64,000 bases of DNA from Bolinopsis microptera. Lineage: Eukaryota > Ctenophora > Tentaculata > Lobata > Bolinopsidae. A program made the position numbers and the translations under genes. The stretch lies in the NCBI RefSeq assembly GCF_026151205.1, contig NC_087072.1:17003669-17067668 (forward strand), read 5' to 3'. Positions 1-64,000 of this stretch are shown in pieces. The stretch's first letter is position 1. Each line of letters starts with the position of its first letter. A model generated the notes under the pieces. That model did not search any database. It had not been told where the DNA came from and saw only the letters and a program-made list of their open reading frames with translations.

Positions 1-1051
1 TAGTTAAGACTTTAAGATGTTTTTGCTCGCGCACGTGCATTTTAACGTTGCTACGCAACAGCGCAGTAAACCTTTGCTAAAATAACGACATTATTCTAAC
101 GGTTATTTTACCTCACTTCCGACGTTAATTATAAAAAATCTAAAGACTAAATCAAAATTCTAAGAATGCTATAGCCTATTCCTATCCTTTTTCTACAACC
201 CTGCTAAAAATGGCGAGGTTTCAACTCCATTTGCGAGCTGGGTTTGATTTCACCAGAGGGTCATTTTGAGGTCGATTTTCGGTGTTTTTTCTTCTATGTC
301 CCCGTTGCCGGGGAAATTTCGTCAAGTTTAAATTATAGTATAGATGTGTCACGCACTACATTTCATGCTGCCTACACTATCCTGTGTATTTCAACTCGAG
401 TCGATGTGCTCATAACAAGCCGATACGTAATTTGTTCTCGGTTATGCGGTACTAATTGCCTTTTTATGTTGTGGCCTATGAAATACATTTTACCGTTTTT
501 ATGCCATACAAATTTATAAAACTTGTACTCATCAAGGCGACCTGTTGTCTCGTACCAGGTAATGTGGTTGGGCTTATAATAGTGGGCCAAAGAAATTAAT
601 TTGAAAGTTGCAAAGTTAAGGGGAGATTAATCTTGAACAAACGCGAACAAATCAGGAGCAACAAATGCGGGGCAAACTTTCAGGCAAGGCCCAGTAGACT
701 ACAGGGAGCAGTGCCCGGCACTCGGCATTGCTCGCTCGCTCCATTAGTTCATTCAATACTTATATAATTAGGCTAACTAATTCTAATGCCAGGTTAATTA
801 AATACGGTTTGTAATTTGTAGAATGCATTAGTCGACATCTGACTGCTCTGAGCGAATAAAATGTATTACTCGGTTTGCTAATTAGTACGCTAACCAAATT
901 AACCATTTCCCCGCAGTTTGTGCTCTACTGGCTGTATTATCTAATTCCCAGTGACAAGGTTTCACTGCAGTCTATTATTTCATTTTTCCTCAAATTGACA
1001 CGTTAAGTTTGCTTTTGTTTGTGTTTCCTTGCAAGCTGGTAATTGTTCGGA
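1..1051. other. 5' flank of the TACC-like gene, no gene seen
   Basis: AT-rich DNA without a convincing coding frame on either strand. The short open frames around 244-590 have no recognisable motif or codon pattern. An in-frame TAA at 1040-1042 closes the frame just upstream of the ATG at 1052. A pyrimidine-rich stretch ending in AAG near 1035 could be a 3' splice site of a 5'UTR intron. I see no clear TATA box or other promoter element. Confidence 0.5.
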
Positions 1052-4000
1052 ATGTCAAGCAGACCAGCAGCAAAGCCCCGAGGGGCTGGGGCAGCTGGTA
1101 AAACGGGTGCTGCAAGCCGATCTAGCACTGTTAGTAAACCAGGGACCACGGGACGAGCTGGAGCAAAGGCCAGTGTATCTGGAAGGGGTGGTGCAAGGGG
1201 TGGTTCAACTGGTAGGGGTGGTAAAGCAGGGGCTGGTAAACGTGGTGGTCCGCAGAAATCTACTGCTGAGATCGCAAAACTTCCCCCTGAAGAGATCGAG
1301 AAATGTGACATTTCTGTTATTGAGAAGCTTCCTGCTAAAGTCATTGAGAAGCTCAGTCCTATTACGATTGCCAAGCTGAGTCCTGAGAAGATTGCGTCTC
1401 TTTCGCCAAATGTCATCAGCTCTTTAGATGCTACCATCATAGAATCACTTGACATTTCTGTCATTCAAACTTTAGATCCTGCCACCATCTCAAAACTTGG
1501 TCCTGACAAAGTAGAACAGTTGCCTCTAGAAACTGTGAGTAAACTGACCCCTGAATGTCTGAACACTCTACCTGTCTCCATTGTGTCTCAGCTGGAGTCC
1601 TCCGTTCTAAACACCTTGTCTCCTGATCTCCTCAACAAGTTAGAGCCAGATAAGATCAGAGAGCTGGACTCGGAGTGTGTGGCGTCTCTTGATACCAAGG
1701 TTCTCGAGTCATTAGGGACAGAATTCCTGATAGCCCAACCTGCATCAGTCCAATCAAAGCTGAGTAAAGAATTTATCCAACAGCTTAGTACTGCCAATCT
1801 CATGGTGCTGGATCCGTCGGTGTTCGATAAATGTGACATCGATTTCCTCAACGAAGCCGACCCCTCTATCTTGAACCAATTGAAGTCTTCTGTCTTAGAA
1901 AAGCTTAGTTTGAGCACTATCGAGCGTTTAGAGCCTTCAACAATCGAAAAGCTGTCTTTGGGTATCATCCAGAAGATAGACTACAGAATTATTGAGCAAC
2001 TGAGTTCAGAGATAATCAGCATGCTGCCCTCTTCCATCCTCAACAATATCTCTCCCAGTGCGCTTGAAAAGTTGGACCCCACAATTCTGGACACGGTTGA
2101 TGTGCCGGTTCTGGAGAAAGTGTCCCCGACTGTGCTCAGTAATTTGTCTAGTGACGTTCTTGAGAAGATGAGTATTTGTACAATCGCTAAACTTAACAAA
2201 TCTGCCATTCAGAGGCTGAGTTGTGAGGTGGTTGAAAAGCTTCCTTTGGATGTTATACAAGGGTTAGATTCACAGTTAATCGAGAAACTGAGTGTCAGTG
2301 TAGTGAATCAGCTTGATCCAACTGTAATTGAGAAGTTGTCAACTGACGTTATCAACACACTCGACAAAGAGGTAATCTCTAGACTGAGTCCTGATGTGAT
2401 TCAAGGTTTAGAGTTAGCTGTAATCAGTGAGCTGCCTCCAGCTACCTTGTCCAAATTGCCGTCAACCATCCTGCAGAAGTTGGATAAATCAGTCATTGAA
2501 ATGTTGGAGCCGGAGATTATCTCCCAAATGGATCTTGCAGTCATTGAAACTCTAAAACCAGAGGTTTTATGTACCTTGTCACCAGAAATTCTGTCCAAGC
2601 TGTCAAAACAGGTTTTAGAAAGGCTGCCAATAGAATCGTTGCAACATCTTCCTCCGGATCTAGTACAAACCCTTAGTCGTGACGTCATAAAAACCCTAGA
2701 CCCCTCATACATCTCACAGTTCAGTGTTGCTTTCATCGAAACATTGCCCACTGACGTTATAGAACAGCTCGACACTTCCGTCGTCAACCAACTGAGTATT
2801 CCAGTGATAGAGACATTGGACAAGACCGTGGTCTGTAAATTGGATATTTCTGTTATTGAGCAACTGGACCCATCTTTCCTTGACACTCTAGACAATGATT
2901 GTCTGTCCTTGTTAACACCACCTGTCCTAGCTAAACTTAAGTTAGAGGTACTTGAGGAGCTGGACCCCAGTATTCTCAACAAATTGGATGGTTTTGTGAT
3001 CGCTAAGTTGAAACCGGAGGTCATTGAACGGTTAGATCCCGTTGTGATCGAGAAGTTAGCTCCGGAAGTGATAGAAACTCTGAGCCCTAGCGTGATCAAC
3101 ACTCTATCTGGGGATGTAATCAAGAATCTAGATGTTCAGATAATCAGTCAGCTTGATATTAAAGTAATCGAGACGCTCGATATAGAAGTTCTGAACAATT
3201 TAAGTGTTGAACTAATTGAACAACTTGATATTGATGTTATAAAGAAACTGGACCCATCAGTTCTCAACAAAATATCTAAAAGGGTATTGAAAAAGCTGCC
3301 GACCTACGTCATTGAGACATTAGATGTGAAGGTTGTTGAAGGTTTAGGATTGTACATAATCAAGAAACTTGACCCTCAGATAATCCAAGGTTTAAGTAAG
3401 AATACTTTGAATCAGCTGCCAGCAGATGTCATCGCCATGTTTGACACAGAAGTTATAGAGTCACTCCGGCCCGATGTCATTGACAAACTTCCAATTTCCA
3501 CCATCCAGCGGCTCAGTGTTTCTACCATTGAGAAACTGGGGCCAGAAATACTCTGCAAGCTTGACATTGAGGTAATAACTCAGCTTGATCCTAAAATAAT
3601 TGAGAAGTTGGGTACTGATGTTATCCGACAATTACCTGGTGATATCATAGCCAAACTTTGTCCTGAAGCTATCTCCAAACTGGACAAATCATCACTTGAG
3701 CGATTACCCGTTGAAATAATCGCGACACTTTCTCCGGCAGTGATATCCAAGATGAAGACGGAGATAATAGAGGCCCTGCCAATGAGTTGCATTAGAACCT
3801 TAACCCCCATCTGTATCGAGAGACTTCCCATTGAGACCATACAGAAGTTGGACGTGGGTTGTATTTCCAACCTCTCTGTGTCCATACTTAATCAATTGAG
3901 TTTGGAAACTGTAAAAAAACTTCCAGCAAAAGTTGCTGAACAATTAGACAGCTCCATTATTGAGAAGCTCCCCTTGCAAACGATAGAGGGATTCAGCATC

Positions 4001-7000
4001 TCAACAATCGAGCGACTGCCACCTGATGTCATAGCTAAATTAAATATCGACATCATCAAGAGTCTTTCTGTTGAATGTCTGGAAACTTTGGATCCTGAAG
4101 TGCTTAACAAGCTCCCAGAAGATATTCTAGCACAGTTGAATCCTGATATTATCGAAGGTCTCCCTTTCTCTGCTATAAAAGATCTGCCCCTGGAGAATAT
4201 GCTGAAGTTGCCCATCGCAATCTTCAATCGTCAGAGAGTTGAAGACTTGGTAACTTTGCCTCTGGAGATAGTTGAGATGCTTGATATCAGAGTCTTATCT
4301 AAATTCCCAGCTAAGATTCTAGAGCAGTTGTCTCCAGCCGTCGCCATGCTTCTACCCTCTGACATTATCAGCAAGTTCGACCCTAACTTCATAGCAACTT
4401 TAGACAATAGCATTGTGGAAAGACTCGATGATGCAGTTTTAGAAAACCTCCCCCAAAATGTCCTTGCCAAGCTGAGTGTAGCTCGGCTGCAGTCCATATC
4501 ACCTAAGGTTTTACAGAAACTTGACAGCAAGATAATAGAAAAGTTACCTTCGGAAGTGATAGAACGATTTGAAAAGGAAGTCCTGAACTCACTATCTCCC
4601 AGAGCCCTGAGAAATCTCCCACCTGAGATTTTAGAGGAACTTGACATTCAGGTCATAGAAAGTCTGGACATCCACACGATCCAGCTGCTGAAACCATCAG
4701 TCATAGAAAAACTTAGTCCCCAGATAATAGCTCTCCTTGATAAAGCAACAATTCAGCAGCTTAGTTCCGAGATAATCAGTCAATTGGACACTTCGATGAT
4801 TCAAAGTTTAGATTCCAAACTAATCAACGAGCTTGACAATAAAGTTCTCAACAAGATGGAACCAGAGATTCTAAGTAAATTGCCACTGGGTAGAATTGCT
4901 ACACTTGACGTGGATACCATCCAAAGATTGCCACTCTCCATCATCTCAGAAATGCCTGTCAACATCATTGAACAGATGTCTCGGGAGGTCCTAGAGAAGA
5001 TGCCACTCAACAAGCTGGAGCATATATCTGACTCCCTCATCAGCAGTTTAACTGTCAAACTGCTGGAACACATGTCGATGAGGGACATGAAAAACCTAGA
5101 CTCCAAGTTCCTCTGCAAGCTCTCCACTACAGTCCTGAACGAGCTCCCTCCGTCAGTACTCCGCAAACTGCCAGCTAACAAGCTGAAGCTCCTTGACATA
5201 GCAACTCTAGAGCAGCTGGATGTGTTCATCATAGAGAAACTCCCGTCTAGTCTGGTGGAACAGTTAGATAACAGATTAATAGAGCGACTCAGTCCGGAGA
5301 TAATTGAAACACTCTCTCTCAGTACCATCTCCCAGCTTCCTCTTAGTACGATCAAACAGTTGAGTATCAAGACTATGCAGCGGCTAGATCCTTCTATCCT
5401 TGAGGGGCTACCGCTTAGTTTACTTGAACAGATGGATGTGGTGGTGATTCAAGAGTTGCATCCTAGGATAATTTCCAAGATGAATCCTGATATCTTTGGT
5501 AAATTAAGTGAGTCAGTTTTGGAGAAACTAGATCCTTCCGTCTTCACTAATATGAACCCAAGGAAAATAGAGGCTCTAAGCTTATCCGTGATAGAGACCA
5601 TGGACAACTCCATAATAGAGAAATTGAACCCGAAAGTAATCTGCAAACTACCTCCAAAAAGATTGGACAAGTTAGATCCTCGATTGTTAAGTCGTCTTGA
5701 TCCTAAATGCTTAAGAAAGCTCAATCCAAAAGTCATCGACAAGATAAACCCTAAAACTATCGAGCATTTGGATCCTAAAGTGATTGAAAAGCTAAATCCT
5801 AAGGTGATAGAGAAGCTCAACCCGCGTGTGATTGAAAGACTACATCCTTCGGCCATCAGTAAACTAAATACGAGAATAATCCAGAAGTTGAACGTGGCGG
5901 TTATAGAGAAGTTGCCAGGGAGTGTTATAGAGAGGTTATCTCCAGCGGTGCTGGTCCAGTTGTCACCTGCCGTCTTACATTGTCTGAAACCCACTGTGCT
6001 GGATGAGATCGAGAAGTATCTGTATAAACTGGAGATGAGGGATAGTAGAGATAGCTTCCCAGGTCTGGTACCTGATACCTTTCTTTCCTTACCTGCACTG
6101 TCACCTTTCTTTCCTTACCTGCACTGTACCTTTCTTATTTATAATGTTAGCTCCCTTACTATTTCCTTTCTTTTTATCAGTTCTACATGTGTTACCATGG
6201 TAACAAGTGCTCTGTTTCAGATGTGAAGTCAGTAGAACCAGCTGAAGAGTTCCACGATGCCCACGCACCAGAAAGGGAGGTTGTAGCAATAACTTCTGAT
6301 GGTCACGTGGATAATCTGTCTAAAGCAGCTACTGGCTCCAGAATCCCTGCCCCTGCTAGGAGCAACGCTATTCCTACTAAACTACCGGTATGTACATTCA
6401 CCACACATTACACAACTTTGAGTATTAATTTTACATCATCTTAGGAGAAATCCCAAAAAGGAGATTGCAAAAGAATTAATTATTCACTTCCTGTCCCCAT
6501 GACACTGAGTCACCAGAATATTCTGATCACCTAAAATACATATCATCGCTATTCTACACTTAACACTGTCAGACAAATCTGCGGTGTATTGCTGCGGATA
6601 CTTTTAAATAAGCTTAATAATTATACAAGTTTACATAAATTAGAATATTGCCTTGTTCAAATCTGAGACCAGTACAAAGTGAATAATTAAGTCTGTCTGC
6701 GTCAAATCAAATTGTCATGAAATGGTTACCCGCTAGTGGTAAGTTACAGTAACCACATAATCGCTAAACTGATTAATGTTGGTCACCGCTTACCATGGTT
6801 ACGTAAGTGGTTACTATGGTTACGATGATTCCCTGAAATTAACCTGAAACTGTTTCAGTCCCCCAAGAAACACGCTGAACCAACTCTAACCCTCAACTCT
6901 AACGGCCTGTAAGTAGATAACTGGTCCACAACTTGTACAATGACGACTGTGTGTACTTCTACTATTACTTGTTCCACTGTTGTGTACATGTACTTGTAAT

Positions 7001-10000
7001 TCTGTGTCTCATGTTGACCCAACTATAACTGTGCTGTGCTTGTACTTTTACTTTTATATCATCTTTAACCTTATTACGATGACAGAAATTGACTCCTTTG
7101 AAGTTTGAACCTGATTAATATAATATCACTGCGTTGTCATGTATTCGTGTATCATGATACAGTTCCTTTATACACTGTATATAATGTAGTTCTACTCTCC
7201 GCACTATATCAATAGTGAGCTGCAATAAGTCAATAATACATCCACATTACTTAGCTGTGTAGCGCTGAGAGGTCACGTGTTAACTGTATATTTGATACTC
7301 CAATACACACTGTCACGTGTAGTGTCCTAAGGAGCTACGTGTTCTGTTTGCTACTATTTTGTTTCAGCTCCCTCGTCCCTGCATGCCTAGAGAAAAGTTT
7401 AGTGTGCAGACAACATACAATTATTACAATTTTGTGCAGATAGGATTCATATCAGTTTGTTCAAAAAATATGTGGATGTGCAGTTAGAATTGCTCTTGTG
7501 CAGGCAACAAGGTTACCAGGTTAAGGCTTTTTCTACTCATGTGTCCCTCATACCATCACCATGGCTACGCGTATATATTTACATCCAATATATGAGAGAT
7601 CTTCTCACATTGCGTTGTTTCCTCGTAAATTAGGTTATACTTATTCTTCGAAAGCTGAAGGTATCTCATATTTTTAATAATTCAATGGCTCTATATTAAA
7701 TTTAGAGGTTTGTTTTATATACAATAAGTTGTTTCTTTTGTATACATTGAAAGTTGAACCGTGTAATAAATTGATCAATCCATATCCAGTTACATCGGAA
7801 CTTTTCGACACTGGTACTGAATACATCCCATATACATTACATGGAATACTTTTTGTACTGATTTCTCTTTACATAATACATATTACATAAGAGGTTCTCT
7901 ACATTATTATCTATATACCACTTTTCGCATCCCTACAAGTATAGTCACGGACCAGGGTAGAACATTACAGCGTAGGTGTGGCTACTAGTTAGTTATTCAA
8001 CTGTGTTACTGTGCTTTTTGTCACATTGCATAATATCGTTGTTAAACCTCTGGTAAGTGGTGTTCAACTTTCCGAGGAAAATGTCTGTGTGTATTATTTG
8101 AACACACCTAACTGGGTTTTAAAGTTGTATAATTGTTTAACAAATAATTCTAATAATTCCTTGAAAAGTGCAGGAATCCTAATTTGTGGGTTTTTGTTGT
8201 TTTGATCGGAACAGCATATTATATTATTAATTGATTGAAATGACAAGTCATGTTACCGACCACGTGTCATGCTATTTAGCACGTGTCATGTTACCTAATC
8301 ACGTGTTAATGATATAATTTGTAAAAGTGTGATTACTGATTATGTACCGTCATCCTTCACATGTTCACATGTACAATCTTTTAAATTTGTAAAATAGCAA
8401 TTGTTGTTGTTCTCTTTATTTTTCTATTCAGTTGTTGGCTTTGTAAATTGTATAGTTACATAGTCTCCTCTATTACTGTGCTGTTATAGAAACTTGGCTC
8501 CTGATTAGGCTCCAATCACACTGGCAGTGCACATAAAAATGACAAATGTGACTACCTGTGCGAGCTGCCTATTTCATCTGACAATACTTTAGTACTAACA
8601 CTGTGGTTCATTGTGTCCTTGATATAATGCTTGCCAATATCCAAACTTCCATCAGCTGTACATTTTAATGAATTACATTTACCAGTTGTCTGGTTGTCAA
8701 ACTGTACACACTTAACAGTACATTGTCGTACACACGCAAATGCTTTTGTCTAACGTTAAAAGAAAAAGTGTAAAATAGCGTAGAAAAGTGTACCTTTTTT
8801 ACTACACCATACATAAAAAGTGTAGTGTACAACCCCCGCCATCCCCCGCCCCCCCCCCCCCCCCCCCCCCCCCCCAAGCTGATTGGTTAATGGCTCTAAA
8901 AATTAATATTATTTGAAATCTTCCCACTTCTTTCAGGGATAATGAAAAGAACAACTCAGTAGAGGTTAAAGAACAGAACACTGCTCAGGTTGGTTAATCA
9001 GCACATTTATTGTACGATTATATAACTGGTCAGTGGTCATGGTAGTAATTCACCAGTCACCACCTTATCTGACCCCCAATTTAAGTAATTTCTTAGATTT
9101 ACGAGTTTTACTTTCATCTGGGTGGAAAAGATTTAGCATCCTTTATACCTTCTTACCTTCTATTTTGTTGATTGAATACATCTGGTGGATATTTGAACGC
9201 TGAGAGTGTGATGTTGATCATTAAACTTGTTCCCAGTCTGCAATAGTGATATCAGCAAGATGTCACCCCTTTAACCTGCTGGTATGTAAGGTATGAGGTG
9301 GAGCGTGCATACAACCGCAGATCACTTGTTACTACTCAAATGTACCCATCAAGCACTTTGTGCCGTCTGATATACAGTAATTGTGAAATGTGAATAAACC
9401 CATATTTGGTCCTATATATTCATATTGTATAACACTACTATGTGCTCCACATCTTTAACTGTAGTCAACCTAGATCGTTCCCAGCTATCCTGTCTTTATT
9501 TGTTTTGTGATTGTGTTATAGTAGTTGCCCCATATTTGAAATATTGACCTGAGCTAAAAACTACGGACTTGCATTTTTAATCACTCTTGGACTCAAAAAC
9601 AACACTGTTCAGGTACCAAACGTAAACAAAATGTCAATAGAATTGGTTACAACATCAAGCTCATGTCTCTATTTCAATGATCAGTAATTTCTTTAGTTTT
9701 TGTCTCAGCACACGTGACCAATGTTCACGTGACCAATGTTCACGTGACTCCACTAAAACCCACGTGACCTCCACAGACGTATTCAGAGGACCAAGTTGAG
9801 GCCTTGATTAATTCGGCCAGAAAGCAGGAGCGGGATCAGGTACAAGCCTCCATGTCATACCATACATGTGCATTTTATCATCATACTGTATGTGTACACT
9901 AGGGAGCATGGCCTGTTCCTAGAGCATGGCCTGTGTTTTTAAAGAATGGTTTGTTTAGACTAGACAATGTTGTTTGTTAGCTCATTTTGTTTTTTAAGCT

Positions 10001-12097
10001 TCCAACTCCGTTATGATTCATACATAACTCAAATTCCACTTATTGGAACACGCTGGGCCGCAAACCACTCTAGTTGCGCGTCCGTTTTTGGGCGGTAGTG
10101 TCAGTGCACGGTGTTACGAAATGAGCATGCTTGTGATTGTTATGCTGCATGTTGCAAATCTGAGAAACAGTATACTTTGAGTGTTTCATTTTACAGATAT
10201 TATCTAACGGAAATATATTAATGTGGCCCGACCAAAATCTCACAATCTTATTTGTGTAGCTGTTTTGTGTCAAATGTTTGGGGGTTGATTCGAAGCTTTT
10301 TACACTAACGTTTCCAAATTTACTGGTCGAAGATCTAAAGCTGTGGTTCAGGTATCAAAACTGAATGTCCTGCTGTTTGAAAACTTAGATTTATGCACAT
10401 AGCATTTCCGATAAACTTCTAGATTCATCCTATACTACATATATTATCTTCTTTAAAAATAAAGCAATCGCCCAATGCTCAATTTAATTTATAGTTACAT
10501 ACTAATATATATAATATATATAACACTATACTTGCCCACAGTGGGAAGCTGATAGAAGAGAACTAGAACTGTTAGTTGAGGAGAAAACCGACGCAGCTAC
10601 CAATCCCGCTAGTATGGGTCAGAACTCGGACAACGGCCTGGTGCGTTATTTTAATCTAAATCATATATCGAATGCACTTCACAAGCCAATTTTGAATTGA
10701 AGTAATTTCCAATAAATACAGGGCATCTATTCAGTCTTGGGCTGGTATCAAAATACACTGTATAGATTTGTTTTTATTAAGGAGCTAGTTTATATGGAGA
10801 GTCATTACATACTCGGGGACACTACAAATTTTGTCCCAGAATCGTTACAACAATGCGACTAAAAAGTAATGTTCCGAGCCGGATATTACATTAGTTGCAT
10901 ACGATAAAAATACATTCTCTAACATTTTGTTAGCATTCTCTCACAATGACAAAGAAGCAAGCTGAGCCGTGCGATTTGAGACATTTTCATATTTATCGGT
11001 TTATATGTTTTAATTTTGTGTGAATTTTGATGTAAAAGTATTGTTCTGTAATATTTTAAATCTTTCTGACTGAAGTAAGGCCAGAGTCTCAATCAACCAA
11101 TCAGAAAAATGGATGCCCTCTTACTGATCATGATTTATCTGCCAGGAGCTGAAGATAATGTCAGAGCTAAATAATGAGTACGCTGAATGTATGATGGCTC
11201 AGAGCAAGCGAACAGAAGACATTCTCTCAAAACAAATCAAGAAACTCAGTACTGACAACTCAGTATTGTTGAAAGAACTTGATGTCATGCACTCAGCTAT
11301 GTCAGATCTTCATAAGAGATATGATCGCGCTAGGGGCATCATCAACCAAATGAAAAAGGTAAAACTCCCAAGGAATTTTGTCCCAGTTGTCTTCTCGAGG
11401 AGTTGTTGTGAGCGCCAACTCTATTCGCAAATTTGAAAATATTGAAATTTGTGACCCTAATTTTACTCATTATTAACAGTAATTTGTTTAATCAGAGAGA
11501 AGACACCCTCGAAGAAGAGATTAGACAGTGCCAAGAAGAACTGAGGAACTCAGAGGAGAACTGCCGCTACATCTCCAAAACTTGTGACGACAAACTCGAG
11601 GAGTAAGTTTCCTTCTTTCAAATTATTTTTAAATTTCATTCGTCCCTAAAATTTTGTGTGTGAGTTTTATATCTCTTTTTATCCCAACATTTGGAGTACG
11701 AAACGTGTTAAGAGTTCGAGTGATATCTAGAGGTTATGAATTCCTTGTGATTTATTTATCTCCTTTAACTCTTCAGAGCAAACACGCGTATTGACATGAT
11801 TAAACAAGAAACAGAAAAGGGCACAATTATGATGGAGGCCTCTATAAAGCGACTCGAACTGGAATGCAAGTCATGGCACTCCAAATTCCTAGATAAGGTA
11901 TGATTCATCTGTGTTAATTTATGTTTTTTCCTAACTACATGCTTCTCCCTAACTGCATTTACTTTCTAGTTTCTCGTTCTATCCCAAATAGAAAAATTCA
12001 ACACTGGATGTTTCAGGAGAGCTCAGAGAAGGAGTTGATAGCGATCTGCGACAGTTTGATGGGCGTGAAGGAGCAGGAAATGGACGAAGAACAATAG
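1052..12097 (+). CDS. TACC-domain protein with about 197 octapeptide repeats (10 exons)
   Basis: Exons by splice consensus and phase: 1052-6062, 6221-6387, 6859-6908, 8937-8988, 9777-9839, 10542-10640, 11146-11358, 11496-11602, 11777-11897, 12017-12097 (TAG). All junctions are GT..AG, phases agree and the sum is 5964 nt, giving 1987 aa. Start: first ATG after an in-frame TAA. Order: basic Gly/Arg-rich head (about 1-70); octad repeats 77-1652 of type L-[DSPN]-P-x-[VIT]-[IL]-[ENSQ]-[KQTR]; a linker with SRIP at 1710-1713; a C-terminal coiled coil from about 1760. The end (MSDLHKRYDRARGIINQ, ELIAICDSLMG) matches the conserved TACC C-terminus (FSDLFRRYEKLKEVIE, ELTKICDELI in vertebrate TACCs). 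Known TACC proteins bind XMAP215/ch-TOG and act at centrosomes and microtubule plus ends; that role here is inference. The octad domain is not something I know from any TACC protein. Exons 3 and 4 are the least certain. Confidence 0.85.
1280..6007 (+). repeat. Coding array of about 197 octapeptide (24-bp) repeats
   Basis: From the Leu codon at 1280 to 6007 the reading frame is built of 8-residue units. The distance from the first unit Leu (residue 77) to the last clear one (residue 1645) is 1568 residues, exactly 196 x 8, so there is no net register slip. Typical units are LSPEVIEK, LDPSVLNK, LPADVIAM and LNPKVIEK. Position 2 is Ser/Asp/Asn/Pro, a helix N-cap preference, and Pro is common at position 3. 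Leu at 1 and Val/Ile at 5-6 form the hydrophobic face. Codons differ widely between units, so the array is old and kept at protein level. The last dozen units (about 5620-5890) are much more alike and richer in Asn-Pro-Lys. Confidence 0.95.
6909..8936 (+). other. Third intron of the TACC-like gene
   Basis: About 2 kb between GTAAGT at 6909 and TTTCAG ending at 8936. It holds no coding frame I trust. Its only marked feature is the cytosine run near its 3' end. Confidence 0.5.
8849..8875 (+). repeat. Poly-C run of 27 bases
   Basis: Uninterrupted cytosines about 60 bases upstream of the exon 4 acceptor. Similar C or G runs recur between 39.8 and 43.7 kb, where two of them clearly end fold-back elements. 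Confidence 0.9.
9714..9776. promoter_or_regulatory. Cluster of four CACGTGAC sites in an intron
   Basis: Four copies of CACGTGAC, an E-box core, lie within about 60 bases directly before the exon 5 acceptor. Two sit in a short tandem of TTCACGTGACCAATG. The spacing looks like local duplication. Binding by a bHLH factor is possible but unproven. Confidence 0.3.
9777..12097 (+). other. TACC coiled-coil domain exons
   Basis: Six exons (9777-9839, 10542-10640, 11146-11358, 11496-11602, 11777-11897, 12017-12097) encode about 227 residues of charged, heptad-rich, nearly proline-free sequence. It aligns by eye with the TACC domain: the MSDLHKRYDRARGIINQ block, then a K/E-rich coil, then the closing ELIAICDSLMG block before the stop. 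The length is close to the roughly 200 residues usual for the family. Confidence 0.85.
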
Positions 12098-12196
12098 TCA
12101 CGTGATGTGTACATGTTAACACGTGGTTAATTCTCTTCATTGATACAACTTCAGACAAAACCCGGCCTTCAGCGCCAGTCCCGCGCAACGCGGTAA

Positions 12197-12202
12197 AATA
12201 AA
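12197..12202 (+). terminator. Candidate polyadenylation signal of the TACC-like gene
   Basis: AATAAA about 100 bases after the stop codon at 12095-12097. Another AATAAA-like site lies near 12733, so 3' end choice is uncertain. Confidence 0.35.
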
Positions 12203-13868
12203 TCTGCTCAGGGACGATTCAGAAATTTGATAATAGTAGAAATTAGGAAAATTTGTTACGTTCAGCAAATGTCTGTGTACGTGAAATTGCGGCCCAAGCC
12301 GGATTATTTGAACTCCGATCACCGTCTGGATAATTTAGGCTTAATTCACACTTCACAAGAATGACGAACAGTGATTTGAGGTTTAATTGGGTTACAATCT
12401 TTATACCGTGTTCTGAAGCATCAATCTATCTGTTTTTTGTTGATATTTGTTGTTTGATATTGTTTTTAAAGGATCCATCCTACAATTATAATGCAGTTGG
12501 TCCGGATAAATTCATGTTATTGACTTCTTGATCTTTGATTCAAGATTACGAATTGTAAATGTTACGGGCACTTTGAGATCAATGAAGTTGCTAAGAGTAA
12601 CATGGATATACACTTCCTTTAATAGGTTTTGGGTATGTTGATTTTAAGTGATGCTCTATCGACAATCGAAGTATATTAGTATTACAGTACTATTTGTATT
12701 TGTACAGTTATTGTACCCAATAATATTGATATTAAATAAATTTCTTTTTAAATTTCAATGAGTTTTTTATTTCACAATTTATGACTCTTAAAAAGGTTCT
12801 GGAACGTCACATTCATATTGGAACACTAAACAATTCACCAAATACCTTGTACTTTTCTAACAATTCCTAGTTATGAGAACATCTTGCTTCTTCCCTCTTT
12901 GTTTGGTTTGATGAGCGAGTGAAATTAATAAAAATGAGCATACTGTATCAGTATGCAAATAACAATTTGAATTACACTATAAGATGCTGGTAATTAAGAG
13001 CAATCTCAACTTTCGATGTATATATTTACAATAACATTTCGGTGAATGTATTCGTGTGAAGTAGTCGAACATGTAGATTGATACTCTGCTGTGTAGTGTA
13101 GTGGGGCGATATAATTATATGCAGCTGTTCATGAGTAAGGGTGGTGTCTGAGGTTGAAAACTCGTGTAATAAGAACATGACTAAAACTAATTTAATTAAA
13201 GACTAAGAGTAAAGAGTAATAATATTGTGGTATATTACTATAGTATACAGAATAGCAGTATTATATATAGAGTGTACATGTATATTGTATATAAGATTTA
13301 TTCACAGTTTGCCTAGCAGTAGCTGGCTAGTCTATTAGTATTGCTCGCTCCTTACACGTATCATATATGCGAAAAGAGCGCCGCGCATTGTATTGGGACT
13401 GGACGACTGGTGTGCCAGGTAAATTCACGTTTTTCATAACATATCAATATCATCAAAAAGTCTTTGCTGCTAGTACTATGCGTACGTGTAGCTTAGTAGG
13501 CAATATACCTGTTGAATAATACTAATAGGAAAAGGACTATAGAACAGCTGTAATTATATAATTTATTAAATACTTTTCAAATTTTACAGAGTACAGCAAT
13601 AAATGAATATAAAATAGAATCGTTCAAAATATCGCCCCCATCTGTAAAATATGATGGGCAACCAAACACGGTAAACATTGATACATGTTTCGTATCCATC
13701 GGCGCTTTGCGCGCGAAAAGTGGCATGCAACGTATAGTATGTCAAGGTAAACACATAAGTGAACTATGTCCGCTATTACTTGGACCCAATACATCGAATT
13801 AATCTAAATCCAAAAATTTATGAAAAACTATTTAATATTAATAACAAACAAATCCATTGTTGACGCAT
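12203..13868. other. Intergenic, no gene seen
   Basis: AT-rich DNA after the TACC-like gene. No supported coding frame, RNA gene or element with clear termini was found. Confidence 0.4.
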
Positions 13869-13876
13869 GTTACTCG

Positions 13877-13954
13877 TTACTGGGCCGCGCTCAGCCGGTC
13901 ATTCCGCCTAATCTCTATTCGTTAACAACATTAAAGCCTGGGGTCCTCAGGTAA
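13877..13954 (+). mobile_element. Short TTACTGGG element, copy 1
   Basis: A 78-bp non-autonomous element starting TTACTGGGCC and ending CAGGTAA. It is flanked by a perfect 8-bp duplication GTTACTCG (13869-13876 and 13955-13962). Six copies occur in the window. The 8-bp target duplication fits hAT-like mobilisation. Confidence 0.85.
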
Positions 13955-14398
13955 GTTACTCGTCTCAATTTCTTCGAAGTACTAGCGCGCGCCGCTTTCT
14001 TCTCGAAATGGCCCGATGGAACGTGCTACGAAGTAGCGCGCGCCGGGCCAAATCATTAACAATTAACAATGGTCAAATCCATTGTGAATAATTGTGGATA
14101 TAGAGTCAAAATTGGTATTTCAATACGTCAAATTCCAAATACATTAGATACAAGTCTGATATGGTCATTATAATGTGAGAAGGTGTGTTGAAAGTATAGG
14201 AAGGTAGATAGAAAAAATAAATAAACAAATAATAATAATAATATGGGAAGCAACGAGATTAGGCTAGACTGTTGTTTCACTATCCAATATACATTTCCAT
14301 AGATGCTTAGTGACCTCAGATTCGAAAAGACTAGTAGACACAATCTGTCTTACCTGTAAAGGGAGTCCATTCCACAGTATATCAATATGGGTTTTACT

Positions 14399-14615
14399 TG
14401 TATCACGTGGTGACCCCCACGGTCGCTTCACTATAGCGTCTTCGACGCTACAGGGGGAGCCGCGCACTTCGTGCGCGGCGGGTCATACAACGTATGACAA
14501 GGTTTTACTTGTCATACGTTGTATGACCCGCCGCGCACGAAGTGCGCGGCTCCCCCTGTAGCGTCGAAGACGCTACACTATAGTGAAGCGACCGTGGGGG
14601 TCACCGCGTGATACA
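14399..14615. mobile_element. Head-to-head pair of TGTATCACG elements
   Basis: Two roughly 100-bp elements in opposite orientation (14399-14499 and 14510-14615), each bounded by TGTATCACG and CGTATGACA. The 9-bp duplication GGTTTTACT appears three times: before, between and after. Together they form a near-perfect long palindrome. The 9-10 bp duplications of this family suggest a Mutator-like transposase. Confidence 0.85.
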
Positions 14616-14695
14616 AGGTTTTACTGGGCGGCGCTCAGCCTGTCATTCCGCCGAATCTTTAATTATGAACATAATAGCTTGGGGTCCCCAGGTAA

Positions 14696-15557
14696 TAGTA
14701 GAGGCTCTTACGGGCATTGTCTGCTCGATACGTTAGGGACCCCAGATACACCTTACTAGACGTATTTTTGACCGTAGAATCGATTGAAAGTGGTTTCAAG
14801 ATGATTGGACTGATTGTTCTGGGGTAAAATCGCAAAAAACCGATTTTTGGGCCAAAAATAGGCCAAAAAAACCATGTTTTTTGATATTTTGAGCAAGTTA
14901 ATTTTGTTGGCATGTCGGCAAAACTTGCATAAAGATAGCTAAAAGACAGCCGCACAAGATTGTATAAAAATAAAACAAATCCCTCTATTTGTTCTGAGGT
15001 AAAAATCCAAAAAAGTGGTAAAAATTTTGACTTTTTTGCTTGAAGTTTGAATAATTTTTTGCAGTTGTATTAAATCAACCCAAAAATAGTCACATCGTGT
15101 TTGCCTAAATTTTTCCTTTCCGAGAAGTACCCACTTCATATACTTTATCGAAGTTTGAATATTTTCACTCCGCAAGCGTTTTTGCCAAATTTTCGACGCG
15201 CACTACGCGCAAAAGCATTTAGTTGTTATCAATTGGCACCCGCGCGTTCATCATAAATTTCAAACAGCTATAACTCAGCGAGATTATGTCCGTTCTAGCT
15301 CATATTTTCACACTAAATAGAAAATAATGTGATCTTATTGCTGACAAAATATGAATATAATTACTCTATTTGCCTTAGAGTAATAGACTGTCAAAGTTTA
15401 AAACGCGCATTGGTATAGCACGTGACTAATAAGGCCAAATTTATACTTCTTAACATATTATCGATCCTTAGACATCATACTATTGTGTCCAATTAGCGGT
15501 TAGGTCTCTAAACTCGTAGCAGAAAACACGTCTTTTTGCCCGTAAGAGCCTCTACTA
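14696..15557 (+). mobile_element. 862-bp non-autonomous TIR element, copy A
   Basis: Inverted termini TAGTAGAGGCTCTTACGGGC at both ends, with a 3-bp duplication TAA (14693-14695 and 15558-15560). No transposase frame is present; the short frames inside are not meaningful. An inverted copy lies at 16405-17265. Three-base duplications are usual for CACTA/EnSpm and PIF/Harbinger elements. Confidence 0.85.
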
Positions 15558-15862
15558 TAATATGGGTTCTGCAGAAAAATGATTTTGCCAGTGGACTATT
15601 TGAGGTACGTACAGATGGTGTATGAATTCTGACTTAACTTAGGTAAAATTGATGACACAATAGACAGACTGTCGAGGTGGTAACAGCCGTATAATTATAG
15701 CAGTATAAGGGTCTGCCCACACTACGCCATGTGGCGACGGGCCACATGGCCCGATTAACCTAAACACACTGTGCCACTTGGCGTGGATTTAGCAAATCCG
15801 CGCCTCTATTCAGAGGCACGGATTTCCTGCCCACACTACGCCATGTTGCGACGGGCCACATG

Positions 15863-15939
15863 TTACCTGGGGACCCCAGGCTATTATGTTCATTAACATA
15901 GAGATTAGGCGGAATGACAGGCTGAGCGCGGCCCAGTAA
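15863..15939 (-). mobile_element. Short TTACTGGG element, copy 3
   Basis: Reverse-orientation copy flanked by a perfect 8-bp duplication GCCACATG (15855-15862 and 15940-15947). It is inserted into the Harbinger-like element. Confidence 0.85.
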
Positions 15940-16032
15940 GCCACATGGCGTGGGTCAAAAGGCACAGTGTGTTTAGAGCTCCCGCCACTAGTCACCGGAT
16001 TCACACAACGAGGCGCGTAGTGTGTTTAGAGC

Positions 16033-17269
16033 GGATGATAATTAATCACTCTACACTCGACTGTCACGTGACTTTTTCAACCCGTTCTCTAGCTGGTCCT
16101 GAACGACTATTCGAAATCTTAACCCTCTTATCTGATCCCAACCCTAACCCTAACCCAATCCTTAACAAAAGCATATGCTGAAACCCTAACCCTAACGAGA
16201 AATTAGACTAACTTCCTTATACGGTCATATCACGTGATCGAGACAGTTTTTCGCCTATATCTCGTCAGGGGAGCATTTTAACCCTGTCATGGGGGGTGAT
16301 TCGTAATCAGCGTCTGAAAATACATCGATTGAAGTTGGTTTCAACTGTCGGGGGCCCTTTTAGAACAATCTCGAAGATCGACTGTAGAGTGATTTAGTAC
16401 GCTCTAGTAGAGGCTCTTACGGGCAAAAAGACGTGTTTTCTGCTACGAGTTTAGAGACCTAACCGCTAATTGGACACAATAGTATGATGTCTAAGGATCG
16501 ATAATATGTTAAGAAGTATAAATTTGGCCTTATTAGTCACGTGCTATACCAATGCGCGTTTTAAACTTTGACAGTCTATTACTCTAAGGCAAATAGAGTA
16601 ATTATATTCATATTTTGTCAGCAATAAGATCACATTATTTTCTATTTAGTGTGAAAATATGAGCTAGAACGGACATAATCTCGCTGAGTTATAGCTGTTT
16701 GAAATTTATGATGAACGCGCGGGTGCCAATTGATAACAACTAAATGCTTTTGCGCGTAGTGCGCGTCGAAAATTTGGCAAAAACGCTTGCGGAGTGAAAA
16801 TATTCAAACTTCGATAAAGTATATGAAGTGGGTACTTCTCGGAAAGGAAAAATTTAGGCAAACACGATGTGACTATTTTTGGGTTGATTTAATACAACTG
16901 CAAAAAATTATTCAAACTTCAAGCAAAAAAGTCAAAATTTTTACCACTTTTTTGGATTTTTACCTCAGAACAAATAGAGGGATTTGTTTTATTTTTATAC
17001 AATCTTGTGCGGCTGTCTTTTAGCTATCTTTATGCAAGTTTTGCCGACATGCCAACAAAATTAACTTGCTCAAAATATCAAAAAACATGGTTTTTTGGCC
17101 TATTTTTGGCCCAAAAATCGGTTTTTTGCGATTTTACCCCAGAACAATCAGTCCAATCATCTTGAAACCACTTTCAATCGATTCTACGGTCAAAAATACG
17201 TCTAGTAAGGTGTATCTGGGGTCCCTAACGTATCGAGCAGACAATGCCCGTAAGAGCCTCTACTACTCG
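16033..17269 (+). mobile_element. Element with internal telomere-like CCCTAA tracts, copy A
   Basis: Its imperfect inverted ends share TCACTCTACA followed by CTCGA or GTCGA. It is flanked by the 9-bp duplication GTTTAGAGC (16024-16032 and 17270-17278). Without the inserted 861-bp element it is about 375 bp. Short runs of CCCTAA lie at about 16138-16160 and 16182-16198. A second copy is at 47820-48169 and a degraded third at about 53100-53310. Confidence 0.7.
16405..17265 (-). mobile_element. 861-bp non-autonomous TIR element, copy B
   Basis: Near-identical to copy A in reverse orientation, with the same inverted termini. It is flanked by the 3-bp duplication CTC. It is inserted in the telomere-like element. 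Confidence 0.85.
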
Positions 17270-17875
17270 GTTTAGAGCTCCCGCCAGTTGGCGTGGAAAC
17301 TCTCGGTGCTCGGGGAATAAAGGCACGGATTTTAAAAATCCGTGCCTCTATTCCCCTTGTATTGCTAAATCCACGCCAAGTGGCATAGTGTGTTTAGATA
17401 GACGGGCCACATGGCGGGAGCTCTAAACGTACACTGTGCCTTTGGCTTTTGACCCACGCCATGTGGCCTGTCGCCACATGGCGTAGTGTGGGCAGACCCT
17501 AAAGTAAAATATGGATCTTATTAATAATTACATTTTTATATTTTATAATAATATATGTAGTAAAATAAATACTAAATTTTCAATGATAAGAATTATTTTA
17601 TCGCAGATGGTGAATTTCAGAGATGTTAACTCATTTGTGCTTTGCAGAGCTAATCCAAAAGCCAGCAGAATTGGAAAAATAGCGCAAGTTTAACACATTA
17701 TGTATTTGATTATACATCAACAAAAGATCATTTACCTACTGCACATGACCGTTGCAAAGAAAAGAAGTAATTACGTGTTAAAATCCAAACTGCTCATAAT
17801 TCAATATTCTAGAGAACAAAAGATCAGTGGTTGGTGGTTGTGAGTATTTTGTTGATCGCTGGCGAGGTCTGGACT

Positions 17876-18124
17876 TTAGGGGGTGAGACTCTAAGGTCAC
17901 AAAAAATAAGGATTTAGGACTCTAACCATAAACTTTACCGTTACCAAACCCGTAACGGTAATTCATGTAATTGTATAAAAACAAAAGGACAATAAAAGTA
18001 AAACCAATAAAAAATATGATAATCTTTTGCGGCTGCCCGCGAGTCTTTTTTTTTCATGTCTCCGCCGGCCACGCCGATGAGTCCTGTTTTTCAGGACGCC
18101 GCCCAAGAGTCTCACACCCTAGAG
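17876..18124. mobile_element. Candidate MITE of about 250 bp
   Basis: Inverted ends: TAGGGGGTGAGACTCT on the left against AGAGTCTCACACCCTA on the right. No clear target duplication. The interior contains a hammerhead-like GATGAGTCC hairpin without the rest of the ribozyme core. Confidence 0.45.
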
Positions 18125-18417
18125 TTCCGGACCCAGCGCTAGTATCTAACGATTTAATTTAACGTTTATGTTTGATATTCAATGCTATCAAGTTGCAGCT
18201 AGGTAACCGTAAACTAATTCGTAGTATAAGGGGCAGCTTTGCTGTAATAGCGTCGACGAATCAAAATTACAGAGCCAAAAGCTGGTCCCCAAACAGCTTT
18301 GTCATGACAAACTATTGCTCAATTTATCAATATTGCTACGGTAGCTTTATAATTATATCAACCCAACCCTGAAATTAACTCTACTACTTACTAACTCACC
18401 TTACCCTATTTAGCAGA

Positions 18418-19503
18418 ATGGTGAATACAACAGTGACCGAGCAAGCCTTCAATAAGGCAGCAGATATGACCTACGGATCTATCTGTTGTCTTTTCTTCCT
18501 CATCGGAACAATTGGAAACCTAATCAGTTTCATATACTTCAAATCAAATAGAAGGGATATCTCTAATGTCATTTACATGATTATAACTGGAAATGACATC
18601 TTGATTAGCATAATAATCATTCCAGTTGGAATTTCATTCCTATCAAACAGACAACCAGGTCTTTGGTTTGCGAGTGAATACGGTTGCGTGGTTTGGGTGT
18701 ACTTATGGTATATATCAGTGCCATTGAGCATCTTTCTTGTAATATGTCTAAGTATAAGCAGGACAATTGCACTGCTCAGACCCTTTAAACAACAAAATAT
18801 TAAATATCTCATTATATCGGTGATAACGTATTCAGTGCTGGTATTAGCCCTGGATATAAGATTCCATATGTATGACTTTACAGGCATATCTTATGACTCC
18901 GACTACTTACGCTGTAACATATTTGTAACTAGTAATTTAATTACAGGAACTGAGTTCTTTAACTTGCTAGTTATTAGAAACTTAACCTTCATTGCCCCGA
19001 CTTTTGTTGTTGCTACGAGCTGCATCATATCAGCAGTGTTGCTCAGAAGAAGTGCCGTTCAAGTGCAACAACAAGAAGAGCTTCAACGTTCCAGGAATAG
19101 AGCGACGGTAACAATTCTGATGTTCGCTCTGCTCTATGGAGTCTGCAACATACCCATAGCTATTACAAATATCCTCAGAACATACATGTGGTTTACTAAT
19201 GACTATGAATGGTTCTACAGTTTGCATCAGTTTGATACACAGTACTATTACGATAACGCCGTGAAAACTCTACTCTTAGCTGCTAACTCTGCAGCTAATC
19301 CGGTTCTCTACTTTTGGAGAATGCCTGCTCTGAAAGAATGTACTTTGTCAAGTATCAGGAGGATATCAAGACTAATTAGAGAAGTCACAAGAGCAGCAAA
19401 CAATGTCCGCCAAGTAGGAGAAGAATGTGAAAACAGTGTCGATCAGAACATCAACGTAACTCCAAATCCACTAGCAGCTGCTACCAAGGAGACCAGATTA
19501 TAA
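18418..19503 (+). CDS. Rhodopsin-like (class A) G-protein-coupled receptor
   Basis: An intronless frame of 361 aa starting at ATG 18418. Seven hydrophobic segments are visible. TM1 carries the Gly-Asn pair (N34) and TM2 an Asp (D60). C90 at the top of TM3 probably pairs with C166 in the second extracellular loop. The DRY position reads S-R-T (R115 kept), followed by the usual Pro two turns later. TM7 ends in NPVLY (294-298), the NPxxY motif. The N-terminus has an Asn-Thr-Thr glycosylation site. The tail is short, polar and basic. Length and motifs are normal for class A. The ligand cannot be told; single-exon receptors like this are common in expanded invertebrate families. A 3' splice-like TTTAGCAG just before the ATG could mark a 5'UTR intron. 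Confidence 0.9.
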   Translation: MVNTTVTEQAFNKAADMTYGSICCLFFLIGTIGNLISFIYFKSNRRDISNVIYMIITGNDILISIIIIPVGISFLSNRQPGLWFASEYGCVVWVYLWYISVPLSIFLVICLSISRTIALLRPFKQQNIKYLIISVITYSVLVLALDIRFHMYDFTGISYDSDYLRCNIFVTSNLITGTEFFNLLVIRNLTFIAPTFVVATSCIISAVLLRRSAVQVQQQEELQRSRNRATVTILMFALLYGVCNIPIAITNILRTYMWFTNDYEWFYSLHQFDTQYYYDNAVKTLLLAANSAANPVLYFWRMPALKECTLSSIRRISRLIREVTRAANNVRQVGEECENSVDQNINVTPNPLAAATKETRL

Positions 19504-21327
19504 GGACTGGAGAAATAGACTTTACTCAAACGAATTGAGCGGTTTTCCTATTGGTATTTTTTCAACTCAAACTGTGGTACCAGTGAGTCATATTGTTATA
19601 AGACACCTAATATCTTATCTTAATGAAATTTGTAATAAGTAGAAGCTACTACGAATTTTCAGTAGTTATAGACATTTTTGTTATTTTTAGTTGCTATATA
19701 ATACCTATTATCATACTTCTGTTGTATTCAAGTTATTTAGTTACCTTTTTGTTGCTACATTTATTGATTGGGAATTATAACACAGTAACTGTAACATTAC
19801 CGATGAAAATTGATCCTTGAACATTTTGGTGATACAGTACAACCCCGATTTACCGCGGGTTTTGGGGAAGGCTAAAACCCGCAGTAAATCAGGGTTTGCG
19901 GTAAATCGGGGTTTTGGTTTTTGGGGTCCAAAATTGGCCAAAAAAGGGTGGGAAAGGCCAGGGAATATATTTCAATTTCCACTCTAAATTTTGAGTATCT
20001 AAAAAGTATCTTAAAAGGGTTTTAGTTGATTATTAATGAGTGAACATCTACACTTCTAAACAGTAAGAATACTGCACAGTGAGAGTAGGTATTTTGCAGT
20101 CATATGAAAGTGCAAGAATTAAGATTGACATTCTTGGTAAGTTGTAAGAAGTATTTAAGTTTCAGGAAGGGATTCAGGTATTGATTAGATTTTCGTATCA
20201 TTTTTTGTGACAATGTAAACATAAACTGATCTTAAACTTGCATCAAAATGCATTGTCATCATAGATAGGTTTTCTCGCCTTTCAAATCAAAATCAGATTT
20301 ATTTAATTCGCCAAACATTTAAAAATTCCTTTTTATTGTGATAGAATTACACCTCATCTTCCTATAACCAAGTGCCTGTATTAGCTAACTTATTCAAAAC
20401 TTCATATTTTAGGGCTTTGATGGGTACCATCATCCATCAAATAATGAGTTAAAAGGGTTTGAGGACACCTACAGTAGAGTAGATGGTAATGGTATTCTGA
20501 CTGTGACAAAGTTACCCAAATATTGCCTTGTAACCGTTCGATCCGTGCCCTATAACAACGTTGTATCTTTAAATTGGTAGATGGACCTAATCTACCTATT
20601 TTTAAGACCAAGGGATGAGAAGTAGCAACTCAGTTAACTAGTCCACAAAATGTGAATTTTGAAACATTATAGTGCTTAACAACAATAGATTTTCTTTCGG
20701 TGCGTGTATGGGAGTATGTGTTACGTGGTTTTGGTTCAGAACTAACTGAACGTGCTAGGTTAATAGATGTCAAAATTAAGACACTTACGTCGATATAAAC
20801 GCGTTATTTTTTGTTTACACAATATCCTCAACTCAAAATGATCGTGTCCGTATACACACAAACCTTTTTTCGGACATGGTTGCCTGTACTTTGCAAAAGG
20901 GAATTATTCATAATTTTTGGATACTACGTTAAAGGGTTGCCAGCTGGCTGTTTTTCAACTTGTGGGTTGTTCAGAGAATGTCACTTTAAAATAGCCATTT
21001 CTCAAGTTCTAACACACTATGTTGAATGGCTTCTAGATAAATTGTTATTGTAAGATTTAATGGTGGCCAAGCAATAACGCACAAATGTTTTCCGTGGCCA
21101 GCCTACAAACCACAAGATACTGGCTATGGGGCTTGATCACACACACGTGCTAGCGCTTGGGAAGCCACCGTAATAATAGAAAACTTTGTATTGGGAGGAA
21201 ATTTTAAACTTTATGGTTCTGGGCATTTTGTAGATTTATACGTCATATAAATATAATTTAAAGTAGTCAATCCCCATATTTACAATGCTCTTATAACTTT
21301 TAGGCGGACGACTGCGCAGGAAAAAAC
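19504..21327. other. Intergenic with a pogo/Tigger-like end
   Basis: At about 19832-19915 the sequence CAGTACAACCCCGATTTA followed by a CCCGC hairpin resembles the terminal repeat of pogo/Tigger-type elements. I do not find the matching second end. The rest shows no supported gene; a stretch near 20285 resembles the reverse complement of a retroposon tail. Confidence 0.35.
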
Positions 21328-22741
21328 ATGCCGGAACATCTAGAGTGTGCGCAAGACTTTGAAGTACCAGAGGAGGTAATGCTGAGGATCAGTGAGAGAC
21401 CTGAGAATGGGACAAGGTAGCTAAATTGAGTACTAAAGTACTCGAGTTCATGAAGAAGTTTAAAGATTTTAGGGTAGGAAAGAAGTTTCTTGTCCTTGCA
21501 TATTGTTTACACTCTATTTGGGAAGCCAATCGTTATTTGCGCGTTGTTTACAGCGTTGTTACCTTTAATTTTTGTACTGATTCACGCAATTTGACTTTCC
21601 CAGTAGTGTTTCAAAAACTCATTGCGTATCTAAAACTGTCACCCTTTGAAAAAATAGGGTGGTTTGTATTTCGGTTATGTTGGTACTTATTGTTTATATC
21701 TTGATGAAATTATGGATAAACATGTTCCTATGATCAGATACTTCTCAAATCCTGTGCTGAGCGGGGTGAGGTGTTGATGAGACCTGGTCTACATTGAGTT
21801 CCTTCCGGTAGTTACTCGAAGTACGGGGGTACATCGTCATCTGGTGTGATGTGAGTATTCTCTTCAGTGATCCAATGCTACAAGTGATTTCAACGATTTT
21901 ACGTTTTTTAAAAGTGACGGCAATTCCTTCCATGTATTTTACTAATTAAAATGGAAAACTTATGATCAGTTTTCGTATTTGGCTGATTTCCAGATATTGA
22001 ATTCCCTCTCCCCTCAGCCGCCTACAGGTATGGAAGGTGGGGATAGAAGCTAAGATGCAGAGTTGGGGGTCTGGAAGAAACCCCAGCTACAAGGTTTGCC
22101 ATGGTTGGTGAGGATGGAGCATGATAAATCGGTTCAGGATGAGGAGGGTCATGTCGTCAGGTAACTTAGTAAACCTAGTAACCTAGTAAAACCTAGTAAC
22201 TAAGTAACAAAGTAACCTAGTATACAAATACTTCATATCTGTGGTAAGATAAAAGTTGTTTTGATAGGTCGACGACCTGCATTTTATTCGTTATCCACCC
22301 AGTAAATTATGGTCCATTTCAAGATATTTCAAAAACTACCTTACCAGCATTCTATCAGGGATCATCAGTACCAATATATTTGCTGTCACATCATTAACGA
22401 AACTGCAGGTGTAAGCCGCTAGGAGTGTTGGGGGAAAGTTCCCCCATATTTTCTGCAAAGAACTCCGTTATCTTCGATGATTGTTTGCTCAAACTTCTAA
22501 TGGCACCAGTGGAGCGGTCCTCAAGGTAATATATTTAGTTGAATTTCTTACAGATATATTTTACTACGATCGATGTTCGAGTTCCAAAAATCGAGCTATA
22601 GGTTGTGAGAAATTTTATAAATTCATGTATAGGAAGATGTCTCAGTCTAACGATATTACTCGGTACTTAACCCAACCTTTGTGCAGATCAAGGCCTAAGG
22701 AAGCACACAAGAACAGAGGGACAGACAGGGAAACGGTTTAA
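21328..22741 (+). CDS. Small five-exon gene of unknown function
   Basis: Proposed coding exons: 21328-21416, 21738-21770, 22018-22093, 22461-22525, 22687-22741 (TAA). All borders are AG..GT, phases fit and the total is 318 nt for 105 aa. The joined product reads as ordinary globular protein, for example ENGTRYFSNPVLSGVSRLQ and VWKVGIEAKMQSWGSG. The C-terminus is basic. The frame stays open upstream to the TTTTAG acceptor ending at 21303, so more N-terminal exons are possible. The alternatives in the third and fourth exons are less tidy. The 33-nt second exon and the AAAG acceptor of the fourth are the weakest points. I do not recognise the family. Confidence 0.5.
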
Positions 22742-24801
22742 AGATAGCCCGGTAAACTAATGGTCGGGTAGCAGATAGGACTTCACATCACTCAACCATG
22801 ATCGGTGGGAACGGTAAGGCTGTGTGTTATCTTAGTTTTGCGTTGGTGATGCATTTGATGTCTGTACTGTGTCTTGGTCGCTCTATTTGCTGATTGTTCG
22901 CTCTTGTGTTTTCGCTCACGGATTAATCACGCGAAAATCATTGCAGCTCTGTGGCTAATCACACTTTCATTTTTGTGATGTACTCTTCAACTGTGGTGAT
23001 TTTATAGCGTGCCTCTTTTATACACGTTTATTTCTGGTTAAGTAAACTATAAATATGCATGTCGACTGTATTGTATGACGCTTCCTTTCTCTTCAGTCTC
23101 AAATTTGCATATATTTTTCGCTCCTTTACGAAATTAGAATAAAATCCGTTTGTTTGTTGCTTATTAAGCACCGTTTTATGATTATTTTATCTTATTTGAC
23201 TCCCAACAGCCGTTTCTTGTACTGTGGCAGGGAGGCAGCCTTTATAGTTCTTAAAGATACCACCTCCAAGCTTTCTTGTTAATTACACTTTTATTTTTAG
23301 ATATTGTGAAAGCACGGCTTAACGTTTGAAGACCTTTGGTGAACGAATTCGTGACAGCTTTGCAGTCCTCACAAACCTGAACCTATCAATATGGGGTAAC
23401 CGCACAACTTTACTTTGAGGGTATACCTGACCCGTACCTTGGGTGTACCCTTACCGTACCATAGTTTAAGGAATGGGAAATTCTATTAGCGGGGTTATTT
23501 CGTCGACTGTGAACTGTTCACTTTGACTCCGAGTTTTTGGAATTATACGATCATATTTAAGTTATGTATCTTGAAAATCAAAGTGAGTTTATTGGAAAAC
23601 CAGTATTTATTGTGAGCCTTAGTATTCTCACTACGCGATAACATTTAAAGGTTCATTCTTATCTTACAAATTTGTGTTTGACGATATAATGACCAATATA
23701 TGGTACAGTCAATCATTCCTCTTCATAATTATTTCAATTCCATTCTTTTATTCTTCTAAAAAAAACGGCGACATTTTGTTGAAAATGAACGCTATTTCCT
23801 TACCGTTTTATTGAGAGGTAGGATCCCGGCGCTCGTTGCGTGGGCGCTGCCTCGTTCGCATTGATCACTCGGACAATTTATATTCACTTTTTCTCTCTCA
23901 CTATTTCAACGCTTTCTTCAAAGGATACGATTCTGATCCAGTTTAATAGTCTTTTCATTTATTTACAAGTACGCTTTTTTAATAATATCCTCGGCCTGCA
24001 TTTCGACAAAAATGTATTAAGCGATTTTATTCAATGTTTTGGTATGAGGCTTCAAGAGTAGGAATAACACAGAGTGTCGTTTTCCATTTATTGTATTCGT
24101 TAGTGGATTTATAAAGTTTGGTTTAATAGTTTAAAATTAAATTGGCTGACAGGTATAAAACTAACTGTTCGGTATTCACTTTTCTACCAAAGTGCTGTTG
24201 TTTAGTGTCAGTATTATATGAGTTTAATGAGTTACGTTATGGGTTTAAACGGGTGATATATGTTTTTAATAGAGATGGTTAAATTGTACCTAGCTTTTTA
24301 TCAATTTGCTGCGCAGTGCACTTCTGTTACATGACATTTTTGACTTTTTCTCAACAAACAAAAGGACATTATCCTCGGACAGATTTGGGGAATTTATGAG
24401 CCGCTCAAGATTGAACTATAAAATATCATGTTGTTTTTTATTGATAATTGTGAGTATATCAACATGAATGATGAAATATATGTAAAAAGTGTGTGATAGT
24501 CACTCAAACATAATACCTCAAAAGACATTCCACAGTAAACCGTTGGAAGACAAAAAATTAATTTGGATAAAGTACTTTAAGGTAAAAACCTTTTCCTATT
24601 CTTAAAGTAAAATCCGTTCAAGTCTCTTTTGCAAAGATTTTTCAAGCATAAATAATAATACGGTAATAATAAGGCGAAGACATAAGTTTGGAGGCACAAT
24701 AAGATACACACTGTGGTAACACAGTATATTTAACAGTTTGTACAAGTTTTGTCTATACTCAAAGATTACAGGCATCTAATACTGAATTGAAAAATTGTTT
24801 A
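22742..24801. other. Intergenic, no gene seen
   Basis: AT-rich sequence with short frames only. Nothing with clear termini or motifs. Confidence 0.4.
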
Positions 24802-24948
24802 TTATGTAAAATTAGGCATTTCATACAGTAAACACAGCTGATATTCTCGCTGCATGCTGGAAATCGTTTCTGGGATATCAGCATCGGACGCAAGCTCTTG
24901 GAGTCGCTGTACTACCGCTGCTGGAATTTCTCCACCACACGTGCCCTG
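24802..24948 (-). CDS. Candidate terminal exon of an unidentified minus-strand gene
   Basis: On the minus strand, a GATTTTAG acceptor is followed by 49 codons ending in TAA, with AATAAA (24798-24803) overlapping the stop. The peptide is amphipathic and protein-like (VVQRLQELASDADIPETISS). A longer minus-strand open frame (about 25247-25463) could be the preceding exon, although the plus strand is also partly open there. No family recognised. Confidence 0.35.
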   Translation of the reverse strand, partial: QGTCGGEIPAAVVQRLQELASDADIPETISSMQREYQLCLLYEMPNFT

Positions 24949-25246
24949 CTAAAATCAGCTTAATTTCTTAAATTCCGTTTCCAATTTTCGCATGTTGGAA
25001 CGAACTTTAATTAGTCATGCGCAGATGTCATTGCGATACATAATTGTCCCAGTGACATGCTTATTAAGACGAAAAGGTTTAAAAGGTTATCCCCGTGCTT
25101 AAAATTTAAACAGTCTTTAGCAAAAGCAGCAATTTGCGATTTTTTGAGATCATCTTTTTAATGAACATGTCCCTGATTGTAATAGTGATTATTAAGCATA
25201 TCTCGCATTGAAGCTGTTGCATCAATTAGCAATTCAGTTTTTATGA

Positions 25247-25463
25247 CTATAATGTCCTCATGCTGAAACAAGGGGCTACTGCGTTTGATCTTTTGTTATG
25301 TGAGTCAAGCACATGTTGCTGGTCGAGCATCATGACGTTATGGATTTTGAAAGCAGGGAAGCTGCTTGGGATGCTGCTTCGCGGAAGCTGCTCTATCTCC
25401 GTTTTTACAGACTTTCCCCCTTCAGACGTGGAGTCAGCAAGACGAGAACCGGCTGCGATTCGT
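25247..25463 (-). CDS. Possible upstream exon of the same minus-strand gene
   Basis: An open minus-strand frame of about 72 codons containing a stretch such as IPSSFPAFKIHNVMMLD. A GTGCTT or GTCATG donor could join it in phase to the exon at 24948. The evidence is only frame and composition. Confidence 0.2.
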
Positions 25464-25739
25464 GCCTAGTGGCGTTTCTCTCTGTCTGTTCTTTTTAATG
25501 CGATCAGATTGTCACGGAAATGATGGATTGTAGCGTACTTTACAGCCTCGACAAGTTACTGTTTCCACATGATATCGTTTAATATGAGTGAGAACTGGGG
25601 TATTGCCAAAGTAGGTGGAGAAAACTCTGTTTTTATTTCATATGTTGAATGTAAACCGAAAACCACTACAAAGTATTGTTGGGCTGTTGGTTTGTACATT
25701 TAGTATGTCTATGATTTATGGTAACCATCGGTAACCTAC

Positions 25740-25920
25740 CAGGGACAAAAGGATTTCGGCGGCTATGTACGAAATCGCGAAATTTCCCATTCTCCGCCGA
25801 CAAAATTTTGATGGATGTTTTTAATGTTTTGCCTCGTTTTTTAATTTCCCTGAATTTCGCTCGGTTACACGCGATTGTTGGCCAAATTAAGTTAGACGCG
25901 AAATCCCCTGTTGTTCCCTG
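25740..25920. mobile_element. hAT-like MITE, 181 bp
   Basis: Ends CAGGGACAAAAGGATTTCG and the near-complement finishing GTTCCCTG. CAGGG termini are typical of hAT elements. The flanks TAACCTAC and TAACTAC look like a slightly decayed 8-bp duplication. Confidence 0.6.
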
Positions 25921-28184
25921 TAACTACTGATACTTATGAGGATGACGTTTGTTCAGCGATCTGCTCTTATTCCTGACTTCTCTGCTTCCGCTTTCTCTCG
26001 GATTCACCTGCTCGATAATTTGTCATGTAAAATCACTGTAACTTAATAGATTAGACGGGAAACTTGATTTTTAAAACGTTTTACTGTAGCTTTCTAGTTT
26101 GTAGATCGCTGGTACTTGAGTCGCAGTTCATGCATGCCTATTATGAGTATGATATTTAGCGGTTTGATAATTAGCAGTATCTTGGTTTGCGTTTTTTCTA
26201 AAAAAACATATTTACAAAATTACAAAGTCACTCTACTGGACGGTACTACAGAGAAGACGTCAAAAAACTGTTTCTCCTATCCTATATACTGTGTTGTAGG
26301 AATTAGTACCTGGCTCGTTGTACTTTTAGGCTTCATGAGCCGGAGGAGTTGGCGGCAGGGGGACGCCGTCTGAAAACATGCGCTGGGCGGGGTATACTCT
26401 GGTCGGGAGGTGAAGGTGGGGGTGCGGGGTGCGGTGACTGACGCTTACTCCTTCTGCCGTCTTGCTCCATGTTGCTAAATGATGGGGTTTCGTTGTTGGT
26501 GACTATAGAGCGCAGTCATGGCTAAACTTATCAATACGTGTTAGATAGAGTGGGGGTTCTTTGTCAAAAGATGAAAAGACTCGAGTATATGATGCTCGTC
26601 ATTTATGTTCTTGTTTCGAGCTCGGCGGTGTTCTGGGGTCGTTGCGCCTACGCTACGCTCCAGTTCAATCTGGTTACATCAAGCGAAATCAAGCTTTACA
26701 CACGCAGACAGCCGTTCCAGAGCTTCTACGGATACTGTATATACGAGAACACGCTCTCTCTCTCACTCTTCACTCTCTTCTGCTCTCTCTCTTCTCTCAG
26801 TCTCTGAGTCTAATTCGACCGTATAATTGAGATAAGCGCGTATTTATTAGCGGCTCCCTCTTGGATGATGACCGATGCTATTGACAGGAAGGTCTTACAC
26901 ACCCCGCAGAGAATGGGCGATCACCCGTCCGCTTGATTATATGCAATAATTCCTCGAGGCCCCGGAGATCCTTAGGAGCTGGGTCCACAGTAAGAGTTCG
27001 GTTACAGTTCGGACGATACCGAACATAGGCTACTACTGCATTATGTATGGATCCGCGTCGCGAGTTACTTACTCAGTAAGCTTGCGCACGCGGTCGTGAA
27101 GCTTGTCTATTAATGAAGTTAATTCTAGTTATAGTATAAAAGTTATAACTTGTAGTGTTTTTTTAAGACTAAGATAAGGTCTGATATGCTAATGAACGAT
27201 CATTTACTCTGATCATTTCCTGTTTTAATAAAATTGTGCTTCTATGTTCTAGTGCATCAATGATATCACGTTCAACTAAGTGGCTTGGTCTTCTTGTTCT
27301 TCAAGGACGTCTTTATGAATAACATGGAATAGTGAACTACGGATTCTCCTTTGAAGTCCTGATGTGACTGACACTGTAGTTACACGTCTGAGGGCAGTGA
27401 GGGAGAGGCGTAACGGAGCCAGCAAGACCTCATGGAAGTTTCGTAAATCTAAATAACATTTTTATTTTATTCAAAGCTCCTTCGCCGAGCGTTGAAGGCT
27501 CTTGATGTATTCTATGGAAATGACCTTCTATTAGTGGTGGACTTTAAACAAAGCCACATACTGATACTTCATTAATGTGGTAGCTATTCAGCTATGTAAG
27601 TGATTCGGTCCTAAGGGACCCTGTGTACACTGGGTTCTATTGTTCTATTCTTTGATTGGGAATCAAATGGCTTGACGGGTGCATGCTAGTGGAAATACTT
27701 TCCCGAGCTGCATCCAGGAAACTGTTTTCTGCTACTAATGAGCTAGGTGGGGCGGCTATCTTTTACCAGTGTTGGAATTTACATTTAGGACTGAAAAACG
27801 TTTGTAACATGAATGCTAAGCGTTTAAGAAGCCCAAGGACTCAGATTAAGCAACCTACTAACAGTGTACTAAAAAAAAAAATTTTGTCATATAAGGTTGG
27901 GACTAATGTAAATAAAGTACAAGCCTCTTAATTCAAAATATTTATAGCTTCTCTTAATGTCCTATTTCGGTTGTCATAGTTTACAATTTGCTAATGCCTT
28001 ATGATGTTTTGAGAACCTAAAACTGACTATTTCAGATCAACTTAACATATCATAACACGTTACAATATATATATATTTCGCAGATAAAATCGACCATGAC
28101 GTGAAGTCAAAGTTTAATTGAAAGCCCTGTTTTATAATAATTCCTTTAATCATAAATAAAATAAGAGCTTAAACCACGAATCAG
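25921..28184. other. Intergenic, no confident gene
   Basis: A frame at 26134-26373 would give a 79-aa peptide with two hydrophobic segments, but nothing else supports it. A CT-rich tract lies at about 26750-26815. No recognised gene or element. Confidence 0.35.
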
Positions 28185-28655
28185 TTAACTAGAAGTTAAC
28201 TTGAGGTAATATTCTTTTGGTGATTGTATATATAATATAATAATTTTAAAAATTTGGGGTCTTATCAAAGCTTTGTAAATGGATATCATCACAGATTTTT
28301 CCCTGATAATCAGATTTCTAACAATCCAACATATCATTCTGTTGGCTTTAGATATTGAAGCCTTTATCTGTTCATTCCATAGCAGAGAGTTATGGGTTAT
28401 AACTCCCAAGTCTTTTTCCTGTACAGATTCTGCCAATGTAACTCCATTAAGAGAATAACTTGGGTTATCGTTAACATCTAAATGCATTACCGAACACTTA
28501 GTAGGATTAAACTTTAAAAGCCATTTACTCTCCCACATCTCTAGTTCGTTCAGATCATTAACTATAGTTTCATGCTCGGAGGCATTAGCTATAAGCTTAA
28601 GATCATCAGCAAATATTTTAACTTTACTTTTAATGTTATCTGGTAAATCATAGAT
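28185..28655 (-). pseudogene. Non-LTR retrotransposon reverse-transcriptase fragment
   Basis: Minus-strand translation gives an RT palm: the catalytic F-A-D-D box (codons at about 28601-28614), then WLLKFNPTKC and EKDLGVITHNSLLWNEQI, and a later ALIRPQIF. These are standard blocks of CR1/Jockey-like ORF2 proteins. It is open for about 150 codons but truncated at both sides. Confidence 0.85.
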
Positions 28656-28850
28656 TTGCCATAATGAGGCTTTTGTCCTGGCTGGTCTTGGCTGCCAGAA
28701 GTGTTGCTACTCGTTTAAAGAACATGGTAGCTTGTGGGCCCATACCTCCGGTGGTCGAGAATACAAGGCAATTGCACACAAACCTCGCTTCTCGATTAGG
28801 AACATGACAGACAACAATAAAAATTCCGTATACCACTGCAGCTGATCTCC

Positions 28851-29568
28851 AGGTATAATGTATGGCTTGGAGGTTAGCGCTCGATTCCTAAACGATTGAA
28901 TATTGGTGAGCCGCGCGCAAAAATTAAATGTTAAGTTTAAATTCATAACTATGGATTAAATTATATTTTTAAAATTGATAAGTCGTTTGAAACTTTTTAT
29001 ACATAAGATGTTAAAAACAAAAGCAAATAAATAAATAATTAATTAGTACTTAAAGTATAATTTAATTCATTTTGAAATTCCAATTTTGCGTTTGGCTCAC
29101 TGTACAATTTAAAAATTTAATTTTCAAGCAGGTATAATTTATTTAAATAAGCTCCGCCGGTTGTTTCAAAAGTCAACAAAATGGTTATAAATGATTGAAA
29201 GATTTTAAAATAAAACATTTTATCAAGCTTTACGGTAACAAATTCACATAGCTATGTGTATACGCGTACTGCGTGACGCGCTTAAGCGAAATGGCTTTGG
29301 TTAGAGCAAGCGAAAAAATTTAAGTAAAATAAAATGAAACTTGTTAAGTACAAAATAATTATTTAATTATATTTGTTTTTCTTTTTGATATCTTAAGTGA
29401 GAACATTCTCAAATGACTTTTCAATTTTAGAAATATAACTAAGTTCATATTTTTGAATTTAAACTTGACATTTAATTTTTGCGCGCGGCTCACCAATCTT
29501 CAATCACCAATCTTCAATTCCTAATCTTTAGGAATCGAGCGCTAACCTGTACTCCATACATTATACCT
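28851..29568. mobile_element. Fold-back element with TIRs of about 90 bp
   Basis: The arm beginning AGGTATAATGTATGG (28851) reappears inverted, ending at 29568. It includes the GCGCTCGATTCCTAAA block and the TTGCGCGCGGCTCACCAAT block. The right arm has a small internal duplication (CACCAATCTTCAAT twice). The 500-bp centre is AT-rich and non-coding. Confidence 0.7.
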
Positions 29569-31380
29569 GCAATTAAGTTGTAGTCGTATTTGGCATTTGC
29601 ATTGTATTGTTGTCTGTCATCTTTCTAATCGACCAGCAAGGTTTGTTTAGTTAGTTCAGACTCACTAGTAAATAGTAGTTACCGTAAACAAGACGAGACG
29701 TTGCCAAAGGTTTAAGTTTTCTTGTCTAGTTGCAATGCCCGCCAAGAATTACCTATCGACAGGCCCTGACAGCCAAATCTGTTTTTGTGAACTCTACTTG
29801 CAAATATTGACATCTTGAGATTGCTGTGATAGGACGAATTTGATCCCAGGGGCTCCCACCCACCGCTTCGGCGGCAAGTTGATACACTTTCCACAAGCTA
29901 TTTTGGTCTATTCGATGTGAGATGTTTCAGGTGCAGGGTTGGCGGTCCCTCCTTTTCAATTAAACATTCCTAGTTGAAAACAGTGTCTGGAAGATTGCTT
30001 TTCTTACGTTTCTTATACTTGGGAAATGAAAAAAGATATTCAGTGTTTAAAATACTTTTGGCCTAAGTTAGACATGGACATGTTCAAACCTAGTTGGTGG
30101 TTTGTTTCATTTTTCCCACTCTTCACTATTGAAATCTGTAACATTTCAAGAAAAACTGAAACTACTGACAAAAACTAGACCCTTTGACTGAGGGCACCCT
30201 TAAATCAGAATTTTTGTAACATATTCAGGCCCTGAGATATAGCAGTTTAGTTGGGGGCCCTGGATATTGAATTTTGTAATGCACTTCTGTGTTACACTTT
30301 TTCAATGGGTTGTTAGAGAAACTTGTGGATAGTTTTTGAAGTTCAGACCAGTTTTTCTAGGTCACAAAGGGTTCCATCAACCATATTCTTGACCAAATTT
30401 TGTACTTGGGCCCATATATATTGTAACATTAGAAAGTAAATGTATAGAGTATGTATCCTAGTGTGAGGGGTGTTAGGCAAGCTATATTATAGCTGTTGAA
30501 GCTCAGACCAGTTTTCCTAGGTCATAAAGGGTTCCATCAACCATATTATTGACCAGATTTTGTACTTGGGCCCAAAACATTAAATTTTGTAACGTTGTAA
30601 TGATATTTAAATTAAAAGTTTTAAATATCCAACCTTTAATCTAATTAGCTTTATTCATTTGATTAAATTTACCGCGTTCTGTTGCGGATTGTCAATTCAA
30701 ATTGTTAAAAAATTCAACAATTTGGTCCCAATTACCATTTTTTTAAATTTGTTAATTTGTTTCATGTTTTTATTTGAATGCATCAACCAACTTAAAACCA
30801 ATACTAGATCAAACAACTCTGTATATCATATTTATTTATAACCATGTTACGTTATTCAAAGAAATGGGCCTTTTATTGATTATGAACCATATACCAAGAT
30901 TGTGGTAATGCCTTTATACAAGAATTGCTGCACTAATAACCTGGTTTGAGATTGAAATACATATCCTACACTAGCTGTGGTTGTAACAAAATATTAAGAT
31001 ATCATGACAACAAGATGTTAGGTACATTTTGGGCCTTATAATGAAATCATAAGTGGGCCTTTTTTCATTCCACAGCTAAGCAAATACCTAAAGTACATTT
31101 ATGTGAATTTTTAGAAATAAATAATTGGCTGAACCATTGAAAAGTGTAACCAAATGTTTCATTTCTCAACATAACTGGGCCATTTTACAATATTATTCAT
31201 AGCCGATGACCGATGGGCCATTGTTAGCCCCAAGCAGTTTGGTCCCTCTTTCCTGCCACTCAGCATTGCCTACTGTAAAGTAGAAATTTTTTAAGACAAT
31301 AGAGAAACTGACCTTGTTTCACTAAATTCCCCTTAATTCAACCACTTACCATAATAAAAATACTAACAACCAAATAAAGT
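29569..31380. other. Repeat-derived non-coding DNA
   Basis: About 30000-30080 is a reverse-complement copy of the sequence just before the transposase start (34140-34210). At 30325-30430 and 30485-30595 a unit of about 160 bp occurs twice (shared GGGTTCCATCAACCATATT). TGGGCC recurs irregularly downstream. No gene. Confidence 0.5.
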
Positions 31381-31384
31381 TTTT

Positions 31385-31500
31385 TTAAATAATTATATAC
31401 AATCACCAAAGAATATTTCCTCAAGTTTACTTCTAGCTAACTAATTCGTGGTTTAAGCTCTTATTTTATTTATGATTAAAGGAATGTAAAATAAAACTTT
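31385..31500 (+). repeat. Inverted copy of the retrotransposon 3' region
   Basis: Reverse complement of about 28140-28230, covering the end of the RT frame and its flank. Together with the RT fragment it shows two copies of one retrotransposon in opposite orientation. Confidence 0.65.
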
Positions 31501-31639
31501 TCATTTCATTGGAGACCATTTGGTCTGACAATTATAATCATCTCTGAAAGTTTCAAGACCATTGCAAGTAATTATAAATGGACTTATTGTAATAATGAGA
31601 TAATTGTCCATTTTGGCAGTGAAACAAAATCCACAACCA

Positions 31640-31725
31640 GGGTTGAAAATGTCCAGACACACTGTTTATTTAACCGTCATAGGAAAATAGATTTGTAACA
31701 TTAAAAATATAATTGTCTGCATTGA
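31640..31725 (-). repeat. Inverted copy of the transposon 5' region
   Basis: Reverse complement of about 34085-34150 (shared CCTATGACGGTTAAATAAAC). This suggests a partial or non-autonomous relative of the transposon at 34.2 kb lying upstream in reverse. Confidence 0.6.
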
Positions 31726-32524
31726 CTTTCCTGAATCTGTTTTTAATTAAAGGCAGCCAAATTTTGAATTGAGATAATATTGGTATGCTAAATTAGAGTA
31801 AAGTATATTCAAGTATATTAAAGTACATAAAAGTATATTTAACTTGAAGTATTTTACTTAATAATATATTAATACTTGAACATGGCAACCCCCTTCCCAA
31901 TTTGACTATTATTTTATTTGATGGGGGCTTCTCATTGGCTGTTTATGACGCCATCAGTATACATGTGGAGTGGGACCTTGAACATGCCATTTAGAATCAG
32001 AATTAGAATTAGGATTATAATTAAATTTACACAGCAATACATTAAGAGTAAAGAATAAAAAATAATTCAAGAAGCTTAATCTGCTCTGCAGGACATTCAA
32101 GTCAGTCGAAAACTGTTAGTAGAATACCCTTCTAGGGACATAAAGATATAGCATGTAAAACATAATAAGTGATAAATTAATGAGTGATAAAATAAGATAT
32201 GATTTAACAGTGAACTGTGGGCATGAAGGTAACAATTTATGTTGAAAATTTATGATGAAAATTACATAGATTAGATGCCCACTTTGGAATTTCGTTAGTA
32301 ATATCATTTACAGTTACACATAGAAGTATAAAACAATAATAAAATGGCAATGAGAACAAGTGGGAATGAATAAGGAGATGTTTAAAGTTCTACCTCTGAA
32401 AATAAGTTTTAAATAGGATTCAAAATTTTAAAGTTTAACTTATTAGATTTGATAAGGTAATATAATAATGCAGGGGGCCTTTCCACCCGACAAAAACTCC
32501 AACACTTTAAAAAATTTTCAGTTG

Positions 32525-32875
32525 TCACATAGCTTGAGTGTAGAAATAGTCGAAACTATTGTTTATTTCATAGGATGAGACTCCTTGAATTACATGTGAC
32601 ATAAATTTAGATTTCATACATTGTGAGAATTTTACACTACATTCTATAGTCCTTATGTTCTCTGGAATTGTATACCAACATTTTGCACCTAAATATGTAA
32701 AGGTTTTGTGTGCTCTGGATTTGTGAATATAAAGGTTGCACCTCTCAGCATCACGTGATCCTCCGGATACATAACAAAATTGACCGGTGAATGATGATGG
32801 TACAGCCTCATTAATAAGTTTATACATATAAGTTGATAAATAGAGTTGTCTTCTTAAATTTGTAAGGGTAATCAC
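32525..32875 (-). pseudogene. C-terminal fragment of non-LTR retrotransposon ORF2
   Basis: The minus-strand frame has the usual ORF2 tail pattern: LRRQLYLSTYMYKLINEAVP, a central R/H-rich part, then AKCWYTIPENIRTIECSVKF. This resembles the conserved 'W..LP..ir' ending of CR1/L2-like proteins. No RT core is attached. Confidence 0.7.
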
Positions 32876-33899
32876 TTAATGTTTCGATATACATTTACTG
32901 ATGGTTTCCGCCAATAAACATCCAGAGTAAATTTTGCTACTTTCTTGTATAATATAATATATTATATCAATCTTAATTCTTAACTTAATTCTCTTGAGAA
33001 TTAAGTTTGGTTTTGGCAGCCTTACACCATATTATGTGCAGGTAATCAAATTAGGGGTACATTGTTCAACGGTTTCTGCTTGGCCCAACATTCTGGACTT
33101 TCAAGGTTTTCTACTCTAGCAGCAGGGGGTGTTTAGTGTGCACTTTATACTGCTGAATAAATATGGGACCACACCCATATTACATATTAGGCACATATGT
33201 GGGAAATTTGTATCTCAGCTTCTGAAGGGTGTAGAGACTTAAACTTGAGCTTAAAATTACTGCAATACTAAAGTTTATTTTGGTGCTGCTAAGATGCTGA
33301 AGCTCCCGCTGAGTCAGGGACTTACTTATAGATAAAAATGAGAAACACTGATATTTACATACATGTTACATGGCAAGATCTCCATCCAAAAGGATTAGTC
33401 TGCATCGACTGCGTCATTACTTTGTATTTAGCAACTTCGGCGGGTAACATTTCTCCACCCCTTTCGATCTGCAGCTAATCTTCTCATGCCCTACAATTAT
33501 ATTCAACACATGGTCTCCGGCCTCTGCAGGGTTATTCTGGGCTAGAATTATTTGGGTACCACTGCCCAACTTCTATCAGTAGTTCAGCCCTGGCTTAGGT
33601 GGCAAAATTTCTTGGTTGCCCTCAGGCGCATATATTATATATGGATTTTATATCCATCTCACTTCATACGAACCACAATAGCAGAATGTTCATTATATTC
33701 ATTTGCAGGCTATTGAGCAGATTCGGGGTCTATATTGCTCAGTTTTGAAAATATTCATTTCAACCTGTTTTTCTAAGGTATGAACTTGGGCTTAAAATAC
33801 TTATTCGTATTTAATCAAAGCAACATCAAATCATTAGACTCATTACACAACTCAATTAGATTATTCCGTAAACTTTGTTCAATGGCCTCAATCCACATG

Positions 33900-34000
33900 A
33901 GACAGCAGACACACAAATGAAGTAACTTCTATAGCTGAAGTTATTTCATTTTGTAAAATAAGTAACTTCCATGACCTAGAAAGTTACTTCCAATCACAAG
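33900..34000 (+). repeat. AAGTAACTTC-type repeats upstream of the transposase
   Basis: Four variants of the short palindromic motif AAGTAACTTC lie within about 100 bases. They may be 5' subterminal motifs of the transposon, matching the motif cluster on the 3' side. Confidence 0.4.
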
Positions 34001-34212
34001 CTTGACCATCACAAATTGTGGTTTCGGTTATTTAGCAATACAACCAGTTTAGTAATACAGTTAAATTCTTGAACTGTTAGGACAATACCAAACATTTTTA
34101 ACGTTACAAATATAATTTCCTATGACGGTTAAATAAACAGTGTATCTAACCTAGGCCAAAAGTATTTTTAACACTGAATATCTTTTTTTCATTTCCCAAA
34201 CATCTCAGTATT

Positions 34213-36510
34213 ATGTCAAAGAAACGGAAGAAAGACACTCTTCCAGACACTGTTGGGAACGAGGAATGTTATACTGACTTCCCGGGATTTGAGGAGTTTG
34301 ATGACTTCTTTTATTTTTACGACAATGACATTTGGATGGAATCTGAACCTGACTCTGGAATGGAAGGTGTTCTTGGTGAAACGAGAACCAAGGATACCAA
34401 GTTTTACCAACAAATTTTGCAGTTCCTTTCGTTCACTGTGAGACACAACTTGTCATATGAAGCAATGAAGGATCTAATCGAGCTCATGGGACTGGACGAA
34501 AAAGAACTGAAATCTGTTTATCATCTCAGAAAGTGGCTGAGAGATTTCACAGTACAACCCGTAACATACTTTTTGTGTCCCTCGCCTGTATGTACAGAAT
34601 TTTTTAAGGAAACTATGCTTCCTAGCGACTGTCCCTCATGTGCAGCTGCACTTAACAGACGTGCTCTGAGCAGGGATGGTCGCTACTTCTTGTACATACC
34701 GTTAGGGCAACTGATGCGTTCATTTCTTGAAGTGAAGGAAAATGAAGAACTAGTCTACCAATTCCTTAGCAAGGAACCCGAAGGTAATGATTACATGACC
34801 GATGTCACTGATTCTGTTCGGTACAAAACTTTGAAGTCAGTAGAAAAGATAGAATCAGCTTCTGTTGGTCAACACCCTTGCTATGACAGTTTTACATTTC
34901 AGCTTAATTTGGATGGTGTCGAAACTGCACAATCGGCTTCAAATAGCTTGTACCCCCTACAGGTTCTTTTCAACGAAATCTTCCCCTCTTTGCGAAGGAA
35001 GTATATTCTTACTCCATTTTTGTTCCTCAAGAACAAGGAAAAGGGTATTTCCTTTAACCAAAACTATTTGTCTGTTTTTGTTGATGAATGCAAAGAACTA
35101 TATGTCTCAGGATTGAATTGGACGTCAAGCTTGCTTGGGCAGCAATGCTGTAGCCGGATCATTCCGTACAGCCTCAACTGCGACTCGGTGATGAAGCCTG
35201 ATCTCATTGGGATAAAAGGTCACGCAGGCTATTCCTCTTGTCCAGCATGTACCATCCGGGGTGATCGTCTACCTAAAGGAAATGGATTCACGATGTGTAA
35301 AGTACCCCAGCTGGATTATGACAACAATCCTATTTATTCAACTCTTCGGAATAACAAAAATTTAGAGGTCAATAAAGATGGACAAAGATTTGTACCACTA
35401 CTCAAGAATCTGCCACAGTTTGATGCATTTGAATGTTGTTCAATTGATGCAATGCACTGTGTATATCTTGGATTATTCAAGCAAATGTTTTCTTTGTTGT
35501 TTGTGGAATCGAAATATGACTGTTCGATGACACCTAAAGGCAGATCTATAGCAGCTCAAGTAATGAAAGGTATCTGTGGCACCTCTTGGATCACTCGTGG
35601 TCCAAGAAGTTTGGCAAGTGCTTCATTCTGGAAAGCAAGTGAGTGGAGAAACTTTGGTTTCTTTTATTCGGTGGTCATCCTAGATGTGTTGGTTTCGAGA
35701 AAATTTATGAAGAAGGAGTTCTTTGAAAATTGGCTGCATCTCATCAATGGACTCTCTTTATTGAATTCGACTAGGATCTCACCAGAAGACTTCAAAGTGG
35801 CAAAGCTGAGCCTTGAACAATTTTCAGTTTTCTACCCCACTTTATATGGTTCCAACAACTGTTCCATAAATTATCATCTCATCTCCCACATGGTGGATTA
35901 TGTAAAATATCTCGGTCCTCTATGGGCTACCTCTCTATTTAATAACGAAGGTTATAATAGTACATTACTTAACTCCTTTAGAGTGGGAAGTAAAGGGCTC
36001 CTGAAGCAATGTGCAGAGCGTTTACAGATGAGTTCATTTACGTTACAATTGTATTCGCACATGCTTTCTAAAATGGACAAATCCTACTCGTGTGCACTTG
36101 CTGAAAAGATATGGCGCCTTCAGTTGTTCCCTGAATCAATTCGACATGGAAAACCCACAACAATAGAAATGTTCAATGATACACAAGTGTTTGATTCATT
36201 TACTTTTATTGACGCTGCCCTCTTCAAGAACACATTTAGGAATGCGACTTTACAGTTCTTTGATCGCATAGTGGTCAAAGGTGTGCCGTTCACAACGTTT
36301 TATTACCGCTCTTCTTGTGAAAATCGAAGGAAAGTGGACTGCTACTTCTATAGCAGAGAAGATATGGTCAAGTTCGGAGACAACCTGTACATAAAATCAG
36401 TCACTAATTACACTCATTTCACTGCCATAAACGGTAAAATTAATTATAATTCCTCTGAAAGTCCAAGGGGTACAGGCTCTTCAGATATTATACTCCAAAC
36501 CTTTCTATAA
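34213..36510 (+). CDS. EnSpm/CACTA-like transposase (tnp2 type)
   Basis: An intact 765-aa frame, without visible introns. Residues 122-143 carry a Cys-rich zinc-binding-like motif (C-P-S-P-V-C ... C-P-S-C). D234 in the NLDG block, the GIKGHAGYSSCPAC block (333-346) and IDAMHCVYLGLFKQ (411-424) fit the conserved acidic and Cys/His segments of tnp2-like (Transposase_21) proteins, which are DDE enzymes. The N-terminus is acidic after a basic KKRKK. Downstream is a dense cluster of subterminal-type repeats, as in CACTA elements. The open frame suggests recent or ongoing activity. The element's outer CACTA termini could not be placed, so superfamily assignment rests on the protein and the repeats. 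A Kolobok- or Harbinger-type protein is less likely. Confidence 0.7.
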   Translation: MSKKRKKDTLPDTVGNEECYTDFPGFEEFDDFFYFYDNDIWMESEPDSGMEGVLGETRTKDTKFYQQILQFLSFTVRHNLSYEAMKDLIELMGLDEKELKSVYHLRKWLRDFTVQPVTYFLCPSPVCTEFFKETMLPSDCPSCAAALNRRALSRDGRYFLYIPLGQLMRSFLEVKENEELVYQFLSKEPEGNDYMTDVTDSVRYKTLKSVEKIESASVGQHPCYDSFTFQLNLDGVETAQSASNSLYPLQVLFNEIFPSLRRKYILTPFLFLKNKEKGISFNQNYLSVFVDECKELYVSGLNWTSSLLGQQCCSRIIPYSLNCDSVMKPDLIGIKGHAGYSSCPACTIRGDRLPKGNGFTMCKVPQLDYDNNPIYSTLRNNKNLEVNKDGQRFVPLLKNLPQFDAFECCSIDAMHCVYLGLFKQMFSLLFVESKYDCSMTPKGRSIAAQVMKGICGTSWITRGPRSLASASFWKASEWRNFGFFYSVVILDVLVSRKFMKKEFFENWLHLINGLSLLNSTRISPEDFKVAKLSLEQFSVFYPTLYGSNNCSINYHLISHMVDYVKYLGPLWATSLFNNEGYNSTLLNSFRVGSKGLLKQCAERLQMSSFTLQLYSHMLSKMDKSYSCALAEKIWRLQLFPESIRHGKPTTIEMFNDTQVFDSFTFIDAALFKNTFRNATLQFFDRIVVKGVPFTTFYYRSSCENRRKVDCYFYSREDMVKFGDNLYIKSVTNYTHFTAINGKINYNSSESPRGTGSSDIILQTFL

Positions 36511-36529
36511 TGATATCTGGGTTCAAAAT

Positions 36530-37750
36530 TTAAATAACTCAACCTTGGTGGAGACAGTGGCCACCTGAAAATTGCAAAAATAAAGGAGCTGTAAATCACT
36601 TATGAACAAAATATTTACTCCAAATTTCACAATTTAAAGTTACGTAAGACAGGTGGGTACTCAAAAAGTGCCGGTTGAGCAAGTTTGTCTGCTCAACACA
36701 GGTGGAGCAGCTCACTGACTACATGAGCTAATATAAGTGACTAAAACTAACCCTCTCATGCTTTTTAATTGCTCCAAAGTCCTAATATTTAATATTATGG
36801 GTTATACCAATCATATTTCATAGAATAGGATCCTCAGAATCGGCTCAACCGAGGTGGAGACAGCATAACATGCAGTTCAAAATCTGTTATTCTGTAGTTT
36901 AGGAGCTGTAGAGTGACTGTGGCAGTCCATTTGCAATACCAATGATTCTAAATCATGTACCAACTCATATTACAAGGCATCCTTGCTGAAAAGTACACTC
37001 AACATAGGTGGAGACTCAAATTTGGCAAATTTGGGCGTAAATTTGACCTCAGAAGTCAAGGTTCTCCACCGCGGTTGAGTGGTTGATGGCTAGTTTGATG
37101 AGTTGTATACATGCTAAAGGGTCACCCAATGTTATTTCTTCCAAAAATCAACTGCCAAAGCTCAACTCAACCCGGTGGAGCCAGTTTTAATGCATTTTTT
37201 AATGTTTTAATGTTTAATCAACAATTTCTCCACCTTGTTGAGTACCTTTTCACAACTTCGATAATTTTTTCATTTGCTAGAACACTTTGCTTTAAGACAG
37301 AAGGGGTAACAGTTTTATGATCCCCTACAGTAGCAGTTAACAGAGCAGATTAGAATTAGTGATAAAACCAATGAATTTAGGCATGTTTGACAGGCTTTTT
37401 ACTGTTTCTTAATGAAAGATCTCCACCCTGTTGAGCGTCAATGGAAAAAACAAAATTTAACGGGAAGTAGAAAACGCCGAGAAGCAAACTTCCTAGCTAA
37501 CCTAGAACTCTCTAAACCTTTCTCCACCCCCGGTTGAGCAGCTTTGAAAAGTGCATTTAATTTCTCCACCTCGGTTGAGCACTTAAATAAAATATTGATA
37601 AAACTATCAGATTGCAAATTTGATGTAGTTTGTGTTACCAATAACCTTTTCCAACTTAATCAAAAGTTTCTTCAACCAGAGCCAGTCTCCACCTTAAATC
37701 TCCACCTTTTAAGGGTTTGTTTAATACCACCTGTATCTGCTCAACCGTTC
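36530..37750 (+). repeat. Cluster of palindromic CTCAACC-n-GGTGGAG motifs
   Basis: About a dozen copies in both orientations of a 16-bp motif, consensus CTCAACCGNGGTGGAGA. Examples lie near 36538, 36690, 36843, 37003, 37063, 37165, 37228, 37422, 37521 and 37561. They fill the non-coding 1.2 kb after the transposase. In plant CACTA elements such subterminal repeats bind the accessory transposon protein; here that role is inferred. Confidence 0.85.
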
Positions 37751-37793
37751 AACCTTTTAATTTTATTTTTTTACTCAGAGAAAGTCCTGAAAA

Positions 37794-38177
37794 ATGTCTT
37801 GTCAGCCATATAATCAAGGAGTTTCAGTCTGTGTTGAGCTGGCTCCACCACACACTTCTAAAAAAGTAAAAAATGTACAGGTTGTCTCCGAACTTGACCA
37901 TAATGTGTTTGGAAGAATCGAGAAATTTATTTGTACAGGAGGAACATATTACGCCATATATAGAATACTGGATGTTATCAGAACTGTCGATAATGTGAAT
38001 GATAACACCTCATTCCCTCCTATATTTTATGAACTTGCATATTTAAAGAGATATAGCTTAACAGCAAAATATTCATTTTTGGAACTGAGGAGCATTTCTC
38101 GAAAATGTCTTAGTATGGGATTTTTAGACAACGTAGGTTTCATAGGATATGAACAAAATTCCTATGAGGCAGCCTGA
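37794..38177 (+). CDS. Second frame of the transposon, unknown role
   Basis: A frame of up to 127 aa. The first codon is not ATG if read from 37794; an in-frame ATG follows at once (MSCQPYNQGVSV). It contains VFGRIEKFICTGGTYYAIYR, reminiscent of the C-terminal tail seen in animal EnSpm transposases. A TTTACTCAG acceptor lies just upstream, so it could be a 3' exon of the transposase or a separate small protein. It is bracketed by the subterminal motif cluster and a tandem repeat. Confidence 0.4.
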   Translation: MSCQPYNQGVSVCVELAPPHTSKKVKNVQVVSELDHNVFGRIEKFICTGGTYYAIYRILDVIRTVDNVNDNTSFPPIFYELAYLKRYSLTAKYSFLELRSISRKCLSMGFLDNVGFIGYEQNSYEAA

Positions 38178-38242
38178 TTCACTCTCTACCCTGCTGATTG
38201 CAGTGGCATTTCTATTAATTTGTATTGCTTTTACATACCACA

Positions 38243-38475
38243 CCTGTCAACTGCAGGTATATTTTATTTAAACCTGCCAATTGCAGTGTTTGTATTGTAT
38301 GACGCCTGTCAACTGCAGGTATATTTTATTTAAACCTGCCAATTGCAGTGTTTGTATTGTATGACGCCTGTCAACTGCAGGTATATTTTATTTAAACCTG
38401 CCAATTGCAGTGTTTATATTGTATGACACCTGTCAACTGCAGGTATATTTTATTTAAACCTGCCAATTGCAGGTA
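38243..38475 (+). repeat. 62-bp tandem repeat, about 3.75 copies
   Basis: Units start at 38243, 38305, 38367 and 38429. Each contains CTGTCAACTGCAGG and CCTGCCAATTGCAG, which can pair as a hairpin. Copies are almost identical. Confidence 0.9.
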
Positions 38476-39336
38476 TGTTTTTATCATTTTGTTTATCCAT
38501 ACCTGGCATAGTATAAATTTCATTTGCGTAATCACTTCCCTTCACTCAACTAATTGTGGTATGCTAAATTATATTACCTAAATATTTTTCACTGTCCGTG
38601 ATCATTTATTTTCCGCTGTTATATGCAAGTCTCCTTTTACCAAATTTGGAGCGTAATTATTTAATATTATCTTGCTCAGTGGTAGTAAGATGACACAAAC
38701 GTTCGACTTAAACCATGTGGTGGTGGGAATGGAGTAAGACTATCCGACTGTGAAAGACAGTAGACATATCGTGGTGAGAATCTTACCTATCTTAGTCTGA
38801 TATTTACTTTTTAGTTTTCAGTGTCACACATCAGTGACACATTTTACTCCAGAACGACCAATGTTTATATTTATGATTAAACCGCTCTCCCAATTCAAGA
38901 CACTTAATGAGATAAAATTTTCAAACTTGTAAATTATAAAAGGAGTAATTTTCAAACATCTGAACATCAGCCTTGACAGAACGAGATTTAAGTTAAGTTC
39001 TGAAGTATTTAACGTTAAAGGTAAGAAAAACGTTGCTTCTGTTTTGGAAATTGTACTTTGTCAGAAACTGCATCTGATCAGAATGCTTTTTAATTCTTAT
39101 TAAGTTAGTTCAAAAAAGTTTAAAGTTGTTAATGAAAATTTGTTGACAAAAATCTGGTCTTCCCTTTTAGTTCATACTAAACCGAGTTATCAATAATTTG
39201 AAGATATGAAAATTAATTTGAACAAGCAAAATTTTACCATCAATTTATTGCTGGTCGATACCCCACTCAAAATTGATTAAAAAAGTGTTCACCGTGTCCC
39301 AGTACCCAAGGGTAACATCTAACATTCCGTTTACAG
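38476..39336. other. No gene seen
   Basis: AT-rich flank of the transposon. I did not find the far terminal repeat. Confidence 0.3.
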
Positions 39337-40721
39337 GTGACAGGAGATTTTGAGGTTTATCTACGCTTGGGATCTCCCCCTTTCTACTTAATCCACGTTG
39401 CTGCAGCAATCTTGGCTCATGCTGTACTTCAACTGCTTCTCAACCAGCTGGTTGGTTCTCTCCCGGATTGGTCACGGTATTGTTGTATGTTTTCTTGTAA
39501 TCTCCATTGGTTCGTTTGTTTATAGTTTTGTTTATTATTGAAATTGAATGATAATTTTATGAATGTGTGAGTTTTAAGAACCTTTATTATGTGGACATAT
39601 TTGTTCGTCGTTTTTTGACAATTGATATCTCATTTTATAGCGTGCCAGGGTCATAATTCCTTCAGGTTAAATTTTCTCTTTCAGAAAAAAGTTTCTATGT
39701 AGACCATAATTGGGCATTTTCATAGTGACTGACATTAGCAGAGATAGCGAAATTCGATGTACTAAATGGCCCCCAACTTTTTCTTAAAAGATCACTGGTC
39801 TAAAATTCGGCCATTCTGACCTACAAGGAACCTTTTCTGAAAAGCTGGAAAAGGAATCAAAGCGATTCATAGGGGGGGGGGGTGGTAATGACTACTTTTG
39901 GGGACTTGGGGAATTACGTCAACGATTTTACCCCGAGTCCCCATGATTTTTAGTCCCCAAAAGTCTCCATTAGTCCCCATTTAGATTTCAAAAAATCTGG
40001 CTTTTCCAGACCAGATCGTAAACTTCTCAAGACTGAAGTCTAGAATATTTATAAATGGTCACTGGACATTCCTGACTTCTTGGGAGCTACTTGAGGGCTG
40101 TTAGAGTACCTCAGGTAAATTAAGGGAGGGGGCGGGGGCGACTACCAATGACAACATTGAGGAGACATATTGCATATATACGCTTATTTTATCAGATTGA
40201 TCTAGTAACACGAGTTGTAGCGCAAGGAAAATAAACGCATTATCAATTTTTCTTATTACTTTTGTATTGATTTGTCTGAAATAATATGCTCAGTAATTTG
40301 AAATTGGCGTTGGTTTCTTTTGTTTTTGACGATCATTTATGGAAATATTCACAAAAAGGATATTGGAAAGCCCTGTCAGGTGGTGCAGTACCGTTACTCT
40401 AGAGACCTGTGCATCGTGCAAGGAGGGGGGTCCAACCCGATTTCCGATATGAGGGTTGATGAGGCCAAAATTGGAATCGGAAAAATCGGAAAAATCGGAA
40501 AATTGAGAAATTTACAGAATCGATCTCCCGACTACCATGAGCCTAAAACCTCTCAGAAGTGTTATAATTCAACCAGAACCCCTACATATGCTATATTGTT
40601 ATGTTTTATGTGTTTTTCCACTGCAGGGGCTAGTATGCTCACTACTAGTCGGAGTTGTCATGTACTCCCAGACCCGAGTGCTTCGGCCTCATGACGTGAG
40701 ATCGATTGTTTCTGCTCATTA
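39337..40721 (+). CDS. Candidate exons of a membrane protein
   Basis: A TTTACAG acceptor at 39336 opens a frame (39337-39483) with one strong hydrophobic helix (YLIHVAAAILAHAVLQLLLN). Near 40627 a TTCCACTGCAG acceptor opens a frame to TAA at 40719-40721 with another helix (GLVCSLLVGVVMYSQ). Joining in phase needs the internal GTTGGT donor near 39451, not the stronger GTATTG near 39484, so the model is shaky. Upstream exons were not found. Family not recognised. Confidence 0.25.
39872..40000. repeat. G-run followed by GGGGACT-rich hairpin sequence
   Basis: Eleven Gs, then alternating TTTTGGGGACTTGGGG and AGTCCCCAAAAGT blocks that can fold back. It resembles the G-capped elements further right, but a matching C-run is not seen. 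Confidence 0.45.
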
Positions 40722-40822
40722 ATTTTATCCCTGTTACTTGTTATTATGTATTAGTACAACACTAGGTACCGGGTTATATTTTGTGGTCCGGTCTTTAAAC
40801 ATACCATAATATCACTAGTACA

Positions 40823-41235
40823 GGGGAGGGGGGGAGCCAAGCGGATATTTGTAGATATTTGGATAATGTCATCCACTTTTTTCGTGAATTATCCATTACA
40901 ATAATCTACAAATATCTACATTTATCTACAAAAAATGTATATCTCAAATATGTGCCCAGAAATTCTACTGAATTTTTGGAAATTAATGTATAAATTTGTA
41001 GAATTTGTAGAATTTTCGTGAATCATCCATTGACAATAATCTACAAATATGGCATATGCACATTATTTTATCTACAAAAAATGTAATATCAAATATGTGC
41101 CCAGAAATTCTACTGAATTGTTGGAGATAAATGTCTAAATTTGTAGAATGTCATCCACTTTTTTCGTGGATTATCCATTCTACATTAATCTACAAATATC
41201 TACAAATATCCACTGGCTCTCCCCCCCCCCCCCCC
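40823..41235. mobile_element. Fold-back element with homopolymer G/C ends, 413 bp
   Basis: Begins with a G-rich run, then GGATATTTGTAGATATTTG, and ends with the inverted sequence followed by a run of Cs. It is flanked by a perfect 8-bp duplication CTAGTACA (40815-40822 and 41236-41243, allowing one shared C). The interior is two similar halves with repeated ATCTACAAAAAATGTA. Confidence 0.75.
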
Positions 41236-41394
41236 CTAGTACACTGCACCTTAAATGTATAGTCAATTACATTTGTATTGTAACACATGCTTGGCTGGGG
41301 GATCATGTTTTGTGTCCGTTCGGTACCCTTTATTTTCAAAACGGACAAAAAGTAGGGCGGACAAAAACGGACAAAAACAGACAAAACATTTAGA

Positions 41395-41935
41395 TGTCCT
41401 CCTCCTCCCTAGTCTTCCTCCTCCTTCTCATCAGTCCTCTTCCATCTCCTCCTAAGTTTTCCTCCTCCTGAGTCCTTCTCCTGAGTCCTCTTCAGTCCTC
41501 TTCCTGGCTCTTCGTCCTCCTCCTCGTCCTTCTCCTCAGTCCTCCTCACCCTCCTCCTCAGTCCCCTCTTCCTCAGTCCTACTCCCAGTCCTTCTCCTCC
41601 TCCTCCTCCTCATCCTCATTTCTCATCCTCCTCCTCCTTCTCCTGGCTCCTCGTCCTCCTCTCGTCCTTCTCCTCAGTCCTCCTCACCCTCCTCCTCAGT
41701 CCCCTCCTCCTCAGTCCTGCTCCCAGTCCTTCTCCTCCTCCTCCTTCAAACCTCCCCTGATTTATTTATTATTGATATTGTTTGATTGTGCCGTAAAAAT
41801 AAATATTTGTTTTATTAAATATTTGTTTTATTAGTTCTCCTCAGTCCTCCTCATAGTCGTCCTCCTCCTGAGTCCTCCTCATCCTCCTCCTGAGTCATCC
41901 TCCCCAGTCCTCCTCCTCCTTCTCCTCCTCCTCAA
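41395..41935 (+). repeat. Polypyrimidine TCC-rich satellite
   Basis: Almost pure C/T on the plus strand, with TCCTCC and AGTCCT modules. A unit of about 120 bp is repeated (41510-41610 and 41645-41745). It is interrupted by about 80 bases of AT-rich DNA near 41757-41835. It could form triplex DNA. Confidence 0.85.
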
Positions 41936-42398
41936 AAGATTGCAAGTAACCATGGTAACGAGGGTTGTTACACGCACGGTACGTGCACGTGCAAAGATTG
42001 TTAAAACGGCATTTTCATCGGTTAATTTGATATTATATCGTTGTGTTTAGTGCAAGCAAAATTTTAATCGGCTGTATCTTCGGTGGGGGATGAATAATTT
42101 TTGATACGATTAAAACTGACTGCCAAAGAATACTGTTAGGTTCCTCCCTGTGACCACGGGTTTTCTAGTTATATATATATGTATATATATATATGTAATT
42201 CGAACAATTGAAACAAATCAAATTGGCGGGCAAACGATCCGTTTCATGATATGTATAAAAACAATACCAATCATCAGTATGTATATATAAAATGTGCGGT
42301 CTAAATCAATGCCAGTTCCATCCAGACGCTATTCCTACACAGTGCCTGGAGCATGATGGGTAACCTGTGTGTCCACAGTGTCCTCAACTGGTAATATT

Positions 42399-43104
42399 GG
42401 GGGGGGGGGGGGTGGCAACCATATTAAAGTATATTAAAATATAGGATTTTTCCCGATTTTGACCCGGGGATATACTTTAATATACTTTAATATACCTACA
42501 ATATACTTTAATATATCCCTATCTCCTTGGAGGCCTACATCAAAAATTGTTGCCCAAAATAAGCTTGAAATGCAATTCTTAATCGATTCCAAAAAGTTCT
42601 TGAAAAAATATTGAAAACTGATGGAGTTATTTCAATTTTAATGAAGTCATTTTTGCTAGTATTCCGAACCGAGATATTATGTGCAATTTTCCCAATTTTG
42701 TTTATGGAGGTCTTTTTACTTAGTATCCACTATATTCAACAAACACTGAGTTATATCTTTCACATAGAGTTAGTCTCATTAAAAAATATTGAAATTTTAT
42801 CGAATTTGGGCAAAAGCGAATTTGGGCAAAAGCGTATGCCCAAATATGGGCATATTTTTTAAGCTCATAGCTCAGCCAATTTTTGACCAATCTGGATGGA
42901 AATTCATGTACTAGTCCTAAAACAGGCTTATCTTGCGAATCTGAGTGAAAAATATAGTTCATCATGTAAATCTTAACGAAGAATATAAATCTTCTAATTG
43001 TAGGTATATTAAAGTATATTAAAATGTATGATTTTTTCCGATTTTGACCCGGGGATATACTTTAATATACTTTAATATGGTTGGCCCCCCCCCCCCCCCC
43101 CCCC
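42399..43104. mobile_element. Fold-back element with homopolymer G/C ends, 706 bp
   Basis: A G-run, then GGCAACCATATTAAAGTATA, and at the right end the inverted match closed by a C-run. It is flanked by AATATT on both sides. Arms of about 95 bp are themselves nearly palindromic around CCGATTTTGACCCGGGG. The centre is non-coding. Confidence 0.75.
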
Positions 43105-43219
43105 AATATTTGCTAGTTTAATCTAATTTTGTTGAAGAGCAGTTTAATCATCCTAAATTATGGAGATGGTTGTTTTACCAAGTTTTTATTTCAAGAATTT
43201 TTCACACGCTATCAGCAAA

Positions 43220-43954
43220 ATGTCGGAATATTGTAATCCCACCACCTACCAGGTACGGTAAAACACTCGACTTGGTTTGTGACCAGATTGACGATTGTAG
43301 GAAACTGAACAGAACATCGCCACAGATCTTATACCCATGAAATCAGAGTTGCAAAAGGAGTTTGGTTATTTTCACGGTGTATTGCAGCAGTTGAGTAACG
43401 TTGCCTGTTGGCGCACACTGCGAAAATGCACCCCCCCCCCCCCCTGTTGGCGCCCCTCCCTAAAATTGAACAAATTAGGTGATTTTAGAGAGTTTAGAGG
43501 ACACGGTAAAATCTCTAAAAAAGTGTGTTTCTAGAGCAAACGTACAGTTTTACTAGTATGTTAGTATAGTACCTTAGTTAAGTTTTTAAAAGTTGTCCCA
43601 CATTCAAACAACAAGTTTTCGTAAACCCCCCCCCCCCCCTCCCCCAGTCCGCACAGCGGGGTCAGCGGGGCTCTTCGTTACACCCTTCGTTACGCCACTG
43701 TATTGCATGTCAGAGAGCAAGCTTTGTTGGGCACTCTTGATAACGCACAATCAAAAACTACGACTACGGAGCCTCTTTTAATTACAGGTAAAAATATTAC
43801 TCTGTCAATGTGCTGTCTCTTGTCCTTCATATATTTATATTTGATTTGTCGCTGAATCAACCTTAGTATAGTAGTATCCATTTTGTACTAGAAAAGAATG
43901 AGATAACTCATAATTAATCCACCTTTTTATCCAGATTACGAAGTTCTAATCTAA
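43220..43954 (+). CDS. Candidate small three-exon gene
   Basis: An ATG exon 43220-43252, an exon 43301-43376 and a possible last exon 43935-43954 (TAA) have matching phases and GT..AG borders. They give about 42 aa (start MSEYCNPTTYQ, then DLIPMKSELQKEFGYFH). The first intron would be only 48 nt. Two C-runs (43431-43444 and 43626-43639) lie in the second intron. It may also be part of a larger gene. No family recognised. Confidence 0.35.
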
Positions 43955-44494
43955 AGAGCCGGAAGACATGATCTTCTTCTGAACGGGTGGTCGCAGCCAA
44001 CAGCTGACTGAAATTATGATTTTAGGGTTTTTGAAGGACTATTATTTAAAAACAAAAATGAGTTATATATTGGATATTTTGAAGGGCCAATACTAAGACT
44101 ATAACGTACAGTATTTTCATTTTGTTGCAATTTGAGATTTGAAACTCTGTGTACTTCTTTATATAATATAAAGAAATTGTGTATATAACATTCACTTTGA
44201 AATTTTGTCGCAATACTAATGTTTATCGTGTACATATCAATTATCAAACGACTTAATCATTAAATTAAAATCAGCTTATCAACGAGCAAGAATTGCGAAA
44301 CATGTTGAAGTATTTGAACTTGAAGTATGATAACATCGAACTGAATACGATACAAAATTATCGCCTCAATTGAAAAATTTCACCGATGTCTGTTTAATTC
44401 GATTGTCCTCGGAAAGGGTCTTCAAAGAATTTTGCTGGAACACGCTTTATTATAAATATTGAAATGTTAGCGCGGGTGAGGGATCCGCGCGGCG

Positions 44495-44690
44495 CAAAAA
44501 GTAATGTATTAACCTTCCTTTTTTGTCAGAAAGTAAGGTTTATACCTTACTTAAAGTAAGGTATTAAAGTTACTTTGCGCGGCGCAAAAAGTAGCTTTTT
44601 AACCTTACTTTTTTGTCAGAAAGTAAGGTTAATACCTTACTTTAAGTAAGGTATTAAAGTTACTTTAAACCCCACTAACCTTACTTAAAG
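44495..44690 (+). repeat. Tandem AAGTAAGGT palindrome repeat
   Basis: A unit of about 95 bp beginning GCGCGGCGCAAAAAGTA is present twice, with a partial third. Each holds several complementary AAGTAAGGT/ACCTTACTT blocks that can fold. Confidence 0.8.
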
Positions 44691-44704
44691 TAAGGTTTAT
44701 TTTT

Positions 44705-45117
44705 ATGAGGGAATTTGACCAAATTCGTTGATTTTTGTCGTATTATTTGGATATATCTTCAGTTACTTGAATGAGATCATTCTGAAAATTGGCGACGACC
44801 TTCCAATAGTATAGGGCTTTCACAACTGTCCGAAAAATTTGGTGGATATCGGAGTTGATATAGTGATCAAAATGGAGCAAAATACGCTGCTTTTAGCTGT
44901 AACATAATCTCTGATGCCGATGGTTGGATATGCTTTAAACTTTTCGGACACTTTCCTTGTAAGTCTATGAGTAAGCTTACCAATTTTTGTTGCAATCGGA
45001 GGTCGGGAAGGATACTTAATATCTATTTGTTTGAAGAAAATTGTGCTGGCCGAAATTAGCGCTAAAAAACCATCCTACAGTCGGCACGCGCGGCTCACTG
45101 TCGATGGCGCACTACCT
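44705..45117 (+). repeat. Dispersed repeat, copy 1
   Basis: About 400 bp nearly identical to 50555-50963 in the same orientation (shared GTTGATTTTTGTCGTATTA to GATGGCGCACTACCTAAT). Copy 2 is the inner part of a fold-back element, so this is probably a fragment of another copy. Confidence 0.85.
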
Positions 45118-45291
45118 AATTATATCTACCAGCGTGAGCTTTTTCTTACAGATATTAGTTTTTACTTTAGTTTCTTCAAGAGATCCGTTTTTAATTTAGT
45201 TTCACTTTTACTTTCAACATGTTTCTAATGAAATTGAACGAACAAATAAAACAGGGGTTACAGTTGATCGAAATTAGAATTAGAAATTAAG

Positions 45292-45391
45292 NNNNNNNNN
45301 NNNNNNNNNNNNNNNNNNNNNNNNNNNNNNNNNNNNNNNNNNNNNNNNNNNNNNNNNNNNNNNNNNNNNNNNNNNNNNNNNNNNNNNNNNN
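45292..45391. other. Assembly gap of 100 N
   Basis: Exactly 100 Ns, a placeholder for unknown length. Exons of the Ig/PLAT gene may be missing here. Confidence 1.
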
Positions 45392-45615
45392 ACCGGCACA
45401 GTTTTGTTTATTCAGATAAGCGATTGTTCATTCAGACTTAGAACAGATTAACGTTACCGAAACATTCAAGTGACTTCATTAGCCACCATCTGCCAGTCAC
45501 CAGCTGAGAGGCGCGATGGATGTCATCTTTAGAGCTGAACTGCGTCACTTACAGTTCAAGCTAAATTATGATTAATATCGCATAATGTATAATGTAATAT
45601 ATATTGTATGGTCAG

Positions 45616-46189
45616 ATTATAACCCGTATGATACCCAACAGTTTGGAAGAAGGCAAGTTCTCATGTGAGACTAGTATCACAATGGTACAGGGCTCTGATG
45701 AAGGCTCTTACTCCTGCTCTGCTGTCTGGAGTGATGACGCTCAGCCCGAACCAAGCAACGAGATTGATATAAGAGTTATGGGTACGTTTATCATCTGCAA
45801 ACTATTTACTACGGAAACATCAGTACTGCCAGGGTCCTTTCTGATCTGAACTTATTCAGGAGAAAATTTAGTGTACACTATCATACAACAAACCAGTACT
45901 GGTACACATCACGGCGCCTATCTTTTTACCCTGATCGGAACTGAAGGTGAAACCAGCCCACACGACTGCTCGGCAGACCGTTCTGAAGGATCTCAAAGTC
46001 AGTGCTCCTTCGAAGATGATATAAATATCGGGCAACTCGAGGCAGTGAAGATCGAGAACACATGCACCGACACCTGGATTTTCGTTAGCATGACTGTGGA
46101 GGTAGATGGAGTTGTAGCGGGAAGATGGCACGGTAGCATGACGGTCGATGATTACCTTACAAAGACGATCAGCTTGAATACGAACGTAG
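45616..46189 (+). CDS. Ig-like exon followed by a PLAT-like exon (partial gene)
   Basis: Exon 45616-45781 ends an Ig-type fold: two Cys and the F-strand signature DEGSYSCSAVW. Exon 45860-46189 (phase 1-1, 330 nt) begins VYTIIQQTSTGTHHG and holds LFTLIGTEGETS, INIGQLEAVKIEN and TWIFVSMTVEVDG. This layout matches PLAT/LH2 beta-sandwich domains, which bind lipids or proteins. Phase-1 symmetric exons are usual in modular extracellular proteins. Both ends of the gene are missing: the N-terminal side runs towards the gap and no terminal exon is seen. PLAT is a motif-level call. Confidence 0.5.
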
Positions 46190-46388
46190 GTATGAATAAT
46201 TACATTGTTTTGTGATGAACTAAAATTACTGTGTTTTAAGGAGATTTTGCCGTTATGTACGTTCAACTGAACCTGAAAATACTGTTATTTATCGTTACCC
46301 ACCAGACACACTTATCTAATATTTCACCAATTTACTTCTTGTCGTAAGAAAGTTCTGCCAGGGTCCTTTCTGATCTGAACTTATTCAG

Positions 46389-46700
46389 GAGAAAATGTAG
46401 TGTACACTATCATACAACAAACCAGTACTGGTACACATCACGGAGGAACTACAAGCGGCGCCTATCTTTTTACTCTGATCGGAACTGAGGGTGAAACCAG
46501 CCCACACGACTGCTCGGCAGACCGTTCTGAAGGATCTCAAAGTCAGTGCTCCTTCGAAGATGATATAAATATCGGGCAACTCGAGGCAGTGAAGATCGAG
46601 AACACATGGCTGTGGTGGTAGATGGAGTTGTAGTGGGAAGATGGCACGGTAACATGTCGGTCGATGATTACCTTACAAAGACGATCAGTTTTTATGCTTA
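46389..46700 (+). pseudogene. Decayed tandem duplicate of the PLAT-like exon
   Basis: 46350-46690 repeats 45825-46180 including the intron end and acceptor. It has a 15-bp insertion after the ATCACGG stretch and a deletion of about 31 bp that shifts the frame to an early stop near 46619. The rest is almost identical to the first copy, so the duplication is recent or an assembly effect next to the gap. Confidence 0.8.
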
Positions 46701-47105
46701 CTGTTTTACAATTAATGTCTGATATTTCTCATACACAAATAATGATATTTTATGTAGATGCCAACTCAGTTTTATGTATTATAATTATAATCCTTTTCGA
46801 TCAAGCTTATGGTAGCATAATGACTAAAATTGCAAAAATTTGAACACTAGATTCGTAGTATTTCATTGTACACTGTTTTTGAAATGATTCTAATTCGCAT
46901 GTATACAGATAATATGATATCATATTCAAACTAGAAAGTCCGTGGTCACACGGAGGAAGCTAATAGTATTCTTTGGTAGTCAGTTTTTATCGCATCAAAA
47001 AATATCCGTCACAAACCGTAGGAAGCGGCTGTGTCAATCGAATTTTGGGATTTTTCATCATTTATATATTATTATGTTTTATATGTTTTATATGTTTTAT
47101 AATAT

Positions 47106-47167
47106 ATCTTAAAATAGTAAACATATAAAACATATAAATATGTTTTATATGTTTACTATTTTAAGAT
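47106..47167. repeat. Perfect 60-bp palindrome, AT-rich
   Basis: Arms of about 30 bases around ATCTTAAAATAGTAAACAT and its complement. No known function; it may be a terminator-like hairpin or a remnant of inverted repeats. Confidence 0.8.
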
Positions 47168-47819
47168 GTGACAAACTGACAAACCTTTTGTAATTCCTAG
47201 TTTAGTAAAAGTTCCCACTTTGTGATGATGTGGAATGTGGATTCTTTCAACGTAATTCTTTCGCCCTATGCTTGTTTCGTTTATGACAAAGACCTGTAGC
47301 CGATATGGCGACAGTATAGATGTATTTTTTTACAGTCAGTGGAGACTGTCAATTCGTCCCCAGTAATCAAAATTGACATTATTTAGTCTTCGTACTAGTT
47401 AAATCGTTTTTCCTCTAAAATATTCTTGCTCGGTTTGGTAGTCAGGTGAAATGTCTTAGGGACAGGTCTCGTCTCCTTTTGCACCGAGACGAACAAATTT
47501 ACAGAGTTTTTTTTTTCTGAATAAGGACTCCCTCGAAATAGCAACAATCTAAAAAAATATCCCGACAAGACGAACGTTGGAAATTTTAGTAAACTATTAC
47601 GGTATATAGCTTACAGGTCCTTCCAGAACATGCGTTGTGGAGTAGGTAAAATGTAAACGTAACAAATACAGACTGCCAGGTTGTGCCGTTATAACTGTGA
47701 TCAGGGAATAATATCCTAGCATGAAAACTAAAAGGTCGTTATGTTGGTTTTGGAGATAATGATCTCGCTACCGTTACCAATGGCAATACTTTGCAGTAGT
47801 TCTAAACGAGCGTGCTAAA

Positions 47820-48169
47820 TCACTCTACAGTCGATCTTCGATTGTTCTAAAAGGGCCCCCGACAGTTGAAACCAACTTCGATCGATGTATTTTCGGACGC
47901 TGATTCCGAATCACCCCCATGACATAGGGTTAAAATCCTCCTGACGAGATATTGGCGAAAACCTGTTTCGATCACGTGATATGACCGTGTAACTGTAAGG
48001 AAGTTAGTCTAATTTCTCGCAAGGGTTAGGGTTTCAGCATATGCTTTTGTTAAGGATTGGGTAAGGGTTAGGGTTGGGATCAAATTAGAGGGTTAGGGTT
48101 TCGAATAGCCGTTCAGGTCCAACTAGAGAACGGGATGAAAAAGTCACGTGACAGTCGAGTGTAGAGTGA
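47820..48169 (-). mobile_element. Element with internal TTAGGG tracts, copy B
   Basis: Reverse-orientation relative of the element at 16033-17269 without the inserted 861-bp element. Inverted ends share TCACTCTACA. Runs of TTAGGG occur at about 48020-48030, 48064-48076 and 48090-48098. Clear target duplication not seen. Confidence 0.75.
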
Positions 48170-48663
48170 CAATCACTTATTTAATGCTTCAAAGCGATAC
48201 TTTAACTTTAAGCCAAAGTGATGGCTACTCAATACTGAGCTCATGTCAAGGTAAAACTATTTATAGCTGGTTTTCGCAATATTTTATATTTTGATTGTGG
48301 AGTATTATAATCTGTGCGGTTGTAATTTTGACACAAATCAGCACACTTTTAACAAGCAAGCACAACCACACAGATATTTAACTAATAATACATACCTATT
48401 ACTGGTCAAAATATACAGAAACAGTGTTTGGTGTTTATGTGATAGTTATAGCGCTGTTAGAAACACAAATAGGGCGGTTGATTCTCCATAACGTGTCGGC
48501 TCTGACCACTCTCATGTGTCCTGAAATCAATTACACACATTCTAGAGAGTTCCCTTGACCGATTGATTTGTTACCCGGTTACTTGCAAACATTCTGGAGA
48601 ATTAACAAATGTTGATAAAATGAAATCTTCCGTGGCGTTAACCTGTTCTTTTACAAGTTCACA

Positions 48664-49732
48664 ATGGGATGTTGCGGGGGTGACGACACATCAGAAAAAA
48701 GGTACAGTAAGCAGCTTGAGGAGCAAATCATGGAAGATGCTGAAGAGTCGGCAAGAGAAGTTAAGCTGCTGCTATTGGGGGCTAGAGAATCTGGCATATC
48801 AACTGTTATGAAGCAGATGGTTATCTTCCACAAGTCAGGATACAACGAGGAGAGTCGAAAGAAGTATATAAATTGTATCCTAAATAACGCTCTTGTGTCA
48901 CTCAGCAACATTCTACAAGCTATGAACTCTATAACGCCTCATGTCGAATTTGCCAACTCAGAACGGAAACCTGATGGTGAAAAGCTCTTGTCCTATGAGC
49001 TGTTGGATACAACGGCAACTCAACTCCCTGATGGTGCACCTGAGGTCATGAAGGCTTTGTGGGCTGATGGGGGTGTTCAGGCGTGCTTCCAGCGCTCCAA
49101 TGAGTACCAACTCATGCATTCAGCAAAATACTACCTAGATGCCTTGGATAGGATCTGTGAAACTAACTTTATTCCTAATGAGCAAGATGTGTTAAGATGC
49201 AGGGTGCTAACAACTGGTATCGTCGAAGAACATTTTTCCCAACAAGGTTTACATTACCGCATATTTGATGTTAGTGGTCAAAGATCTGAAAGAAGAAAGT
49301 GGATCCATTGCTTTGAAGGAGTAACTGCTGTCATCTTTTGTGCATCACTCAATGCCTATGATTTGGTTCTGGCTGAAGATGAGGAAACAAACAGGATGCA
49401 CGAAAGTATGAAGCTCTTTGATTCAATATGTAATAACAAATGGTTTACGGATGCATCAATTCTCCTTTTCCTGAATAAGAAAGATCTCTTCGAGAAGAAA
49501 ATAACCAGGTCTTCTCTAAAGATATGCTTTCCTGAGTATAATGGTGCAGACGAATATACAGAGGCTGGTCAGTACATTCAAGGTAAATACGAAATCCTCA
49601 ACAGAACCGAAAACAGAAAAATTCGCACAAAATTTTACCTGTGCTACCGACACCAGTAACCCCCAGTTCGTCTTTGACGCATTAACAGATATCATCATCA
49701 AGAATAACACGAAAGACTGTGGACTGTTTTAA
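48664..49732 (+). pseudogene. Intronless G-protein alpha subunit copy (Gi/o-like), frameshifted
   Basis: The main frame (48664-49659, 331 aa) starts MGCC, with the myristoylation and palmitoylation sites of Gi/o proteins. It keeps R in the TTGIVE switch I block, NKKD, and DVSGQRSERRKW for switch II. The P-loop is GARESGIST instead of GAGESGKST, so a glycine is replaced by Arg and the phosphate-binding Lys by Ile. Switch II has DVSGQ instead of DVGGQ. A one-base surplus in the T-run near 49631 moves the last part (TCATDT ... DCGLF) into the next frame, ending at 49732. Parent genes have introns, so this is probably a retrocopy. If expressed it would be expected to bind GTP poorly. A sequencing error could explain the frameshift but not the P-loop. 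Confidence 0.85.
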
Positions 49733-50364
49733 AATGTGTTCTTTGTAGCAAATTTCCGATTTTGACCAATCACCCACCCACCCAAAATTTTGCTTATCAT
49801 TATCAAGTGAAGTAGTGGATCCAAACACAAACAATTTATAACTGAAGACTAAGAGGGACTGGGAAACACTTCATGACGAGAATCTTCACACAACTGTGTA
49901 AACATGCGTGTTTGTTTAAACACAGGTGCAACTTGAGTTACCTTATTTAACGTTATTTGACTGGATTCTACCTTGTCGGAATTTATTTCAGCGGAAATTA
50001 AAATGAACGCTAGGGCTTCCAGCGTCCAATTAATGTCCGTGCAAATAAAGTCTGATAAGTTAAGTTTAGTTGACTTTAAGTAATACATAATAAGTATGCC
50101 CCAATTTGTTGTGTTAATTACTACTAAATCTATATAGGAACAGTAATCGAATCTAATCAGCTCAGTTGCTGTGTCATGCTTCCTGTGAGCTGTGATGTGT
50201 GAGTGATAGTGTTGCTTTGTTTTTAACGGTTGATACTCGTAAAATATTTGTTTCAAATTAGTCGACGAGTCCAACTCGGCGCGCGTCCTGGTAGGTTATA
50301 AACTTACAACTTTGTTTCAGCAGCCTGCACAGTTTTACTTTTACATTTTAGTAGGAGGTGCACC
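49733..50364. other. 3' flank of the G-alpha copy, no gene seen
   Basis: No poly-A tract marks the retrocopy end. Short minus-strand frames have no recognisable motif. Confidence 0.4.
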
Positions 50365-51186
50365 ATAAAAATAAACTTGCTCGGATTTTAAAAATTTTTG
50401 TACCATTGTTTTCTAGAGACTGTAAGAATTTTCACAATACCAAATTTTTCATACCTTTTTGGAAAGATCAGTGAGTTTCGCCTAGGTGCCATATTTGATG
50501 GTGCGCGGCTTTTGTGTTTTGGAGCAAAATTAGCTGTAAAAGTCGCGTAATTTGACCAAATTTGACCAAATTCGTTGATTTTTGTCGTATTATTTGGATA
50601 TATCTTCAGTTCCTTGAATGAGATCATTCTAAAAATTGGCGACGACCTTCCAATAGGGCTTTCACAACTGTCCGAAAAATTTGGTGGATATCGGAGTTGA
50701 TTTAGTGATCAAAATGGTGCAAAATACGCTGCTTTTAGCTGTAACATAATGTCTGATGGTTGGATATGCTTTAAACTTTTCGGACACCTTCCTTGTAAGT
50801 CTATGAGTAAGCACTAAGCTTACCAATTTTTGTTGCAATCGGAGGTCGGGAAGAATACTTAATATCTATTTGTTTGAAGAAAATTGTGCTGGCCGAAATT
50901 AGCGCTAAAAAACCATCCTACAGTCGGCACGCGCGGCTCACTGTCGATGGCGCACTACCTAATTTTAGGTTATGACGTACAAGCTTTAGAAAGATTTTAT
51001 CCATACAAACTTTTGGTCTGACTGATAGTGATATTGATAAACTAAGCCATTCTTTTATTAGGCCGTGCGCTGCATCGACCGTAAGACGCGCGCGCTGACC
51101 ATTGAATGGTTTTTAAGCTCATATTTCGGCCAGCACATTATTTCGGAAACAATCAAAAAGTTATAATACTTCCCATATAACAATTT

Positions 51187-51292
51187 TGTATCACGCGGTG
51201 ACCCCCACTGCCGCTTCACTATAGTGGAGCGTCTTCGACGCTACAGGGGGAGCCGCGCACTTCGTGCGCGGCGGGTCATACAACGTATGACA
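51187..51292 (+). mobile_element. TGTATCACG element, single copy
   Basis: 106 bp, flanked by the perfect 10-bp duplication ATAACAATTT (51177-51186 and 51293-51302). Confidence 0.9.
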
Positions 51293-51415
51293 ATAACAAT
51301 TTTGTTGAAATTTGGTCAGCTTACGTTGAGTGTAAACATTTATGTTCTAAGCTACTGAACCTAAATTAGTTTGAGCAATTTCGATGGTCAGAATTTGAGT
51401 TATCAACGAATTTAT

Positions 51416-51480
51416 ACCTATTTTGTCATTTTTAGAACTCTTAATGAGTCATTAAGAGTTCTAAAAATGACAAAATAGGT
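51416..51480. repeat. 65-bp perfect palindrome
   Basis: Arms of 32 bases (ACCTATTTTGTCATTTTTAG and onward) around a single central G. Part of the right arm is repeated once more directly after it. Confidence 0.85.
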
Positions 51481-51674
51481 CACTTAATGACAAAATAGGT
51501 CACTTAATCAAGGCCAATCTCTCCCAACTAATTTAGGTTCGGTAGTTAAGTATAATTGGAAGGTTCTGACAAATTTTCAGCATGATTCATATTCAGAAAC
51601 CGAAGATATGACAAAATAATACGACAAAAATCATGAACGAATTTCGTCAAATTACGCGACTTTTACGCCTAATT

Positions 51675-51765
51675 TTACCTGAGGACCCCAGGCTATTATC
51701 AATTATGTTCATTAACATATATAATAAAGATTTGGCGGAATGACAGGCTGAGCGCGGCCCAGTAA
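51675..51765 (-). mobile_element. Short TTACTGGG element, copy 4
   Basis: Perfect 8-bp duplication GCCTAATT on both sides (51667-51674 and 51766-51773). Inserted in the arm of the fold-back element. Confidence 0.9.
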
Positions 51766-51983
51766 GCCTAATTTTGCTCCAAAAGCCGCTCACCATCAAA
51801 TATATAACCTAAACGAAACTCACTGATCATTCCAAAAAAGTATGACAATTGTTTGGTACTGTGAAAATTCTTACAGTCTCTAGAAAACAATGGTACACAA
51901 ATTTTGAAAATCCAAGCAAGTTTATTTGCGAAGCAGAGCAACGATCGACGATGCGAAGCAAAAATGCGAAGCAAGAATCAAGA

Positions 51984-52058
51984 TTACTGGGCCGCGCTCA
52001 GCCTGTCATTCCGCCTAATCTCTGTTTATGAACATAATAGCCTGAGGTCCCCAGGTAA
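51984..52058 (+). mobile_element. Short TTACTGGG element, copy 5
   Basis: Flanked by GAATCAAGA on both sides (51975-51983 and 52059-52067). Confidence 0.9.
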
Positions 52059-52573
52059 GAATCAAGAATGCTAGTTCGCGCGGCGCGTCGAAGCGGCGAA
52101 GTCCTCCAAGAATGGAACTTAAAATAAGTATAAGAATAGGAATTGATATTATGTATTACTATTAGAATTGCATATTGGAAATTTATTTGCAATTTGCATA
52201 GTCATATATTTAATATAATCATACTCATATCATAGTGATGATATATGGGTATTAAATTATGAGTTTGCATATATTATTATAAATTGAAAATAGAGATATG
52301 ATACTGATAGAATCAAAAATTGTATTAAAAAGAATACTGTTCATTTGCAATTTGTCATTGTTTTTGTGAGAATTATGTGGAACAATATGGAAATTGGAAT
52401 GGAGCTTTTTGCGTTTGGTTTTAATTTGATATAAAATGCAAAAGGTCTACATTTATAAATGCTTAATATGTAATAATCTAAATAAACTGTGGCTTGAATT
52501 ATTATTAGTTTGCCCCACCAAAATAACAAAATTTTTATTATTTTAAACTGTTTTCTGTTACATGGGTTTAGTT

Positions 52574-52677
52574 TGTATCACGTGGTGACCCCCACTGTTG
52601 CTTCACTAAAGTGTAGAGTTTCTACGATACAGATGGAGCCGCGCACTCGTGCGCAGCGGGTCATACAACGTATGACA
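52574..52677 (+). mobile_element. TGTATCACG element, diverged copy
   Basis: 104 bp with several substitutions against the other copies. The target duplication is no longer clear. Confidence 0.75.
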
Positions 52678-52850
52678 AGTAATTTCATGACATGCTTCCA
52701 AAATATTTTAAAGGTTTTTTGATTATGTCTATTAAAATAAAATTTGGCTTAAAAACTGTCTTACAATTTTACCCTTTGTGTTGCATGTTTAGTTAATGCT
52801 GTACGTTTAGTTTGTGCGCCGGTGTTAGCGCGCCGCGCATATATTTAGTG

Positions 52851-52932
52851 TTACTGGGCCGCACTCAACCTGTCATTCCACCGAATCTCTATGTTAATGA
52901 ACATAATAGCCTGAGGTCCCCATACCAGGTAA
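52851..52932 (+). mobile_element. Short TTACTGGG element, copy 6
   Basis: Perfect 8-bp duplication ATTTAGTG (52843-52850 and 52933-52940). Confidence 0.9.
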
Positions 52933-53099
52933 ATTTAGTGCATAGTGGTGAACTCCGCTTATTTTTATTTTGACTGATCTGTGAAAATCGAGCGTTACAT
53001 AGACAATGCAATCACTCGTGTTATCACTTTTTTATTTCTTTACATATTTATAGATATACTGCTTCGCATAATTTTAAATTAGGTTAAAAACCGAATGAT

Positions 53100-53310
53100 G
53101 ATTAATCATTTTACACTCGACTGTCAATCAAGTAACTTTTTTAAACAAGTTTTCTGGGTGGCCGCGCCCTAAATGACTATTCGAAACCCTGATCCTCTAC
53201 ACTGACCCCAATGTTAACCCTAACCAAATCCCTTACTGTATAGTATGTTCAAAAATACATCGATTCGAGTTGGTTTCAACCGTCGGGGCCCTTTTTAAGA
53301 GGATATTTGT
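53100..53310 (+). repeat. Degraded copy of the telomere-like element
   Basis: Shares TTACACTCGACTGTCA, the CGAAACCCT block and the CATCGATTCGAGTTGGTTTC block with copies A and B. It lacks the right end. Confidence 0.7.
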
Positions 53311-53484
53311 GTGTTGTTCGATGATGGCTACGTTCTCTATCATATATTTTGAGTTGATTATTCAAATTTAGACTTTGCTTTATTATAGGTAAATCTTCAA
53401 TGGTTTGAAGTCGCCAATTACAATCTATTTCCTAAGAATCAATTAAATGGAATCTAGGCAAACTTGACCTTAAAGCTATTGCAA

Positions 53485-53866
53485 ACACCAAAGCAGCACT
53501 GAAAGCTGAAAAAGAAAAAGATTTTGCAGCAGAGAGACTCAGAATAGAAAACGCAATAAGTTCTCCAGCAAAGAAAAGATCGTTTTCACTGGCTACACAA
53601 AAAGGCAGTTCATCCTGGCTGTCAGCCCTCCCAATGCAGTCTTATGGTTACTGCTTGAACAAGAAGGACTTTAGAGATGGTATATGTTTGCGATATGGCT
53701 GGCCTATACAAGATATTGCTAAACACTGTGCGTGTGGAGAAAGAAACTCAATAGTTCCAAGAAATGCAATACAATGCAATGTAATGGAAACAGCTCTGCA
53801 ATGCCTTTTACCGCTACATTTTGTGTTGTACTATAATTCTGCACCATTCTTTGTTCTTAATTAATT
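53485..53866 (+). pseudogene. Retrotransposon-type fragment with SWLSALP...LRYGW block
   Basis: Plus-strand translation gives a K/E-rich lead, then SSWLSALPMQSYGYCLNKKD, FRDGICLRYGWPIQD and HCACGE. This block (SWL..LP...G..L.K..FRDA..LRYGW, then a C-x-C-G) is familiar from multi-copy ORFs linked to reverse-transcriptase elements in cnidarians and other animals. It loses similarity after the C-x-C-G and ends at TAA near 53864. Confidence 0.6.
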
Positions 53867-53869
53867 AGT

Positions 53870-56008
53870 TACCTTTTCTTAAATAGATTACCGAAAATAT
53901 TCTGCCCAGGCTGTAAATATTTGATTAGAACTTTTTTAAACTCATTAGCTTATCTGATTGCGCGAACTACTGATTTGGGATTCTTCAAGTTCATTATCGG
54001 TACACTTTTGGTATAGATGTTGGACTTGTATTTTGTTGTAACTAGCCACATGTTTTTGATAATGATATATCAAAATTTCTTTTAATTCTGGCTCCGTAAT
54101 TTCAAATGATTACTGTTTTTCGGTGGGCCCAGCTTGCACAGGAGTTGCATCTGCTCTCGATATCTGTGTTTTGGCGACCCACAAGTCATTTGATTAAAAA
54201 AAAAAAAAAAAAAAAAAAAGGAAGCAACTCACGGTATCACTCTCATTTACCGGAGTTGCAACCAAATATACACAATAAGGTTTGGTACTTTATCTGTACC
54301 TCCCCTTTCATAGAAATAATAGCAAAAATATACACCTATCTTTAAGAAATCAACATCTCATATAAAACATTTGATCAACCAAAATTAAGACAATTTTCCT
54401 GTCAAGTCATTTGATTACATACATTAAAGCACCACCCCAAGCCTGATAGCACAAAAGTATAAATTGTTTGAGGATTTTCACAACAAATCAGCTTGTACAT
54501 AATATATAATATAATACACGTTAAAAAGTTAAGTGTCTACAAAAGATTTCATTAAAATAAATGCTAAATTCATTGTAATTGTGATCGAATGAAGTTATTC
54601 CTCGATATTGGCTTGAATTTAAGTCGCGGCATTTTCAAAATCCACTTTTTACGCTGTGTGTAAATTTATGAAAGAGGACATATTTTCCTGTGTGACACAT
54701 GACACGACAAACCTACCTACTTACCCCACTCATCCTAAATTCCCATCACTTCAAACCATCTTTACTTTTTTTGAAAAAAAATGTTTATGGAAAAAATACG
54801 GTAAAACTATTCATGGTAAAGTAAAAAATAGAATGCAAAATGAGAACCTGATAGGGAAAAGAATTAATGATGATAAGAGAGGCAGATCAGGTTTCAGTTT
54901 AAGAAGTTTTGCCAGATGAGCCAAACTATTCTGTCTCTGGTAAATGTGGGAGATTGTCAGCAATACAGACAGACTGGTGTTAAAGTATTTAATTATTTTC
55001 CTGGTGTACGGTTCACCTATAAGGACAGTTTGAGTATGGCCATTTCAAGGTTACTCCTTTTCCATGCTCACACAGGGACAGAGCGAGAACTTGTGGTTAA
55101 AATCAAGGATGGTGTCATGTTGAATGTTGATGAGTCGGGGTGTTATACCATTTTTCAGTAGCACAATGAGTAAACAGACAACATCATCATGTACATGTTT
55201 TGCTTTCCGGAGATACGTGAAAAAAGCAGTGGAACTGTCATCTTTTATGAGGAGTCTCCAGCATCCCCGTTTTCTGAAAGAGCACTCACTGTTCCTGGTG
55301 TTGGGTAAAGAAGAATTGGGCAATTTGGGTGATGTTTCCAGAGTTGTTGTTGAGGGAAACAAATCTGGGAACTTGGCGACAAAATAAAGTAACCATTGAA
55401 TGCCAGGGACCATGATATACGGAAAGACGAAGAGGCTTTTGGCTGCTCTTGGAGAAGCATACTGCCTAGTTTGGGAGGACTGCTACTGCAGTTACAGATT
55501 TCTTCTATGCGAATAGATCTGCGTAGACAACAAGAGCCCTGTGCCAAGCACATGCTGATGAGAGTTAAGAGGTTAAGAGAAAGTAGATGAGGATTTGAAC
55601 TGTGTCAGTTCCTTACACAGTTTGATCTTATGAGAACATTTTCTTTTGTTTTGCTCCTCCTCTATCATCTCAGGAGTGGCATTTTGACGTGAACCGAATA
55701 TTCCTTATTGGTGTTATTTTGTATCAGATTTAAACACGTTTTTCGAAGACAGAGAATTTATGTTAACATTTGCATTCATGGTTAATGTCCAATGTTAGGA
55801 CTAACCCTAATTTTAGGTTGGTCAGTGGTCACTGTATTTTATCTTGCAAGCTTAAGGTAGACTGACTTACTGATTGACTTAGGTCGGCTCTAAAGTCCAA
55901 GCAAAAGGTAGCTTAAGACCAAGATTCTATAACTGCAGAACTACAAAATAATAGTATACTCTCTGGATATTATTGTAACAAAAGCTTTAACCAAATCTTT
56001 TTTATAGG
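53870..56008. other. No confident gene; scattered coding-like frames
   Basis: A 22-base poly-A run lies at about 54197. Between about 54650 and 55590 several plus-strand frames of 60-90 codons follow one another in different phases. This looks like a decayed gene or unsolved exons; I could not join them. Nothing is recognised. Confidence 0.3.
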
Positions 56009-56043
56009 ATATCCTTGAAGTCTCAAGATGATGAATACAATGG
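56009..56043 (+). CDS. Isolated exon-like segment
   Basis: A strong TTTTTTATAG acceptor, 35 bases reading ISLKSQDDEYN, then a GTGAGT donor. No partners identified. Confidence 0.2.
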
Positions 56044-56533
56044 TGAGTGATTAAACTTAATTTTTCGAAATGATTAATTAGATTGTAGTATTATGGTGTA
56101 TTCTTAACAGTTTGAGCCCTTACACATGTATATCAAGCAAATGGTCAAATGGACTGTTTTAAGCAAAATAGCCCATGACTTTATTAGGCTGAACCATATT
56201 GCATTAAAACTCTGATTTACTGTGAAGTTTGGGACTAAGATTAAGCATCTGCAAGTAATTATGGTTTTGTTTATTTTTGGCCACAAGGATTATTATGCAA
56301 ATAGTTAACCTGCTGCACTGTTTCTTCTTATCAATATAATTTACTCCCTATATTTTCCGTAAAACTACATCTGAAACAGAAGTTGCCTGTGTCTACTAAA
56401 ACGTTAATCTTCTTAAATTCATCAAGATTAATTTTAATATCAATAACAGACTGCGAATTTTTAACATAAGATGGCAACTTGTTCCAAAGCTGATAACACG
56501 TTATGATAAAAAGTTATTTGACATACATACATG

Positions 56534-56746
56534 CTACATGAAGAGGTCTCCTGCATCACACACATCTCTTGTACGACGTAACAGCTTCCTCCATTCCACT
56601 CGGTTCAGTGCTAACTGTCGTACTGCATCTCGGCTGATGTTGTCAACACCTGTAAAGTTAGCAGCATCCTCGAGTACGCAGGCCATCCAGCCTTTTCGGG
56701 GTCTCCCTCTCGATCACTTTCCATAGTTAGGTTTCCACTCCAGTAG
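56534..56746 (-). pseudogene. 3' end of a non-LTR retrotransposon ORF2
   Basis: Minus-strand reading gives SRGRPRKGWMACVLEDAANF and later ALNRVEWRKLLRRTRDVCDA before a TAG at 56534-56536. This is the common 'RGRPrk.W...DR..WR.l' tail of animal LINE proteins. A TGA interrupts the frame before the RGRP block. Downstream is a short TGTA repeat, as often seen at LINE 3' ends. The 100-N gap cuts the other side. Confidence 0.8.
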
Positions 56747-56846
56747 NNNNNNNNNNNNNNNNNNNNNNNNNNNNNNNNNNNNNNNNNNNNNNNNNNNNNN
56801 NNNNNNNNNNNNNNNNNNNNNNNNNNNNNNNNNNNNNNNNNNNNNN
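56747..56846. other. Assembly gap of 100 N
   Basis: Placeholder gap of unknown true size, between a retrotransposon tail and a tandem duplication. Confidence 1.
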
Positions 56847-56852
56847 TTTCAC

Positions 56853-57417
56853 TTAACTTCTCGAGTAGATTTTTTTGCTTGTGAAAATCAGTTTTTCTGA
56901 ATTTTCTCCAAAAATAAGCATTTTGGGCTTTTATGATCTTCATAGTACTAATATAAACATGTGCATTGCGGTCATTTTAAACTCAAATTTGAGTCTCTAA
57001 GACCTTCAGAAGCTGAGATACATATTTCCCATATGCCACCTGATATGAAAAATGGGCGTGGCTCCACAGGGTTGAAACTACTTAAAGAAATTGCTTACTT
57101 CATCAATTCTGATTCAAAATGACCTAACTGAGGACCCTGTGTTTAGAAATCTTGTAGACACTGAACTGCTTACTCGATTTTCACTAAATTTCTAGAGTAG
57201 ATTTTTTTACTCATGCTCAAGTGAAAATCGGTTTTTCTGAATTTTTTCCAAAAATAAGCATTTTGGGCTTTCATGACCTTTATAGTACTAATATAAACAT
57301 GTGTATTGCGGTCATTTTAAACTCACGTTTGAGTCTCTAAGACCTTCGGAAGCTGAGAAACATATTTCCCATATACGCACCTGATATGAAATATGGGCGT
57401 GGCTCCACAGGGTTGGG
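56853..57417 (+). repeat. Tandem duplication, period about 335 bp
   Basis: 56853-57075 and 57185-57417 share the CCAAAAATAAGCATTTTGGG and GGGCGTGGCTCCACAGGGTT blocks. The gap precedes the first copy, so more copies may be collapsed. Confidence 0.8.
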
Positions 57418-57594
57418 GCTAGCGACACAAAATTCCCCCCTCGGTGATTTGAGTTACCAATGACCTATTTAACCCGATTCAGTAGCAAAAACCTCTATAC
57501 ATCGAAGTGCACACTCAACACCTCCCTGCTACTGGAGTATATAGGGGGTAAATAGTATTGTGAATATAAGGGCGACGGTAATGCTTGCCAGCTT

Positions 57595-57672
57595 TGTGAT
57601 TCTCACAGTTTCTAGAAAACAATGGTACAAAAAATTTTAAAATCCGAGCAAGTTTATTTTTATGGTGCACCC
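57595..57672 (-). repeat. Half-copy of the fold-back arm
   Basis: Reverse-orientation match to the left arm at 50351-50430 (CTAGAAAACAATGGTAC, CCGAGCAAGTTTATTTTTAT). Confidence 0.75.
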
Positions 57673-57923
57673 CCTAATATAATCCACATCACCTCGACCC
57701 GCGGGCGGAAAAATCGTATAGCACTCGGGCCCGATGGGCCCTCCGTGCTATACGAATATATGTCTTCCTCGGGCTAGCGCCCTCGGGGACATATGAAATA
57801 TTGCATGCGCACGCGCGTGCAATATTTTGTGCCGCCCGCGAGTCTCCGGTGATATGTATATACATGCATCATATACATTAAAACACAGTTGCGACACGCA
57901 TTCATAGATCACAGGCGATCTAT

Positions 57924-58044
57924 TGTCATACGTTGTATGACACCCGCCGCGCACGAAGTGCGCGGCTCCCCCTGTATCGTCAGGACGACAAATTACTTGA
58001 CACCCACCATAGTGAAACGACCGTGGGGGTCGCAACGTGATACA
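57924..58044 (-). mobile_element. TGTATCACG element, reverse copy with insertion
   Basis: 121 bp, slightly longer through an extra segment after the GGGGGAGCC homologue. Flanks GCGATCTAT and GCTATCTAT differ at one base, a decayed 9-bp duplication. Confidence 0.75.
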
Positions 58045-58287
58045 AGCTATCTATACATCACATCTCCGCACGCAATCCTCGCGCGCGCGACTTTTTCGTT
58101 GCATGGTAACGGAAGAAATGACATCATAATCATATACTGCAGACCCGCCTAACGCGATCTCCAAAATTAACGTTTTTCTGCCGAAACCTCCATTCGTAAC
58201 CTTTCACTATTGCCTTTTTTCAAAAGGGTGAAAAGGAAAAAATTACCGAGAATATTAAGTTGCATTTTAGTGGTTTCCTAGTCGAGT

Positions 58288-58790
58288 GAGTGTGATGTGA
58301 GTGTAAGTGGTAAGATAAAATATATAAGCATTGGTCTTTTATTTATTAAAGGGCTCGTCTGTTAAGTTAGTTGTCTCATCTCTCACTTTTCCTTGCAAAG
58401 AGAAACTTTTAGGAGAAACCGATCCAAACATTATACTTATAGTTGCATGTGACACTGTATCACTTTCTATATTAATATAGAAGCCGCATGAGAGTGCAGT
58501 ATAAGTGATTATAAATACCAAGCTCGTTGGACCAGGTGAGCTCCCATGCTTGTGAAACTAAATGCGAATTTGCGTGTGATGTGAGTGTAAGATAAAAGAT
58601 ATAAGCATTGGTCTCTTACTTATTAAAGTGCTCGTCTGTTAAGCTAGTTGTCTCATCTCTCACTTTTCCTTGCAAAGAGAAACTTTTAGGAGAAACCGAT
58701 CCAAACATTATACTTATAGTTGCATGTGACACTGTATCACTTTCTATATTAATATAGAAGCCGCATGAGAGTGCAGTAGTGATTATATAT
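58288..58790 (+). repeat. Tandem duplication, period about 285 bp
   Basis: 58288-58510 and 58573-58790 are almost identical (shared GTTGCATGTGACACTGTATC). No coding frame. Confidence 0.85.
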
Positions 58791-59582
58791 AATAAGCTCC
58801 CAAGGCTATTTATTACTTACTCTTTTGGTTCTCCGGTCCATTTGACAACACTTTTTGGGCACTCAAATTCGTATTCCTTGGCCAATTTTTAAATTTTTCA
58901 TGCTGATTTGAAGGCCATTAAAGCATTTGAACCAGTCGAAAAATTTTAAGTTGTATATCTTTTACGGTTTTTGTGGGAAGTCGTGTTAAAGTTGATGCCG
59001 TGGTGTTAGTAAAATGGTACCCTTATAAAAGCTCAGATTTATTTTCTGACAGAAAGCTAGAAATAATCCAAAATATCAAAATTGTTCTACACTCATTTTA
59101 ATGACAGTTCATGACCTTAAATTGCACGAGAAATTTATTAAACTCGGATTCAGAGTTCCTTATGCCTTAAACTTCAGGTTTTACCAATGTGGCCCAGGTT
59201 ATCTCGTGTCAAATGACTGAAAAAAGAACACCAACAAAAACCTGCCTCCATTTATAACTGACTAGAAACCCGCTAGTCGAAAGCTTTGTTCGAGGAAATT
59301 AAAAAAATTATTTATGTTTAAATTTATCTAGTCTCTTCACATCACCATTTAGCTCAAAGCTCTTTACTGTAGAAAGTATGGATTTTATTTGACAATGACG
59401 AAAACTTTGTAAGTATTCGGTCATCAAAATGAGTTTATAACAAGGTCGATATTTTGGTAAATTTTTTTTCTGTCATAAATTGAATTTGGGTTTCTATAGG
59501 GGGTAATAGAGATATACTACAGTACAGTACTTACATTCACATTCACAACCACGGGAGCTCACCTGGTCCAATGAGCGCGAAA
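58521..59582. repeat. Inverted repeat of about 30 bp, possible element ends
   Basis: TTGGACCAGGTGAGCTCCC near 58529 is found inverted near 59557-59575. The interior shows no gene. No target duplication was seen. Confidence 0.4.
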
Positions 59583-60888
59583 CGGAGAACAAGCTCTGGA
59601 TACGTCACAGTCACGTGACCTCAGGCTCACAATCACGTGACCTCAGACCCAATCAACTGACTTCTGGCCTGGTCAGCCACTGGGAGACTTTGGGTCAGAA
59701 AACTGATCCGGCCCCCAAGAGGGGTCAGATCACGTCACTAATTAATGACGTATAATTAGTGATGTGATCCATAGATTGAATATAATTAACACAGAAATGG
59801 ACTAGATCTGGGGTAGAGTTCACATGTCAATTCTGTAAATCATAGCTGTACATTAAGAAGTAAACATGATCTAACTGCTCGACTCGTAGATCACATAAGG
59901 GACGGGAGCTCTTGCTAAAGGAGGGTTCTCGTATCAAGGGATGTGAGACGTACTTGCCAAAGGCATGTAAGGAGAGTGAGCCGATCAAGTGTTCTTAGGT
60001 ATATATACTGGAAGATAGTAGTATCGCAGGTAGTAGTATCGCATTCTATCAAAAGTCATGCCTACCTTTTCTACACGACATACCCAACAAAGATTGAGTA
60101 CTTGTTCGCTGTTGCGAAATACTTTGGTAATAATATTGAGTAATTTGTTGTATTCTGAAGTATTATATATACCAACCAATACATTGTCTCAATTTAAAAC
60201 ATCCATGGATCACATCACTAATTATACGCCACAAGCTTCAAGCTTGCACGTTAATTAATTGATGACGTATATTGTGGTCATATCACTTCTGACCCAAGGT
60301 CTGGCAGTCAGCTCCCTGTAATTACATGATCTTGAGGTGACGTACGACACCTCGCTGCAAATTTTCACATGCCAAAAACGTAAGATTCTTAAGGAGTTGT
60401 GCGAGATGACGATACATAGAGGCCGCAGAATCATGAGGACTACCAGATCCTCATGGTTGAACCTAAGCGATCCATGATATCACGACAAGCCCTACTATAC
60501 GGCTACAGTAAACAATGATCATTATACTTTCTGCACCAGCAATACACAATATCCAACTCAAAACAGGTATCTATTGTAATTCGTGTTATGATGATAAAAT
60601 TACACGTCAGTGTTGAAGGGTTGGGCGGGGTCAATCATGAGGCAAAATGGTTTTCGTGCATAGCCAGGCCTTGAAGGCCAAAAAGTTAGAAGGTGTGTTT
60701 TAATTGTTTTATCAACAAACATTTCTGGCCACAGTTCATACTTTCATAGAGCAATACTGTTTTAGATTATGTTAACAATTTCTTAACCGTTGTATCCACA
60801 ATCTGAATTATCATATCGATACCATTACCACCTTTCTTTCATACTCATGGAATCAATATAACGATCGCAATACAGATATCAAGGAGCT
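59583..60888. other. Intergenic, no gene seen
   Basis: Contains two related palindromic stretches with ATCACATCACTAATTA (about 59730-59775 and 60205-60260) and two GTCACGTGACC-type sites near 59605 and 59632. No supported coding frame. Confidence 0.4.
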
Positions 60889-61426
60889 ATGATGATGATG
60901 ATGAAGATTGTGGCAGTATTTCTACTCGTGGCTGGATTCAATGGTAAGCAAAATGGTGGTTTATTTTAATCTGATTTAATTTGCGAATACCGAATTTCTA
61001 TCGATTTATTACTAATACATGATATCGACATTACATTGGTATTTTTACACCAAACATTCAAAAAAAATACCCAATTACAATGTAACCCAATTTAGTGTAT
61101 CGTTTTGATAGGGAATAGGATTGTTCTGGATGTATTTAATGTGAAACTGGAGTTTATGAGAAATTCAGATAACCCATTGAGCCCCACTATAACAGGTGGG
61201 AGATGCACTTATTTAATCATTAATTAATCTTTAATTAACGCGTATTTAATATTACAACTTTTCAGCTCAATCACAAACACCACCATGTGTTAATAAATTT
61301 GACACTATGAATGGTTTTGAAAACATGTGTAATATACATACTACACTTGGGCAAGGAAACTGCCTAGGAGCAAAAGAAGAAACACTTAGAGAAAATTGCG
61401 CTAAAGCTTGCGGTTTCTGCTATTAG
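60889..61426 (+). CDS. Small secreted ShKT-domain peptide (two exons)
   Basis: Exons 60889-60943 and 61266-61426 (TAG) with GT..AG borders in phase 1 give 71 aa from the first of five consecutive ATGs. The start context allows any of them. A hydrophobic signal peptide (about residues 6-19) is followed by one domain with six Cys in the ShKT pattern, the last three as C-x3-C-x2-C. The exon break falls at the end of the signal peptide. ShKT domains occur in sea-anemone potassium-channel peptides and in many non-toxic secreted proteins, so a venom role cannot be read from sequence. A Phe-Asp-Thr-Met-Asn stretch between the first two Cys is not diagnostic. Confidence 0.8.
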
Positions 61427-61889
61427 CTAACTGGGTGCTAAGTGCAGATACCTCTAATGATGACGTGATCACGTTATACTTGCTCTAACATGCAGTAGCG
61501 CGGGACCGCAGTACGCGTAGACACATGTGTGATCACGTGATACCTGATGGGTGGAGGTTACGAGGACAATTATTCATTGTTATCTTAATCAATGGGCACA
61601 ATAAGTTGATTTCTGTAATCATAGCTTACAATCTTATAATGTGTTTAAAACGATTCCGTATTACTATACTATTCTTCTAAACTGTAACAATTTTCCTGTA
61701 TTTGATGCTTTTAGCATTTGAATTTAAGTATCTGTCTTATTTGTAAAAATTAAACATAATGTTATCACAGATACAGCAATCAATCCGCTAGTTGATTATT
61801 TTTATTAACAGTAGATAAAAAAATGGTCTGCTCTAAAGTAAAGTATAAAAAACACATTAGTTTGTCGAAGTCCCACCGAGTATAGCATT
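61427..61889. other. Intergenic, no gene seen
   Basis: AT-rich 3' flank of the ShKT gene. Confidence 0.4.
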
Positions 61890-61897
61890 TTGCATAA

Positions 61898-62165
61898 TAA
61901 TAACAAGCAAACGACAAGCAAACAACAAGCAAACAACAAGCAAACAACAAGCAAACAACAAGCAAACAACAAGCAAACAACAAGCAAACAACAAACAACA
62001 AGCAAACAACAAGCAACCAACAAGCAAACAACAAGCAAACAACAAGCAAACAAACAACAAACAACAGACAAACAAGAAGCAAACAACAAACAAACAACAA
62101 GCAAACGACAAGCAAACAACAAGCTAACAACAAGCAAACAACAAGCAAACAACAAACAAACAACA
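61898..62165 (+). repeat. 11-bp minisatellite
   Basis: About 24 units of AACAAGCAAAC with occasional 4-base truncations. All frames stay open because the repeat has no stop in several phases; it is not a gene. Confidence 0.95.
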
Positions 62166-62568
62166 ATTTAGTGGTACTGAACAGAGGGATTTTACTAGTT
62201 TGTGATTGCTATTGGCAGGCTAGACACATCATTGGATAATACGAGTATGCATGATCACTGATACTTGTTAATTTGTTACACATGCTGCTGCAGACGTCTC
62301 ACAATCCAGGGACTTTATATCGCAAGACATGAGACGGTAACTTGTTAAGAAGTTCATTCTCCATCAACAGTTCTGCTTGAATTGACACGTTACCTCTTCG
62401 TGATATATATTCATATGACTGTCGAGAAGTGCTCTGATAAGAGAAAAGTGCATAAAATATTGCAGCCATGCGACCTGCTCTAATGATCCCCAATCCAGTT
62501 GCCGAAATTTTGGATTCTGAGGTTGCAGGGGAATATCAGAATTGAACATCCTGCTTTTGTAAAAAAGC

Positions 62569-62790
62569 CAAGGGAGAAGCAGACTATTAGCAGGGTGATA
62601 ACACCACCCAGCAAGGGAGAAGCAGACTATTAGCAGGGTGATAACACCACCCAGCAAGGGAGAAGCAGACTATAATTAGCAGGGTGATAACACCACCCAG
62701 CAAGGGAGAAGCAGATCACTATTAGCAGGGTGATAACACCACCCAGCAAGGGAGAAGCAGACTATTAGCAGGGTGATAACACCACCCAGC
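62569..62790 (+). repeat. 43-bp tandem repeat, five copies
   Basis: Unit AGGGAGAAGCAGACTATTAG followed by CAGGGTGATAACACCACCCA. Each unit contains GGGTG and CACCC able to pair. Small insertions distinguish copies three and four. Confidence 0.95.
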
Positions 62791-62956
62791 AAATTTGGGT
62801 ACGACAGCCCCCATTTCAAGGCGAATAGCCATTATTAACCATACATAGCTCTATTTGCTGGTTGTGTCCTGCTCGGAAAGTGAACTAAAAGCCCACCCCA
62901 TTAAGTGAGAAGAGGGCCATATCCAAGAAGCCCGACCCAGTGTGCGGACTATAGTT

Positions 62957-63170
62957 AGGTGGTGCGCGTTAAAATTAAACTTGCTCGGATCTCAAAAATG
63001 TTTACACCATCTTTTTAGTGAGATTGTGACAAATTTTTCAGTACGAAATTTGCAATATATATTTTAAAATAATTAGTGGACATAATTTAGGTCTCACATT
63101 TTATAGCGCGCGGCTTTAGGAAGCAATATTTAAACCGACCGATTGAAAAAATTTTATGAGACGCAAATCA
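62957..63170 (+). repeat. Diverged half-copy of the fold-back arm
   Basis: Matches the left arm at 50355-50520 with substitutions (AAACTTGCTCGGAT, GCGCGCGGCTTT). Confidence 0.6.
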
Positions 63171-63299
63171 AGCGCTATCATATCAGACGTTTAAAATTTG
63201 TTTCATAAAATTCCTTTTACTTCGACGTTTAACTATTATTTGTAAGGTCTTAGCCTAGTTCCCAATTTTACCTGTGTTGCCTGATTTTTCTTTGTGATA

Positions 63300-64000
63300 A
63301 TGAGCTGTAGTTCCCTCACCCTTACACTTTCATTGTGTGCCGAAGATGCTAAGTTCGTTGAAATGTACGAACTATTTAAAAATATTTTGCCTGATCTAGA
63401 ACTTGTAGATTTTTTTCAGCCTAACTCCAAGCTAAGTTTATTGAAACCGTCAGAAGTTACATATCTGCACATGCATTCTTTATTGTCGATCCACTTCAGC
63501 AGAAAGGCTTGTTCGAATCGTAGAACTGGTGTTAAGTTCGGGGGATATTCAGGTTGTTCGAAAAAAAGTGAGCCTGGGATTTATTTCAGTCTTGTTCATG
63601 TCACCTCCATTTGCGAACTGATTACTGGCCAAGCTATTTTAGGAAAGGATGTTAAGTTGATTTGGGACCATCTACGTCAAAGCTTTCAATTATGTTTGTC
63701 TGAAGAATCCAGACGATTTATTGGTGACACTCCATTTGATTTGAAAGCCATAGTCTCTAATCCAGTTCCAATCCGGCCAGGGCAAAATGTTCATCGTATT
63801 ATTCTTAGAACTAGGGTTGTGAAAAAACGATCTCTGTCCCCAGGTATTCAATGTATCAGCCCCCCTAAGGTAGCTAAACTTACTCAACCTCTTTGTATTG
63901 GTAACTCAGCTCTGACTGTGAGGCCTTATAAAAACTATACTCTGGCACATAGGTCTACTGTAATTAGACAAAACTCTCGTATTAAGTCTCTGCAACTTCA
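63300..64000 (+). CDS. Open frame running off the right edge, possible retrotransposon ORF start
   Basis: From ATG 63300 the frame is open for 233 codons to the last base. It begins MSCSSLTLTLSLC and later has YFSLVHVTSICELITGQAIL and VKLIWDHLRQSF. It has no introns and no signal or membrane segment. It follows a retroelement-like arm, and the basic, Ser/Arg-rich end is like the leader that precedes the endonuclease in non-LTR ORFs. That identity is a guess; the diagnostic part would lie beyond the window. A cellular gene remains possible. Confidence 0.5.
   Translation, partial: MSCSSLTLTLSLCAEDAKFVEMYELFKNILPDLELVDFFQPNSKLSLLKPSEVTYLHMHSLLSIHFSRKACSNRRTGVKFGGYSGCSKKSEPGIYFSLVHVTSICELITGQAILGKDVKLIWDHLRQSFQLCLSEESRRFIGDTPFDLKAIVSNPVPIRPGQNVHRIILRTRVVKKRSLSPGIQCISPPKVAKLTQPLCIGNSALTVRPYKNYTLAHRSTVIRQNSRIKSLQL

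Follow-up and report, generated by a model that had tools for sequence, protein, structure and literature searches.

A single gene in a 64,000-nucleotide window of the Bolinopsis microptera genome (contig NC_087072.1) probably encodes an animal TACC-family protein with an N-terminal rod that is predicted to fold and would serve as a stiff strut, linking a second surface to a microtubule end or organising centre. Ten exons with GT-AG junctions, at positions 1052-12097 of the forward strand of the window, join into one frame of 1987 residues whose stop codon ends at 12097 (Table 1). From N- to C-terminus, the protein comprises a basic Gly/Arg-rich head, 197 octads, a linker and a TACC coiled coil. 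An earlier note on this DNA had proposed such a layout, with about 197 octads spliced through a linker to a TACC coiled coil behind a basic head, and the reading frame, codon score, octad register and TACC_C profile confirm it at the level of the gene model.

Table 1. Features of the octad-TACC gene, with positions counted from the first base of the window.
Feature	Position	Strand	Basis or description
Exon 1: head, octad array and end helix	1052..6062	+	open frame of 5011 bases
Basic Gly/Ala/Arg-rich head	1052..1258	+	frame translation; 69 residues, net charge +15
Octad array	1259..5986	+	197 units of 24 bases, zero indels; position 1 D/S/P, position 5 I/L, position 8 L
Predicted helix of 21 residues following the octads, possible end cap	5990..6052	+	AlphaFold2 model starting at 5291, its residues 234-254
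Proposed intron 1	6063..6220	+	alternative limits 6068-6180
Exon 2, linker	6221..6387	+	gene model, codon score
SRIP (residues 1710-1713), candidate EB1-binding motif	6337..6348	+	sole SxIP in the protein
Exon 3, linker	6859..6908	+	gene model, codon score
Exon 4, linker	8937..8988	+	gene model, codon score
Exon 5	9777..9839	+	gene model, codon score
Exon 6	10542..10640	+	gene model, codon score
Exon 7, TACC coiled coil	11146..11358	+	gene model, codon score
TACC_C match over exons 7-10	11152..12058	+	residues 1817-1975 of 1987; residues 57-215 of the shorter piece
Exon 8, TACC coiled coil	11496..11602	+	gene model, codon score
Exon 9, TACC coiled coil	11777..11897	+	gene model, codon score
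Exon 10, last part of TACC coiled coil, with the stop codon	12017..12097	+	gene model, codon score

Judged by codon score, the spliced frame ranked first in every one of the ten exons, although exon 1, which served to train the score, is no independent test of the frame. It is also the sole stop-free frame in 9 of the 10 exons, and in exon 10 it carries the terminal stop only, with one other frame open too. Between two versions of the model, exon limits shifted by 1 base at three exon ends and one exon start.

The earlier note had suggested comparing the C-terminal residues with the TACC profile. Pfam TACC_C (PF05010) matched them with 64.2 bits (cut-off 29.9; E 1.8e-17; profile positions 43-200 of 201), which puts the coiled coil at the C-terminus of the gene model, and none of nine position-preserving shuffles matched. 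A shorter piece starting at residue 1761 scored 66.9 bits. The best solved match of the TACC part, in a small library, was TACC3 (5lxn, E 0.0034), and four of its five matches in the genome were its own exons, the fifth having an E value of 0.42. Profile, frame and codon evidence together support a TACC C-terminus joined in frame to the octads. The ch-TOG-binding stretch of human TACC3 (about 670-688) falls at the unmatched edge of the profile match, which begins at profile position 43. In XTACC3, two C-terminal Asp (Asp922/923) are needed for XMAP215 binding; the protein has ICDSL where TACC3 has ICDDL, and one of the two Asp seems kept if these residues pair with Asp922/923, as we infer.

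The joining of exon 1 to exon 2, and hence the continuity of the transcript, is drawn from the gene model rather than from cDNA. The same stretch could hold two neighbouring genes, an octad-rod gene with its stop at 6224-6226 and a separate TACC gene starting at ATG 6187 or receiving a trans-spliced leader, an arrangement that we regard as quite unlikely. In favor of two genes, the unspliced frame of exon 1 runs to that stop, the ATG shares its frame with exon 2, the donor of intron 1 (CAG/GTCTGG) is weak, and trans-splicing occurs in ctenophores. However, the frames of two such genes would overlap by about 40 bases, the poly(A) signals AATAAA and ATTAAA are absent from 4838-7695, and positions 6063-6180 resemble an intron in being 75% pyrimidine. 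Moreover, the frame is preserved by two donor/acceptor pairs, the second using a donor at 6068 and an acceptor at 6181. We favor a single gene.

The octads start at residue 70 and keep their register unbroken throughout the array. Positions 5 and 8 are both hydrophobic in 191 of the 197 units, against a mean of 30.6 and a maximum of 47 in 2000 shuffles, and identity between residues reaches 0.305 at lag 8 compared with 0.04-0.09 at lags up to 40 other than the multiples of 8. Synonymous codons of the octads are saturated: identical residues share codons at a rate of 0.2963, where 0.2956 is expected from usage (43279 pairs). Over all 197 octads, similarity at lag 1 and lag 3 exceeded 199 of 200 permutations. 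This excess disappeared once the last 17 octads were removed, and the permutation test revealed no neighbour similarity among octads 0-179. Part of the array may thus be younger, since the last 16-18 octads resemble one another more than chance allows.

Could the octads be an unfolded or recently expanded minisatellite without structure? The genome is rich in 24-base and other minisatellites that translate to octad-like peptides, and the mutual likeness of the last octads fits recent expansion. Octad-like matches numbered 43 in the genome, one being the present gene; 11 of the other 42 (L007-L017) were examined and each lies inside a tandem array, with L009 and L010 belonging to one array and L014, L016 and L017 to another. 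The locus L013, with 24-base units 91% alike and LTAEIVAM-like octads interrupted by 2 stops in 352 codons, was counted as a minisatellite, though it resembles the octad repeat class. Yet DNA units in the examined loci are 91-99% alike, whereas tandem-repeat software found just 1.9 copies in the present array. Codon sharing at usage level, the lack of neighbour similarity in octads 0-179 and a covariation specific to octads three units apart likewise speak against such an unstructured minisatellite, which we consider very improbable. Rather than low-complexity sequence, the array appears to be a solenoid that folds and has long been conserved.

Residues at position 6 of an octad covary with those at position 1 of the octad three units further on (i to i+3; z 9.05), whereas the other 24 offsets tested gave z ≤ 2.45. 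Information at this pair reached 0.730, while none of 20000 shuffles exceeded 0.548, the signal was present in each half of the array tested (z 5.7 and 5.2), and Glu-Ser pairs were enriched (odds 10, p 1e-10). This covariation points to about three octads per turn. Pairing of Lys/Arg with Asp/Glu at i+3 was absent (odds 0.99), which counts against the rod that we propose, and no charge periodicity stood out along it. AlphaFold2 predicted that all 28 octads modelled with a 7-row alignment form a short helix (pLDDT 94.2), as do 28 of 29 octads of another segment modelled without an alignment (pLDDT 82.6). The octad sequence itself appears to bear the mark of a regular fold, at about three units to the turn. 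Internal covariation among numerous old repeats can thus betray contacts within a protein from one sequence, without any relative. The earlier note had also imagined a scaffold or spacer for microtubule or centrosome assembly: codon saturation, covariation and the AlphaFold2 helices strengthen the spacer idea for the octads, and a role at microtubules or centrosomes is what TACC family membership, the one ground for it, would suggest.

In the TACC family (TACC1-3, D-TACC, TAC-1, Alp7), the C-terminal coiled coil is preceded by a long N-terminus, as here. Other TACC N-termini are mostly disordered and hard to study, whereas this one consists of 197 regular octads. Titles and abstracts of mostly non-subscription literature yielded no description of an octad-built TACC N-terminus or a like architecture, and a similarly weighted literature search found no paper on TACC in ctenophores or placozoa.

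The nearest solved sequence to the octads is HeliScrew4 (PDB 9zem), whose octads S/T-P-E-x-I-A-x-L run in the same register (E 7.8e-8 by sequence; E 2e-12 by octad profile over 109 residues). The 8-residue period and the N-cap, Pro and core positions are common to both sequences; 9zem was not among the fold matches listed in structure searches with the octad models. HeliScrew4 differs in having 120 residues and no link to TACC; no paper on it was found in titles and abstracts of mostly non-subscription literature. Fold matches of the octad models to armadillo proteins and mesothelin were weak to middling. Mesothelin, an extracellular animal protein built as a superhelix of helices, was the top Foldseek match (8cx3_B, E 9.3e-4, probability 0.92), but its TM-score was just 0.2-0.3 and its family was not among the seven Pfam rows for exon 1 (E up to 1). 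Armadillo repeat proteins (importin alpha, beta-catenin) have a repeat of about 42 residues, compared with an octad period of 8. A search of BFVD with the octad models returned nothing at E ≤ 0.001.

Among profile matches to exon 1, Phage_TAC_7 reached 48.3 bits (cut-off 25), yet no single stretch passes, so the total adds up from small, partial matches spread over the repeat. RPAP1_N (25.2 bits, cut-off 25.3), DUF7785 (21.6 bits, cut-off 27) and NCBIfam PRK15362 (18, cut-off 540) fell below threshold. Leucine-rich-repeat matches in the PDB profile search shared only the Leu spacing and were rejected because both octad models are helical. No homologue was found for the linker-TACC region, searched as part of the full-length protein at E 0.01 against 3376 candidates, for the octad region at E 0.001 among the 7996 candidates with most words in common, or with the octad alignment A2, which includes whole-octad gaps, among 7999 candidates (E 0.001). 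We do not read these results as absence, because the TACC part scores even a solved TACC3 at E 0.0034 in a small library and the protein collection may hold few animal proteins.

How might such a molecule work? Each octad would form one short helix over positions 2-5, N-capped by the Asp, Ser or Pro of position 1, with core residues at positions 5 and 8. The superhelix would complete a turn about every three octads, or 24 residues, giving approximately 66 turns. Armadillo solenoids rise 9-10 angstrom per turn; with the same rise, the predicted rod would measure about 60 nm. The TACC coiled coil would dimerise and dock the microtubule polymerase XMAP215/ch-TOG, while the basic head, at the opposite end of the rod, would attach to a polyanion such as the acidic lattice of the microtubule. 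One candidate EB1 motif, an SRIP of the SxIP type, lies in the linker. The whole molecule would then be a strut of fixed length, from a microtubule end or organising centre to a second surface.

More tentatively, it is possible that the TACC N-terminus became, in one animal lineage, a stiff micro-helix rod of about 66 turns whose length was long held, forming a protein ruler that spans from docks for the microtubule polymerase to a second surface, either in the spindle or in compound cilia. With countable folded repeats, such a TACC protein would make it possible to test directly if the family sets distances at the ends of microtubules. It is unlikely, in our view, that the fused protein acts away from the spindle and centrosome, for example as a linker in the giant compound cilia of ctenophores, a reading to which the lobate ctenophore source and a precedent for lineage-specific ciliary linkers lend some weight. 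CTENO64 and CTENO189 are described as lineage-specific linker proteins between the cilia of ctenophore comb plates (PMC11184263). For ctenophores, with their giant compound cilia, the gene would be a novelty of the cytoskeleton.

Judged by its profile match, the protein belongs to the TACC family. The Pfam TACC_C profile (PF05010) matched it with 64.2 bits against a cut-off of 29.9, over profile positions 43-200 of 201; a shorter piece gave 66.9 bits (runner-up family, 19.3), and none of nine shuffles preserving residues modulo seven matched. Four of five genome matches to the TACC part were the gene's own exons (fifth, E 0.42). A PF05010 scan of the genome returned no matches and is uninformative, the exons being so small. 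Alignment with TACC3 (5lxn; 70 residues, E 0.0034) places ICDSL here at ICDDL of TACC3. XTACC3 requires two Asp for XMAP215 binding, according to PMC4200520; the DD of ICDDL would be those residues, one of the two then being kept here. PMC11921806 places ch-TOG binding near residues 670-688 of human TACC3, which correspond to the unmatched edge of our PF05010 alignment.

The window lies on contig C1 (26.2 Mb) of a 264.65-Mb genome in 232 contigs. Ten GT-AG exons give a spliced frame of 1987 codons and one stop. This frame is the sole stop-free one in nine exons (exon 10 has another open frame) and ranks best by codon score in all ten, the score having been trained on exon 1 of the same gene; about 2.3% of 167-base intronic stretches are open by chance as exon 2 is. 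The model's weak point is the junction of exon 1 with exon 2. Its donor, CAG|GTCTGG, is poor, unspliced exon 1 stays open until a stop at 6224-6226, and an ATG at 6187 shares the frame of exon 2, so the TACC part may be a gene of its own, apart from the octad gene. Arguing instead for a single spliced gene are the 75% pyrimidine content of 6063-6180, the lack of polyadenylation-type hexamers (AATAAA, ATTAAA) in 4838-7695, and a second in-frame splice pair (donor 6068, acceptor 6181).

From residue 70, 197 octads follow one another without indel, with hydrophobic residues at positions 5 and 8 in 191 units (shuffle maximum 47). The commonest residues at positions 1 to 8 are D/S/P, P, S/E, V/I, I/L, E, K and L (tally of 198 units). 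Where two octads carry the same residue, its codon matches at the expected level (0.2963 vs 0.2956; 43279 pairs; adjacent octads 0.277, 477 pairs), and octads 0-179 lack neighbour similarity (z -1.44 to 2.32, lags 1-24). We conclude that the array is mostly old, its register preserved. The last 16-18 octads, however, resemble each other beyond chance. The last 17 (5579-5986) form a basic stretch rich in Asn, Pro and Lys, with units closer to one another than those before them; this end may be younger, or may differ in function. By 20-octad block, net charge is acidic in 9/10 and +10 in the last.

Octad-like genome matches are located on contigs C1, C2 and C6-C13. In contrast to the old array, the 11 other matches examined, out of 42, are tandem DNA with units 91-99% alike. 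At these loci (L007-L017) the genome is rich in 12-, 16-, 24- and 48-base minisatellites; one of them, L013, has 2 stops in 352 codons and would translate into octads resembling LTAEIVAM.

Among 540 position/offset combinations scanned for covariation, the top link (z 9.9) joined position 6 of octad i to position 1 of octad i+3. It recurred in both halves (z 5.7, octads 0-89; 5.2, octads 90-179; 60 shuffles each), and across offsets -12 to +12 reached z 9.05 at +3, with no other offset exceeding 2.45; information at +3 was 0.730 against a maximum of 0.548 in 20000 shuffles. Glu at 6 co-occurs with Ser at 1 (38/50 Ser; odds 10.25, p 1.1e-10). Asp at 1 is associated with Asn/Gln/Ser/Arg (odds 4.85), and Pro with Lys (odds 11.7) or Ala (odds 5.7). 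Acid-acid pairs are depleted (odds 0.14, p 2.5e-8), and Lys/Arg showed no association with Asp/Glu (odds 0.99). Position 5 is identical in 102/179 neighbouring octads (z 5.1), with Ile and Leu in runs (1259-5578), probably reflecting packing of neighbours. These identical neighbours have 21 codons in common against 30.6 expected, so their likeness does not stem from recent duplication. The covariation and the position-5 likeness suggest a solenoid of 24 residues per turn, octad i lying against octad i+3; residue 6 would then be close to the helix N-cap in the following turn.

TACC proteins act via a C-terminal coiled coil binding XMAP215/ch-TOG, as PMC4200520 and PMC11921806 describe. Here the coiled coil would be a dimeric dock, the octads a rod of ~66 turns, and the basic head (charge +15) a second binding end. 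Armadillo solenoids rise 9-10 angstrom per turn; assuming that rise, the rod would measure ~60 nm. The linker's SRIP, the protein's only SxIP, is a candidate EB1 site. The octad type has a solved example; of a TACC family member joined to an octad array at such scale, we found no description in the literature searched.

Features of the proposed TACC-octad gene and its surroundings (window positions)
Feature	Position	Strand	Remarks
Exon 1	1052-6062	+	
Exon 2	6221-6387	+	
Exon 3	6859-6908	+	
Exon 4	8937-8988	+	
Exon 5	9777-9839	+	
Exon 6	10542-10640	+	
Exon 7	11146-11358	+	
Exon 8	11496-11602	+	
Exon 9	11777-11897	+	
Exon 10	12017-12097	+	
Large inverted repeat	14696-17265		arms 14835-15557 and 16405-17127, 723 bases, 98% complementary
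Outer arms of inverted repeat	14696-14881 and 17080-17265		97%
Rhodopsin-family receptor gene, intronless	18421-19500	+	Pfam 7tm_1, E 3.7e-16
Reverse transcriptase fragment, weak	28185-28703	-	RVT_1, 23.8 bits, under cut-off 29.6
Intronless frame, 767 codons	34207-36507	+	no Pfam match at E 0.01
G-protein alpha subunit, single exon	48664-49656	+	Pfam G-alpha, E 5.2e-110

Elsewhere in the window, the G-protein alpha gene is perhaps a retrocopy and the 767-codon frame perhaps a transposon protein; the inverted repeat looks like a foldback element.
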